From a virus: 46,567 nucleotides of DNA. The first letter of the stretch is position 1; each line of letters opens with the position of its first letter. A model generated the notes under the pieces. The model was not told the origin of the DNA and ran no database searches. It saw nothing but the letters and a program-made list of their open reading frames with translations. Below, piece after piece: positions 1 through 46,567 of this stretch. Location of the stretch: the IMG/VR virus record IMGVR_UViG_3300045922_000182, positions 1 to 46,567 of that record; one strand, 5' to 3'. A program made the position numbers and the translations under genes.

Positions 1-3
1 ACG

Positions 4-177
4 ATGACCGTTGGTGTTGTGCAGTATATTGATAAAGCTAAGTCAGAGGTTAAGAAGGAAGTCATTGAGAGGGTGGCAGAGTGGAGACAAGACGACATTA
101 AGCATATTGATTCAAAACTTGACGACCTGAAAGACGATATGCGTATAATTAAGAAGGCACTTATTGAGAGGAAATAG
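4..177 (+). CDS. Small coiled-coil protein at the left window edge
   Basis: Encodes 57 residues if the ATG at base 4 is the start. The reading frame is also open to base 1, so a longer upstream gene is possible. The protein is almost entirely charged helix (many K, E, D with spaced hydrophobics) and looks like a short coiled coil; I do not recognise the family. If the window is circular, the tail-fibre gene leaving the right edge would stop at bases 5-7, so its TGA overlaps this ATG (ATGA). That favours translational coupling and the base-4 start. It lies 2 bases upstream of the spike-base gene. No signal peptide or membrane segment is visible. Role unknown, probably tail-associated or lysis-accessory by position. 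Confidence 0.55.
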   Translation: MTVGVVQYIDKAKSEVKKEVIERVAEWRQDDIKHIDSKLDDLKDDMRIIKKALIERK

Positions 178-179
178 TT

Positions 180-449
180 ATGAATATATTGGACCGCTTC
201 AAGGTTTTTAATAGGGAACCTTTTCATCCGGCGACTCAAGCCGTATCCATTGTTCCTAGTGATAGTTCTAATCTAGTGGAAGTGCCAAGGGCCATATACA
301 TCGGTGGAAACGGAAACCTAAGAGTAACAATGCTCGACGGGAATATTGTTACGTTTCCCAACGTCGTAGCGGGAACCGTCATTCCTATTCGGGTACAGAA
401 AGTTTGGAGCACGTCGACTACAGCGACGGGCATAATAGGGTTGTATTAA
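180..449 (+). CDS. Spike base protein, RCAP_Rcc01079-like
   Basis: Encodes 89 residues. The layout matches the short spike-base family first described in the Rhodobacter gene transfer agent: an N-terminal segment, then a SIVPSDSSNL motif, a PRAIYIGGNGNLRVT strand pair, TFPNVVAGTVIPIRV and a C-terminal TTATGIIGLY (usual family pattern: PSD..L...RALYVG.....V.......V.F..V..G...P.....V..T.TTA..I..LY). In the family this protein sits at the base of receptor-binding spikes, as a virion protein. The stop codon overlaps the next ATG (TAATG), typical of coupled tail genes. Recognition is from memory of the motif pattern, not from a search. Confidence 0.8.
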   Translation: MNILDRFKVFNREPFHPATQAVSIVPSDSSNLVEVPRAIYIGGNGNLRVTMLDGNIVTFPNVVAGTVIPIRVQKVWSTSTTATGIIGLY

Positions 450-589
450 TGTTTATTGGAATTGCATTAACCGTTGTTTTATTTCAGAAAGTCGGGGCGG
501 GGTAGGTAATTACTTTTAGCTTTCTGAAACTTGATGCTTCGGGTAATTATTTACTTTTAAATTCGGCCGGCGATAAGCTGGTATTGTGA
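449..589 (+). pseudogene. Small tail-module gene interrupted by an in-frame TAG
   Basis: Starts at the ATG overlapping the stop of the spike-base gene (TAATG). The frame reads 18 residues (MFIGIALTVVLFQKVGAG), meets TAG at 503-505, then stays open for 27 more codons to TGA at 587-589. The second part contains SGNYLLLNSAGDKLVL, a motif that looks like the C-terminus of the small glycine-rich tail proteins usually found next to spike-base genes. So the TAG appears to split one gene. TAG terminates other genes here, so the codon is not generally reassigned. It may be a nonsense mutation, a sequencing error or a readthrough product (46 residues). Function unknown, tail-associated by context. Confidence 0.5.
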
Positions 590-595
590 GGCATT

Positions 596-720
596 ATGGC
601 AGATAGAAGGGTAGACCAGCTAACTGACATTTTGGGTTTGAGTCAACTACGGATGCCGCAAATGACCCTGTTGGATTTGACTATATGAGATTTGAGATAA
701 ACAGAACACTGGTTAGATAA
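596..720 (+). CDS. Small tail-module ORF that needs a -1 frameshift
   Basis: ATG at 596 follows a GAGG ribosome site. Frame 0 encodes MADRRVDQLTDILG... and stops at 686-688 after 30 residues. The N-terminus is typical of small phage tail proteins that begin MAD.R..QLT. At 631-637 the frame reads T TTG GGT, a canonical X XXY YYZ slippery pattern. Slipping back one base continues FESTTDAANDPVGFDYMRFE and ends at TAA 718-720, giving a 41-residue product whose sequence reads like a genuine continuation. The -1 frame has no own start. It may be programmed frameshifting, a single-base deletion, or a sequence error. No strong downstream stimulatory fold is obvious. Confidence 0.45.
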
Positions 721-762
721 TTATGGTTTACCAGCCGTAAGGCTTTAACTAAGGAAGGGAAT

Positions 763-1035
763 ATGAGTCAGAAACTTGGAATTGAAAAAATTGAAAAAGT
801 GGTAGATGCTCTTGGGCATATTGTCATCGCAGGAAAGAAAATTTCTGCTGACAAGAAAGTCGATCTTCAAGACTTGCCTGCTTTTATGGAGCTCATTAAA
901 AAAGCCCCTGAAATCATCGAGGCTTTCAAGGCAATTGATGAGGTATGGAAAGAGGCTAAGGATATTGATGTTGCCGAAGCTGTTGATCTGATCTTGAAGA
1001 TTAATGCTAAAGTTAAAGAAATCGAGAAGGCTTAA
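763..1035 (+). CDS. Helical phage protein of unknown function, lysis region
   Basis: Encodes 90 residues with a strong ribosome site (AGGAAGGG about 5 bases before ATG). The sequence is all-helix in character, rich in K, E, I, V and A, with no signal peptide, Cys or membrane segment. It resembles the short helical proteins often found just before lysis genes in phages, but I cannot assign a function. It is 2 bases upstream of the next gene (1038) and clearly part of the same late operon. Confidence 0.7.
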   Translation: MSQKLGIEKIEKVVDALGHIVIAGKKISADKKVDLQDLPAFMELIKKAPEIIEAFKAIDEVWKEAKDIDVAEAVDLILKINAKVKEIEKA

Positions 1036-1037
1036 TT

Positions 1038-1325
1038 ATGTGGGCCTCAATTGTTTCTGCTTTAATGGCCTGGGAGAAATCCGCTAAGATATTAGAGCAA
1101 ATAGTTGAGGCATACATATCCTTTAAAGTCCAAACATTGCGGAGTCAGAATGAAGAGATTAATAGAACGAGGGAAGAGATCATTAAACAAATTAATCTCG
1201 CAAGGGCACAACGTGACTCGATTAAACTTATCAATCTTAACCGCGCTCTTTACCTTGTCGAGTACGCAGGGATGCAACTCAACAAGAATAAGACCGCCGA
1301 TAGTCAAATCGTGCGTAGTCCTTGA
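1038..1325 (+). CDS. Coiled-coil protein in the i-spanin position
   Basis: Encodes 95 residues: a short hydrophobic N-terminus (MWASIVSALMAW), then a long polar helix with N, E, R and Q repeats (about residues 30-75) likely to form a coiled coil. A second gene encoding a lipoprotein is nested in the +1 frame over its 3' part (1213-1488). That is the arrangement of Rz/Rz1 spanin pairs, in which an inner-membrane coiled-coil subunit pairs with an outer-membrane lipoprotein to fuse the membranes at lysis. The hydrophobic stretch here is weaker than a standard i-spanin anchor, so the assignment is by position and architecture only. Confidence 0.55.
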   Translation: MWASIVSALMAWEKSAKILEQIVEAYISFKVQTLRSQNEEINRTREEIIKQINLARAQRDSIKLINLNRALYLVEYAGMQLNKNKTADSQIVRSP

Positions 1326-1488
1326 AGCTAGTCAGTGTGTATGTACCGATGGGCAAAGAGACTATGAAACTGATTGTTATGGCTATCAAGCTGTGAGTCC
1401 TGACGATTACCTTAAACTTAGAAACCATTATCAAGATGTAGTAAAGAGGCTTGAAATATGTCTAGCGGCTCCAAAAAAATGCCAGTAG
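1213..1488 (+). CDS. Nested lipoprotein, Rz1-like o-spanin candidate
   Basis: I choose the GTG at 1213, preceded by AAGGG six bases upstream; it yields a clean lipoprotein signal sequence, (M)TRLNLSILTALFTLSSTQGC, with Cys at residue 21. An upstream ATG at 1105 in the same frame would bury this signal. The mature part starts CNSTRIRPP and then has several Cys (KSC, CVC, DC, C near the end), about 71 residues in all. The first third overlaps the 1038-1325 gene in another frame, as Rz1 does inside Rz. The likely role is an outer-membrane lysis lipoprotein; the lipobox is relaxed (TQGC) and the protein is less proline-rich than classical Rz1. Confidence 0.55.
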   Translation: MTRLNLSILTALFTLSSTQGCNSTRIRPPIVKSCVVLEASQCVCTDGQRDYETDCYGYQAVSPDDYLKLRNHYQDVVKRLEICLAAPKKCQ

Positions 1489-1616
1489 ATAATAAAGCAA
1501 AAACATTAAGCAACCTCGAAGCACAAAAAATGCAAGCACTAGCTAACAACGACACTAAAACAGCATCACTCATTCAAAAAGTAATTGATCTGTTAACATC
1601 CAAAAAACAAAAATAA
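1458..1616 (+). CDS. Small polar protein of 52 residues
   Basis: ATG at 1458 is preceded by AGAGG about 9 bases upstream, and the frame runs 52 codons to TAA at 1614-1616. It overlaps the last 31 bases of the lipoprotein gene. The product (MSSGSKKMPVDNKAKTLSN...) is rich in K, N, A, Q and S, with a C-terminal amphipathic helix (SLIQKVIDLLTSKKQK). No family recognised. Overlapping starts and stops in this operon support it as a real gene. Confidence 0.5.
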   Translation: MSSGSKKMPVDNKAKTLSNLEAQKMQALANNDTKTASLIQKVIDLLTSKKQK

Positions 1617-1646
1617 TTGTTGCATGTAAGACAGGCTATGTAACAA
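1617..1646 (+). other. Stem-loop before the phosphoesterase gene
   Basis: TTGTTGCAT (1617-1625) pairs with ATGTAACAA (1638-1646) through nine positions including one G-U pair, with a 12-base loop. It begins right after the stop of the 52-residue gene and ends 6 bases before the next ATG. There is no T-tract, so it is unlikely to be an intrinsic terminator; it could modulate translation of the next gene. Confidence 0.35.
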
Positions 1647-1652
1647 TTAATC

Positions 1653-2345
1653 ATGCTCAATTTAGATGCTCGTGGTAAACGAGTCCTTCTAATTTCTGAC
1701 CTCCACTTTCCGTGGTCGATCAACGGGTGGTACGAGTTTCTCTATGATCTTCACGCTAAACGTAAATACGATCTAATTATATCCGTGGGTGATGAGGTAG
1801 ATCATGCAGGAATTTCTTTCCATGAGAAGGAAGATGGGATGCCTGCTGCCTCGAAGGAATTAGAAATGGCCATAGAGGACATGAACCTAATGGCACAATT
1901 ATTTCCTAAAATGTACATCCTGAACTCCAACCACGGTTCTTTGATATTTCGAAAGGCTAAATTCCACGGAGTACCCTATGCGTTCCTTAAACCGCTTAAT
2001 GAGCTATATGGCTGCCCTCTTTATTCTTGGCATGATGAGATTCTACTACATACAAATCAAGGTCAGGTTTATCTATGTCATGGGCGGACTTCGGCGTATG
2101 GCAAATTGGCAAAAGAAGAAAGAGTCTCCGCAGTTCAAGGGCATTACCACTCGAAAGCAGAAATAACATGGCATAAAACTTCCGCGGGAATGATCTTCAA
2201 TATGTTCGTAGGATGCCTAGCAGATCAAAAGAAAATAGCCTTCAACTATGCTAAACTAAATCTCCCGAAGTTCATAAACTGTGTCGGTGAGCTAGATAGA
2301 GAGGGTAACCCACATCTTCGTTTTGTACCAAGAAAATACTTCTAA
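1653..2345 (+). CDS. Calcineurin-like metallophosphoesterase
   Basis: Encodes 230 residues. Metal-binding motifs appear in the expected order: D16-x-H18 (ISDLHF), GD at 46-47 (SVGDEVDH), an N93-H94 pair (LNSNHGS, standing for the usual GNHD), H143 (LCHGRT) and GHYH at 163-166. These define the two-metal phosphoesterase fold shared by Mre11/SbcD nucleases and small phosphatases. The protein lacks the capping and DNA-binding domains of SbcD, so the substrate is unknown; phage homologues may act on nucleic acid or nucleotides. Its location among late lysis genes is unusual for a DNA-repair enzyme. It is cytoplasmic, with no signal peptide. Confidence 0.8.
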   Translation: MLNLDARGKRVLLISDLHFPWSINGWYEFLYDLHAKRKYDLIISVGDEVDHAGISFHEKEDGMPAASKELEMAIEDMNLMAQLFPKMYILNSNHGSLIFRKAKFHGVPYAFLKPLNELYGCPLYSWHDEILLHTNQGQVYLCHGRTSAYGKLAKEERVSAVQGHYHSKAEITWHKTSAGMIFNMFVGCLADQKKIAFNYAKLNLPKFINCVGELDREGNPHLRFVPRKYF

Positions 2346-2364
2346 CCGTGCCCACACAAACAAA

Positions 2365-2658
2365 CTACTTATTCTTCATAATGTCATCAATCAAAGCAGC
2401 ATTAGACTGGCAAATGACTTCAATAAGAGAATTGTGAAGAGTTTGTTCAATTCCAGTTATGAACATCATGTGGTGGGTTAATTCATGAAATAAGTAGTAT
2501 CTTCTCCAATATGCATCAAGGTTTTTGGAAATTAAAATTGTCATGGTGTATGGAAGGTACAAAGCCACACAGTAGGGGTCATCTGTTTCTTCTTGAATGA
2601 CTTTAGCATCAACTATTTTAACTTTAACTTTTCTCCCTAAAACAGTCATTGTCTTCAT
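2365..2658 (-). CDS. Small HExxH metallopeptidase-like protein
   Basis: Encodes 97 residues on the minus strand, isolated between plus-strand genes. A perfect ribosome site (AGGAGGG) precedes the ATG. The motif FHELTHHM (H58, E59, H62) is a zinc-binding HExxH signature in a helix following beta-rich sequence, as in ImmA/IrrE-like or SprT-like minimal zincins. A third metal ligand may be E79 in the following helix (SLIEVICQ). It starts divergently from the amidase gene at 2694, sharing a 35-bp intergenic region that probably holds back-to-back expression signals. Substrate unknown; it could be catalytically active or a degenerate fold. Confidence 0.65.
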   Translation of the reverse strand: MKTMTVLGRKVKVKIVDAKVIQEETDDPYCVALYLPYTMTILISKNLDAYWRRYYLFHELTHHMMFITGIEQTLHNSLIEVICQSNAALIDDIMKNK

Positions 2659-2693
2659 AAACCCTCCTGAGATATTATATCTTGAGGGGAGAC

Positions 2694-3125
2694 ATGAGGA
2701 AAATAAAATTCATCGTACTGCATTGCTCGGACAGTGATCGTCTAGCCCATGACAACATTGCGACGATTAGGGAGTGGCATACGCTTCGCGGATTTACAGG
2801 ACCGGATGGGGTTAGTGGTACGCACGATGACGTTGGGTATCATTTTTTCATTCGTAGGGATGGCACAATAGAGGAAGGGAGAAAGGTAGAGGATGTCGGG
2901 GCCCATGTTCAGAACCACAACAAGTTCAGTATTGGCGTTTGTCTGAGCGGAAGGACCTTCGTCGATTTCCATGGTATTCAGTTTACCGCGGCTCGCAAGC
3001 TGGTGCGAGATCTTATTAAAAGATTTAATCTTACGGAACAAGACGTAAAGCTTCACCGACAATTAGACTCAGGTAAGACGTGTCCTAATTTTACGTTGGC
3101 GCAGTTTTGGAAAGAAAACCCCTAG
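2694..3125 (+). CDS. N-acetylmuramoyl-L-alanine amidase (T7 lysozyme-like endolysin)
   Basis: Encodes 143 residues from the ATG at 2694, which has GAGGGG just upstream; the in-frame TTG at 2682 lies within that ribosome site and is rejected. It is an Amidase_2/PGRP fold that cleaves the bond between MurNAc and L-Ala in peptidoglycan. Residues line up with T7 lysozyme: zinc ligands H10, H121 and C130, with catalytic Y49 and K128 (KLHRQLDSGKTCPNF). Its length equals that of T7 lysozyme (about 150). There is no signal peptide, so export would rely on a holin, which I cannot identify with certainty in this window. It is the last plus-strand gene before the convergent region. Confidence 0.9.
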   Translation: MRKIKFIVLHCSDSDRLAHDNIATIREWHTLRGFTGPDGVSGTHDDVGYHFFIRRDGTIEEGRKVEDVGAHVQNHNKFSIGVCLSGRTFVDFHGIQFTAARKLVRDLIKRFNLTEQDVKLHRQLDSGKTCPNFTLAQFWKENP

Positions 3126-3186
3126 GGTGATTTAGGTGTGGGGTGGCACCTAGGAGACACGAGGGGGCTTTGCCTTCCGATCACCC
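3125..3186 (+). ncRNA. Predicted three-way-junction RNA fold after the endolysin gene
   Basis: Beginning at the last base of the amidase stop codon, GGGTGAT (3125-3131) pairs with ATCACCC (3180-3186). Inside lie two further hairpins: TAGGTG/CACCTA (3133-3138 with 3147-3152) and GGGGGC/GCCTTC (3163-3168 with 3172-3177, two G-U pairs). The three helices make a compact junction. There is no T-tract, so it is not a standard terminator; it may be a 3' stabilising structure, a processed RNA, or part of a termination region. Seen by hand folding only. Confidence 0.4.
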
Positions 3187-3304
3187 TTACGGCATGTTTC
3201 TTCGCCCTGCCCTTACCGAAACAAGTCCGGCAGTTGGCTACTATTTAATTTTGTAACACGTGTTTGCCGTTGTCTATCATGATGTATAAGTTTATTATTT
3301 ACTT

Positions 3305-3366
3305 GACTAGGGTAGGCAAAGAGGCGTTTCCCTCATGACGCCATCAATGCCTGTTATGCCCTAGTC
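3305..3366 (-). terminator. Long nested inverted repeat after the primase-helicase gene
   Basis: Perfect outer arms GACTAGGG (3305-3312) and CCCTAGTC (3359-3366) enclose AGGCA/TGCCT (3314-3318 with 3348-3352) and GGCG/CGCC (3323-3326 with 3339-3342). The structure begins 3 bases past the stop of the minus-strand primase-helicase gene. It sits in the convergent gap between the two operons, as a terminator would, but neither side carries a run of T. Factor-dependent termination, RNA 3'-end protection or a DNA-level role are possible. Confidence 0.4.
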
Positions 3367-3369
3367 ACC

Positions 3370-5448
3370 TCAAATAAAATCGAATACGTCGGGTTCTTTG
3401 GGTTTGCTCCAATAGGTGCATTTTTTCTTTTCATCGAAGGAAGACTGAAGTCCGGCGTTGGATAGGACGTCCTCGATGCGCTTTGCAATCGGGAATGTGA
3501 GTCCTTTATTGACAAGGCCCAGCGGTTCAAGTGCACGGTATACGTCGGCGGTAGAGAATTTTCCCGAGTACATCTGAACAGCGGAGATGACGGCTTCTGA
3601 TATTGGGTCGACGATGATCTTCTCTCCGATTACGGGGTCTAGTAATTCGTTTGGCATGTGGTAGAACGGGTGTCCTTGTCTGAACCAATAAACGCCTTCG
3701 GCAAATAGTTGTTCTCGGTCTACTTCGATGCCAATTAAATCTATTCGGTTTGAATTGTTTGGAATCTTTACCGGCCAGAATCTCCGCTTACCCATCCCCT
3801 GAGTCAAGTACCTAGATGAGTTTGTTGTGCCAATAAACACAAACCCACGTAGATTTCTCATAGCACGTTTTTCATACAAAGAGCGAATGTCGTCGTAAGG
3901 CTTAGACAAAAAGTTCTTAACGCTTTCTTCTTTTTGCCCGATGATGCCGATGAGTTCTGGAAGTTCTACGACTACGGCTTGATGCATTTGTCGTAGGTCA
4001 TCGAGGTTTTGAAAAGCGTTCTGATCGAATGGCGCGTATGTATACTTGCCTCCAATCGCTTGGCACAGAGAGGACTTTCGTACCCCTTCATTCCCTTCAA
4101 TGACTACCATTGAGTCGATCTTACAGCCTGGGTTTAGCCCGCGTGCTGCGAGTGATGTCCAAAAGTTCTTTCCTACTAAGCGTATGTACTCACTGTCGGG
4201 AACATTACAATACTTAGTGAAGAACTGCTCTATTCGCGGTACTCCGTCCCACGTCAACTTCTCTAGGAATTTGCGGTGAGGGTCTACACGTCGGCGTGCC
4301 ATGAGGACATCGAGTCCTGCGGCGATGATTGCCTTTTTGAAATCGGTCATGCCGAGACCTTCAGTTTTTGACTGAAATAGTGGGATGATTTCGTTTACGA
4401 TTTCTGCTTCGCTACAGGGTTTTCCTCTGAATATGTAGTGATTTGAGCGAATGTCGTGGTATAGTTCTTCTTCAGAGAAAGCGGCGGACATTATTAAAGC
4501 GGCATTGTGTTCGGATGGTTTAAGTTTGAACCCGCCGTCTTTATTAATGTCCATGTTATCGAGTCCGATGCGGTCAAGTATTTCTTTAGTGGTAAATGTT
4601 GACCTTGCAATGGGTGCGCCATGTCGTATTTCTAATTGGCTTATAATAGAAAAGAGTGAGCCGGGTCCTATGCCTCCTTGAGGGTTTGCTCTTTCGGCCA
4701 GTTTGAGAGCTATCTCATCATCTCCTTGATTCCAAGAGCGGTTGCGAGTCCAAGCTAGAACAAATTCTTCTAGTTTGGCAGGGTCGGTTATTCCGGCTTT
4801 TAGCGCAAAGATACCGTCACGCCATTCATGATATGAGAGCGTGCAGTTCTTTTGTACCCATGGGATTTTATGTTCAAGAATTTTAATTTGTTCTGGTGTA
4901 AATGGTCGATGCAGTTCTAGCGCGACGACTTCTCCGGTTTCGGTGTCGAATGTTTGTGTTGTTTTGTTCTTAATTTTATCTGAAATTGCTTTCATCAATG
5001 GTTCAGGGGCTACAATAATTGACTGCGTTGTTCCGTGGGTTATGCTGTACCCTGCGGTGGGGGGAGCTCCTACCCATCCGTTGTACTTTATGTCTACGCC
5101 CGGTGCGAGCTGTGCTGGCGGAGAGAAGGTTTCTTTATTTATGTAGTCGGGAAGGCGGTAATAAAAATGAAATCCGCCAGACGGTGTTTGAACGGTATAC
5201 GTGTGGGCAGCGGGTATCTTGTTCTCCCGCATAAACTTGGACCACCATTCCCGTCCGTCATTGCGGTGTGATTCTCCGGCAACGTCGATGTCGATGATGA
5301 TGAGTCCGTTTGGTTTTGCAGGTATGCCGATGGCTTCCGTGCCTCGCGATACTAACTCGGAGTAACTAAATGTTTTAATGTCTTTACCGCTGTAGTCGTG
5401 AGAGATTTTAGTTCCTGAAATAAATCGGATAGCTTTCAAGTCTTTCAT
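3370..5448 (-). CDS. Primase-polymerase/VirE-type helicase fusion
   Basis: Encodes 692 residues; last gene of the minus-strand replication operon. The N-terminus (about 1-150) is an archaeo-eukaryotic PrimPol domain: catalytic D53-x-D55 (LIIIDIDVAGE), H94 in GGFHFYYRLP, and D119 in GVDIKYNGWVGAPP. The C-terminal half (about 395-650) is a virulence-associated E (VirE) superfamily 3-like ATPase: LTWDGVPRIEQFF at 398-410, Walker A GNEGVRKSS at 452-460, and Walker B VVVELPEL at 492-499. Such fusions prime and unwind DNA at phage replication forks. A GGTGAC ribosome site precedes the ATG. It works with the family A polymerase encoded upstream. Confidence 0.88.
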   Translation of the reverse strand: MKDLKAIRFISGTKISHDYSGKDIKTFSYSELVSRGTEAIGIPAKPNGLIIIDIDVAGESHRNDGREWWSKFMRENKIPAAHTYTVQTPSGGFHFYYRLPDYINKETFSPPAQLAPGVDIKYNGWVGAPPTAGYSITHGTTQSIIVAPEPLMKAISDKIKNKTTQTFDTETGEVVALELHRPFTPEQIKILEHKIPWVQKNCTLSYHEWRDGIFALKAGITDPAKLEEFVLAWTRNRSWNQGDDEIALKLAERANPQGGIGPGSLFSIISQLEIRHGAPIARSTFTTKEILDRIGLDNMDINKDGGFKLKPSEHNAALIMSAAFSEEELYHDIRSNHYIFRGKPCSEAEIVNEIIPLFQSKTEGLGMTDFKKAIIAAGLDVLMARRRVDPHRKFLEKLTWDGVPRIEQFFTKYCNVPDSEYIRLVGKNFWTSLAARGLNPGCKIDSMVVIEGNEGVRKSSLCQAIGGKYTYAPFDQNAFQNLDDLRQMHQAVVVELPELIGIIGQKEESVKNFLSKPYDDIRSLYEKRAMRNLRGFVFIGTTNSSRYLTQGMGKRRFWPVKIPNNSNRIDLIGIEVDREQLFAEGVYWFRQGHPFYHMPNELLDPVIGEKIIVDPISEAVISAVQMYSGKFSTADVYRALEPLGLVNKGLTFPIAKRIEDVLSNAGLQSSFDEKKKCTYWSKPKEPDVFDFI

Positions 5449-5467
5449 GTGTCACCTTTAAGACTTA

Positions 5468-5983
5468 CTAAATAAATAGTTCTAGGGGGTTTAACTCATC
5501 TTCGTATTTAACGAAGGGGCTTTCTACTTCTTCCCATTCTATCTCTTCGACTGTTTGGGTTGGCAGGAGTTTGCTTTGAACAACTGTTTGTCGTTCAGAG
5601 GATTGCTGTATAAAACGAGGACGAAGGCCGTAAGCCACTTCGAGAAGGGTGACAAACTTTTCAAATGGAAGTACGGCCATCGCCTCTAACCGGATACCCT
5701 TTGTTACAAGGACCGGAATTTGATTTTCATTTTGAACTCGGATCTCGTTGATGGTTCCCACGGGGCAATAGTTCGCGTGATTCTTGCATTGAATCAGGAA
5801 AGGGTCTGTCCCCTCGATGTCGACGCCTATCACGTTCGATGCCTGATATTCAAGCATACGTTGGGCTTCTGGAAAAATATGCCCAAGCGCATTTGCTACG
5901 TCTCTTTCAAACTGCTTGCCTTTGGCGGCGGGGTTCTTTACTCTTTTCTTTTTAAATGAAGTCGTTGATGTCTGGTCCTGCAT
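5468..5983 (-). CDS. PD-(D/E)XK nuclease, resolvase-like
   Basis: Encodes 171 residues. After a basic N-terminus (KKKRVKNPAAKGK) comes a restriction-endonuclease-like core: E26 in KQFERDVANAL, D55 in NVIGVDIEGTDPF, and Q65-x-K67 in LIQCKNH. The spacing E, D, (Q/E)xK is that of Holliday-junction-resolvase or VRR-type phage nucleases. It probably cuts branched or replicating DNA. The C-terminal third (from about residue 130) is acidic and of unknown role. The start overlaps the XRE gene by 32 bases, so the two are translationally linked. Confidence 0.7.
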   Translation of the reverse strand: MQDQTSTTSFKKKRVKNPAAKGKQFERDVANALGHIFPEAQRMLEYQASNVIGVDIEGTDPFLIQCKNHANYCPVGTINEIRVQNENQIPVLVTKGIRLEAMAVLPFEKFVTLLEVAYGLRPRFIQQSSERQTVVQSKLLPTQTVEEIEWEEVESPFVKYEDELNPLELFI

Positions 5984-6224
5984 CGTACTCTCCCTTGAGT
6001 TTAAGCTCCGTTAAAATTTTTGTGACGTCGATTCCGAACAAGTCCACCAGCCAAAAGGCGTGGTGAAAGTTGAACCTATGCCCACTTTCTATTCTATTAA
6101 TTGTTATCGACTGTTCGCCTGTCTTTTTAGCAAGTGCGTACACTGACATGTTCCGCTTCTTTCTTTCTTCCGTCAATCTCCTACCTATTTCAAGGTACAA
6201 CTCTTTTTCTAATTCTTCAGTCAT
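5952..6224 (-). CDS. XRE-family helix-turn-helix regulator
   Basis: Encodes 90 residues. The region 10-65 reads as a Cro/CI-type HTH: GRRLTEERKKRNMSVYALAKKTGEQSITINRIESGHR, with the recognition helix around 38-48, followed by a helical bundle (FNFHHAFWLVDLFGIDV). The start overlaps the polymerase stop (ATGA) and the end overlaps the nuclease gene, so it is an internal operon member rather than a lysogeny switch. It may autoregulate the replication operon or bind host promoters. No integrase or partner repressor is present. Confidence 0.8.
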   Translation of the reverse strand: MTEELEKELYLEIGRRLTEERKKRNMSVYALAKKTGEQSITINRIESGHRFNFHHAFWLVDLFGIDVTKILTELKLKGEYDAGPDINDFI

Positions 6225-8185
6225 TTCAAATACCTCGCTCCATTTTTAAAATCCGCTCCAATCTTCATGTCACACCACGACGGAGCGATTGTCATTATCC
6301 GATTAAACTCCTCTCCTCTACCTGGTTTTGCCTGCGCCCAAACTTCATCGTGAACCGTGTTTAATACGTCGAAGCCTGCCTGCTCCAAACGCCACATGGC
6401 CGGAACCATGATGTCACGTGCTGTAGCAGATACGACGTGTTCAGTAAGTAGCCCTCCGTATACTTTCTTAATACCGTACACCCCCTTGTCATCGCCTTCG
6501 TATGCCAGTACCACGCGATCTTTCCATGCCCCCGAGTTTTTATCTTGATACTGCTCCATGCGTTTGTGCGCGTGGTGGTAGTAAAGGTATCCACCGGAAG
6601 GCAGACGGATCTGCACGCCTTTATGTGGCGCAGGCATTGGCATAACAAATACTTTTCCGTTGCATATTTTTGTGACTTCACCTTCTATGGCCCTTGAGAA
6701 AGCCACTTCTAAGTCCGACCACAACTGTACGATTTTAGGGTTGGCTCGACGATACCCGTAAACAGCTTTCTTCGCTGTCTCTATGTCTACCTTTATACCT
6801 GATTGCTTCTCTACTTGAGTCTTGAAGTTTTCTGCCCCAAGTCCGTATCCACAACCAAGAGCGGCAGCTTTACCGATCTGGCGTTCTACCGAGTCTTTAG
6901 AAATTTCCGAAACACTAAGCCCGTATATTTGAGCGGCTGTTTCCTCATACCATTTATCAGGTATTGCCCCGAGGTCTAAGAGCCAAAACAATACGGACGG
7001 TTCTACTTTTGAGAAGTCTCCGCATAGAAATTCCATACCTTGTTCAGGTATAAAGATTCTCCGTAATAGGTTCTTAACAAAACCGATAGGGTCTTTTAGG
7101 TGGGGTCGTTTCGCTCTTACGTCTTCTAAGATTGATTCTTGGTTTAGGTTAAAATCTATCTTGTCGATGGTTGAGTCATCGACGCGAGGGAAGTTCTGAA
7201 CTTGTATGCCTCTTCCGGCCCACCGTTTTGTTTGGGTATAGGAGTATGCAAGAACTTGATATATTCTGTCTCCGTGTTTCTGCTCTAGTGCTGTCTTAAG
7301 TTTTACTATAGATGTTGACCCGGCAAGTGCTTTGATCTCTACGGCGCGATAGATATGGGGTGGAATACCTTCAGGTTGTTGAAGCATTTTCTCTACGGTG
7401 TCGGATTGCATGTTTTCAATCCACGGCCAGAACTGTTTGAAGTAATCTTTACATTTTGGTGATGACATTGGGACTTGATATGACACGCACTCATTAAACT
7501 CTTTAATAAGTTTAGGTAAGTTTTCTTCTACTATTGATGCGAGTTCATTTAGAAGTGGAACGTCTAAACGTATGCCGTGCATGTTACGACGGAATGTCCA
7601 TTCCCACGCCCATCGTTCTGCATGGGGTAAGCGTGGGCAATAGTAGTACACTTCGCGCATGATCCGTGTATCAAGTATTCCGTAATGTATAAACTTTTTC
7701 CATTCATCTTCATTCAGTTCAGGAAACTTTCCGTCCCGTCCAGGTTTACATTGCTTGAGCATTATGCGACGGCCATCAGGATCTTTATTAAATGGCAGTC
7801 GCATGATCTTGGCAGCGGTCTCAAGTTTTCCACCAAGTCTGAAGTGTGTTGTTATTGCCATGTTATCTTCAAGGTCTTCGATCTTAGGTCTTACCATGGC
7901 GGGAATTTGGCGGGAAAACACAAGCGTCCATATAAGGTAATCGAATGAATTATTGTGCGCAATCATTCGATACTTCGATGGGTTGTATGCTACATCAAGA
8001 ATCTCGGCCGGAATTGGTTGCCCTCTACGCCAAGCTTTAACCTCCCCTGTTCTACCAAAACACCATGTAAGAAGTGTAGCTTCAGTAGATGGGTGAAGTG
8101 CGTATACAAGTGATCCCACTTCGGCCAAGTCTAAATGCGATCTTGTCTCAAAGTCGTGAAAGAAATCTATTTTTGCTGGTTGCAT
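6221..8185 (-). CDS. Family A DNA polymerase with 3'-5' exonuclease
   Basis: Encodes 654 residues. The exonuclease domain has D11-x-E13 (HDFETRS), the N-SFD motif at 78-82 (AHNNSFDYLIW) and D172 (LDTRIMREVYYYC). The polymerase domain has RWAGRGIQVQNFPR at 321-334, motif A D390 (CGDFSKVEPSV), motif B RQIGKAAALGCGYG at 435-448 and motif C H612-D613-E614 (NTVHDEVWAQ). Motif A reads DFSKVEPS where most family members have DYSQIELR, an unusual variant. It is the replicative polymerase and lies centrally in the operon. The ribosome site is GGAGTTGGTC before the ATG. Confidence 0.93.
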   Translation of the reverse strand: MQPAKIDFFHDFETRSHLDLAEVGSLVYALHPSTEATLLTWCFGRTGEVKAWRRGQPIPAEILDVAYNPSKYRMIAHNNSFDYLIWTLVFSRQIPAMVRPKIEDLEDNMAITTHFRLGGKLETAAKIMRLPFNKDPDGRRIMLKQCKPGRDGKFPELNEDEWKKFIHYGILDTRIMREVYYYCPRLPHAERWAWEWTFRRNMHGIRLDVPLLNELASIVEENLPKLIKEFNECVSYQVPMSSPKCKDYFKQFWPWIENMQSDTVEKMLQQPEGIPPHIYRAVEIKALAGSTSIVKLKTALEQKHGDRIYQVLAYSYTQTKRWAGRGIQVQNFPRVDDSTIDKIDFNLNQESILEDVRAKRPHLKDPIGFVKNLLRRIFIPEQGMEFLCGDFSKVEPSVLFWLLDLGAIPDKWYEETAAQIYGLSVSEISKDSVERQIGKAAALGCGYGLGAENFKTQVEKQSGIKVDIETAKKAVYGYRRANPKIVQLWSDLEVAFSRAIEGEVTKICNGKVFVMPMPAPHKGVQIRLPSGGYLYYHHAHKRMEQYQDKNSGAWKDRVVLAYEGDDKGVYGIKKVYGGLLTEHVVSATARDIMVPAMWRLEQAGFDVLNTVHDEVWAQAKPGRGEEFNRIMTIAPSWCDMKIGADFKNGARYLK

Positions 8186-8430
8186 TTGACCAACTCCAAT
8201 TGGTACTCAAGCTCTTTAATTCTAGCTTTCAATTTTTTAAACGTCGATGGGATGAGAACGTCTACTTGTTCTCTTGCGTTCACGACAAGGTGAACTTCCC
8301 CTCGATGTGTTCTTTCCCAAAGCACGTCGACATACACTAATTCGTTTCCTACCGAAAGAACAAGCGGGTTTTGCTCGTGCATATTGGTTCGTTTAAATGA
8401 TGCTAATACTTTACTCATGTTAAAACCCAT
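8167..8430 (-). CDS. Small protein of unknown function before the polymerase gene
   Basis: Encodes 87 residues from the ATG at 8428-8430, or 83 from the ATG at 8416-8418 (MSKVLASF); neither has a strong ribosome site, and coupling to the overlapping upstream gene is likely. The N-terminal part is beta-rich (NPLVLSVGNELVYVDVLWER, HLVVNA) and the C-terminus is a charged coiled coil (KKLKARIKELEYQLELVK). It overlaps the polymerase start by 19 bases. No family recognised. Confidence 0.65.
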   Translation of the reverse strand: MGFNMSKVLASFKRTNMHEQNPLVLSVGNELVYVDVLWERTHRGEVHLVVNAREQVDVLIPSTFKKLKARIKELEYQLELVKCNQQK

Positions 8431-8854
8431 TCTTTACAAAGTCGCGAGCCATGTACCCAAGTACGTAAGGGACTGACTTCAAGTTGTACGGTGTGGGATT
8501 ATTGCCTTTATGTTGGTAGCCCATGTGGTGACATAATTCATGAACAAGATTGCCTGCAACGTCTGACACTGACGCACTATTTGAGAATCGCGTGTTGACG
8601 TTAATCACGCCATTTTTGTAATGGCCCAAGACGTTACGGAAAAACCATGACGAGGTGTATTCGCGTACAGCAACTACAGGAATATGCCCTTGAAATGTTT
8701 GGAGCACTTGTTCAGGCGTGTGAGACGTGTGGGTAAAGAAATCTGGGAGTGCCAAGTCTCCTTGGTTTAATGCTTTAATAAAACGGGTAGCATCGTCGGC
8801 TGCACGATTGATCTTCGGGTTGTCTGTTTGAACATAAAAAATTTCTCTCGACAT
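8420..8854 (-). CDS. Metzincin-type zinc metallopeptidase
   Basis: Encodes 144 residues. The sequence HELCHHMGYQH at 105-115 is an exact HExxHxxGxxH motif (H105, E106, H109, H115), the three-histidine zinc site of metzincins. A Met-turn may be the M near residue 135 (LGYMARDF). There is no signal peptide, so it acts inside the host cell or is carried elsewhere. The position between the polymerase and ssDNA-binding genes suggests early expression. The target is unknown; modification of host proteins or phage protein processing are both possible. The ribosome site GGAGTGAGAC lies next to a strong upstream hairpin (8871-8892). Confidence 0.75.
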   Translation of the reverse strand: MSREIFYVQTDNPKINRAADDATRFIKALNQGDLALPDFFTHTSHTPEQVLQTFQGHIPVVAVREYTSSWFFRNVLGHYKNGVINVNTRFSNSASVSDVAGNLVHELCHHMGYQHKGNNPTPYNLKSVPYVLGYMARDFVKNGF

Positions 8855-8870
8855 GTCTCACTCCAATAAT

Positions 8871-8892
8871 GCCGCCGCGGTTAAGCGGCGGC
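8871..8892 (-). promoter_or_regulatory. GC-rich hairpin between two replication-operon genes
   Basis: GCCGCCGC (8871-8878) and GCGGCGGC (8885-8892) form a perfect 8-bp stem with a 6-base loop. On the minus strand it sits between the stop of the 8902 gene and the ribosome site of the peptidase gene, without a following T-run. It could stabilise the upstream mRNA or partly attenuate expression of the peptidase and polymerase part of the operon. Confidence 0.5.
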
Positions 8893-8901
8893 GAGTTTTA
8901 A

Positions 8902-9393
8902 TTAAACGAACGATTGAGTCTGAGCAGTAACGACGGTTTGCTTCTTTTTATCAGCGACAAACTTCTGGAACAGAGGGAAGAATTGTTCGAGCTGGTCGTC
9001 GGTAAGCATGCTGATCTTAACTCCGGCGGGGCACCCTGTCTTTACGTAAATGTCAGCAAGGGCCGCTGCAATATCTGCACCTTGAAGACCTAAATCAGTC
9101 AAGTCTTTAATGCTTTGAGTAACAATCTTGATGACTGCATCACGATCAATAGCTGGCTTCTCGATTACTGGCGGAACTTCTACTTCAACTCCTTGATCCA
9201 CTATGGTCTCTTTCTTCTTTATTTTCTTTTCTTTCTTAGGCTCTTCCTTCACCTGTTCGACTGGTTGAGACTCTTGCTCTACGACTACAGGCTGAATGTG
9301 CTTAACGTCTGCCTGAGCGGGAAGCCCGCCGAGCTTGATAACAAAAGCTGCAAGTTCTTCATTGTTCTTAAATTCTACTGTTAGTTTATACAT
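8902..9393 (-). CDS. Unknown protein with charged linker, next to the ssDNA-binding gene
   Basis: Encodes 163 residues. A short N-terminal beta-type domain (MYKLTVEFKNNEELAAFVIKL, given in part) is followed by a Q/E/V-rich and K/E-rich linker at about 40-80 containing KKEKKIKKK. A helical C-terminal domain spans about 85-150 (VTQSIKDLTDLGLQGADIA, KISMLTDDQLEQFFPLFQ). I cannot name the family. It is 12 bases downstream of the DUF2815 gene with its own GGAG ribosome site and is probably a replication-complex accessory protein. Confidence 0.65.
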   Translation of the reverse strand: MYKLTVEFKNNEELAAFVIKLGGLPAQADVKHIQPVVVEQESQPVEQVKEEPKKEKKIKKKETIVDQGVEVEVPPVIEKPAIDRDAVIKIVTQSIKDLTDLGLQGADIAAALADIYVKTGCPAGVKISMLTDDQLEQFFPLFQKFVADKKKQTVVTAQTQSFV

Positions 9394-9405
9394 GTTGTTC
9401 TCCTA

Positions 9406-10047
9406 TTAAACGAAACCGCCGTTACCGAAAGGATTGGCTGCTGTAGTTGGTAATGCTGGGGGAATATCTGAAGCCGCTGCGCTCGCCATGCTAGAAGAGA
9501 AGGCTCCAAACACTTGATCGAGATTCACCGATCCTGCCGCACCTTCACGATCTCCACCGGGCATGAGCATAACTGCGTTGACGTTTACGCCAATGCCTTT
9601 CTTCTCTTTGTCGATGTTATAAAAACTAATGTTAATCACAGCGTTACGGCCGGAATAAACTTCAGCTTCAGAGATCACCGGTTGACGTGACTGATCGACT
9701 ACCGGCGGTGGAACTTCTACACCAGACTGAGCGTTGATCCAGTAGCAGTCTTTCAAGAAAGCAGCATTAGGCTTACCGTCTTGGCGCACATAAGTGTCAT
9801 ATCTCTTCAATGGGTTAATAAAGAACTGCATTGGAACTTGAGGATGAAGCGTTGTCTTCACTGTCTGCAAAAACGCATTGATGTCTTTCATTACAGCTTC
9901 ATTTGTTCCAATCTTCCAAGCGAACATGGTGTTAAAAGTGCTACGGCCATTCTTGTTAGTGGTTGGCTTCAGCAGGTTCGGATAAAATATCCTACCTTGT
10001 AGCGTGAAGTTTTTACGGAACATTTCTTTTACATTTTCTGGCGTCAT
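9406..10047 (-). CDS. DUF2815 single-stranded DNA-binding-like protein
   Basis: Encodes 213 residues. The pattern matches the DUF2815 family found in phage replication modules: GRIFYPNLLKP near residue 18, a KDCYWINAQS segment, PVISEAEVYSGRNAVINI, SFYNIDKEKKGIGVNVNAV, and a low-complexity Ala/Ser/Pro C-terminal tail. Family members are proposed to have an OB-type fold and bind single-stranded DNA. The common partners, a DUF2800 nuclease, an SNF2 helicase and a family A polymerase, are all adjacent here, which supports the call. An AGGAGGG ribosome site precedes the ATG, consistent with high expression. Confidence 0.82.
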   Translation of the reverse strand: MTPENVKEMFRKNFTLQGRIFYPNLLKPTTNKNGRSTFNTMFAWKIGTNEAVMKDINAFLQTVKTTLHPQVPMQFFINPLKRYDTYVRQDGKPNAAFLKDCYWINAQSGVEVPPPVVDQSRQPVISEAEVYSGRNAVINISFYNIDKEKKGIGVNVNAVMLMPGGDREGAAGSVNLDQVFGAFSSSMASAAASDIPPALPTTAANPFGNGGFV

Positions 10048-10078
10048 AATCCCTCCTATAGGGTTTTAAAGCGTGGTA

Positions 10079-11347
10079 TTACGCTTCGTCGGTTAATGAG
10101 TAAGCGCGCATTTCTTTTAAAATGCCACGTATTTTGTCATCAAAAATCTGAATTTTCTTTTTAAGTGGTCTGACACAGAACGGGTCAAGTTTACCTTTTC
10201 CAAGCTCCTTCTCGATTTCAGTAATTGACCGCAACGATGTTTTCGTGACGGTTTTAGAAACTTTAAGCCCAGGAAAGTGAGGAGTCAATAGTTTTTCTGC
10301 GTCCTCAATTGTATCGGCATTTAGTTTTCTTCTTCCGGGTTCATGCACAATTGTTACACCTTCGATCTGCTCACCAGATTCAATACGTGCTAAAATCTCC
10401 GCCTCTGAATCTTCTGCTACTTTGGCAATAAGCGGCGCGATTGCTAGAATCTTTAACATGGCTTCATCTCGTAACTTGTTTGAAGCTAGTTCTTCCCCCG
10501 GCATTACTACACAAGAAGTGTTTTGTTCCATTTGTGCTAAAAACTTTCCAAAGTTTTCTTGCGCCAGCTTAAGAGGCTTTTCTTTTATGATTGGGCATTT
10601 CTTGTTGACATCGTGGGTTCTCTTTGCTGGGCACCAGAAACAGTGGTTTCCTTCAACTGGCTGAGCGTAAGGGTCTTCACTTGCCGTGATGGCTTTCCAA
10701 ATTACGTTAGTGAAATCTTTAATCTCTTCGATTGAATATGAGTGTGTCTTCGCTGCGGTATCTGTACGAGGTTGAACTACCACTGAATGGAACCTATAGT
10801 GTTCAGGTATTCCCGCTAAGTGTAGGTAAATTCCGGCAAGATATACTTTTAATTGAAGGGACTGTGCCCCGACGTTCTTACCTTTTCCGTGTTTGTAGTC
10901 AATGATTACTGCGCCGTTAGTTCCAACGATGAGGCAATCAGCAGTACCGAAGCAGCCGCGTTCAGGGTATACTGGAACTCCACGCTCAAGCCCAAAGTAT
11001 AAAACCTTACCTACGTTCACTTCATCATTAAGCCAGCTTGTCACCACGTTGTAATAGTTGTAAGCGCAGTCAATTATTTCTGCCCCCTGATCTTCGAGCT
11101 TGGCAAGCTCCATGTTTAGTTCAATAGGAAACTCAATACCGTACATTTCTTGTCGAAACACGGCTTCACATACTGAGTGGGCAAGCGTACCCTCCTCGGC
11201 GTAGACTGAAGTTTCTACGGGTATGCCTTCGATCAGTCGCGCTCTTCCAGGGCAAGCGAGCCATGCGTCCGCAGCGGACGGGCTGAACTTCGAGTGGGCT
11301 GAAGGTCTCACAAAATTTAAAAGAGATGGGCTAATTTGCGGTATCAT
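10079..11347 (-). CDS. DUF2800 Cas4/RecB-like nuclease
   Basis: Encodes 422 residues. The PD-(D/E)XK core is visible as GTADCLIV (D137) followed by VIIDYKHGKG (D150, K152), with QSLQLKVYLAGIYL matching the QxxxY helix of RecB/Cas4 nucleases. Four cysteines, C32 in AWLACPGRA and C236, C239 and C251 in NHCFWCP...KKCP, match the iron-sulfur cluster arrangement of AddB/Cas4 proteins. It likely resects DNA during phage recombination or replication. The start codon overlaps the stop of the SNF2 gene (ATGA), so the two are co-translated. Confidence 0.82.
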   Translation of the reverse strand: MIPQISPSLLNFVRPSAHSKFSPSAADAWLACPGRARLIEGIPVETSVYAEEGTLAHSVCEAVFRQEMYGIEFPIELNMELAKLEDQGAEIIDCAYNYYNVVTSWLNDEVNVGKVLYFGLERGVPVYPERGCFGTADCLIVGTNGAVIIDYKHGKGKNVGAQSLQLKVYLAGIYLHLAGIPEHYRFHSVVVQPRTDTAAKTHSYSIEEIKDFTNVIWKAITASEDPYAQPVEGNHCFWCPAKRTHDVNKKCPIIKEKPLKLAQENFGKFLAQMEQNTSCVVMPGEELASNKLRDEAMLKILAIAPLIAKVAEDSEAEILARIESGEQIEGVTIVHEPGRRKLNADTIEDAEKLLTPHFPGLKVSKTVTKTSLRSITEIEKELGKGKLDPFCVRPLKKKIQIFDDKIRGILKEMRAYSLTDEA

Positions 11348-12675
11348 ATGAAGTCTCCTAGTGTTGGCGTTGGTACTGTATGTGCTGTGCTGATTAGTTT
11401 ACTTTCGACAAGGGTTGTTGCTTCTTCTTTTCTTCTTACTAAAGTGAGAAGTCTTGAATCATTCTCTCCTGAAGTCAAAAAGTAGTGTAGTGTTTTCTTT
11501 GTCTGTCCTGATCTTTTAGTTCTCGCCATGGCCTGCTTAATTCCAGCATCATGCCAGAACCACCCACTATAAAGACTAATATAGGCGTTCTGAAGGTTTA
11601 AAGATTCTGACCCAGCTTTATAGCTCATTGCAATTATTCGTACTTTACCTTCTTGAAAACGCTTAAGGTTGTCTGATCGAACTGCACCGGACTCTTTTCC
11701 AGTGATAAGCACAACATCTTTAGGATGTTTCTGTTGAAGATCGTAAAGAGGTTTAGTGTGCAAAGAAAACACCACTAACTGCTCACTCCCGTTTTGAAGG
11801 AAGTCTTCAACCCATTCAATCAGGTATGGTGCTTTAGCGCGAGCAAGTCTTTCTAGCAGCGCCATGTAGGCTTCGGGCTCCTCGATGTCGGCGTCTTTCA
11901 AAAGGCGATCGTCTGGCAGCCCAAGATCAATGTGAATCTCTTGCGAATCTGGAACATCAATGCAATCTTCAACGCGTTTATAGTGTGTAATAGGGGCCAT
12001 AAGCTTCATAAGAAGATCAATGTTTGCGACACCCTCAAAGGTTGTGGCAGTCTTTGTACCGCGCCAAGTCTCGAAGCGTTTCTTCTTAGGCTCACTGTAC
12101 GAAACCTTCCACTTCTCATAAGAGTCTTCGTCCAAAGCACGTTCCGCCGACTCTGTTAGTTTTGTCCCAGAACATAACGCCCACGTAGTATAAAGCTCTG
12201 CCGCACCATTCGGCATCGGAGTTCCAGTCAAGAACAAAAGCCTGCCTCCGGAAAATTTTGTATCACTTTCCCCAAGCTCCTTAAGAAAACCGCAAAGAGT
12301 TTTTACTCTGTTTGTACTCGGTGCCTTGAGATAGTGGGACTCATCGAAGGCGATCATTCTTATGTCCACATACTTTAACATCTTCACTGCTTTATTAAGC
12401 TGAGAATATGGGTAGATCACCATGTCTTTTACTAAGTCTGGCGTTAGTCTGTGACACTCAACTCGCCATGTAGGCACAGCGGACTTTGGAACAATGACCA
12501 TAAACTTCGGGGAACTAACGCCTTTTGCCCTCATCTCCGCCATGTGGTCACGGGCTATCCACAATGTAGTGGCAGTCTTACCTAAACCCATCTTGTGATA
12601 TAATAAAGTCCCGATATTCGGATTACGTCGATGAAATTCTATTGCCTCTAACTGATGTCGTCTCGGTTTAAACAT
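11344..12675 (-). CDS. SNF2-family DNA helicase/translocase
   Basis: Encodes 443 residues, the minimal two-RecA-domain form typical of phages. Motif I is KMGLGKT at 28-34, motif II DESH at 111-114, and motif III LTGTPMPN near 149-156. The C-terminal half has motif V (MSYKAGSESLNLQNA) and motif VI (QAMARTKRSGQ). SNF2 enzymes move along duplex DNA and remodel protein-DNA complexes; in this module it probably assists replication or recombination with the DUF2800 nuclease encoded just downstream. A GAGGG ribosome site precedes the ATG. Confidence 0.9.
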   Translation of the reverse strand: MFKPRRHQLEAIEFHRRNPNIGTLLYHKMGLGKTATTLWIARDHMAEMRAKGVSSPKFMVIVPKSAVPTWRVECHRLTPDLVKDMVIYPYSQLNKAVKMLKYVDIRMIAFDESHYLKAPSTNRVKTLCGFLKELGESDTKFSGGRLLFLTGTPMPNGAAELYTTWALCSGTKLTESAERALDEDSYEKWKVSYSEPKKKRFETWRGTKTATTFEGVANIDLLMKLMAPITHYKRVEDCIDVPDSQEIHIDLGLPDDRLLKDADIEEPEAYMALLERLARAKAPYLIEWVEDFLQNGSEQLVVFSLHTKPLYDLQQKHPKDVVLITGKESGAVRSDNLKRFQEGKVRIIAMSYKAGSESLNLQNAYISLYSGWFWHDAGIKQAMARTKRSGQTKKTLHYFLTSGENDSRLLTLVRRKEEATTLVESKLISTAHTVPTPTLGDFI

Positions 12676-12694
12676 TCGCTACCCTCCCTCGGAG

Positions 12695-13486
12695 CTAAAC
12701 CCACTCATTTAATATCTTATCGTGATCTGCCTTTGTTTTCTTTAACGGTTCTTCGCAAAATATACCACACTCAAAATCAAGTTTAGACAAGTTCTTTATC
12801 TTTTTTATTTCTGGCATCTCGTCTAGGAACATGCGTTTACCTTTTACTCGCACCAACCTACAGCCGATCTTACGTGACTGCTCTGCACGTTGTTTAAAAA
12901 CATCTGGAAAAGTGTTCTTTACTAGCTGCCAATAACTAGGTGACGTGGCCTTAACGCAGCCTATGCAATTAGCATTAGGGTAGCCATAAGAATATATTGC
13001 AGGCAATGGTATGCCTGCCCCCTTGATGATATTAAAGCAGTCTTGCTTAGTCAGATTAAGGTCAATTAAAACTGGAAGAAGTTTATCCGACTCTGTGAGC
13101 ATAAAGTTCTTTGCACGTTTCTCTTCGTCTGCTGTAAAACCCAAAACTAAATGGTCGAAGTGATTATTTCTCTCCCACTCTTGGCGTGCTTTCTTTTTTA
13201 ACTCTCTGGTGCATGATGCTCCAGATATACCTGACATATAGCCCTTGTCCCAAACCTCAACGCATGAAGCATTGGGAAACTTAGGGTTGACGGCAAACTC
13301 AATAGTAACTCCAAGCCACTTCTCAACGTCTTTAAGAAAACGCTGATTGTCCTCATGCTCTTCCTTGATAGGATTGTTGACTACTCTGATAGTATTGTCT
13401 GCGCCGTAAAGCTCAATGGTCTTCTTTGCAGCTACTGCGCTTGCAGCACCACAAGAAAACCAGACTACTATTGTCTTACCTTTCAT
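12695..13486 (-). CDS. PAPS reductase-like ATP pyrophosphatase family protein
   Basis: Encodes 263 residues from the ATG at 13486. That ATG has GGAG seven bases upstream and overlaps the stop of a 28-residue membrane peptide; a longer in-frame start at 13525 overlaps that peptide and lacks a ribosome site. The P-loop-like motif WFSCGAAS (9-16) is the adenine-nucleotide alpha-hydrolase signature (usually SGGxxS). SCTRELKK and NCIGCVKATSP supply cysteines of the PAPS-reductase type. Phage members of this family are common, but true sulfate reduction is doubtful. Alternatives include nucleic-acid thiolation or other modification, as for DndC or ThiI relatives. Confidence 0.8.
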   Translation of the reverse strand: MKGKTIVVWFSCGAASAVAAKKTIELYGADNTIRVVNNPIKEEHEDNQRFLKDVEKWLGVTIEFAVNPKFPNASCVEVWDKGYMSGISGASCTRELKKKARQEWERNNHFDHLVLGFTADEEKRAKNFMLTESDKLLPVLIDLNLTKQDCFNIIKGAGIPLPAIYSYGYPNANCIGCVKATSPSYWQLVKNTFPDVFKQRAEQSRKIGCRLVRVKGKRMFLDEMPEIKKIKNLSKLDFECGIFCEEPLKKTKADHDKILNEWV

Positions 13487-13569
13487 ATAATCTCCAAAAC
13501 CCACAATGTCAGTACGAGAAACCATGACACAGACCCTAAAACAAAAACAAGGTTTTCTAGTTTATTCAT
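13483..13569 (-). CDS. 28-residue single-span membrane peptide, copy 1
   Basis: ATG at 13569 has a strong AGGGAG ribosome site. The frame encodes MNKLENLVFVLGSVSW and continues FLVLTLWVLEII, one hydrophobic span of about 20 residues after a short polar N-terminus. The stop overlaps the PAPS-reductase-like start (ATGA). A near-identical second copy lies 211 bases upstream. The duplication with conserved coding sequence and the coupled stop support translation. Likely an inner-membrane peptide; holin-like, regulatory or exclusion roles are all unproven. Confidence 0.5.
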   Translation of the reverse strand: MNKLENLVFVLGSVSWFLVLTLWVLEII

Positions 13570-13781
13570 ATTTCTCCCTAATTATTTAAATCTCGCCAAA
13601 CACCTTGATATTGATAACGGAGCGGTGTAAATTAGAATTCTGTTACCGCTCTAATTCCCAAAGTCAGGGGATTACCCTTTGGAGGGAAGATGGCAGTCTT
13701 TCCTCCAAAACCCACAATGTCAGCATAAGAAACCATGACACAGACCCTAAAATAAAAACAAGGTTTTCTAGTTTATTCATA
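13492..13781 (-). repeat. 79-bp direct repeat (13492-13570 and 13703-13781)
   Basis: The two copies are offset by exactly 211 bases and differ at four positions by my alignment. Each holds almost the whole coding sequence of a small membrane peptide, so this is a gene duplication. The copies diverge at the peptide C-terminus. Between them lies a 7-bp inverted repeat GAGCGGT/ACCGCTC around 13620-13652. Confidence 0.85.
13664..13780 (-). CDS. 38-residue membrane peptide, copy 2
   Basis: Starts at the ATG at 13780, which overlaps the TGA of the upstream lipoprotein frame (ATGA). The first 26 residues match copy 1 except for two conservative changes (V to I, V to M), giving the same hydrophobic span. 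It then continues with a distinct polar tail (ERLPSSLQRVIP) to TGA at 13664-13666. The ribosome site is weak (TGGGGC), so expression would rely on coupling. See copy 1 at 13483-13569. Confidence 0.45.
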   Translation of the reverse strand: MNKLENLVFILGSVSWFLMLTLWVLEERLPSSLQRVIP

Positions 13782-14003
13782 ATTGCCCCATGCTCCTACA
13801 GTGATTAACTTTTGCTTGGTCCAAGCAGTAGCTTGAGAAGTAGCTTGATCTACTGCACACATCAAACTCAAGCGCTACGAGCGCAAGCTCTTCTTTTGTG
13901 CAGACAACACTTCTGGCTTTATTTCGCATATCCGTCACATAGTTATGCTCTTCGCCGCAAGACGTTACAAAAAAAACAAGCAAAACATTAAAATAGTTTT
14001 CAT
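13777..14003 (-). CDS. Small lipoprotein split by a T8 tract (possible -1 frameshift)
   Basis: The coupled ATG at 14003 (overlapping the upstream TGA) gives MKTILMFCLFFL and then TAA. The frame one base back continues VTSCGEEHNY... for about 60 residues to TGA at 13777-13779. Joined, they form a classic lipoprotein: signal MKTILMFCLFF-x-VTSC with Cys at 16, and a mature part containing four further cysteines (VVC, DVC, SYC, NHC). The junction is a run of eight T (plus-strand A at 13969-13976) reading T TTT TTG, a canonical -1 slippery heptamer. Alternatives are a homopolymer sequencing error or phase variation. The restored product has 75 residues. Confidence 0.5.
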
Positions 14004-14212
14004 TTTCTCATCTTCTCAATTGTTTTCTTAGCTTCCGCCAGCTGAGACTTTAGACGTTGGATTTCTCTTTCGCAATCATACAGCAAATTATTATGTTGCC
14101 GAGAGATTTCTGAAAAAATTGCTCTTTCTGCTGAAGACACTATTGAGTTACTAAAACAAGCAACAGAATGTCCGTAATGTCTTCCGCAGTATTGGCAAGG
14201 TATTCGTTCCAT
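14000..14212 (-). CDS. Zinc-knuckle plus coiled-coil small protein
   Basis: Encodes 70 residues. The N-terminus has CQYCGRHYGHSVAC, a CxxC...H...C cluster likely to bind zinc. The C-terminal half is a coiled coil (CEREIQRLKSQLAEAKKTIE), a layout common in phage early proteins. The last residues (IEKMRK) and the DNA around the stop resemble the end of the neighbouring 14239 gene. The stop overlaps the next ATG. Function unknown. Confidence 0.6.
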   Translation of the reverse strand: MERIPCQYCGRHYGHSVACFSNSIVSSAERAIFSEISRQHNNLLYDCEREIQRLKSQLAEAKKTIEKMRK

Positions 14213-14238
14213 TACTCAAGCCATCCTATCTCATTTTC

Positions 14239-14529
14239 TCATTTTCTCATTTTCTCGATTAAACTATCGATCCTCTCTTGCATCATTGCTTGGCAAGCTT
14301 TCCAAGCATCCTTTGCAATCCAAATATGACCTTCAAGGTGCTGTATTTTCTTTTCATATTCTTCAAAATCTTTCGACACCTCAGGCCTAAAGCTCATAGC
14401 GTACTCTGCGCCAGCGATGAAACCTTTGTATTTGTCATCGTTAAAATGATTCCCTTTGCAAGTACAGTCTTTTTTATGGGTGGCGCAATCTCTCGCCGCC
14501 TCTTCAATTTGTTGTTTTGTTGGATTCAT
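14239..14529 (-). CDS. Early protein of unknown function, 96 residues
   Basis: Encodes 96 residues with a GGAGCG ribosome site. A Cys/His cluster (DCATHKKDCTCKGNH, residues 14-28) may bind a metal. The middle reads GFIAGAEYAMSFRPE, and a C-terminal helix ends SLIEKMRK. The 3' end is followed by three tandem copies of an 8-base unit (TCATTTTC on the plus strand, about 14230-14255). No family recognised. It sits in the run of small early genes. Confidence 0.6.
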   Translation of the reverse strand: MNPTKQQIEEAARDCATHKKDCTCKGNHFNDDKYKGFIAGAEYAMSFRPEVSKDFEEYEKKIQHLEGHIWIAKDAWKACQAMMQERIDSLIEKMRK

Positions 14530-14548
14530 TTGATGCGCTCCTATGACA

Positions 14549-15310
14549 TTATTTTTCTTGTTTAATCAATTCAAGTAGCTTGTCTGCAAATTTAACGCAG
14601 GCCGCAGACCAAGCCTCATACCAAACCTCAGAATCAACCTCAGAATCAGCCGCATACCAGGCCGCAGACCAGGCCGCAGACTCAACCGCAGACCTAGCCG
14701 CAGACCAAACCGCAGAATCAACCGCAGAATCAACCGCAGATTTAGCCGCAAACTCAACTGCAAACCTGGCCGCAGAATCAGCCCCCGACCAAACCGCATA
14801 CCAAGCCGCATACCAGGCCGTAGACCTAGCCGCAGACCAAGCCGCAGAGCCATCTGGCCCACTAGGATATTTTTTGTAAAGATCAATGCAAGTATTTATA
14901 GCTTCAACTACCACGGGATATTTTTTATTGTCAAAATTTTCTAAATTTGATTCTAAAATAAAGATAACAAACGGAGCTTTGACATTGTCTAGATTAGCTC
15001 CGACATTTATAGCTTGGACAAATTCAAGCGGCCATGTTTTCGATCTTTCCAAAGGCAATCCCTCAAAAATAACGTCTTCAACTTTTGCCAGCCATCTAGG
15101 AACACCAAAGTGCTTCTCGTACTGCCCATGATCTTCATAAGAAATCTTAATTTTCTTGAGCCTCGCTACGGATTCTAGTGAGCAACCCACAGCGCAACCC
15201 TTACCGTCTTCAAAGTATTGACCTTTGATAAAATTATCTTGTTCTTGGTGCCATTTTAAAGCATCAATGATCTCTTGTTTTGTCATTGTTGTGTTTACAA
15301 ATGCTCTCAT
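14549..15310 (-). CDS. Early protein with 21 Ala-rich tetrapeptide repeats
   Basis: Encodes 253 residues with a GGGGG ribosome site. Residues 10-120 form a globular domain seen in other phage proteins, with features such as FEDGKGCAVGCSLES, FGVPRWLAKVEDVIFEGLP and WPLEFVQAINVGANLD. Residues 155-238 are 21 tetrapeptides of the type SAAW/SAAR/YAAW/SAVD, alternating small residues with Trp, Arg, Asp or Glu. This should make a long amphipathic helix or solenoid. The final 15 residues are a polar helix. At DNA level this is a 12-bp tandem repeat, so copy number can change easily. Function unknown; it may be a binding scaffold. Confidence 0.75.
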   Translation of the reverse strand: MRAFVNTTMTKQEIIDALKWHQEQDNFIKGQYFEDGKGCAVGCSLESVARLKKIKISYEDHGQYEKHFGVPRWLAKVEDVIFEGLPLERSKTWPLEFVQAINVGANLDNVKAPFVIFILESNLENFDNKKYPVVVEAINTCIDLYKKYPSGPDGSAAWSAARSTAWYAAWYAVWSGADSAARFAVEFAAKSAVDSAVDSAVWSAARSAVESAAWSAAWYAADSEVDSEVWYEAWSAACVKFADKLLELIKQEK

Positions 15311-15322
15311 TTCGCCCCCTTT

Positions 15323-15339
15323 GTGACATTAATTGTCAC
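15323..15339 (-). promoter_or_regulatory. Inverted repeat in the leader of the Ala-repeat gene
   Basis: GTGACA-TTAAT-TGTCAC (15323-15339) is a perfect 6-bp inverted repeat 13 bases before the start codon at 15310. The half TAATTGTCACTTACT recurs at about 15629-15643 before the next upstream gene. It may be an operator or a small hairpin near the ribosome site. Confidence 0.4.
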
Positions 15340-15346
15340 TTACTGT

Positions 15347-15613
15347 TTAATAACTTATGAACCCCTTAGCAAGGTCCAAAATCTTTTTGTGAACTTCGTA
15401 TCTAATTTTTTTCTCGAACTTAATTAAATCCTTTTCTTTTTTCTCCAATGCTATTTCTCTTTCTGTCAGCTTAGTAAATAAGTTTTTAAAATCTTGCTTA
15501 TTGTCGTAAGCTTCTTTGAGTTTCTTATATTCATATCTTGTAATGGTTATGTAGTCTTTATTTCTTAAGTGCTGACCACCCTCAAGGAAGACCATTTCTT
15601 CTAGTTTGCTCAT
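15347..15613 (-). CDS. Coiled-coil protein of unknown function
   Basis: Encodes 88 residues. Residues 25-75 are a continuous charged helix (YKKLKEAYDNKQDFKNLFTK, then EREIALEKKEKDLIKFEKK), typical of small phage coiled-coil proteins. The leader carries GGGG upstream of the ATG and the shared TAATTGTCACTTAC motif. No domain or catalytic residue is visible. Confidence 0.6.
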   Translation of the reverse strand: MSKLEEMVFLEGGQHLRNKDYITITRYEYKKLKEAYDNKQDFKNLFTKLTEREIALEKKEKDLIKFEKKIRYEVHKKILDLAKGFISY

Positions 15614-15650
15614 TTATTTCCCCTGTTTTAATTGTCACTTACTCTTTATT

Positions 15651-15676
15651 TGATACAAAACATTTAATCTGTATCA
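15651..15676 (-). promoter_or_regulatory. Inverted repeat upstream of the coiled-coil gene
   Basis: TGATACA (15651-15657) and TGTATCA (15670-15676) are perfect 7-bp arms around a 12-base A/T-rich spacer. It lies in the 87-bp gap between the 15701 gene and the 15613 start, next to the repeated TAATTGTCACTTAC motif. It is suitable as an operator for a dimeric regulator or as a weak hairpin. Confidence 0.35.
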
Positions 15677-15700
15677 TTTAATTGGCTGTTTTATATTTCT

Positions 15701-16225
15701 CTATAATTTTCTAAGTGAAAACCCAAACTGCTCTTCCAAGTCGTATAAAAAAGGTACGTTGTATTTTGATACGTCGCCTAGTATTTTTTGTGCTTGGGCT
15801 AAAAGGTCGTATGCTTCTTGGAGCTTTTCAACTGTTCCATTCTGTAGTGCTTCGAGGCTCTTTTTTACACGCTCGGAAGCCCCTCGACTCGCCCATTCGT
15901 TGTGTTCTGCAAAGGCCTCTAGACTGAAACCTCCAGCTCGCTCGTAATCATAGAAAAGTATTAACCCTAGCCCGTACTCCCTGCGAAACTTGTCAGGGTG
16001 TTTTGGGTCAGTCAACAAAAGCTTGACACAAAAAAGGTCAGGTAAAATTGAAATTTTCTTGTAACCGTATTTTGCTAACGCCGACGCTATTTTAGTAAGC
16101 TCACGTTTTGTTAGCTTTTTACCTTCGTATGGTTTTAAAACTTTCACAACGTCTTGGTATATCTCTTCGTCACGACTTTCAGAATCAATTCTCTGTAGAA
16201 CTATGTTTTTTACGTTAATTTTCAT
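15701..16225 (-). CDS. Early protein of unknown function, 174 residues
   Basis: Encodes 174 residues. The N-terminal half alternates helix and strand (NIVLQRIDSES, KKLTKRELTKIASALAKYGY, KISILPDLFCVKLLLTD) and has a tyrosine-rich patch GLGLILFYDYERAGGF. The C-terminal part is helical (SERVKKSLEALQNGTVEKLQ). No recognised motif. It is similar in length and composition to other phage early proteins. Expression would start from GGGAG before the ATG. Confidence 0.6.
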   Translation of the reverse strand: MKINVKNIVLQRIDSESRDEEIYQDVVKVLKPYEGKKLTKRELTKIASALAKYGYKKISILPDLFCVKLLLTDPKHPDKFRREYGLGLILFYDYERAGGFSLEAFAEHNEWASRGASERVKKSLEALQNGTVEKLQEAYDLLAQAQKILGDVSKYNVPFLYDLEEQFGFSLRKL

Positions 16226-16238
16226 GTTAATTTCTCCC

Positions 16239-16376
16239 TAATTGCCCCTGATATTTATTAATCCATGTGTATTTCTCAAGTAAATCAAAACCCCCCAATT
16301 TTTCGATTATGTACTTAGGCGTGAACCAAATGTTTTCCGATTGATGACTAGATGGGTCTGTTGCTGTGAATGTCAT
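16239..16376 (-). pseudogene. N-terminal remnant of a phage Dam-type DNA N6-adenine methyltransferase
   Basis: Encodes 45 residues from the ATG at 16376, with AAGGAGAC four bases upstream and an ATGA overlap with the preceding gene. The first 32 residues contain SSHQSENIWFTPKYIIEKLG, followed by GFDL. This matches the start of phage Dam proteins (pattern W.TP...I..LG.FDLD.CA). The expected catalytic core (DPPY) is absent; the frame ends shortly after FDL with unrelated residues. It is either a decayed methyltransferase whose initiation signals are intact, or a short protein retaining only the N-terminal element. Confidence 0.5.
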
Positions 16377-16678
16377 TTTGTCTCCTTGTATTTCTTAAGA
16401 TACTTGTCTGCTACCATATTCTTGGTATCGCAGTGATCCGTGCCCCAATCGAGATTCCTGATTTCTGTTAGTGCTTTCTCAGCCTCCGCAAGCTGGGTTT
16501 TTAGAGAATCAATTTCTTTTTGTTCGTAATTTGACCTTGCCTCCATAGCGTTACAAAACCAACCCAACATCAAGTCTTCATCAATCTCAAAATTGACTTT
16601 GTTTTTCATCTCCATAAAAAATTTCGCCCACGCTGCGCCAGATGGGTTATGGTGAATGCTCATATCGTAGTAGCTCAT
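16373..16678 (-). CDS. Early protein of unknown function with C-terminal coiled coil
   Basis: Encodes 101 residues with an AGGAGG ribosome site. The N-terminal part reads HHNPSGAAWAKFFMEM, then DEDLMLGWFCNAMEA. Residues 55-75 form a coiled coil (EIDSLKTQLAEAEKALTEIR) of the kind shared by other small genes here. Start and stop both overlap neighbours through ATGA. Function unknown. Confidence 0.65.
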   Translation of the reverse strand: MSYYDMSIHHNPSGAAWAKFFMEMKNKVNFEIDEDLMLGWFCNAMEARSNYEQKEIDSLKTQLAEAEKALTEIRNLDWGTDHCDTKNMVADKYLKKYKETK

Positions 16679-17463
16679 TTTGCCTCCTCTCTCATTAGTC
16701 CTCTGTCATGTTTCTGTGCCGTAGCGGCAATACGGAAAGCTTTTTCGATATCTTTAAAAGTATTGCAGCTTCTTGGCGTTAAATAAACCTCATCACCAGC
16801 AAACCACTTTTCCCACTCTTCTGCGGTTTTTTCTCGGCAACCGATTTTAATAGTCGCAGCAGAGTATTGAACAAGGTGTCGGCTAAGAGAGGGTATAGAT
16901 TTATAACGAACTTTCTGGTCGCCTGCCACAAGCTGATCGCCTCTCACTATCTGGCTGTCTCTCACTACCTGACTGTCTCTCACTATCTGATTTCCCCTCA
17001 CTGTTTGATAACCTCCCACTGTCTGACAACCCACCACTGTCTGATAACCTTCCACTACCTGATAACCTTCCACTGCCTGATAACCTTCCACTACCTGATA
17101 ACCTTTCACTCTCTGTTTGCCCTCCACTACCTGATCGCCTCTCACTATTTGATAGTCTTTCACCGTCTGATTGCCTCCCACTGTCTGACAACCCACCACT
17201 GTCTGATAACCTTCCACTACCTGATAACCTTCCACTCTCTGAGTGCCTCCAACAGTTTGACTACCTTCTACAATCTGATTGCCTCTAACAATCTGGTCGC
17301 CATAAACTATCTCATCGCCTAGCACCACAAGAGTTTTAGGTAAAGATACCTTTAGGTTCCCATCATACGTCGCCCCTTTAATCTCAAAACACCACCCTTT
17401 ATCGACGCAGTCGGACTCTTCAATCTCGTAAGTTTTTATTCCGTTTTCTTCTGTGATTTTCAT
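16675..17463 (-). CDS. Hexapeptide-repeat beta-solenoid protein
   Basis: Encodes 262 residues. Residues 49-186 consist of 23 consecutive hexapeptides of the form G-x-Q-x-V-x (for example GDQIVR, GYQVVE, GCQTVG). The regular Val and Gly spacing predicts a left-handed parallel beta-helix, though no acyltransferase catalytic His loop is seen. The DNA is an 18-bp tandem repeat and includes a larger block duplicated at a 162-bp distance (from 17021 and 17183). The C-terminal 70 residues form a separate domain (CREKTAEEWEKWFAGDEVYL). It may be a binding scaffold or DNA mimic; real function unknown. Confidence 0.75.
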   Translation of the reverse strand: MKITEENGIKTYEIEESDCVDKGWCFEIKGATYDGNLKVSLPKTLVVLGDEIVYGDQIVRGNQIVEGSQTVGGTQRVEGYQVVEGYQTVVGCQTVGGNQTVKDYQIVRGDQVVEGKQRVKGYQVVEGYQAVEGYQVVEGYQTVVGCQTVGGYQTVRGNQIVRDSQVVRDSQIVRGDQLVAGDQKVRYKSIPSLSRHLVQYSAATIKIGCREKTAEEWEKWFAGDEVYLTPRSCNTFKDIEKAFRIAATAQKHDRGLMREEAK

Positions 17464-17711
17464 ACTAAACCCTCCACCGCTTTACTTTGCTGCGCTTGTA
17501 GTTTCTCAACAATCTCTAAAGCACATTCTTTTTTCACGATAAATGCTGGAAGTTTTAGGTTGCAGTCAGTCACAATCTGCGCATAGTCACCATGATCGCG
17601 AATCACAATAGCTTTAATAGAATCACTTGGCAGGAAAACGCTTTCCCCCTCTTCTATGTACTTTTCTTTGTCAATAGCATAGTAGTAGTGTCTAATCTTA
17701 AATATCATCAT
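17460..17711 (-). CDS. Small beta-rich protein of unknown function
   Basis: Encodes up to 83 residues. AAGGAGG lies so close to the first ATG (17711) that the second one (17708) may be used. The N-terminus is beta-rich (MIFKIRHYYYAIDKE, ESVFLPSDSIKAIVIRDHGD) and the C-terminus is a helix (ALEIVEKLQAQQSK). No motif recognised. It is coupled to the solenoid gene that follows. Confidence 0.55.
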   Translation of the reverse strand: MMIFKIRHYYYAIDKEKYIEEGESVFLPSDSIKAIVIRDHGDYAQIVTDCNLKLPAFIVKKECALEIVEKLQAQQSKAVEGLV

Positions 17712-17762
17712 ACCTCCTTAGTGTTTTGGACTATACTCCAGTTTACTCACGCTCGTTGCGCT

Positions 17763-17951
17763 TTATTGTACCCTCTTCCAGCCGCCAATTGGTTCAGCTT
17801 TATAGGTCGTTTCTCGTGTTTCTTGAATAAAACGAATTTCTTTGCCGACAATGGTGCGGGCAGCATCTTCTTTTGCTTGGCGTTCCATGTCTTTATTTAC
17901 AGCAATACCAACGCCGCCAAAAATAAGCATAATCCCAATAATCAGTTCCAT
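17763..17951 (-). CDS. Small single-span membrane protein
   Basis: Encodes 62 residues from the ATG at 17951, which lies just after the stop of the 17953 gene and has GGAGG nine bases upstream. A longer frame start at 17978 would overlap that gene and lacks a ribosome site. The N-terminus MELIIGIMLIFGGVGIAV is a transmembrane span with an N-out type charge pattern, followed by a basic and polar cytoplasmic tail (NKDMERQAKEDAARTI). Function unknown; early membrane protein. Confidence 0.6.
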   Translation of the reverse strand: MELIIGIMLIFGGVGIAVNKDMERQAKEDAARTIVGKEIRFIQETRETTYKAEPIGGWKRVQ

Positions 17952-17952
17952 G

Positions 17953-18249
17953 TTATAGTACCTCCATAATTGCGTCATACTCTTCTCTTGCTTTCATGCC
18001 TGGACGGCATAAAATGCGGTTCATCATGTTAAATTTCCAAGAAGCACGCTCCTCGATGAGTCTTCGATTTAGCCTCCCATCGACTGAGTGAATGATGTCA
18101 AGCGCATCGAGCTTTCTCACCACTTCATAGAATTTGTAATACTTGGCGATCGAGCGCAGGGCATAAGTATGCGCATTGCGCTCGGTGTATTCGCGTACTT
18201 CTTGCAGCATTTTTTGGAATTGATCTGTGTCTTGTTGTTCTTCTAGCAC
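17953..18249 (-). CDS. Helical early protein of unknown function, GTG start
   Basis: Encodes 98 residues starting at GTG 18249 with GGGAGG six bases upstream. It is all-helical and rich in E, R and Y (REYTERNAHTYALRSIAKYY, VRKLDALDIIHSVDGRLNRR), with the C-terminal stop just upstream of the membrane protein start. No recognised domain, although the LNRRLIEER region could be a nucleic-acid-binding helix. Confidence 0.6.
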   Translation of the reverse strand: MLEEQQDTDQFQKMLQEVREYTERNAHTYALRSIAKYYKFYEVVRKLDALDIIHSVDGRLNRRLIEERASWKFNMMNRILCRPGMKAREEYDAIMEVL

Positions 18250-18273
18250 GTGTCCTCCCGCGGTTGCTTATGT

Positions 18274-18480
18274 CTAATTAGTCTCTTTTGTTTTGTTCTC
18301 TCTGTCAATTTTAATTCGCTGCATGTGGTTGGCGTACATTGCCACTACGAATCTTTCCAGCTCTGCGTAGTCAAATATCTTCGGCTTTTCGCATCGCTGG
18401 CAGAAATACGTTCCTAAGTCGTCGGAGCGAGCTTCATACCATTGCCTGCATTTAGAACATCTTAACATCTCGGTGCTCAT
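18274..18480 (-). CDS. Zinc-ribbon small protein
   Basis: Encodes 68 residues. The N-terminal pair CSKC (8-11) and CQRC (27-30), separated by 15 residues with GTYFC before the second pair, is a zinc ribbon or rubredoxin-like knuckle. The rest is a helix (DYAELERFVVAMYANHMQRI) with a basic C-terminus. The start overlaps the stop of the 18477 gene (ATGA). It may bind nucleic acid or a host protein. Confidence 0.65.
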   Translation of the reverse strand: MSTEMLRCSKCRQWYEARSDDLGTYFCQRCEKPKIFDYAELERFVVAMYANHMQRIKIDRENKTKETN

Positions 18481-19292
18481 CTGATTGACTCAATTGCTTC
18501 GGCTATACATGAGCGTATGGCGTGGTTTGCATGGCGCTTTCCATGCGCTAAGCATTTAGCTATGTAAAAAATGTGATTCTCTCGACATTCGTAGAGTGCT
18601 TTGCGTATTTCTGGAATACTTAGGCCGTCGAGTTTTAAGCGTCGTGATTCGTGTTTCATTCGATACACTAAGTCTCCACGCTCGTGGCTTTGGTCGAGTA
18701 TGTACTGCACGCATTCATCAATCATTGCTTTCTTGTTCATTTTATGCCCCCCCAATGACTTAAGTATTTTTGTTACGTCTTTGCGATCATAGAAATAGCC
18801 TTGCGTCGGGTCATTCTTGCTTACTGGCAAGTCCTCGAAGTTTTCGCCGTTGTAGTGGTCAAAACGCACAATTTTTATAAGCTTTTCGGCTTTGTTAAAT
18901 GTCGATTCGAGTTTGTAGTCAAGTAATCTAAGCTCGTTCATTGTTTTACCAATTATGTCTAGCGATTTCGTGTCCCCCTCGATGATGTCGATAATGTTTA
19001 GCGGTTCGTCCCACATTTTTTTATTGATTTTAGCAATAAGCTTCTTTCCTTTATAAACTTCTATCTTTCCGTCCCATATCAGGTTACGGTCCTCTTTTCC
19101 AAACAAGTGCAAGGCGATCTTGGCGTAAATTTCCGCAGTACCTACTTGTCCGTATCCGTCGTAAATCCCTACGAATTTCTCATTGTCTGGCGTGACAAGA
19201 ATTACGTGCGACGCTGCTTCTGGAAGTCCGGCGTGCGGATATGCTGGAATACTGATATTACTTTTTGCGCATTTGTAGCTGTGAAATCCCAT
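18477..19292 (-). CDS. Early protein, apparent fusion of two genes at a G7 tract
   Basis: Encodes 271 residues as read. Residues 1-184 resemble a phage protein type starting MGFHSYKCAKSNISIPAYP, with beta-rich DNEKFVGIYDGYGQVGTAEI. Residues 186-271 (MNKKAMIDECVQYIL...) look like a separate all-helical protein with its own ATG. Between them is a run of seven G (plus-strand C at 18747-18753). With one G fewer, the first protein would end GGIK with a TGA overlapping the second ATG, the ATGA arrangement used throughout this cluster. So the fusion may be a one-base indel, a sequencing error, or slippage. Functions unknown. Confidence 0.6.
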   Translation of the reverse strand: MGFHSYKCAKSNISIPAYPHAGLPEAASHVILVTPDNEKFVGIYDGYGQVGTAEIYAKIALHLFGKEDRNLIWDGKIEVYKGKKLIAKINKKMWDEPLNIIDIIEGDTKSLDIIGKTMNELRLLDYKLESTFNKAEKLIKIVRFDHYNGENFEDLPVSKNDPTQGYFYDRKDVTKILKSLGGHKMNKKAMIDECVQYILDQSHERGDLVYRMKHESRRLKLDGLSIPEIRKALYECRENHIFYIAKCLAHGKRHANHAIRSCIAEAIESIR

Positions 19293-19293
19293 C

Positions 19294-19347
19294 TTATGCC
19301 TCTTGTGGTTTTTTGAGTTTATTAAGTGCTTCGAGTTTAGTTTTCAT
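19294..19347 (-). CDS. 17-residue peptide ORF
   Basis: ATG at 19347 has GAGG seven bases upstream (the end of the previous gene) and encodes MKTKLEALNKLKKPQEA, with its stop 2 bases before the ATG of the 18477-19292 gene. It may be a leader peptide that couples translation between the 19349 gene and the 19292 gene. Very short, so uncertain. Confidence 0.3.
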   Translation of the reverse strand: MKTKLEALNKLKKPQEA

Positions 19348-19348
19348 G

Positions 19349-19594
19349 TTATACCTCAAAATTTATGAAAATTATTTGACAATAGTTTCTTGGCTTTAGA
19401 GTTATTTGATCGCTGTAATGGAGTCGGTCACATTTTATGCCCGTCAAACCTAGTTCACGCTTTACAGCTCTCACGATAGCAGTTTCACTTGAGTCTTTGG
19501 GCAGCTCGATGCTGCCCCGTTTAACCCATGAATAATTAGCCTCACCGGCAAAGGTATCAGTGTACTCGTAGCTGACTTTGATTGTTTGTTTCAT
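19349..19594 (-). CDS. Small early protein of unknown function
   Basis: Encodes 81 residues with an AGGAG ribosome site, coupled by ATGA to the preceding gene. It has strand-rich ends (TIKVSYEYTDTFAGEANYSW, ITLKPRNYCQIIFINFEV) and a central helix with TAIVRAVKRELGLTGIKC. This arrangement resembles a widespread short phage protein, but I cannot name it. Confidence 0.65.
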   Translation of the reverse strand: MKQTIKVSYEYTDTFAGEANYSWVKRGSIELPKDSSETAIVRAVKRELGLTGIKCDRLHYSDQITLKPRNYCQIIFINFEV

Positions 19595-19881
19595 GTTAGT
19601 TTCTCCTGTGAGGAAAGAATACTGTTGATAAAGGCGTTCAGTAATCTGTAAAGCTCGCGCTTGCTTACGTGCCCAATACCGACGGGAGCCGTGACGCCTC
19701 CGCTCTCGTTGCTAATTCTGTGAAGGCAGACGCCGCCGTAGGCATAGCTTAAATGATAGTTGCCAATGTTTGCCTTAAACTTGCCGTCACTCTGTTTTGT
19801 GTAAGGTGTTTCGGGTGAGCCTGTGATGATGTTAAGTCGTCTCACCGCTGCCTCAAGGTCTTTGTCGGTTATTCTTTGCAT
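19591..19881 (-). CDS. Conserved phage early protein
   Basis: Encodes 96 residues. Features such as DLEAAVRRLNIITGSPETPY, GNYHLSYAYGGVCLHRISNE and SKRELYRLLNAFI are typical of a short protein conserved across many phages and annotated only as hypothetical. It has a central beta sheet with a C-terminal helix. The start has GGAGGAACAAATGCA, a leader also used at 20932. Function unknown. Confidence 0.75.
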   Translation of the reverse strand: MQRITDKDLEAAVRRLNIITGSPETPYTKQSDGKFKANIGNYHLSYAYGGVCLHRISNESGGVTAPVGIGHVSKRELYRLLNAFINSILSSQEKLT

Positions 19882-20008
19882 TTGTTCCTCCTATGGTTAA
19901 TAGTAGCAATTAAAAGTGATCAATGACTGACTTGGCGTCATTCAAGCAGTCTTCTTGGTCACAGTAGCCGCCGCAAGATTCTAAGTCTTCGCCGTCTTTT
20001 TCAATAGC

Positions 20009-20461
20009 TTAGTAATAGACTTCGCCGGTTAGGAATTGGTTGTATGTTTTCACTTCGTCGTCCAGAACATCTTGAATCTGCTTTAGTCTTTTCTTGGTCA
20101 GTCGCTTCCACCCGTATTCTGCTTTTATCTTTTCTTTCGTGACGTAAATGAAGCCAACCTGGCCTGAGTCCCATCGACAATCGAATCCCGTGGTGTTCAT
20201 AGTGATTCCGCTATGGTCATAAAGGTAGAGAGGCAAAATTACCGCCGCGTCCATGTTTTTCAAGAGATAATTGCAAGCTTTATGCCATGATGAAAATTCG
20301 TCCCATGGAAAATTCTTGCTTGGTTTTCTATCGCCTAGGTCATAGCGGCGATGGTTGCATATCATCGTGCCCAAATTGTCCCACTCGCGTGGGCTTTCGC
20401 ATAGTTCATCGTGTTCGATTTTGATTGTGTAACCTTTATATTCGATTTTTTGTGTTTCCAT
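20009..20461 (-). CDS. Conserved early protein with an in-frame TAA before its C-terminus
   Basis: Encodes 150 residues up to TAA at 20009-20011. Segments such as GTMICNHRRYDLGD, MNTTGFDCRWDSGQVGFIYV and YNQFLTGEVYY match a phage protein type in which the sequence normally continues with an acidic strand and a CGG/CWG motif. Here the same frame continues past TAA for 32 codons to 19910 and contains EKDGEDLESCGGYCDQEDC and AKSVIDHF, exactly that kind of tail. So the stop appears to truncate the protein or to be read through. Ribosome site GAGG. Function unknown. Confidence 0.7.
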   Translation of the reverse strand: METQKIEYKGYTIKIEHDELCESPREWDNLGTMICNHRRYDLGDRKPSKNFPWDEFSSWHKACNYLLKNMDAAVILPLYLYDHSGITMNTTGFDCRWDSGQVGFIYVTKEKIKAEYGWKRLTKKRLKQIQDVLDDEVKTYNQFLTGEVYY

Positions 20462-20488
20462 GATTACCTCGCTTTTTATTGGTTTTAG

Positions 20489-20932
20489 TTAGTTTTGTTC
20501 CTCTTCGGCATTACTCCAGTAAGAGACTTCAGAAGAGAAGTCTCTTTCGATCGCAGCTATCAAGTCATCTATGATGGCTTGAAGCTCGTCGGTCAGCTCT
20601 TTCGATGCTGGAGAGTCGTCGAGAGTCGCAGTCACGATAGTCTTGTAGTCTTCAGTCGATGTCATAGTGACTTCTAAGGTGCCGTGAGACTTTTCTTTGA
20701 TAGCTGCTAGGCGACGAGAAAATTCTGGCAGCTCTTTGAGATAACCGCTTTTTAAGATGACCCCAGTCGGCTCTAGGGTACCTTCCAGAGTCACGTCTTC
20801 AGTAAAGAGTGACTCAAAGCCTCCGATGTCGTCGATAGAAAAGCCTAGCTTTCTCAAGTCGTTTCTTAAGTATCCTGACCAGATAGATATGACTTCTTTA
20901 AGCTCGTCTTTTTGAAAAACGGTTTCTTGCAT
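20489..20932 (-). CDS. Acidic early protein of unknown function
   Basis: Encodes 147 residues from ATG 20932 (GGAGGAAC upstream); a TTG in frame at 20944 overlaps the ribosome site and is rejected. It is acidic, with a central strand-rich stretch (VTLEGTLEPTGVILKSGYLK, TLEVTMTSTEDYKTIVTATL) and a C-terminal helix (SKELTDELQAIIDDLIAAIE). The strong negative charge might suggest a DNA mimic or inhibitor, but this is speculative. Confidence 0.6.
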   Translation of the reverse strand: MQETVFQKDELKEVISIWSGYLRNDLRKLGFSIDDIGGFESLFTEDVTLEGTLEPTGVILKSGYLKELPEFSRRLAAIKEKSHGTLEVTMTSTEDYKTIVTATLDDSPASKELTDELQAIIDDLIAAIERDFSSEVSYWSNAEEEQN

Positions 20933-20977
20933 TTGTTCCTCCAATGGTTAATGCGGTTAATGCTTGTCGGTAATATA

Positions 20978-21433
20978 TTATAAAAGATTAGCGTCTACAA
21001 GTTTTTTCATATCTTCGATTTTTTTCAAAGTCATGAAAGCTTTAAAGTCGTCGAAGCTTTTAATTGTGTAAAATTTTGCTCGTGACATAACTCCGGCGGC
21101 TTCAAGGATTTTCATCGTGGCAGTTTTTCTTTTCTTTTCTGCGTCTTTAATTTTTAGATATAATTCGACATCGGTTGTGTCTACTTCGACGTCTTCGATT
21201 GTGACTAACGTGGGTTGGACAAGCTCTTTCAGCTTATCAGTCTCGCGCAGTATGGCTAAAAAGTCGCTTAGTGTAAGTTTTTTGTACTTACCTTCGCGAA
21301 GTGCTTCGATGGTTCTAATTTTATAGTCTCCAGTTCCAGCGAGGATTGTGTACAGTCTTTCGTCGCTGAGCTGAGCGCAGGCGTCTTGTAAGATGCTTTC
21401 GATTTTCTGTTGTTGTTGGTTCAGTGAATCCAT
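20978..21433 (-). CDS. Helical early protein of unknown function
   Basis: Encodes 151 residues with a GGGAGG ribosome site. The first 90 residues include a possible DNA-binding-like helical region (IRTIEALREGKYKKLTLSDF). A charged hinge rich in D, V and T (VTIEDVEVDTTDVELYLK) and a basic C-terminal helix follow. No motif recognised. Confidence 0.6.
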   Translation of the reverse strand: MDSLNQQQQKIESILQDACAQLSDERLYTILAGTGDYKIRTIEALREGKYKKLTLSDFLAILRETDKLKELVQPTLVTIEDVEVDTTDVELYLKIKDAEKKRKTATMKILEAAGVMSRAKFYTIKSFDDFKAFMTLKKIEDMKKLVDANLL

Positions 21434-21451
21434 TTTTTTCCTCCCACTTTG

Positions 21452-21877
21452 TTAAAAAGGTGCCACGATTTTGCTTATCTCGCGGCGCTGTTTTACTTTG
21501 TTTTTCATGCAGTTTTTGCATGAAGTATGATACGTCTCTTTTTTCTTTTTCTTTGCATAGAATACCTGCGGAATCTGATCCCACGAGGCATGAGCGCCGC
21601 AGTCTTTGCAGGTCAATCCTTGAGACATAAGTTTCAACGTGTAATTGTCAGCTTTATGCAAAAGCTTTTTTTCTAGCTCACGCGACTCTTTTAAAGTGCG
21701 CCGAAGCAGCTCGTCTTTAAGCTCTTCGAGTATGGGTCCAAAATCCCTGCCGCGACGTCCGACGCCGTCGTTTTCAATTATCTCTTTTATGGCTCTTGTG
21801 GTCATGGTTCTGACTTTCGGTTTTTTCTTCAAAGGCTTTCTTCTGAAAAAAGCTTCAAATCTTTCGTCTGTAATCAT
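21452..21877 (-). CDS. Basic protein with a Cys4 zinc finger
   Basis: Encodes 141 residues. A basic N-terminus (RRKPLKKKPKVRTMTTRAIK) is followed by a long helix (EELKDELLRRTLKESREL) and, at about 89-125, CKDC...CKNC separated by 27 residues. That is a treble-clef or HNH-like zinc cluster without the catalytic His-Asn-His pattern. The C-terminus is basic (KNKVKQRREISK). Likely a nucleic-acid-binding early protein; possibly a degenerate endonuclease of the recombination-endonuclease-VII type. Confidence 0.6.
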   Translation of the reverse strand: MITDERFEAFFRRKPLKKKPKVRTMTTRAIKEIIENDGVGRRGRDFGPILEELKDELLRRTLKESRELEKKLLHKADNYTLKLMSQGLTCKDCGAHASWDQIPQVFYAKKKKKETYHTSCKNCMKNKVKQRREISKIVAPF

Positions 21878-21905
21878 ATTTTTTCCTTCTTCGACGGTTT
21901 AGTTT

Positions 21906-22301
21906 TTAATGTGCCACGGTTATCATGGGCTTGTCTTTTTTGCCTAAGCTTATGGCGCTGACCATGTCGGACCCGGTCCACGCTTTTTGGTCGTCTACTG
22001 TATAAAAGTCACTGCCCTTGAATGGATTGTATGAGACGCGCCGTCCTTTGAGCGCTTCGATGGATGATAGCGAGTGATTGTCGATCGAGACGACGACGCC
22101 TTCAATGTAGGCGTGTACGTTTCTTTCTCGCTTGCCCGTCGCTTCAAAGTTTGTCTTGATTCGCGATTGAGTCGCAAGAGAAACGACGCTTTTGCATTGC
22201 TTCAAGGTTATTGAGGTGCAGTAAAATCTTTTGCCGTTGTGCAAAATTCCGATCATGCCGTTGTTCAAATTGCGGTATATTCTTACTTTTTGACCTATCA
22301 T
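21906..22301 (-). CDS. Conserved phage early protein, first gene of the leftward operon
   Basis: Encodes 131 residues from ATG 22301, which has GTGAGG upstream; a TTG at 22322 in frame is less likely. MIGQKVRIYRNLNNGMIGIL, TLKQCKSVVSL and KRERNVHAYIEGVVVS are recognisable from a short phage protein type whose function has not been settled. The C-terminus holds RVSYNPFKGSDFY. It is the first minus-strand gene after the divergent control region, so it is probably transcribed immediately early. Confidence 0.75.
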   Translation of the reverse strand: MIGQKVRIYRNLNNGMIGILHNGKRFYCTSITLKQCKSVVSLATQSRIKTNFEATGKRERNVHAYIEGVVVSIDNHSLSSIEALKGRRVSYNPFKGSDFYTVDDQKAWTGSDMVSAISLGKKDKPMITVAH

Positions 22302-22324
22302 TTTTGACCTCACTTTCGTCAATC

Positions 22325-22518
22325 TTAGCTTTTTCAGTTAATTTTGCAAGAAAAAAATCAAATTTTTTCTTTTATTATTAATTAATATGTTAACTTTTTT
22401 GTGCTTTTTTCACCTCAAAAAACCTAAATAAAAAACGCTTTAAAAAAGTGAGGGGAAAACACTTTCCACTTTTTCTTTTGAGATTAACTTTTTTCGATTA
22501 ATTTTGCAAGAAAAAAAT
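22325..22518. repeat. Two AT-rich direct repeats 160 bp apart
   Basis: A 21-bp identical block (22338-22358 and 22498-22518, core TTTTGCAAGAAAAAAAT) is preceded in both places by a similar TTAGC/TTAAC-TTTTT stretch. This gives roughly 34 bp of matching sequence (about 22325-22358 and 22484-22518). Such repeats in an AT-rich block could be iteron-like protein-binding sites or duplicated promoter elements. Confidence 0.6.
22443..22474. terminator. Hairpin flanked by A and T runs, terminator-like
   Basis: AAAAAGTG (22443-22450) pairs with CACTTTTT (22467-22474), and inside it GAAA/TTTC closes an ACAC loop. An A-run on one side and TTTTTCTTTT on the other make it resemble an intrinsic terminator readable on the plus strand. 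It lies between the two AT-rich direct repeats, far from any plus-strand gene end, so it may end a short regulatory RNA or insulate the two operons. Confidence 0.4.
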
Positions 22519-22970
22519 TTTTTGTTTTTTTAATTTTTTTGTAGCGATTTTTTAAATATGCTAAGTTGTTAAAAATTAAAAAATTTTTTTATTATCTAAT
22601 ATTATATTTTTTATATATATAAATATAAAAGTCTTTATGTCGTAATGTAAGGAAATGTAAGAAATAAAACATAGGCCCTTTATAAAGTTTTTTCCCCGAC
22701 TTTCAAAAAATTGCTTAATCTGTTATAAATGTACGTAACTTTTCCGTAGCTCATTAATACATTAAACACAAGCTTTTTGCGCCGTTACAACGTATTGAGT
22801 CATAAAAACTAAACGCGCTAAGTCAAACCCTTCGGGCAATGTTGAGGCAGCGCGAGCGCGCCGACTGAACGCTCCGCGACATAACTTCGATGAATTTATC
22901 TCATGGTGCGTTATGACTTGTCTTAACTTAGTACTATTGAAAAGACTTCACGCCGCTCCGCCTCAGCGTC

Positions 22971-23082
22971 GGCGAGCTCGTTCAGCCGGCGAGCTCGTTC
23001 AGCCGCGAAGCCGGTCAGCCGGCGAGCTCGTTCAGCCGCGAAGCCGGTCAGCCGGCGAGCTCGTTCAGCCGCGAAGCCGGTC
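22971..23082. repeat. GC-rich 33-bp tandem repeats
   Basis: The core GGCGAGCTCGTTCAGCC recurs at 22971, 22988, 23021 and 23054. The last three copies have a 33-bp period and share GCGAAGCCGGT after the core. The block is much richer in G and C than its surroundings. A similar sequence in inverse orientation (GACTGAACGCTC) occurs upstream at about 22863. A frame through the block would encode repeated RSAGELVQPRS, but it lacks a ribosome site. By position it may be the TerS/pac binding array or an origin element. Confidence 0.75.
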
Positions 23083-23136
23083 CCCCTTTCAGCCGTCGAG
23101 CCGCGGGGGGTATACCACCCCGGCAGAAAAATATAT

Positions 23137-23231
23137 CATTCCGGCAGGGAGGTACTATAATATATTATATCATTCCGGCAGGGAGGTACTATAATATATT
23201 ATATCATTCCGGCAGGGAGGTACTATAATAT
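23137..23231 (+). repeat. Three 34-bp tandem leader repeats before the small terminase gene
   Basis: Units start at 23137, 23171 and 23205, with an exact period of 34. Each contains CCGGCAGGGAGGTACTATAA, that is a GGGAGG ribosome-site-like block followed by a TATAAT-like box. The last unit runs into the terminase ATG at 23230 and supplies its real ribosome site. At each junction between units the sequence TATAATATATTATA is a perfect 14-bp palindrome. A degenerate fourth CCGGCAG lies at about 23119. It looks like an amplified leader or a protein-binding array. Confidence 0.8.
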
Positions 23232-23847
23232 GCCACGACACCCCCCTACCCCTCTAAAAAATTTGACAACACCGCCCACAGCGATTGAGAATGGCAGTAT
23301 GGGGCTATCGAAGCAGAAGCAATTATTTGTTGAGGCCTTCGATGGGGATGAAGTATACGCGATGAGAGTCGCTGGCTATACCGGAGCCGACAACTATCTA
23401 AAACGTAAAGCTGAAGACCTATTAAAGGATCCAACCGTTCAAGAAGCACTTCGCAAACGCGACAACTTCCGCACGTCCACAAACAAAATCATCGCCGATA
23501 GACAAGAACGACAAGCACTATGGACCGCCATCATGCGAAACACCGACCCCCACTATAAAGAAGAGCTTGATGAAAACGGTATACCAAAAGCTCAAGGCAA
23601 CATACCCCTACAAACGCGTTTAAAAGCCTCCGAGCTTCTAGGCAAGTCAGAGGCCGACTTCATCGAGAAAATCGATATAAACGCAAATGTGACGATCACA
23701 GACCTAATACAGCAGTCCTACCTAACATCAGACGATGACATCGATGCCATCGAAGCAGAATACCACGCCATTAAAGACAAACGCGCCTTAGTTGACTCAA
23801 TCCCTCTGAAAGAAGAAAAACCCATTGACATCGACGATTTTGTATGA
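23230..23847 (+). CDS. Terminase small subunit
   Basis: Encodes 205 residues. Region 25-75 (LSKQKQLFVEAFDGDEVYAM, AGYTGADNYLKRKAEDLLKD, PTVQEALRKR) has the helix-turn-helix pattern of Terminase_2 family small subunits. The later segment NIPLQTRLKASELLGKSEAD is also typical. The C-terminus is acidic (EEKPIDIDDFV) and probably contacts TerL. The protein recognises the phage packaging site, which may be the repeat arrays just upstream. It overlaps the TerL start by 4 bases (ATGA). The ribosome site lies in the third 34-bp repeat. Confidence 0.85.
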   Translation: MPRHPPTPLKNLTTPPTAIENGSMGLSKQKQLFVEAFDGDEVYAMRVAGYTGADNYLKRKAEDLLKDPTVQEALRKRDNFRTSTNKIIADRQERQALWTAIMRNTDPHYKEELDENGIPKAQGNIPLQTRLKASELLGKSEADFIEKIDINANVTITDLIQQSYLTSDDDIDAIEAEYHAIKDKRALVDSIPLKEEKPIDIDDFV

Positions 23848-25388
23848 CTAACGTGCAACGGCTACTTAACAAGCCTTCAACACTCCAACCACATCAACTC
23901 ATAAAACTCTGGCGACACAGACCCAAAATCTTTTTTAAAGATGCCTTTGATGTAACACTCGATGCGTGGCAAGAAGATGTTGTTGACCTCTACATGGAGA
24001 ACAATCGTCTCGCCCTTGTGGCGTCAAAAGGACCTGGGAAAACTTTTACTCTCGCTATGCTCGGATGGCACTTCTTTATTACAAACCATCAACCAAAGAT
24101 GGCAGCAACATCGATTACTAAAGATCACTTGATGGCAAACCTTTGGGCAGAACTTTTGAAGTGGCGGGCAAAGTCACGACTCTTAACTCTTTCAACCAAT
24201 GAAGGTTTCTCTAAGATTACGCTTAAAGGGCATGAAGGGTATTCATTCATAGACGCTCGATCATTTTCAAAGTCGGCAGATGAGAAGGCGCAACAGTCCG
24301 CCCTTGCGGGTTTGCACGCGGATAACGTGGCGTTCTTGATTGACGAAGCGGGGATGATTCCTGATGCGGTTTTGATTACTGCGGACGCAGCTCTTTCGAC
24401 TGGTGATTCTGCCACTAAGAAGGCAAAGCTTCTTGTGACAGCTAACCCAGAAGAGCCAAAAGGATTGATATACAACGCTTATATGGGGCGGTCAGTTCAG
24501 AAATGGGCAGTCTACACAATTTCAGGCGATCCTGATGATCCTAAACGTGCTCCACGTGTTGATATTAAATGGGCGAGAGAAGTCATTGCACAATTCGGTA
24601 AGGACTCACCGTATGCACTAGTAAACGTATTCGGTAAATATCCTGCGACATCATCCAACATGCTAATATCGGAGCAGGAAGTTCGAGATGCAATGAGTAG
24701 AACTATTGATGATAACTTGCTTAAAAACTTTCAAATGCGTTTAGGCATTGATGTCGCTCGCGGCGGTATTGACTCTACAGTGTTTTTTCTTCGGAGAGGT
24801 AAGAAGGCGTATCCGCCGGAACAAATACCTTCGAATGTGTTAGGTCCTGAACTTGCAGGTAAAGCGGCAATGATGGTTCAGGATTTAAAGGTGGAGCGCA
24901 TATTCGTAGACAACACAGGCGGGTTTGGTGGTTCGGTGGTGGATAGTCTTCAACTATTTCCAAACATTGATGTGACACCTGTTCATTACAATTCTAAGGC
25001 GCAGGACAAGCGTTACTACAATAAGCGTACTGAGATGTGGGTGAGGATGCGTGATTGGATTCGTGATGGTGGGTGTTTGCCTAACGACCCGGCACTTGCA
25101 GAAGAGCTTACGACTCCGCGTCTGCAATTTCATGGTGGTATGTTTAGGCTAGAAGAGAAAGAGCAGATTAAGCAAAGGTTGGGGCGGTCTCCGGACAAAG
25201 CCGACGCGTTGGCTCAGACATTTGCGGACGTTGAGCAGCCTAGTTTTTATGCGGAGTATGAGGAGCGGATAGCGGAGTTTGGGGACCCGTTGGAGTATTA
25301 TCGGCAGAAAAGTCAAGCTCGAAATTATTACTCAGATGAATCTCAGGTTGACAAATTTTATTATTCGCCGCCTAATTATAAGGCATAG
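23844..25388 (+). CDS. Terminase large subunit, packaging ATPase-nuclease
   Basis: Encodes 514 residues. The ATPase domain has Walker A SKGPGKT at 61-67 (LVASKGPGKTFTL) and Walker B FLIDEAG with D167-E168. The RNase H-like nuclease domain has D303 (RLGIDVARGGIDS), D356 (IFVDNTGGFG), and D451/D454 (RSPDKADAL). The protein pumps DNA into the prohead through the portal and cuts concatemers. Length and motif order are standard. The gene is coupled to TerS and is followed by small head genes. Confidence 0.94.
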   Translation: MTNVQRLLNKPSTLQPHQLIKLWRHRPKIFFKDAFDVTLDAWQEDVVDLYMENNRLALVASKGPGKTFTLAMLGWHFFITNHQPKMAATSITKDHLMANLWAELLKWRAKSRLLTLSTNEGFSKITLKGHEGYSFIDARSFSKSADEKAQQSALAGLHADNVAFLIDEAGMIPDAVLITADAALSTGDSATKKAKLLVTANPEEPKGLIYNAYMGRSVQKWAVYTISGDPDDPKRAPRVDIKWAREVIAQFGKDSPYALVNVFGKYPATSSNMLISEQEVRDAMSRTIDDNLLKNFQMRLGIDVARGGIDSTVFFLRRGKKAYPPEQIPSNVLGPELAGKAAMMVQDLKVERIFVDNTGGFGGSVVDSLQLFPNIDVTPVHYNSKAQDKRYYNKRTEMWVRMRDWIRDGGCLPNDPALAEELTTPRLQFHGGMFRLEEKEQIKQRLGRSPDKADALAQTFADVEQPSFYAEYEERIAEFGDPLEYYRQKSQARNYYSDESQVDKFYYSPPNYKA

Positions 25389-25399
25389 GGGACTTTATT

Positions 25400-25807
25400 A
25401 TGGGAATAGACGAGGGGATATACGTCGAGCAAGGTTTAACAGGTGCAGCGACAGGTGCAGCGACAGGTGCGGCAATCGGATCCATGTTTGGGGGAGTAGG
25501 TGCGCTTCCGGGTGCAGCAGCGGGCGCAATTATTGGCGGAGTAGGTGGGCTTATAGGCGCTAATGCCACTATTCGTCAACGCAAAGCTCAGAAAAAAGCT
25601 ATGAAAGAAGCCGAAGAGGAAAGAATTCGTAACATCGTGCGGGAGTTTGGGCGTCGTCAACAGGCGAGTCAAACACAAGCCGCATTGGTTTCAAGAGGCA
25701 GATTGACGGAGAGTTCTAAAATTGGTGTAAATACTTCTACTGGATTTCTCAGCGGAGCGATGGCACAATCAACAAACAGTTCACCGGGATCATCCGGAAC
25801 TTTTTAA
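25400..25807 (+). CDS. Glycine-zipper protein of the head module
   Basis: Encodes 135 residues. Residues 12-55 are Gly/Ala-rich (GAATGAATGAAIGSMFGGVG and GALPGAAAGAIIGGVGGLIG), forming two glycine-zipper hydrophobic helices. A charged helix follows (KAQKKAMKEAEEERIRNIVR), then a Ser/Thr-rich tail. Similar small proteins occur between terminase and portal in podoviruses and may be ejected to insert into membranes. The ribosome site is GGGGAC. Function inferred only from composition and context. Confidence 0.65.
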   Translation: MGIDEGIYVEQGLTGAATGAATGAAIGSMFGGVGALPGAAAGAIIGGVGGLIGANATIRQRKAQKKAMKEAEEERIRNIVREFGRRQQASQTQAALVSRGRLTESSKIGVNTSTGFLSGAMAQSTNSSPGSSGTF

Positions 25808-25817
25808 GGAGATATTT

Positions 25818-25907
25818 ATGAAAGGTTACACTAAGTCAAAACCTATGGCCAAAAAACCGGCGGCTAAAAAGCCTGCTGTTAAGAAGCCAGTTAAAAAAGG
25901 TAAATAA
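25818..25907 (+). CDS. 29-residue Lys/Ala/Pro-rich peptide, histone H1-like
   Basis: ATG at 25818 has a strong AAGGAG ribosome site and the frame ends with TAA at 25905-25907. The product contains KKPAAKKPAVKKPVKKGK, a repeated AKKP motif like histone H1 tails, so it should bind DNA non-specifically or neutralise charge. It sits between the glycine-zipper and pre-portal genes. It could condense packaged DNA or enter the host with it. Confidence 0.6.
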   Translation: MKGYTKSKPMAKKPAAKKPAVKKPVKKGK

Positions 25908-25909
25908 TT

Positions 25910-26302
25910 ATGTTGAGGGCAAGAGTAAAAAAGCGTCGTAATGGTGAGGATCTAACAGCAGTTCAGCCACAAGGCGAGCTTCCTACTCTTGCCCAGGCTA
26001 TTGAGATCCGCGAGATGGAGCGGGCGAGACAAGCGGAATCAGCTCCGATGTTGTCGGCTAATGCTGCTACGTCATCACCAATGGAAGGTGCGCGTGCGAT
26101 GAATCCAATGGAAGGTGAAACGGCTCAGGGTAGTGCCATGCGCGCTAAAGTAAAAGCTAAAGGTCCTAAACCGGGCGATGATATTTATGATTTACGTATT
26201 GGCGGGTATGGCGCTTCTTTAGGTCCTCAAGAGTCCGGTGAAGCGGCGGTTCGTCGTATTCAAGAAGAGCGTAAAGCAAAAGTCAGACGTAAAGGAAAAT
26301 AA
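25910..26302 (+). CDS. Head-module protein of unknown function
   Basis: Encodes 130 residues. Both termini are basic (LRARVKKRRNG, RRIQEERKAKVRRKGK). The centre contains Ala/Met/Pro-rich near-repeats SPMEGARAMNPMEGETA, followed by MRAKVKAKGPKPGDDIYDL. It is probably unstructured in part. The stop overlaps the portal ATG (TAATG), indicating coupling, and it may be a minor head protein. No family recognised. Confidence 0.65.
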   Translation: MLRARVKKRRNGEDLTAVQPQGELPTLAQAIEIREMERARQAESAPMLSANAATSSPMEGARAMNPMEGETAQGSAMRAKVKAKGPKPGDDIYDLRIGGYGASLGPQESGEAAVRRIQEERKAKVRRKGK

Positions 26303-28059
26303 TGGCCAGACTTACTTACGCCGAGGCAACGGCGCTTAGAAATAAATTGCGAGATGGTATGAGCCGTTTTTTACCAAAATGGCGTGATCTCGCTAGGTTC
26401 ATCGCTCCTGAGCGATTGAAAGAAAACCCAAACGACAAGCACAACGGTCTTCGTAAAGACAGTCGTATTATTAAAAACCAAGCAGGTCGAAGTCTCAGAA
26501 CATTTGTTTCGGGGATGATGAATGGTGCAACACCCCGTTCAAGACCGTGGTTTAATTTAACAGTAAACAACCGTCAGAAAGCTCTTTCTGCGGGAGCTAA
26601 AAGATATTTTGCGGAAGCGGAGGCAGTTCTTAATGCGCATTTTCAAGTATCAAATCTTTATCGGGTATTGCCTATGGCGTATAAAGACGTGGGGATATTT
26701 TCCAACGCTGCGTTTGCTATGCTTCCGGATCCCCGTTTTGGGTTTCATTTTTACCCTTTTGCTATTGGGACGTATGCGTTTGCTTGCGACGATCGCGGCA
26801 ACACAAATACTTTTACTCGTGACTTTTCTCTTACTGTTCGTCAAATAGTGGAGAGGTATACGACGCTAACACCTTCTGGTCAGATTGATTGGAAGGGTAT
26901 TCCTAGTTGGATTAGAGAACATTGGGACAATGCTAGATACCAAGAGACGGCGGTATTGGCGCAGCTTATTATTCCTAATAGGGACTATAATCCTGACAGA
27001 AAGTCTTTGGATCCGGCGGATAAGAAGTTTCAATCTTATACGTGGGTTCATGCTTCTGGGAATAATCTTCCTCCTCAGACATCTTCTGGATTTAGAAACG
27101 AGGCTTCACTAAATGGCTCTGAATTTATTAAGGTTAGTGGTTTTGATTATTTTCCTGTTATCACTCCACGATGGGAAGTTATGCCCGAAGAGGACTACGG
27201 CGTTGACGGTCCGGGAGAAATTGCGTTAGGCGACGTAATGACTCTTCAGGAGATGGAGAAGTGGCGTTTAGAAGCTATTGCAAAACTTGTAAAACCTCCG
27301 ATGGTGGGGCATGCAAGTTTGAGGAGGCATCAAGCTTCTATTCTTGCGGGTGGTATTACCTATGTTGACGATCAGGGTGCGCAGGCGGGTTTTAAGCCGG
27401 CGTTTATGGTGGACCCTAAGCTTGGTGATTTGATTCAAGATCAGCAAGAATATGTGCAAGCGATTCGTTCAGCGTTTTATGAGGATTTGTTCTTAATGCT
27501 TTCGGGTGACAGAACGGTTTCACACGTAACGGCCCGTGAGATTGATGAGAAGGCGGCGGAGAGGATGTCTACTCTTGCACCGGTATTGGGGCAATGGGAC
27601 CAGGATCTTTCTAGTCCGTTGATTCGTAATGCTCAAATTATTTTGGAGCAGCAAGGTCGTTTCCCTAAGCGTCCTAAAGACCTTGAGGGTGAGGAGCTTA
27701 GACCGGAGTATATTTCTATTCTGGCCCAAGCGGCTAAGGTTTCCATGATGAACTCAGTGGAGCGTGCAGTTCAATTTACTGCAAACGTGGCACAGATTCA
27801 GCAGGACCCCTCTTTACTTAAGCTGATTAACGGTGAGAAGATATTGAGGAGCTATTACGACTACGTCGCTATAGATCCGACGATCATTCTTGATGAGGAT
27901 GAATTTGAAGAGATAAAGCAGGTAGCAGCGCAAGAGCAGGCAATGATGAAAGAGCAAGCGATGATGGCACAAGAGTCAGAGTCCGCGAAGAATCTTTCAC
28001 AGGCCAAAGTGGGGGAAGGCTCTATGCTTGATACATTACTTCAAGCATCACAGCCTTAA
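26302..28059 (+). CDS. Portal protein, podovirus head-tail connector
   Basis: Encodes 585 residues, the usual size for the bacteriophage head-to-tail connecting protein family (T7 gp8 type, PF12236). Diagnostic segments include KWRDLARFIAPER near residue 26, SRIIKNQAGRSLRTFVSGMM near 53, GATPRSRPWFNLTV near 75, YKDVGIFSNAAFAMLPDP near 127 and YEDLFLMLSGDRTVSHVTAREI near 392 (quoted in part). It forms the dodecameric ring through which TerL packages DNA and onto which the tail adaptor docks. The C-terminal 60 residues are Gln/Glu/Met-rich. Confidence 0.92.
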   Translation: MARLTYAEATALRNKLRDGMSRFLPKWRDLARFIAPERLKENPNDKHNGLRKDSRIIKNQAGRSLRTFVSGMMNGATPRSRPWFNLTVNNRQKALSAGAKRYFAEAEAVLNAHFQVSNLYRVLPMAYKDVGIFSNAAFAMLPDPRFGFHFYPFAIGTYAFACDDRGNTNTFTRDFSLTVRQIVERYTTLTPSGQIDWKGIPSWIREHWDNARYQETAVLAQLIIPNRDYNPDRKSLDPADKKFQSYTWVHASGNNLPPQTSSGFRNEASLNGSEFIKVSGFDYFPVITPRWEVMPEEDYGVDGPGEIALGDVMTLQEMEKWRLEAIAKLVKPPMVGHASLRRHQASILAGGITYVDDQGAQAGFKPAFMVDPKLGDLIQDQQEYVQAIRSAFYEDLFLMLSGDRTVSHVTAREIDEKAAERMSTLAPVLGQWDQDLSSPLIRNAQIILEQQGRFPKRPKDLEGEELRPEYISILAQAAKVSMMNSVERAVQFTANVAQIQQDPSLLKLINGEKILRSYYDYVAIDPTIILDEDEFEEIKQVAAQEQAMMKEQAMMAQESESAKNLSQAKVGEGSMLDTLLQASQP

Positions 28060-28065
28060 TGAGGG

Positions 28066-28419
28066 ATGAGTAAAGAAAAGCAATTAATTGAAAAGACCGA
28101 TTTAGAGTGGGTTATGTCGTCTCCATCAGGACGAAGAGTCATGTGGAGGATATTGTCTCATTGCGGGATTTACCGAGACATTGAGGGTCAAGGGGAGATT
28201 GCAGCGAAACAAATAGGGCGCCGCCAAGTTGGTTTATTTTTATTGGATATTATTTCAGACGCTTCTGAAGATAATCTTGAGATTATGATGAGGGAAGCGA
28301 GAGAAGAAGCAAAAAGGGAGAAAATAGAGTATGAGCGAAACAACAGAGCAAACACAACAGCAAGCTACATCGATGGGGAACTCCCAACAATCGGAGACGA
28401 CATCGGCTCTTCAATCTAA
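28066..28419 (+). CDS. Bbp19-like structural protein
   Basis: Encodes 117 residues. The core DLEWVMSSPSGRRVMWRILS, then CGIYRD and QVGLFLLDII followed by EIMMREAREEAK, matches small proteins related to Bordetella phage Bbp19, found between portal and scaffold genes. The last 29 residues overlap the scaffold gene in another frame by 89 bases and form a polar tail. Function in the virion is not established. Confidence 0.75.
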   Translation: MSKEKQLIEKTDLEWVMSSPSGRRVMWRILSHCGIYRDIEGQGEIAAKQIGRRQVGLFLLDIISDASEDNLEIMMREAREEAKREKIEYERNNRANTTASYIDGELPTIGDDIGSSI

Positions 28420-29044
28420 TCTGCAAGAGCTTTCTAAAGGTAAAGAGGCTACGAAGATTCAAAATGCGTCGAGCTATCAAGAGCATCCAGCGGACAAGCT
28501 TTCAAACGCTCCGGGGAAAGATGAGAGTCAGAAGGACGTAAAGCCTGTCGAGACTTCGGATGAAATGGAGTACGACCTTGAGCTTCCTCCTGATTCTATT
28601 CTGACTAAAGAGGACTTGGATGAAATTGTAAAAATAGCGGAGTCAGAAGGTCTTAATAAATTTAAGGCTGAAAAGCTGATTAAAGAGCGTGAAGAGTTAT
28701 TGAAGAAAGGGATGTCTAAGGCGGAGCTTAAGATTCAGGAGAAATATAAATCCGAGCAAAAAGAGCTCATGTCTCATCCTGATTTTATTGGGGATAAAAA
28801 GGTAAAATCTTTTGAGTCTATTAGGAGAGCGGTGGAGACGTTTGGGGATGAAAACTTGATTAAAGCACTAAACCGTCCTGACATTGGAAACAACCTTGCT
28901 CTAGCGCTTTTCCTTAAGAAAATCGGGGACATGATTGCCTCTGATTCTATTGAAGGTAAGGGTGAGCCTGCGGGAGGCGGGAACAGTTCTCAAGATAAGG
29001 AAGCGGTGTACGCAAAGCTTTATCCTGATTTTTTTAAAAAATAA
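28331..29044 (+). CDS. Capsid scaffolding protein
   Basis: Encodes 237 residues: a Q/S/T-rich N-terminus, an acidic region (SDEMEYDLELPPDSI), a charged helical middle (KFKAEKLIKEREELLKKGMS) and a Lys-rich C-terminus ending KLYPDFFKK. The basic C-terminus and position directly before the capsid gene are typical of scaffold proteins that guide capsid assembly and then leave. The assigned start overlaps the Bbp19-like gene by 89 bases; GGGAG lies about 10 bases upstream. Confidence 0.75.
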   Translation: MSETTEQTQQQATSMGNSQQSETTSALQSNLQELSKGKEATKIQNASSYQEHPADKLSNAPGKDESQKDVKPVETSDEMEYDLELPPDSILTKEDLDEIVKIAESEGLNKFKAEKLIKEREELLKKGMSKAELKIQEKYKSEQKELMSHPDFIGDKKVKSFESIRRAVETFGDENLIKALNRPDIGNNLALALFLKKIGDMIASDSIEGKGEPAGGGNSSQDKEAVYAKLYPDFFKK

Positions 29045-29049
29045 TAAAA

Positions 29050-29109
29050 AAGTTGTTGACGCCGATATTATCCTGCTTCAAGCTAGATAATATCGGTGTA
29101 AAACAACTT
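29050..29109 (+). promoter_or_regulatory. Nested stem-loop in the capsid-gene leader
   Basis: AAGTTGTT (29050-29057) pairs with AACAACTT (29102-29109), and inside it CCGATATTATC (29062-29072) pairs perfectly with GATAATATCGG (29086-29096) around a 13-base loop. It fills the gap between scaffold and capsid genes, with no T-tract after it. It is most likely an mRNA-processing or stability hairpin boosting capsid expression; a partial terminator is the alternative. Confidence 0.6.
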
Positions 29110-29128
29110 AACACACAAGGAAGTTTGT

Positions 29129-30142
29129 ATGGCCCTTTTGAACTCTGAGTTTCCCACACTACTTGATCTGGCGCAGATGCCAGAGAACAAAGAGGTGTCT
29201 GAAGTCGTAAACCTGCTTGCGCAACAAAACCCCGTCCTTGAAGATGCTCCAATGTTCGAATGTAACAAAGGAACATACCATGAGACGACTGTTCTCACTG
29301 GTCTTCCTGCTGTAACTTGGGGTCGTCTTTATAAAGGCGTTCCTGCCTCTAAAGGCACGCACCAAACAGTAAAAGACACAACAGGCTTCGTGAACTCAGC
29401 CGCTCAGGTTGATCGTCGCTTTGTTGATATTTACGAAAAGGCTGCTGATAAAGCCTCTGTTCGTTTGGACATGGCTGCCCAGCACCTTGAAGCAATGTCT
29501 CAGGAAATTGCTCGTGCAATTTTCTATCACGATACTTCAGTTGACCCAGACAAGCCAATGGGCTTTGCTCCACGTTTCAACAGCCTTACTGCTGAAAATG
29601 GAAAACAAATCATTGATGGCGGCGGTGTTGGTACTGACAACACTTCAATCTGGATGATTACTTGGGCTAAAAACGCTTGCCACTTGATCTATCCTAAAGG
29701 TCATAAGGCGGGTATTGAGCGTAAGGACATGGGTTTGATTCCAGTTCAAGACGCAAACGGTGATACTTACTTTGCTTACCGCGAAGAGTTTGCTCAGCAT
29801 TTTGGTCTTTCAGTTCGTAACTGGCAGTATGTAGCACGTATTGCTAACATCGACGTGAGTGACCTCGAAGTTGATGCCTCGGCGGGCGCAAACTTGATGA
29901 ACCTTATGACAGAGATGTACTATGCTCATAAGGGTCGTCGTTCTAACCTTGGCAAGACTTGTATCTACATGAATACAACACTTGTTAAGTTCCTCGATTA
30001 TCAAGCACGTTTGGTGACAAACACCAACCTGTTCTTGACATTCGATAAATATGGGCCCAATGCTAAAGAAGTGTTGAACTTCCGCGGCATTCCAATCCGT
30101 GAAACAGATGCACTATTGAACACCGAGGACCGCGTAGTTTAA
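29129..30142 (+). CDS. Major capsid protein
   Basis: Encodes 337 residues. The N-terminus (LNSEFPTLLDLAQMPENKEV), the LPAVTWGRLYKGVPASKGTH segment near 60 and the middle (DPDKPMGFAPRFNSL) match a podovirus capsid family near Bbp17-type proteins, assumed to adopt the HK97 fold. It follows the scaffold gene and has a strong leader (AAGGAAG) and a smooth, highly expressed-looking codon choice (many CGT, GGT, AAC). Hairpins lie before and across its stop codon, consistent with independently stabilised mRNA. Confidence 0.88.
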   Translation: MALLNSEFPTLLDLAQMPENKEVSEVVNLLAQQNPVLEDAPMFECNKGTYHETTVLTGLPAVTWGRLYKGVPASKGTHQTVKDTTGFVNSAAQVDRRFVDIYEKAADKASVRLDMAAQHLEAMSQEIARAIFYHDTSVDPDKPMGFAPRFNSLTAENGKQIIDGGGVGTDNTSIWMITWAKNACHLIYPKGHKAGIERKDMGLIPVQDANGDTYFAYREEFAQHFGLSVRNWQYVARIANIDVSDLEVDASAGANLMNLMTEMYYAHKGRRSNLGKTCIYMNTTLVKFLDYQARLVTNTNLFLTFDKYGPNAKEVLNFRGIPIRETDALLNTEDRVV

Positions 30143-30151
30143 TCTACGCGG
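30130..30151 (+). promoter_or_regulatory. Hairpin across the capsid stop codon
   Basis: CCGCGTAG (30130-30137) and CTACGCGG (30144-30151) are perfect 8-bp arms. The 6-base loop contains the TAA stop of the capsid gene. No T-tract follows. It probably protects the 3' end of the capsid message or reduces readthrough transcription. Confidence 0.55.
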
Positions 30152-30175
30152 CCTTAAACATTATAAGAGGTTTAT

Positions 30176-30607
30176 ATGGTTTTAGATCAAAATACACTCT
30201 TCTCAGACAAACAAGCCATTACAGGCGACGCCGCGTCTACAAACTCTATTGATCTCGGTGCTCCCGGGGTTGCGGCGTACAATTCGATTCAGCTTCGTAG
30301 AAAGCTCGGAGTTTCCAAAGATACCCCGCTTTTGATTCAAGTAGTTGAAGATTTTAACAACTTGACGGACTTGAAAGTCATAGTTCAGAGCGATGACAAC
30401 CAAGCTTTCTCTTCTCCAAAAGACGTGTTTTCACAAACAATTCCTTTGATCGATTTGAAGAAAGGTTTCGTATCTGAGATTGACACGCTCCCGGTAATCA
30501 AAGAGCGCTATATTCGCTTGTACTATGATGTAACCGGAACAGCTCCTACAACTGGAAAAATTACAGCAGGTATTGTACTTGCTACTGACGGTGCTTATAA
30601 AGGCTAA
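30176..30607 (+). CDS. Bbp16-like capsid cement protein
   Basis: Encodes 143 residues. The pattern LFSDKQAITGDAASTNSIDL near the start, LRRKLGVSKDTPLLIQVVED in the middle and ERYIRLYYDVTGTAPTTGKI near the end matches the beta-sandwich cement proteins related to Bordetella phage Bbp16. These decorate and stabilise the capsid surface. It is 33 bases downstream of the capsid gene, with an AGAGG ribosome site. Confidence 0.82.
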   Translation: MVLDQNTLFSDKQAITGDAASTNSIDLGAPGVAAYNSIQLRRKLGVSKDTPLLIQVVEDFNNLTDLKVIVQSDDNQAFSSPKDVFSQTIPLIDLKKGFVSEIDTLPVIKERYIRLYYDVTGTAPTTGKITAGIVLATDGAYKG

Positions 30608-30629
30608 TAGCTAATACTTGAGGGGAGAC

Positions 30630-30881
30630 ATGGCAAACAAGAAAAAAGAAAGAGTACTTGAATTTGTCGTCTGTGATGTAGAAGCCACAGACGACGGTTT
30701 CTACAAAGGTCGTATTATCAAGACGGGTGAGAAATTCCGTATTGAGACTATGGCAAAAGACGGCAAGTTGCCTCTTTGGGTAAAGCCGTTAGGTCCTATT
30801 AAAAAGAAAGCTGCCCCAAAAGTTGAGGCGGTTAAAGAAGAAGGCGAAGGCGAGGAAGATTCAGTATCTTCACTTGTTTAG
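30630..30881 (+). CDS. Small head-module protein of unknown function
   Basis: Encodes 83 residues from ATG 30630 (GAGGGGAGAC just upstream); the in-frame TTG at 30618 lies before the ribosome site and is rejected. The N-terminal 55 residues are beta-rich (RVLEFVVCDVEATDDGFYKG, TGEKFRIETMAKDGKLPLWV). The tail is K/E/A-rich (KKKAAPKVEAVKEEGEGEED). The leader CTTGAGGGGAGACATG is identical to that of the endolysin gene. It may be a head-completion protein. Confidence 0.6.
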   Translation: MANKKKERVLEFVVCDVEATDDGFYKGRIIKTGEKFRIETMAKDGKLPLWVKPLGPIKKKAAPKVEAVKEEGEGEEDSVSSLV

Positions 30882-30895
30882 AGTAGGAGGTCGCC

Positions 30896-31513
30896 ATGTT
30901 AAAAATTGACATAGCGAACTTGGCTCTTGCAAAGCTTGGAACTTCTCTTTACATATCAGACCTAGTAAACGAACAATCTAATCAAGCGAAGATTATCAGA
31001 CGCCTCTTTTCAGTGGCGTTTGATCGTCTTTTGGAACTTCATGATTGGCACTTTCTTTCGAAATATGCGGAATTATCTCTGGTATCAGAGGATGAAACAC
31101 TTCCTTATCGCTATCTCTACAGCGTTCCTGCAGACGCTCGAACTATTCGGGAGATTGCGAGTGAGGGAGGATTTACGGCAGTAGATCGTTACGAGGAAAG
31201 CAAGATTCGATGGGAGTACGCGTACGATTCAGGCGGTGCGGTTCGCATTAGAACCAATCTGCCTGATGCGTGGGCGAGGTACACAGTAAAACCGGCGGAA
31301 AACTATAATTTTCCACCACACTTTGGGAGGGCCCTAGCTGCTCAATTGGCCATAGAGATTGCCCCGTCTTTGATTACAAATAATTTCCCTAAGATCAAAC
31401 AGACGCTTGCTTCCGAATTAAAATCGGAAGTCAACGAAGGCATCGCCGACGATATGGGGAAACAACCTCGAAGACTGGAGTCCTATAGCCCGTTTGTTCT
31501 AGCTCGGCAATAG
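30896..31513 (+). CDS. Tail adaptor (tubular tail protein A-like)
   Basis: Encodes 205 residues. LKIDIANLALAKLGTSLYIS at the N-terminus, then FDRLLELHDWHFLSKYAELS and PYRYLYSVPADARTIREI, and near the end FGRALAAQLAIEIAPSLI. These are hallmark segments of the gp11/gp4-type adaptor ring that joins portal to tail nozzle in podoviruses. The ribosome site is AGGAGG. It is followed within 3 bases by the nozzle gene. Confidence 0.82.
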   Translation: MLKIDIANLALAKLGTSLYISDLVNEQSNQAKIIRRLFSVAFDRLLELHDWHFLSKYAELSLVSEDETLPYRYLYSVPADARTIREIASEGGFTAVDRYEESKIRWEYAYDSGGAVRIRTNLPDAWARYTVKPAENYNFPPHFGRALAAQLAIEIAPSLITNNFPKIKQTLASELKSEVNEGIADDMGKQPRRLESYSPFVLARQ

Positions 31514-31516
31514 GCT

Positions 31517-34168
31517 ATGAGTTCAGGGAAACAACTATCATTTCAATACGGCGAGGTTTCACCATCGCTGCGCTTTAGATCAGACGCAGTATCGTATAGC
31601 CAAGGGTTATCTAAACTAAAGAACATGTATGTCCGTAATGCGGGAGGCGTTTCTAACCGTCCGGGTTTTGTATTTGTTGCCACCCACATTTTTCAAAACG
31701 ACATAATGCTTTCAGGCGGATCCCCCGGAATAAAAACTTTTGTTTTTAATAATCAGTCTTATGACTTTAGAAAAAACACAGGTAGCGAGTACAGTATTTA
31801 TAACGGGAACACCAACTTTGCTAACAAAGTGTACTACGAGCCAAACGGAGTATTAAACTATTCGCAGACTTTTTTAGGGGTTGAACCTGAGGAAATACGT
31901 TACACATCTCTAGGGGAAATCGGGATTTTGATGCCCGCGGTTTACTTTGGCCCGGGCCCAAATGGGGCACCGGCCGGAAAAAGAAACATCATAATGGGGA
32001 ATTTATTTTCACCGTTTAACACTCCGACAAGCGCCCCTCGTTCGACAGGTTTTTTCTTTAAGACTTTAGCCCCCACTATTCCCTCAGCAGGAACAGCACT
32101 TGGTTATACTATGACACACTTGCCTCCCTATTTGCCCGTGAGCTATATGCTCACTGAAGTTAGGGACAGCGGGGAAGAAATCGTGGTAGGGACACTGGTA
32201 TCGGGGCCTATATCAAACCCTTCTAATTTTCCTTCCACAATTTGCCATCCACATGATCAACTCCAAGTAAGAGTTACCGCATCTATCCTTCCAGGGGCAA
32301 ATAACTTAGTTAGGCAGTTTAGGCTATACCGAAGCGCAGGAAGAGACGGAGCATTTTATAAATTTGTAGGAGCCACGCAGGTATCAAATACCGCAACGAG
32401 CGTAGGGATAGACGATTTTGGCGGAGAAGACGCTTCAAGGAATCCCCCTTTAGACATCTCTACAAGAGGAGGGGAAAGTCCGGGGGCCACCGCGTTATCT
32501 AACGCAAACAACGCCGCATTCTACCAACAAAGAATGGTTTTTTCTTACGGGGATTCGGACATAAACAGGATAGGAACTATTACCGCTTCTAAGCTGGGGT
32601 CCCCTCTTCAAATTGAAATGCCTGCTGTTTTTAACCCCATCGAGGCTTTTCAGTTTAGAGTGCCAGTAGCGGACAAATCTCCCGTTGTAGGTTTTCTCGC
32701 TCTTGAAAGACTTGTTGTGCTTACGGAAAAATCTGCGTATGTGATAAGAGGAGGTGAGCAAGGCGAGCTTACCCCAACTAGCGTAAATCCTCTTTTAATT
32801 TCAGAAACAGGATGCTCTAAAATCGTTGAACCAAAAGTCAAAGGGCTAAGAGGGATCTACCTAAGCAACGACCACCGTAAAATAATGGAGGTCAATTTTG
32901 GAGCAGACGCCAACTTGACGATAAAAGAGCTTTCAATTTTGGCAGACCATTTAGTATTTGAAGACTTTCACCAGATGGAAGTCGTTTCCGGAAGAGAGGA
33001 CATGGCTTTCCTTCTTAGACGAAATGGCACAATGGTGGGTATATCTCTTTCAGAGTCGCCAGGATTTTTCACTATAGAAACAGACGGTCACATAGAATCT
33101 ATTTTTGTCAAAAAAGAAAAAAAGTTTTATTCGCCAATGTTGAGGAAGCCGCCGCTAACTTCTCCGGTAAGGACCGACCCAGATGTAGAGGTTCTTTATG
33201 CGTACATTATTAGAAATGGCGTTAGAAACCTTGAAAAACTTTCTTTTAGAGAAGATGTTTACGACGAAGGTTTTATTTTTTCAGACGCTAGTTCTATTTT
33301 TGGACACGTGCTAAGTAAAACAGATGTCGGATTTTGGGAGGAGTTATCGGGTTCTATTTCCACCCCAAAACCTCCTTTTGCAAATATCATAGGTGGGACC
33401 ACTTGGAACGCCGGAGAAACTTTAATAGTAGAAATTAATTCAGGTCCGGTGGTTACGCCAAAAATAAGGTTTGACCTAGAGATTAATGGCGTTGTAACCC
33501 GATACACCTTCACCATTGCTGGGACGACGGCTCCCGTCACCACGGGGTTCACTCACGCGTACACAGGCGTTTTTGACTTGGATCTTCCGGTAGAGCTAAG
33601 AAACGTCGCGGGGCAAGTTTTGCCTAATGCCGTTGCTCTTGAAAGAGTTTCTCGTTGGTACCCTCTCCGAAACTCCATTAGCGGTCTTACACACTTGGCG
33701 AACAGAGAAGTTTCAGTATTCGCAGAAGGAAAGGTTTATAGTTCTCCAAATAACCCAGAAATGCCGACACTAACGGTCAGTGCGGGCGGCGTGTTGACAT
33801 TGCCTGAGTATGTAGCGTGGGGAGTTGTTGGTCTTCCATACGTTTCCGAGATGGAGACATTAGACCTTGAGGCGAGTGATGGCCGTACATTTACTGACTC
33901 AAATAAACTGATAAACGCTGTTGGTATTGCTTTTACTAACTCTCGTGGTGGCTATGCCGGTATCGAATCTCAAGGTGTTTCAAATATGGCACCTATTAAC
34001 TATAAACCATACGAAGGTGTGTCGGCAGATGAAAAGAACTTCGAGGGGCATGTAACTATTCCTATCCCGGCTCAATGGTCTGAAAAGGGCCGGGTGAACA
34101 TTAAGCAGTTTGACCCTTTACCGCTTACTGTTCTGTCAGTTTACCCCAAAGGGATGGTAGGTAATTAG
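31517..34168 (+). CDS. Tail nozzle (tubular tail protein B-like)
   Basis: Encodes 883 residues, a typical size for podovirus nozzle proteins. The start QLSFQYGEVSPSLRFRSD...LSKLKNMYVRNAGGVSNRPGF is a strong family signature. Beta-propeller-like strands follow, such as QQRMVFSYGDSDINRIGTIT and RLVVLTEKSAYVIRG, and RGIYLSNDHRKIMEV. An immunoglobulin-like insert of Gly/Thr/Pro composition occurs at about 620-700. It forms the tubular tail tip and controls DNA exit. Codon use in the middle is A/T-richer than in the capsid gene. Confidence 0.85.
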   Translation: MSSGKQLSFQYGEVSPSLRFRSDAVSYSQGLSKLKNMYVRNAGGVSNRPGFVFVATHIFQNDIMLSGGSPGIKTFVFNNQSYDFRKNTGSEYSIYNGNTNFANKVYYEPNGVLNYSQTFLGVEPEEIRYTSLGEIGILMPAVYFGPGPNGAPAGKRNIIMGNLFSPFNTPTSAPRSTGFFFKTLAPTIPSAGTALGYTMTHLPPYLPVSYMLTEVRDSGEEIVVGTLVSGPISNPSNFPSTICHPHDQLQVRVTASILPGANNLVRQFRLYRSAGRDGAFYKFVGATQVSNTATSVGIDDFGGEDASRNPPLDISTRGGESPGATALSNANNAAFYQQRMVFSYGDSDINRIGTITASKLGSPLQIEMPAVFNPIEAFQFRVPVADKSPVVGFLALERLVVLTEKSAYVIRGGEQGELTPTSVNPLLISETGCSKIVEPKVKGLRGIYLSNDHRKIMEVNFGADANLTIKELSILADHLVFEDFHQMEVVSGREDMAFLLRRNGTMVGISLSESPGFFTIETDGHIESIFVKKEKKFYSPMLRKPPLTSPVRTDPDVEVLYAYIIRNGVRNLEKLSFREDVYDEGFIFSDASSIFGHVLSKTDVGFWEELSGSISTPKPPFANIIGGTTWNAGETLIVEINSGPVVTPKIRFDLEINGVVTRYTFTIAGTTAPVTTGFTHAYTGVFDLDLPVELRNVAGQVLPNAVALERVSRWYPLRNSISGLTHLANREVSVFAEGKVYSSPNNPEMPTLTVSAGGVLTLPEYVAWGVVGLPYVSEMETLDLEASDGRTFTDSNKLINAVGIAFTNSRGGYAGIESQGVSNMAPINYKPYEGVSADEKNFEGHVTIPIPAQWSEKGRVNIKQFDPLPLTVLSVYPKGMVGN

Positions 34169-34169
34169 T

Positions 34170-34925
34170 ATGAATGAGTTTTTTCCTGAAGAAGGCGTAG
34201 TAACTCTGGACACCGTTGATCCTTTTACGGGTCGTGTTACTGGAAGATCTAGTCAAAACATTCCGACTATCAACGTGTCAGCTAATGCTGTTAAACGAGA
34301 TAGAATGACTCAAAACATTGTCCAAGACAATTTAGGAAGAGGTACTAGCCTACTTCCAGAGGATTTATCCGAAGGCACTAGAAACTTAAAAGTCCCAAAC
34401 ACTAAGGGGGATAGTCCTGCCAACCCAATAGATGCTCAAACAAACTTTTTAAAGAAAGAGTCAAAAGACTACAAAAAAGCTGAACTAGCCCTCTCTGGCG
34501 CAAAATTCGCCGCAGACATCATGAATGCGCAACTTCAGTACAATCAAATTGTAGGGCAAGCGCAATTTAACATTCAAATGGCCCGAAATCAGGCCAAAGA
34601 CTCACTTTATCGTGGACGGTTGGCGGCAAGTCAGGCACAATCTCAAGGAAGAGCGGCATCAGATCAGGCAATTTTAGCAATGGCGGCGCAAGGGCAAGAT
34701 GTTTCAAGCGCAGGTGTTCAGAGAATTGCAGGGTCTTATGAGGCAATATCGGAGCAAAATGCTATGCAGCTAGAAATTAACGCGATGAGAGAAGCATTAG
34801 GTTTTGAGTTGGAAGTGGTCAACTATAACTTCCAAAAGAATAGTGCGAAAATAAATCGTGATATGACAATCCTTTCTTCTGCATTAAACTTCGGGGCTAA
34901 GGCTTACGGGCTAGGAGGTTTATAA
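34170..34925 (+). CDS. Internal virion (ejection) protein A
   Basis: Encodes 251 residues. The N-terminus is polar and probably disordered. From about 100 the sequence is a long Gln/Ala-rich helix (QLQYNQIVGQAQFNIQMARN, SQAQSQGRAASDQAILAMAA), ending in a Gly-rich hydrophobic stretch (ALNFGAKAYGLGGL). This is the composition of gp14-like core proteins that are ejected with the DNA and form a channel in the outer membrane. It overlaps the next gene start by one base (TAATG). Confidence 0.72.
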   Translation: MNEFFPEEGVVTLDTVDPFTGRVTGRSSQNIPTINVSANAVKRDRMTQNIVQDNLGRGTSLLPEDLSEGTRNLKVPNTKGDSPANPIDAQTNFLKKESKDYKKAELALSGAKFAADIMNAQLQYNQIVGQAQFNIQMARNQAKDSLYRGRLAASQAQSQGRAASDQAILAMAAQGQDVSSAGVQRIAGSYEAISEQNAMQLEINAMREALGFELEVVNYNFQKNSAKINRDMTILSSALNFGAKAYGLGGL

Positions 34926-36613
34926 TGGGGCTTAGATCGCCACAAGAAATGCAGCAGGTTCAAGCTGCTCCTGAGAGATCCACTAGGATGGCGGGCTCCC
35001 CAGCCCCTCAGCTTGACACTAAATTTCTTTCAACCCTTTCTGAAGCCAATCAATTAAGAGAAAGAAACCGCTTAGCTCAAGAAGAGAAAAACCTTAAGTT
35101 TGCTAAGGCTTTAGCAGGAGTCGAGGCGGAGAAAGCCTACCTTGAGGCAACATCGAAGCTTGCCACAAAGAAGGGTGCGGACGCTTTTCCCGAGGCATCG
35201 AGGCTTAGGGAAGAGTTGAGACAAAAGGTTTCTAAGGTTGTTTCTGGGGTAGACCCGCGTTATCAGGAAGAAGTTTTTAAACAATTGGCACCAGAAATTG
35301 AGTCCCGCTATAACCGAACAGCCATACCATACCAGTACGCTCAGGCACAAAATCTTCGTGAAGGTATTTTTAAAGAGCGTGTGGCAGCGGTAAGTCGGGA
35401 TGTTATTCAAAGTGGCTCGGATCCGGAGTACTTAGATAAAGAGGGTATTGCAAAACTTTATCAAGCGGTTATTGATTACGGTGAGTCACAGTATGGGGAC
35501 TTAGATGCAGTAACGCCGGAAGGTTTTACTGCGCGTGAAGCTATTCAGCAGATGGCCCAAACTACTGTCAGTAAGTCACTTGCGGAAGCGGCTATAGGTC
35601 AAGCTCAACTTGGTTCTATTAGTCGATCTGAAGAGATATTGAGCAAATTTAGTAAAGAGATTACCGAGCCAGATAGGCTTAAGGTTATTAAAGCAATTGA
35701 AAAAGCCAAGGCAGACGGCACGAATGGTGCGGCCATGCAAATAGCGCGCCTTGCAATTAACGAGTATGGGGACGACATTGTCTCTATACAAAAGAGCATT
35801 GAGGCACAGTCTAGTGGAAACATGGACCTTTATAAAACCGCCATGGCATTTGTCACTTCAGTCAAAGGGGCGGAGAAAAAAGCTAAAGAGCTTCGCCGTG
35901 AAAAAGGTATGGCGCAAGCCGTTCAGGCAATTGAAAACGGTCAGTTTAATGACCAAGTCATAAACGCGTTAGAAGATCCGGAAGACAGAATTAAAGCACG
36001 TCAATATGCCGTAGACTTTGCCGCGGGGAAAATGACAATCACCGACAAAAAAGTGTTTGATAAATTGATGTCTGTTGTAATGGACGATCCCGCCAAGTTA
36101 GCAAGCGGAGAAATAAACCTTCAAGCGTACAAGCCTTATTTAAATAAAGAAGACTTTAAAATGTTTGAAGGCATTGCGATTCAGATGTCTAAAGATAAGA
36201 GCAAAGAGGCCATGCGGGTTGCAAACAGAGGCTACAGACTTGCGTCTGATGTCATAACAAACTACCTCAACTCTAAAGGTATCATGGACGCTATTAGAGT
36301 GGGTCAAGCAAGAAACTTTGCTATGAATTACGTAACCGATCTTATGGAAAAAAATCCTAAAATAAGCGAAGCAGATTTACGTCTTAAACTACAACAGGCG
36401 TTGTACGACCGAGGAACTAAAATAGAGAAGAAAGGTGGTATATTTGGTTTCTTTCAGAAAGAAACAGAAACTCCTGCCGAAATAGGGGTAAGAATTAAGC
36501 CTGACATTAGGGAAAGGATTTTAAAAAGAAAAGGCAATCTAACCGAGTCGCAGCTTTTAGAAGTTGCTAAAAAGCTTCAGGAGCAAAATCCAAACCTAGA
36601 TATTTTTGAGTGA
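34925..36613 (+). CDS. Internal virion (ejection) protein B
   Basis: Encodes 562 residues with a GGAGG ribosome site. It is almost wholly helical with many K, E, A and Q (RQKVSKVVSGVDPRYQEEVF, KAIEKAKADGTNGAAMQIAR), no Cys-rich or enzymatic motif, and no membrane span. Position and character match gp15-like inner-core proteins, which assemble with gp14 and gp16 analogues in the capsid core and pass into the periplasm on infection. Confidence 0.7.
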   Translation: MGLRSPQEMQQVQAAPERSTRMAGSPAPQLDTKFLSTLSEANQLRERNRLAQEEKNLKFAKALAGVEAEKAYLEATSKLATKKGADAFPEASRLREELRQKVSKVVSGVDPRYQEEVFKQLAPEIESRYNRTAIPYQYAQAQNLREGIFKERVAAVSRDVIQSGSDPEYLDKEGIAKLYQAVIDYGESQYGDLDAVTPEGFTAREAIQQMAQTTVSKSLAEAAIGQAQLGSISRSEEILSKFSKEITEPDRLKVIKAIEKAKADGTNGAAMQIARLAINEYGDDIVSIQKSIEAQSSGNMDLYKTAMAFVTSVKGAEKKAKELRREKGMAQAVQAIENGQFNDQVINALEDPEDRIKARQYAVDFAAGKMTITDKKVFDKLMSVVMDDPAKLASGEINLQAYKPYLNKEDFKMFEGIAIQMSKDKSKEAMRVANRGYRLASDVITNYLNSKGIMDAIRVGQARNFAMNYVTDLMEKNPKISEADLRLKLQQALYDRGTKIEKKGGIFGFFQKETETPAEIGVRIKPDIRERILKRKGNLTESQLLEVAKKLQEQNPNLDIFE

Positions 36614-36619
36614 GGGCAA

Positions 36620-39600
36620 ATGGCATTTAAACCGTCAAAAGAGCTTGTAGATTTCATTAAGAAAAAAGAGGGGCTTCGTACTAAACCGTACAAGGACTTC
36701 GATGGGCGTCTGGCTGTTGGTTACGGTGACACTTCAAACGTAACAGGGCCAATATCTGAGATAGAAGCAGAGACACGTTTACAAAAAAGACTTGAGGAAG
36801 GGGCAAGCCGTCTTGCCAATACCATTAAGAGATCAGACCTAACGCAAGGTCAGATTGATGCAATGTTGGATCTTGAATATAACATGGGCTTTAGCAAGAT
36901 GTCCGACATCATTAATCTCGTTAATTCTGGTAAAGACTCTGAGGTTTTGTCTGAGCTAGGAAAATATACTAAAGCTAGAAATGAAAAAGGTGAGATGGTT
37001 GAGCTAAAAGGTCTGGTTGAAAGATCTAAAGCCAGACAAAAAATGTGGGGCGGGGGAATTATTGAAGCCCCATCAAAGGAAGTTCCTACCGATATTTTTA
37101 GCAATGCCTCATCCATCGACATTGATGCAGCAATCGACTCCATTGATGTACCTTCTGCCCCTAGTTTTAATTTGGATGAGGCTATTGACTCCATTTCTAT
37201 TGAGCCGAAAGATCCTGTTGATAAAGTATTGTCAGAATTTAATTTTGCGGCTGACATTAACGAAGACCCCTCATACGTTTCCCAAAAGGAAAAAGCAAAA
37301 GAGTTTTCTCGTCAGGAAGGCATTCCCTTCGATGAAGCCGAGGCTCTTATATTTCAGAGAGACCCTAATATCGTAAAAGTTAAACGCGAGTCTGAGTCAA
37401 TCGTTAAGCTTTTCCCTGAGCTTGCTCAGTGGGCTTCAGACCCAGTAAATTTTAAGAAGGTAGCACAAAATCCAAAACAGTTTTCTAAAGTTACGGCCGC
37501 AGCAAAGAACTTGAACCCAAGTGTTCTGAATGACTTCAAGCGTGTAGCTAAAGAAAATATATGGGCACCTATTGAAGCAGTTTACGCTTCTGCCGCCATT
37601 ATGGGGCGTATCAGTCCTGAAGAGGCTGAAAAGGTTTTAAATGAGATTGAAATGGAAAGAAGGGCGACGCCCTATTCTAAATACGCCGGCGATATTGAAA
37701 AGGTAAGTCAAGCTTTCGCTAGAATTAAAGGCGCAATAAAGGGCCCTGGTGGTGCCGCTTTGTCCACTATTGGAGATATATTCCAAGGTGAGATCGGTGT
37801 TATTCAAGGCATTAAGAAAGCTTACGAGCAAGGTGCTGCTACGGCAGATCAAGTTTATGAGTCTCTTAAAAAAGTGGCAGAAAATTGGGAAGCGTTTGCG
37901 CTTATGGGCGCACAGTCAACGTCTTCCTTTGCGTTGCCCCTAGCAGGGCGGGCGGCCGGAGCGGTTGTCGGTGCACCAATTGGTTTGTCTGTTCCGGCCC
38001 AAGCGGCTGGAGCCTACATGGGTTCTTTCGTTTTAGGCTTTGGGAGTAAATTAAAAGAAGAGCTTGAAGCTTTTAGAAATCCCGAGACAGGCATGATTGA
38101 CATGAAGAAAGCCTTGTCTGACCCTAAGCGCGTATCAAGATGGAAGGCTGAAGCGGCAAATTACTCTGCGGCAATGTCAATCGTAGACACGCTGTTCACT
38201 ATGAAAATGGGTAGTTTTACTGGAAAAGCCGGAACTGCTACAACTAAAGTCGGTAAGGCAGCAGAAAAAGCCGTTTCAGTAGCGAAAGAAGGTGTCACAC
38301 AGGCGGCCGGTGAAGGCTTAAGTGAATCCGTAGGTCAAGTGCAAGCGGCAAGTGTGGCGCAGTTTTATGGTGATCCCTTCACTAAAGACAAGGCACTTGG
38401 TATTGTGGCAAACGGTTTGGAGGAGGCGGCTTTCTCAATTATTCCTGGGGCCGTCACGGGAACCGCATCAGGGGTTTCACAGAGGGCGTTTACCTATTCT
38501 AAAGAAAGACTAATAAAGAAGTTAAAGCAGGTTGAAGTTGCCAAGGAAGTGAACGCTCTTTATTCAGCTTCTCAAGATTTGAGAAAGGCAATTGAGGAGA
38601 CACCTGAACTTAAAAGTCCGGAAGATGTCAAGGATTTTATAAAAGCAACTACGGAAGTTGCCCCTAAAGAGGTTAGCTCTCTTTCCGATGATGTTGACGT
38701 ACAGGCAGAAGGGGACGCTATTTTCTCCAACTTGTTGGATACAAAAGCGCCGGTTAATGTGACGGCCGCAGACTTTGATGCGTATATGGAATCGGTTGGG
38801 GTGGACCCTTTATCCGTTATTCAAAATATGCCTCAAACGACAATTGATGAGTATAACACCGCTAAGAGACAAGGTGGTTCGTTCGACGTCGACTATGCAA
38901 GCTGGGCGTCGGCCACAAGAGATTTTAAGAACATTGATGCCATTGCACGCTTCAATGGCTCCAAGATGACCCCGCTTCAAGCGAAGGGCATTGAAATTCA
39001 GTTTAATGAAGACCCATTCCGAGACATAGATGGCGTGACTGCTTATCACGGCTCCCCCTATGATGAGCAAGGAAGCGAACCTCCCCCTGTTCCAGGAGAG
39101 GACGTCCCTGACGTTATCCCGGGGGAACGTACTGATGTAGTACCTGCGCTCGGAGGCCCAGACGTTCAGATCGTAGAAGGCGATGAAGACTCCGACTTGG
39201 TAATGCGCCAAGTTGAGTTGACTTCAAGGTTTAAAGACCCTGAAGAAAAAAAGGCGTTTAAAAAGTTTATTTCTGCCTTTAAAAAGGCGGTAGACAAATC
39301 CCCTGACATTAAGCCTGAAGCGGTGGAAACACTTGGGGAGATAGAGTGGGAGCACATGAAGTTTCGTGCCCGTCTGTTAGGTAAGACGCCGGCAGAACTT
39401 ATCGCAAGATTGAAGCTTGGTAAGAGGACCAGCAGACCTTCGGCGTCGGGTACGTTTTTTCCGGGAGGTTTTGGTCTCCCTTATACAATCGGGTTTAGTG
39501 AAGCTGCGACAGTAAAGACGATGATTCACGAGCTCGGACATTCATGGCTTCATGAGCTTTCCGAGGATTTTGTCATTCTTTCTGAAATTCCAGAAGACCA

Positions 39601-42600
39601 AAGAACTGAAGAGCAAAAAGAAATGTTGCGCTTGATGGACGTGATCGTGAAGGAAGTTAATTCTCGCGGCATCAAGATGAATAACATTTCTGAACTTTAT
39701 TCTCTTAAAAGAGAGGATCTTAGTGCTGTTCATGAGATGTTCTCTCAGACTACGGAAGTGTGGGCGCTTGAAGGCAAGCACCAAAACAGCCGCTTAAAAT
39801 ATATCTTAGAGCACTTCAGATCGTGGCTTGCTAAGATTGCTGAACTTATTGGCAAGACGTATCCGCAATGGCCCGCAATGAAGCTTACCCCAGAAGTCGA
39901 AAGGCTATTCCAGTTTATCACAAACGGAGATCAGAAAGTAAAAGAAGAGTTGATGCCAATGTTCAGTCAACCTGAGTATCCGGCAGGGTTCTTTGGGAAA
40001 GATCACGACAAGTACATGGAGGCTTGGTACGATGCCCGTAGTGAAGCCGTTGGTGACTTTATTTCTAAGGCCGTACGCCGTAGTTATGCCGAGCGAGAAG
40101 TCGCTATTAAAAACGCACTAAACGACATTCGCGATAGAGCGTCCCAAGAGATCGATCAACTCCCCTCAATGCAGATTCTAAAGAATTTCCAGAACGCCTA
40201 TCAGCTTTATAAAAATAAGCAGATCGAGTTTAATCCACGCATAAACGACAAGTCTTTAAAGGAATTGTTCGATAAATCAGGAATGGCGGCCGTATACACA
40301 TGGGAAGGGTTCAAGGAAATTATTCCCAGGGATTTCTACGCAGGAGATAAAAAAGGCGGCGTTGATGTAAATGACGTTATGCTGCAAATGGGAATTAACT
40401 CAGGTGATGAGTTCATTCAGTTGATGATGCAGGCCGGTCAGCGTGAAGAGCTAATCGAAAACAGAATGAACGAAATTATTGAAAAAGAGTTTCCCGTCTT
40501 CAAGTCAGACGAGGAAATTCATAAAGCAGCAGTCGAAGCCATCAATGGCCGTGGGAGAGAAAAACTTGTTAATGAGACTTTTAACATTCTAAAGAACAAG
40601 TACCCAAAAGAGTTCAGAAGACTAATCGAGAAAGGAATGTTGCCTAATTCGGCTTTTGGTGACAAAGAAATGAAATCTTTCTTGAAGGATCAAGCAGTAA
40701 AAGAAATAATGAGTAAGTCGGTGGCAGGGCTTAAGCCACTGAAGTTGATGGATGAGTCCGATCGACTTGGCAAGGAAGCCGCCTCGATGTTCCGTCGTGG
40801 GGACATCGAGGAAGCCATGGAGCTTAAGTATAAGCAGGTTCAACTTTTTTATCAATCTAAAGCAGCACTTGATCTTTTGAGACAAGTGGCGCATGTAGAA
40901 GCAGTTAAGAAGAAAGCTCAGAAACTATTCGCAAACCAACAAAAACACTCAGAATATGACGTAGATATTCTTCAGTTTGCTAATGATCTAATTATTCAGT
41001 CAGGTAAAGACTACAATCTTCCAAAACTTGACGTTAATAAAATTAGCACTTTCAGCGGTGTTAATCCGACGAACGTGGATGACATTAACACGATGATCGA
41101 CCATGTTCGTGAATTGGGGAGATACAACCCGGGGGATAGGTCAACCGTCGAAGTCCACCTTGCTTTTGGGAATCTAATTGAAGTTGTTCTAGGTGTTGCT
41201 AAAAACGCCAAGTCAGTGGAGGTTGGCGGTAAGCTGCTTCAACTTCAGGCTGCCGTTGAGCAGACAGTGAATGAGGTTGGTACTCCAAAGAGCACAGATC
41301 CAAAAGTAACACGAGAGCAGCTTGAATCCTATAATGTGCAGTCGGTATGGCACTTAAAGAATCTTTCTACAATTTCTCTTGACCGTATGCTTTCTTCATT
41401 GATGCCTTCGGATGCAGATTACGTTAAGTCTTTGCTGGGCTATCTAATGGCAATTGTAAAGGAAGCTGAGGCTAAGCGGACAATGGTTATTAACGATATT
41501 CGGGAAAATCTAAACAAGGCGGCTAAAGCAGCGTTTAAAGATGATTCCTTTAGTTTCTCTAAGGATGGTATCCTTGCGGCGATTGGTCTTTCGTCTGAGA
41601 GTTCTAAGCCGATTCAGTCTCCTGAGCTAAATGTTACTTTTAGAAATAAGGCGCAGTTAATTTCTTTCCTTCTTCAAACGGGGAGTGAGGACGGTCTTAA
41701 GAAGGTCATGCTCGGTGGGGTAAATAATTCAGGCCCTATTGGCGGGTTTGACTCGATTACGGGCAAGATTGACACTACAAACCTCGACGCCATGATTGAG
41801 CGTTTGATTCAGGAAAAGAAACTTACAAAACAAGACTTCGAGTTTATGCAAGTGGTTTGGCAGTCATTTGAAAGAATGTACCCAGACCTCAAGAAAAGCC
41901 AAAGAGAGATACGCGGTATTAACGTAGGTTATACTGAGGGGCGAGAAATTAAAACAAGCCTCGGGGTATTTAAGGGAGGCTATGTTCCTATTACGCCAAG
42001 TGCTCCTTTCCTTGATCGTGTTAAGCGTGATCTGTTTTTGGATCCCGGACAAGGCGACATGATGGCGGCACTTATTCCCGCAATTAGTAAAGAGTCGACT
42101 ATTTCTCGTACAAATGCGGTTTACGACGTGGACCTTGATCTTGGGCGCATTTTGACTAAGCTTAACGGGGTGGCAAATCTTGCCTACATTTATCCTGCGA
42201 TGGTTAATATAGGAAAGGTCTTTGCTCAACAGGAAGTTCAGGCGGCGCTTGAGGCCAGACGCCCAGGCATTATGGAGAAAGTAGTCTATCCATGGTTTAA
42301 GCGCACGTCGTTGCAGCAGTACACTGAGCCCACCGATCAGACAAACCTCATCTATCGGTTTTCTAAAGAGATCCGTCAAAACATACCCATGGTGTTCTAC
42401 TTGTTCAATCCGGGATCCATATTGAAGCAGCCTATTGGTATAGTGCAAGCAGTTCCGGTAGTAGGTCTTTCTAATATAGCGGTGTCGTCTCTTCAGTTTA
42501 TGGCGAATCCTGCAAGTGCAGTTCGTATTATGCGAGAGCAAAGTTCTCGAATGAAAGCGAGACATCAAAAAGGCCAGACACAGTTGGTGCAGGATTATGA

Positions 42601-43477
42601 CCGCCTAAACTTAAACTTCTCTACTGTCAATAGTCTAAAAGAGTGGGGTCGTTCCGCCTCCTTCTTTGGGATTCAGTGGACGCAAAACTACACCGACGCG
42701 GTGGTTTGGCATGCAGCCTATCGTAAAGGACTTAACGAAGGAATGAGAGGCAAGCAGGCAGTAACCTACGCAGATAACGCGGTTGAGAAAACACAAGGGT
42801 CAACAGGGGTTTCAGGGCTGACAAACATTCAAGCTGGAAATGACTTGACAAAACTTTTCACTCAACTTCTCACAGTCCCCCTTGCCCTTCGAGGGGTATC
42901 TTATGAAGGCGGGGCACGCGCAGAAACAGTGAACAACAAGATCAAGTTTTACCTTGGCTTCACTATGTTCTCTATCGTTCTCGCCTCAAGCTTGGAACAG
43001 CTTGTCAATATGGGGATAAAAAGTGTTTCTAAAGCCATTTCCGGAGAGGAAGACGAGGACGAGAAGCTGCGCAAGAAGGGTTACTCTGAATCTGCAATTG
43101 CTGACAAAAACGCTACGGATTTCACTCTTCGCCTGTTGGGGCAAGGGGCTGAAACCGTGTTTCCCGTGTTTGGTCGCCAAGCTACAAGTATTGCGCTTTA
43201 CAATCGCATCAACCCTAGCCCGGCGGGGTCCTTGCTTGCTAAGGACTTGGCGATTGCATCATCAGGTGTTAAGGACTTTACGAACGGGATTAACATGACG
43301 AGCGAGCAAGTTGAGGCAATGATTAGGCTTTTTACAGTCATATCGGGTATTCCGTTGACGCCTGCGGAAATTGGCATAAAATTGAATGAAGGATCAAAGA
43401 CCGATTCTGAGAAGATGATAGAGGACTATGAGCGCCGTTTGCAAAAGCAGATGAAGCGTTTTGAGGACATGAGGTAA
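36620..43477 (+). CDS. Giant ejection protein: muramidase, ART-like motif, metallopeptidase
   Basis: Encodes 2285 residues, gp16-like. Residues 1-145 are a GH24 lysozyme: E17 and D26 in EGLRTKPYKD align with T4 lysozyme E11 and D20, but the T26 position appears to be Ala32. At 808 AYHGSPYDEQG resembles the opening motif of phage ADP-ribosyltransferase domains, cut short by a Pro-rich linker. At 967-978 TMIHELGHSWLH (H970, E971, H974) is a zincin, followed by the typical HEMFSQTTEVWALEGKHQ and FRSWLAKIAELIG. A Gly/Ala-rich hydrophobic region (about 425-475) and a span near 2108 (FYLGFTMFSIVLASS) may enter membranes. It likely forms the peptidoglycan-crossing channel and delivers enzymes into the host. 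Confidence 0.85.
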   Translation: MAFKPSKELVDFIKKKEGLRTKPYKDFDGRLAVGYGDTSNVTGPISEIEAETRLQKRLEEGASRLANTIKRSDLTQGQIDAMLDLEYNMGFSKMSDIINLVNSGKDSEVLSELGKYTKARNEKGEMVELKGLVERSKARQKMWGGGIIEAPSKEVPTDIFSNASSIDIDAAIDSIDVPSAPSFNLDEAIDSISIEPKDPVDKVLSEFNFAADINEDPSYVSQKEKAKEFSRQEGIPFDEAEALIFQRDPNIVKVKRESESIVKLFPELAQWASDPVNFKKVAQNPKQFSKVTAAAKNLNPSVLNDFKRVAKENIWAPIEAVYASAAIMGRISPEEAEKVLNEIEMERRATPYSKYAGDIEKVSQAFARIKGAIKGPGGAALSTIGDIFQGEIGVIQGIKKAYEQGAATADQVYESLKKVAENWEAFALMGAQSTSSFALPLAGRAAGAVVGAPIGLSVPAQAAGAYMGSFVLGFGSKLKEELEAFRNPETGMIDMKKALSDPKRVSRWKAEAANYSAAMSIVDTLFTMKMGSFTGKAGTATTKVGKAAEKAVSVAKEGVTQAAGEGLSESVGQVQAASVAQFYGDPFTKDKALGIVANGLEEAAFSIIPGAVTGTASGVSQRAFTYSKERLIKKLKQVEVAKEVNALYSASQDLRKAIEETPELKSPEDVKDFIKATTEVAPKEVSSLSDDVDVQAEGDAIFSNLLDTKAPVNVTAADFDAYMESVGVDPLSVIQNMPQTTIDEYNTAKRQGGSFDVDYASWASATRDFKNIDAIARFNGSKMTPLQAKGIEIQFNEDPFRDIDGVTAYHGSPYDEQGSEPPPVPGEDVPDVIPGERTDVVPALGGPDVQIVEGDEDSDLVMRQVELTSRFKDPEEKKAFKKFISAFKKAVDKSPDIKPEAVETLGEIEWEHMKFRARLLGKTPAELIARLKLGKRTSRPSASGTFFPGGFGLPYTIGFSEAATVKTMIHELGHSWLHELSEDFVILSEIPEDQRTEEQKEMLRLMDVIVKEVNSRGIKMNNISELYSLKREDLSAVHEMFSQTTEVWALEGKHQNSRLKYILEHFRSWLAKIAELIGKTYPQWPAMKLTPEVERLFQFITNGDQKVKEELMPMFSQPEYPAGFFGKDHDKYMEAWYDARSEAVGDFISKAVRRSYAEREVAIKNALNDIRDRASQEIDQLPSMQILKNFQNAYQLYKNKQIEFNPRINDKSLKELFDKSGMAAVYTWEGFKEIIPRDFYAGDKKGGVDVNDVMLQMGINSGDEFIQLMMQAGQREELIENRMNEIIEKEFPVFKSDEEIHKAAVEAINGRGREKLVNETFNILKNKYPKEFRRLIEKGMLPNSAFGDKEMKSFLKDQAVKEIMSKSVAGLKPLKLMDESDRLGKEAASMFRRGDIEEAMELKYKQVQLFYQSKAALDLLRQVAHVEAVKKKAQKLFANQQKHSEYDVDILQFANDLIIQSGKDYNLPKLDVNKISTFSGVNPTNVDDINTMIDHVRELGRYNPGDRSTVEVHLAFGNLIEVVLGVAKNAKSVEVGGKLLQLQAAVEQTVNEVGTPKSTDPKVTREQLESYNVQSVWHLKNLSTISLDRMLSSLMPSDADYVKSLLGYLMAIVKEAEAKRTMVINDIRENLNKAAKAAFKDDSFSFSKDGILAAIGLSSESSKPIQSPELNVTFRNKAQLISFLLQTGSEDGLKKVMLGGVNNSGPIGGFDSITGKIDTTNLDAMIERLIQEKKLTKQDFEFMQVVWQSFERMYPDLKKSQREIRGINVGYTEGREIKTSLGVFKGGYVPITPSAPFLDRVKRDLFLDPGQGDMMAALIPAISKESTISRTNAVYDVDLDLGRILTKLNGVANLAYIYPAMVNIGKVFAQQEVQAALEARRPGIMEKVVYPWFKRTSLQQYTEPTDQTNLIYRFSKEIRQNIPMVFYLFNPGSILKQPIGIVQAVPVVGLSNIAVSSLQFMANPASAVRIMREQSSRMKARHQKGQTQLVQDYDRLNLNFSTVNSLKEWGRSASFFGIQWTQNYTDAVVWHAAYRKGLNEGMRGKQAVTYADNAVEKTQGSTGVSGLTNIQAGNDLTKLFTQLLTVPLALRGVSYEGGARAETVNNKIKFYLGFTMFSIVLASSLEQLVNMGIKSVSKAISGEEDEDEKLRKKGYSESAIADKNATDFTLRLLGQGAETVFPVFGRQATSIALYNRINPSPAGSLLAKDLAIASSGVKDFTNGINMTSEQVEAMIRLFTVISGIPLTPAEIGIKLNEGSKTDSEKMIEDYERRLQKQMKRFEDMR

Positions 43478-43487
43478 AAGGAAGACT

Positions 43488-43835
43488 ATGACAATCCGAG
43501 TAGAGGGTCAGAACATTTTTGAAGACGGCGATGTCTCCGGAGATTTGCTGTCCGAAAAAATTCTCATAGCTCAGACAAAAGGCCTAGTAATTCAGGCTGA
43601 AGTAACCGGCTCACCAAACGGTTCCCTCATCATTGAGGCGTCGTCTGAAATGACTGAGAAATCAGGGAACGTCACTATCTGGTCCCAGATTCATACTGAA
43701 ACAGTTATAGGGGTAGAAGACTATTTGTTCTTCCTTAAAGACGCGGAGTATAAATGGGTAAGAGTTCGATGGGATGCAAACGGGGGAAGTTCTGGCCTTA
43801 TCAACGCACGTTTCACCTTTAAGGGAGAATGGTAA
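43488..43835 (+). CDS. Small beta-rich tail protein
   Basis: Encodes 115 residues. The strand pattern (KGLVIQAEVTGSPNGSLIIE, NVTIWSQIHTETVIGVEDYL, YKWVRVRWDANGGSSGLINA) resembles a small jelly-roll or carbohydrate-binding-like beta sandwich. The position between ejection proteins and the fibre suggests a tail-fibre attachment or collar protein. The stop overlaps the next ATG (TAATG). The ribosome site is AGGAAG. Confidence 0.65.
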   Translation: MTIRVEGQNIFEDGDVSGDLLSEKILIAQTKGLVIQAEVTGSPNGSLIIEASSEMTEKSGNVTIWSQIHTETVIGVEDYLFFLKDAEYKWVRVRWDANGGSSGLINARFTFKGEW

Positions 43836-45379
43836 TGACTAAGATAGTACAAATCCCCGTACAGCTTTCTACGAATAACCTAGCATTTTTTCGTAACGGT
43901 GTTTTAACTAATGTCAACGAAGATACTGGAACCCCTGCCCTCAGCCGTCCTCTCCCGGTTAAACTTGTAGGGTTAACTGGAGACGTAAATATCACGGCTG
44001 GCGACTTAAATATAAGCACAAGCGCATTGAATGACTCAATGGCGATTGGCGATCCTGTTACAAACAACAAAGCTAAGGTTGCTCTTAATAGTGATGCAAC
44101 AACTTACGCACTCAAGGTCAAAGATGACGATGCTAACGCTCTTTTAACAACAATCGACGGTGACACTTCTCTGCTTTCAGATTCAACAAACCTCGCTGGT
44201 TCAGCTCATGTTAACCGAGGCATTCAGGTTCTCGGATCAGATGGTACTAATAACGTAAGACTTAAGACAAATGCTGCTGGTGAATTGCAGGTTGACGTTT
44301 TGTCATCTCCGCTTCCAACAAACGCAGCAACATTGACCGAGCAACAAACTCAAACAGGTCATTTAAATGCCATCAAAACATCTGTTGAATTGATTGATGA
44401 TGCTGTTAATACAGATGGATCAAGTGCAGGTAGCGCAGGTTTGGCGATTGGTGGCGTTGACGGCAACGGAGACTTCCAGCAATTAAAAGTTAACACATCA
44501 GGCGAGTTGGTGGTTAATGCATCGGCATCTGGAATTGCAACAGAGACAACACTCTCAGCTATCAACAACAAAGTGTCCAACGACTATGGTGCGGCTACAG
44601 GAGCGATCAGAACAGCCTCACAAATTGGTAATGCCACTGGAGCTGCTGATTTTGATGCTGGTGCAGATAGCGCACAAACACTCAGAGTGTCAGCAAACTT
44701 AAAGCGCGCTGGTAACGAACTTAGCTACGACTCAGGTGCTTCGGACTCTAACACCCTCCGAACAGTTCTTGCAACAAGGCACGAAGCTGCTGCAACTCCC
44801 GTTAGCGCAAGGTTGTCAAATGGCACAAACTTTATAAGCACATCAAGTGTTGCTGGAAACTCTCAAACTACAGATAACGCTTCAGGAACAGCTCTTAAAT
44901 CTGCCTCTGTAACTCTTGGGTTTGATAGTGTTAACAGCGTTCACAAGGAGATTCTGGTTGATGGCACTGGCAAGGTTGTGATCTCATCAAATGCGCTTGG
45001 TGATGCTTCTGACTTACCAGAGACAAACCAGTTTAACACTGCTGGATTGGTTGCCCTTACTAAAGGGTTGCTTGAGGTTCTTAAAGAAGTAAATCAGAAT
45101 GTAGGTTTTAACAACGTCCCAGTGAGTGCAAAGTTGACTGTTGGGACTAACGCAGTAAGAGCAACGTATGACGGAAACCCTCCTGCCACAACCAGAAAAA
45201 AATTGTACATCAAGGGTACAATTGGAAACACTGGGAAAATTTTTGTCGGTGGAGCATCTGTGACAACTTCTAACGGTATGGAGATTGTAGGCCCTGATAG
45301 AGTTGAGTTTGATGGCCCTGGAGATTTTTACGTCATATCAGACACAGCAGGACAGTCGGTTGAAATTTTGGAGGTATAG
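43835..45379 (+). CDS. Tail fibre or spike shaft protein
   Basis: Encodes 514 residues from ATG 43835, seven bases after GGGAG; an in-frame ATG at 43829 is too close to that site. Its repetitive beta-type units, such as GSDGTNNVRLKTNAAGELQV and GNGDFQQLKVNTSGELVVNA, are typical of fibre shafts. The C-terminus (KKLYIKGTIGNTGKIFVGGA, VEFDGPGDFYVISDT) looks like the common fibre-anchoring domain with a G-x-I-F-VGG motif. Codons differ from neighbours (more ACA, GCA, CAA), suggesting acquisition by exchange. Confidence 0.75.
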   Translation: MTKIVQIPVQLSTNNLAFFRNGVLTNVNEDTGTPALSRPLPVKLVGLTGDVNITAGDLNISTSALNDSMAIGDPVTNNKAKVALNSDATTYALKVKDDDANALLTTIDGDTSLLSDSTNLAGSAHVNRGIQVLGSDGTNNVRLKTNAAGELQVDVLSSPLPTNAATLTEQQTQTGHLNAIKTSVELIDDAVNTDGSSAGSAGLAIGGVDGNGDFQQLKVNTSGELVVNASASGIATETTLSAINNKVSNDYGAATGAIRTASQIGNATGAADFDAGADSAQTLRVSANLKRAGNELSYDSGASDSNTLRTVLATRHEAAATPVSARLSNGTNFISTSSVAGNSQTTDNASGTALKSASVTLGFDSVNSVHKEILVDGTGKVVISSNALGDASDLPETNQFNTAGLVALTKGLLEVLKEVNQNVGFNNVPVSAKLTVGTNAVRATYDGNPPATTRKKLYIKGTIGNTGKIFVGGASVTTSNGMEIVGPDRVEFDGPGDFYVISDTAGQSVEILEV

Positions 45380-45380
45380 C

Positions 45381-46567
45381 TTGAAACAATTAGCAGCACT
45401 CATTGCTTTGACACTTTCCTTAAATTCGTTAGCATACCCTTTGGGTATTAAAGGTCAAAATCAATCAGTTCCAAACTATCCAGTCAATATACAAACACCA
45501 AATAATCAAGTCACTCCACTATTAGGCGGTGACGCACTTATTGAAACTGGAAACAAAAACCTGCTTCGTAATCCTAATTTTGAGCATCAAACCTATGATT
45601 CAGGCTGGACAGCTTCGGGAACAGGAACACGATCGGCTGAAACGTCTCAGAAAATATCTGGCGGCAAAGCATGGAAGTGCGTTGTTTCATCCCAAACCTG
45701 CAACCTCCAGCAAGATACGACAATAAACGCATCGGAGCTAAGTGGTGTCCAAGGCGTTTTAAAAGTATGGGCAAAGAATACAGCCAACGCAACCTTGTGT
45801 CCTCGAGTGAACGGATCAAAGCAAACTTCAATCTGTTTAACTTTAGATAGGACTGGAGTCTGGAGGGAATATGAAATTCCTTTCCTCTTAGGCGGCACAT
45901 CTTCCGGAATTGATATTGATGTGACTTCATCTACTGGAACAATCATTGTTGATGATGCTTATGTTGGAATCATTCCAGATGGTTCAATCTACGAAGCTGC
46001 GGCAGTAGGACCTTGGATTGATTATGGACCCATGACAATAACAGCAACTAGCACAAACCCAACTAAGGCTACAACCAAGCAACAGGACAATGTTAGATGC
46101 AGAATAGTCGGCGAAGACTATGAATGTGAGTATAGATATAGAGCAGATTCAAACGCAGGAGCGGCTGCTGGTTCTGGTGGGTATTTGTTTCATCTTCCAG
46201 CAGGGGTTGAGTTTAGAGATGACCAGCCTTTAGCAACAATATCAACAACGATAGGGCCATCTACCGAAGGTACAAATGCGTCTAGGGCTGCGGCAGTAAT
46301 AGGTAAAGCAGCAACAGTAATAACTGGAGTCGCTACATCATACTATTCTGGGTATGCAACGGCTGTCTCTTCAAATAGATTCCAGGTCTGCGTTCTTAAC
46401 GGACTTACCGATGGAGGGTGCATAAATTCTTCTTATTTTGCACTGATTAACTCTGGTGTAGCCTACCACTTCCGCATCAAATTCCGTGGCAAAAACCTCA
46501 ACCCTCGCATCTCTCTTTATTCTCAACAATGCATAAGGGCGACGGATTGTGAGAATGTGTTTAGTGC
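45381..46567 (+). CDS. Tail fibre tip protein with signal-like N-terminus (partial at right edge)
   Basis: Starts with TTG at 45381, six bases after GGAGG; no ATG fits. The frame is open to the window end (395 complete codons). The N-terminus MKQLAALIALTLSLNSLAYP reads as an export signal with a possible cleavage after SLA, odd for a virion protein. NLLRNPNFEHQTYDSGWTAS then begins a carbohydrate-binding-like domain (ends about residue 195). A tip domain with WIDYGPMTITATSTNPTKAT and YRYRADSNAGAAAG follows. If the genome is circular the gene ends NVFSAR at a TGA at bases 5-7, a 397-residue product. Confidence 0.75.
   Translation, partial: MKQLAALIALTLSLNSLAYPLGIKGQNQSVPNYPVNIQTPNNQVTPLLGGDALIETGNKNLLRNPNFEHQTYDSGWTASGTGTRSAETSQKISGGKAWKCVVSSQTCNLQQDTTINASELSGVQGVLKVWAKNTANATLCPRVNGSKQTSICLTLDRTGVWREYEIPFLLGGTSSGIDIDVTSSTGTIIVDDAYVGIIPDGSIYEAAAVGPWIDYGPMTITATSTNPTKATTKQQDNVRCRIVGEDYECEYRYRADSNAGAAAGSGGYLFHLPAGVEFRDDQPLATISTTIGPSTEGTNASRAAAVIGKAATVITGVATSYYSGYATAVSSNRFQVCVLNGLTDGGCINSSYFALINSGVAYHFRIKFRGKNLNPRISLYSQQCIRATDCENVFS

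Follow-up and report, generated by a model that had tools for sequence, protein, structure and literature searches.

The window, by which we mean the whole stretch of DNA analysed, is a 46.6-kb virus record (46,567 nt) whose early-region open frames lie on the minus strand, up to position 22322. Its plus-strand cluster begins with the small terminase gene terS, which is followed by the large terminase gene terL. Three 34-bp units sit in the non-coding gap that separates these divergent early (minus) and late (plus) clusters, together with the other features listed in Table 1. A close relative of the window, L002 (IMGVR_UViG_3300045921_000138), was compared with it over the first 20.0 of 20.7 kb and shows 98.8-99.9% identity across three long aligned blocks. 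A phage collection searched with the DNA from 22400 to 24200 of the window gave no match, and the nearest named phages are the Xanthomonas phages SAC and Olaya (TerL about 41%). In bacterial genomes, a TerL-based pattern matched 78 stretches, of which 0 were confirmed as relatives.

Table 1. Features of the window in and around the gap upstream of terS
Feature	Position	Strand	Remarks
GC-rich 33-bp tandem array, 3.1 copies	22982..23082		directly before conserved element
Left half of element, CCCCCTTT	23082..23089	+	CCCCCTTT in 14/19 loci
Core, TATACCACCCCG	23111..23122	+	candidate packaging cleavage region (cosN/pacC-like)
Array of three 34-bp units	23132..23231		34-nt period exact over this range
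Box 1, TACTATAATA	23153..23162		+42 from core
Junction palindrome TATAATATATTATA, 14 bp	23156..23169		exact
Box 2, TACTATAATA	23187..23196		+76 from core
Junction palindrome TATAATATATTATA, 14 bp	23190..23203		exact
Box 3, TACTATAATA	23221..23230		+110 from core
Likely terS promoter, sigma70-like TTGACA-18-GAGAAT	23263..23292	+	6 nt before ATG 23299, downstream of repeats
terS	23299..23847	+	182 aa, SF6/SPP1-type small terminase; likely start ATG 23299
terL, large terminase	23844..25388	+

The 34-nt units are arranged head to tail (23132-23165, 23166-23199 and 23200-23233; identity 100/100/94%), with the first two identical and the third differing from them at 2/34 positions. The first-pass annotation had described three such units with exact periodicity, perfect 14-bp palindromes at their junctions and a ribosome-site-like and a TATAAT-like box in each. 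All of this is borne out, with an extent slightly wider than the 23137-23231 given there; AGGGAGG and TATAAT are present in every unit. An exact array of 100 nt is far beyond chance. Allowing two mismatches, TATAATATATTATA has three matches in the window where 0.12 would be expected, and the CCGGCAGGGAGG of the unit occurs exactly in the three units and nowhere else in the window. One two-mismatch copy of the junction palindrome is found at 20969-20982, partly inside a gap that separates two minus-strand ORFs and partly next to it. When a 21-nt piece of the unit was searched in viral contigs, it matched L002 only. That contig starts within the array, and its count of at least four units is therefore a lower bound.

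To place the array in context, sequences around terS were collected in locus searches that contributed 33 loci from one search and 80 of 93 from another. Forty sequences were compared, leaving out L008-L010, L015, L018, L020, L026, L029, L031-L036, L074, L078-L082, L085-L118 and re-fetched copies. A set of 19 anchored loci was then defined without near-identical copies, namely L014 and L022 (of L006), L023 (of L019), L028 and L037 (of L021), L058 (of L057), L060 (of L059) and L061 (a shorter L062 that begins after the core). This set is also without contigs whose sequence starts only downstream of the core (L002, L004, L005, L007 and L024), without L025, which has no element, and without poor TerS matches (L070, L071, L075, L076, L083, L084 (none) and L077 (29%)). 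L068 belongs to the anchored set and stands outside the TerS alignment, and its TerS start enters none of the distances given here; L024, conversely, is in the TerS alignment and outside the anchored set.

Judged from these loci, a conserved element composed of a C run, about 20 nt and a TATACC-type core is present upstream of terS. The C run starts 23-31 nt before the core in all 19 loci, and the core, which shows some dyad symmetry, is of the TATACC type in 10 and of the TATACCCACCCC type in six. A strict pattern of the element retrieved 10 stretches from 2.9 million viral contigs, all of them in contigs of the window's terminase group. A similar pattern found 15 stretches in bacterial genome contigs, none with a TerS match and with best element scores of no more than 13.9.

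Anchors were placed by eye in eight divergent loci (L012, L013, L016, L017, L057, L059, L062 and L064), and a weight matrix was trained on the other 11. With this matrix, 12 clear members reach at least 38, and the anchors of L057 (38) and of L016 (24, one base off) are supported. Its scores are no better than chance for L012 (12.9), L064 (10.5, three off) and L062 (8.1), and fall below zero for L013, L017 and L059, the first two far below. These six hand-placed anchors are weakly supported, and the main box count given below therefore rests on 13 clear loci, the 11 used for training plus L016 and L057.

New element-bearing loci were sought by TerS alignment among 80 of 153 relatives, and no score above 8.6 was obtained for the 51 that were new (L173-L223). 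The element was likewise not found by matrix in L025 or among the more distant terminases of L075-L118 (without L078, which is L027's contig; scores at most 12.0), and absence by matrix is not firm, as the matrix also misses L013, L017 and L059. The 48.2-kb record behind L018 showed no element in its two ends (8.2 kb). In SAC and Olaya, genes are packed upstream of terL and the element is absent from the stretches examined (6.0 and 7.3 kb), and the ends of Pseudomonas phage AF, inspected by eye, contain no similar motif.

Each 34-bp unit of the window carries one box, a 10-bp palindrome with the shared letters TAnTnnAnTA, which more than half of the clear loci have at a constant distance from the core. 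In eight of the 13 clear loci (the window, L003, L006, L011, L027, L030, L038 and L055) a box begins between +42 and +45 relative to the core, with an SD of 0.9 nt, while the distance from box to TerS in the same eight loci ranges from 114 to 558 nt (SD 161). For comparison, a 5-nt position is shared by at most one of the 13 clear loci in five control 140-nt zones and by at most three in 500 dinucleotide shuffles. When all 19 loci are considered, a box is present at 42-46 nt in 10 (L013 and L017 being added), as against no more than two in controls and four in shuffles. Five of the 13 clear loci, and nine of the 19 overall, have no box at that position.

The +30..+170 zones of the 19 loci together contain 27 boxes (dinucleotide shuffles: mean 3.4, maximum 10), and because the motif was derived from the loci on which it was counted, such counts are partly circular. 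In eight loci held apart from the motif reading, three box matches were found versus 0.64 expected. Palindromicity across the 19 loci peaks at +49-50 with 4.16/6, a value reached by 0/500 shuffles (mean 3.29, maximum 3.68).

The first-pass annotation had named the repeat count in relatives as a check on its proposal, and this count can be answered for boxes: relatives having boxes carry from one to five. Between +30 and +160 there is a single box in L003, L006, L011, L013 and L038, two in L017 and L021, three in L055 as in the window, four in L030 and five in L027. The two boxes of L021 lie at +60 and +98, and the single box of L057 at +156. No box is present in the +30..+160 zone of L012, L016, L019, L059, L062, L064 or L068. 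Boxes recur inside arrays of differing unit sequence. As a separate observation, closely similar boxes occur seven times across the intergenic region of L017 (2125-3034), six of them upstream of its weakly supported core.

The array had originally been taken for the leader of terS, with its last copy supplying the ribosome site and a start at ATG 23230. Alignment of TerS proteins likely corrects that start to ATG 23299, which is 69 nt further downstream. Among 19 aligned TerS (full sequences for 18, and L038 by its N-terminus alone), the conserved N-terminal stretch coincides with the start of the protein or sits at most 10 residues further in than in the window's MGLSKQKQLF. Initiation at ATG 23230 would add 23 residues that are found in 0/19 of these proteins. 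L025 and L068, which are not among the aligned proteins, have frames that could begin at a Met further upstream, by about 23 and 17 residues respectively, and differ there in sequence. Moreover, L002 has one base fewer in a C run, so that the ATG following its last unit is shifted to another frame and reads MPRHPLPL followed by a stop. At the position corresponding to the ATG, copies 1 and 2 are followed by ATA.

A predicted sigma70-like promoter lies between the array and ATG 23299, and it has counterparts in the relatives. Over the 70 nt leading up to terS (in five loci, up to an inserted gene that precedes it), the 19 loci have a mean best score of 9.2/12 versus 7.4 in shuffles (sd 0.18), with 0/300 shuffles as high. 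Because this promoter follows the repeats, the array is probably not part of the terS leader and would instead lie upstream of the promoter. The idea of stacked ribosome decoys fares no better, given that GGAGG occurs within 20 nt before the box in the window only (1/10 box loci) and that no ATG follows units 1 and 2. As for stacked promoter boxes, a weak match (ATATCA-17-TATAAT, 9/12) does occur inside the array, and TATAAT lies within the box in five of the 10 loci.

The best −10-like hexamer was also seen to end 6-7 nt before the first start codon in 8/19 loci (the window at 23287-23299, L012, L016, L019, L021, L030, L059 and L062). This gap suggests that the message may be nearly leaderless in those eight loci.

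Comparison of the window's TerS with known proteins points to the SF6/SPP1 type. By profile it corresponds to the small terminase of SF6 (3zqp, E 3.4e-11). The best fold match of a predicted model (mean pLDDT 76.6, about 95 at the N-terminus; pTM 0.41) is 3zqq (E 2.3e-5), and the model also aligns with the SF6 DNA-binding domain 4zc3 at a TM of 0.81 by target, though with an E of 0.2. At SPP1/SF6-type pac sites, terminase makes its initial cleavage at the site and packaging proceeds by the headful mechanism; lambda-type cos sites are cut at cosN to give 12-base 5′ cohesive ends.

The window resembles the first of these arrangements in several respects. A small terminase of the G1P family, as judged by profile and N-terminal fold, is encoded alongside, and direct repeats lie near the start of its gene, in the window ahead of the predicted promoter. 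SPP1 and SF6 likewise have direct repeats close to where their small terminase gene and its promoter begin, and these repeats vary between close phages. SF6 lacks SPP1's boxA repeats and has another pair, and SF6 TerS is able to replace SPP1 TerS (PMC4737164). The differences are that no part of the window's tripled unit reaches the predicted terS promoter, which follows it, that the unit carries a 10-bp palindrome at a fixed distance from a TATACC-type core, and that the window's head-tail adaptor is of phrog_332.

The layout is also similar to that of lambda/N15 cos, where a left motif lies roughly 28 nt before the core, TerS-site-like boxes start roughly 45-50 nt after it, the boxes number one to three or more, and terS is next. 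For the box distance we take the lambda repeat in question to be R3. No sequence relation is claimed, the TerS of the window being SF6-type by profile, and the spacing between boxes differs. Lambda cosB contains three TerS sites and N15 a single critical site at about the same place (PMC4669245).

The adjacency of terS, the dyad symmetry of the core, the fixed distance of a variable number of boxes and the SF6/SPP1-type TerS lead us to prefer, tentatively and at somewhat short of even confidence, a reading in which the element is a packaging-initiation region laid out as in SPP1 pac or lambda cos. We take the tripled unit to be a lineage-specific tandem expansion of a conserved palindromic cis-site, the TAnTnnAnTA box, which forms the right part of the cis-element upstream of terS; it is the first box of the region that would have been expanded. 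According to the packaging reading, the core would be the cleavage region. The boxes may serve as docking or bending sites where a small-terminase ring, perhaps helped by a host protein that bends DNA, assembles ahead of cutting by the large terminase. Further copies would provide a larger or more stable docking platform. Slippage or unequal recombination would generate them, as is suggested by the differing copy number of near-identical genomes. The suggestion in the first-pass annotation that the repeats bind TerS ahead of the packaging genes fits the position and architecture of the array, a putative TerS site. Against it, the sequences of 11 boxes do not co-vary with the N-terminal domain of TerS (r 0.00, Mantel p 0.49), and their correlation with the rest of TerS is r 0.27. 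The packaging reading is further weakened by the five clear loci (nine of all 19) that have no box at the fixed position, by the failure to find the element beside more distant terminases, in L025 or in the L018 ends, by the boxes upstream of the core in L017, L011, L013 and G013, and by the little preference of the isolated SF6 DNA-binding domain for the repeats (PMC4737164).

Repeated sites beside terS are already known; this case is marked by the fixed-spacing signature and the variation in copy number between near-identical genomes. Among the papers listed in literature searches on packaging-site repeats, on csrA in phages and on leaderless genes of phages, no description of the element was seen. 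The findings bear on how small terminases recognise their own genomes, a question on which one study reports that the isolated SF6 DNA-binding domain shows little preference for, and does not specifically bind, the repeats near terS (PMC4737164). With a fixed core-box spacing and one to five boxes, this group of uncultured phages offers a natural series for testing repeat number.

A bolder version of the packaging reading, which we regard as unlikely, holds that a TATACC-type core and a palindromic box at a fixed 44-nt spacing form an undescribed packaging-initiation signal, that the box array grows and shrinks by tandem duplication, and that packaging is tuned by the number of sites and not by their sequence. 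Recognition of the boxes would depend not on the recognition helix of TerS but on some other partner, such as a DNA-bending protein, or on DNA shape.

The main rival to a packaging function, possible though on balance somewhat unlikely, is that a transcription regulator, of the phage or its host, uses the boxes as operators between the divergent clusters, with tandem units permitting cooperative binding. In favour of this are the form of the box, a 10-bp palindrome with constant TA-T--A-TA, its location in the region that divides the two clusters, and the sigma70-like promoter signal before the first gene. Looser-form boxes are also spread across the intergenic region upstream of the core in L017, L011, L013 and G013. 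TTAYTNNARTAA occurs at three places in the window, all away from the core and none beside it, at two places in G002, neither being the box beside the core, and at one place elsewhere in G007. Against this, the distance of the box is constant to the core and not to the terS start. Furthermore, TTAYTNNARTAA is found exclusively beside the core in G006 (3/3, 48.6 kb) and G012 (5/5, over 40 kb), though the looser TTANTNNANTAA occurs at one further place in G006. It is absent from G003, G008, G010 and G013; the counts cover 40 kb each of G003, G007, G008, G012 and G013. The outcome of the anchor matrix check makes the operator reading slightly stronger and the packaging reading slightly weaker.

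Neutral slippage in an AT-rich, repeat-prone spacer without function is, in our estimation, improbable. The gap is the genome's most repeat-rich non-coding stretch, and the unrelated 33-bp array lies directly upstream in the window. Local repeats are present within 250 nt before the core in 13/19 loci (the window and 12 of the 18 others, where the short repeats are by eye unrelated in sequence) and within 250 nt after it in 7/19. The identity of units 1 and 2 and the small divergence of unit 3 imply a recent expansion, and the unit count differs in the near-identical contig L002. Such a process accounts for copy number and not for the site: the position of the first box is fixed in the eight clear loci despite differing spacers, and boxes recur in arrays of different unit sequence. 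Apart from this argument, we note that tandem arrays within 250 nt upstream of the core are found in the window (22982-23082), L016, L019, L038 and L055, with periods of 33, 28, 8, 14 and 17 nt.

A replication origin with iteron-like boxes is very improbable: repeats after the core are spaced 33-38 bp in the window, L003, L021, L055 and L064, the boxes are AT-rich, and the GC-skew minimum at 24128 lies about 1 kb from the array, but the skew is equally explained by divergent transcription and the spacing is 51 in L016 and 26/48 in L027. Equally hard to credit is the original proposal of a leader in which decoys for ribosome binding or promoters are stacked. Each unit does offer an SD-like AGGGAGG and a perfect TATAAT, but both the likely terS start and the predicted promoter lie downstream of the array.

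Several further features were observed in the window and its relatives. Two minus-strand ORFs of the window, neither with a Pfam match, contain tandem arrays at 14598-14848 and 16941-17295 with periods that are multiples of three. The large terminase of L021 and L028 is interrupted, by eye, by an apparent intein around the terL start. The candidate element of L012 is separated from terS by an HNH/NUMOD4 endonuclease gene (2602-3159), and its core is altered in the right half, which might be a consequence of a homing insertion. A CsrA-family gene (Pfam PF02599) is located between the element and terS in L006 (375-593) and L055 (2712-2912), and a similar ORF was recognised by eye in L038. The leader in L006 contains ACAAGGATGT, which we take to resemble the CsrA target consensus, and this suggests that the CsrA-family gene of L006 may be autoregulated.
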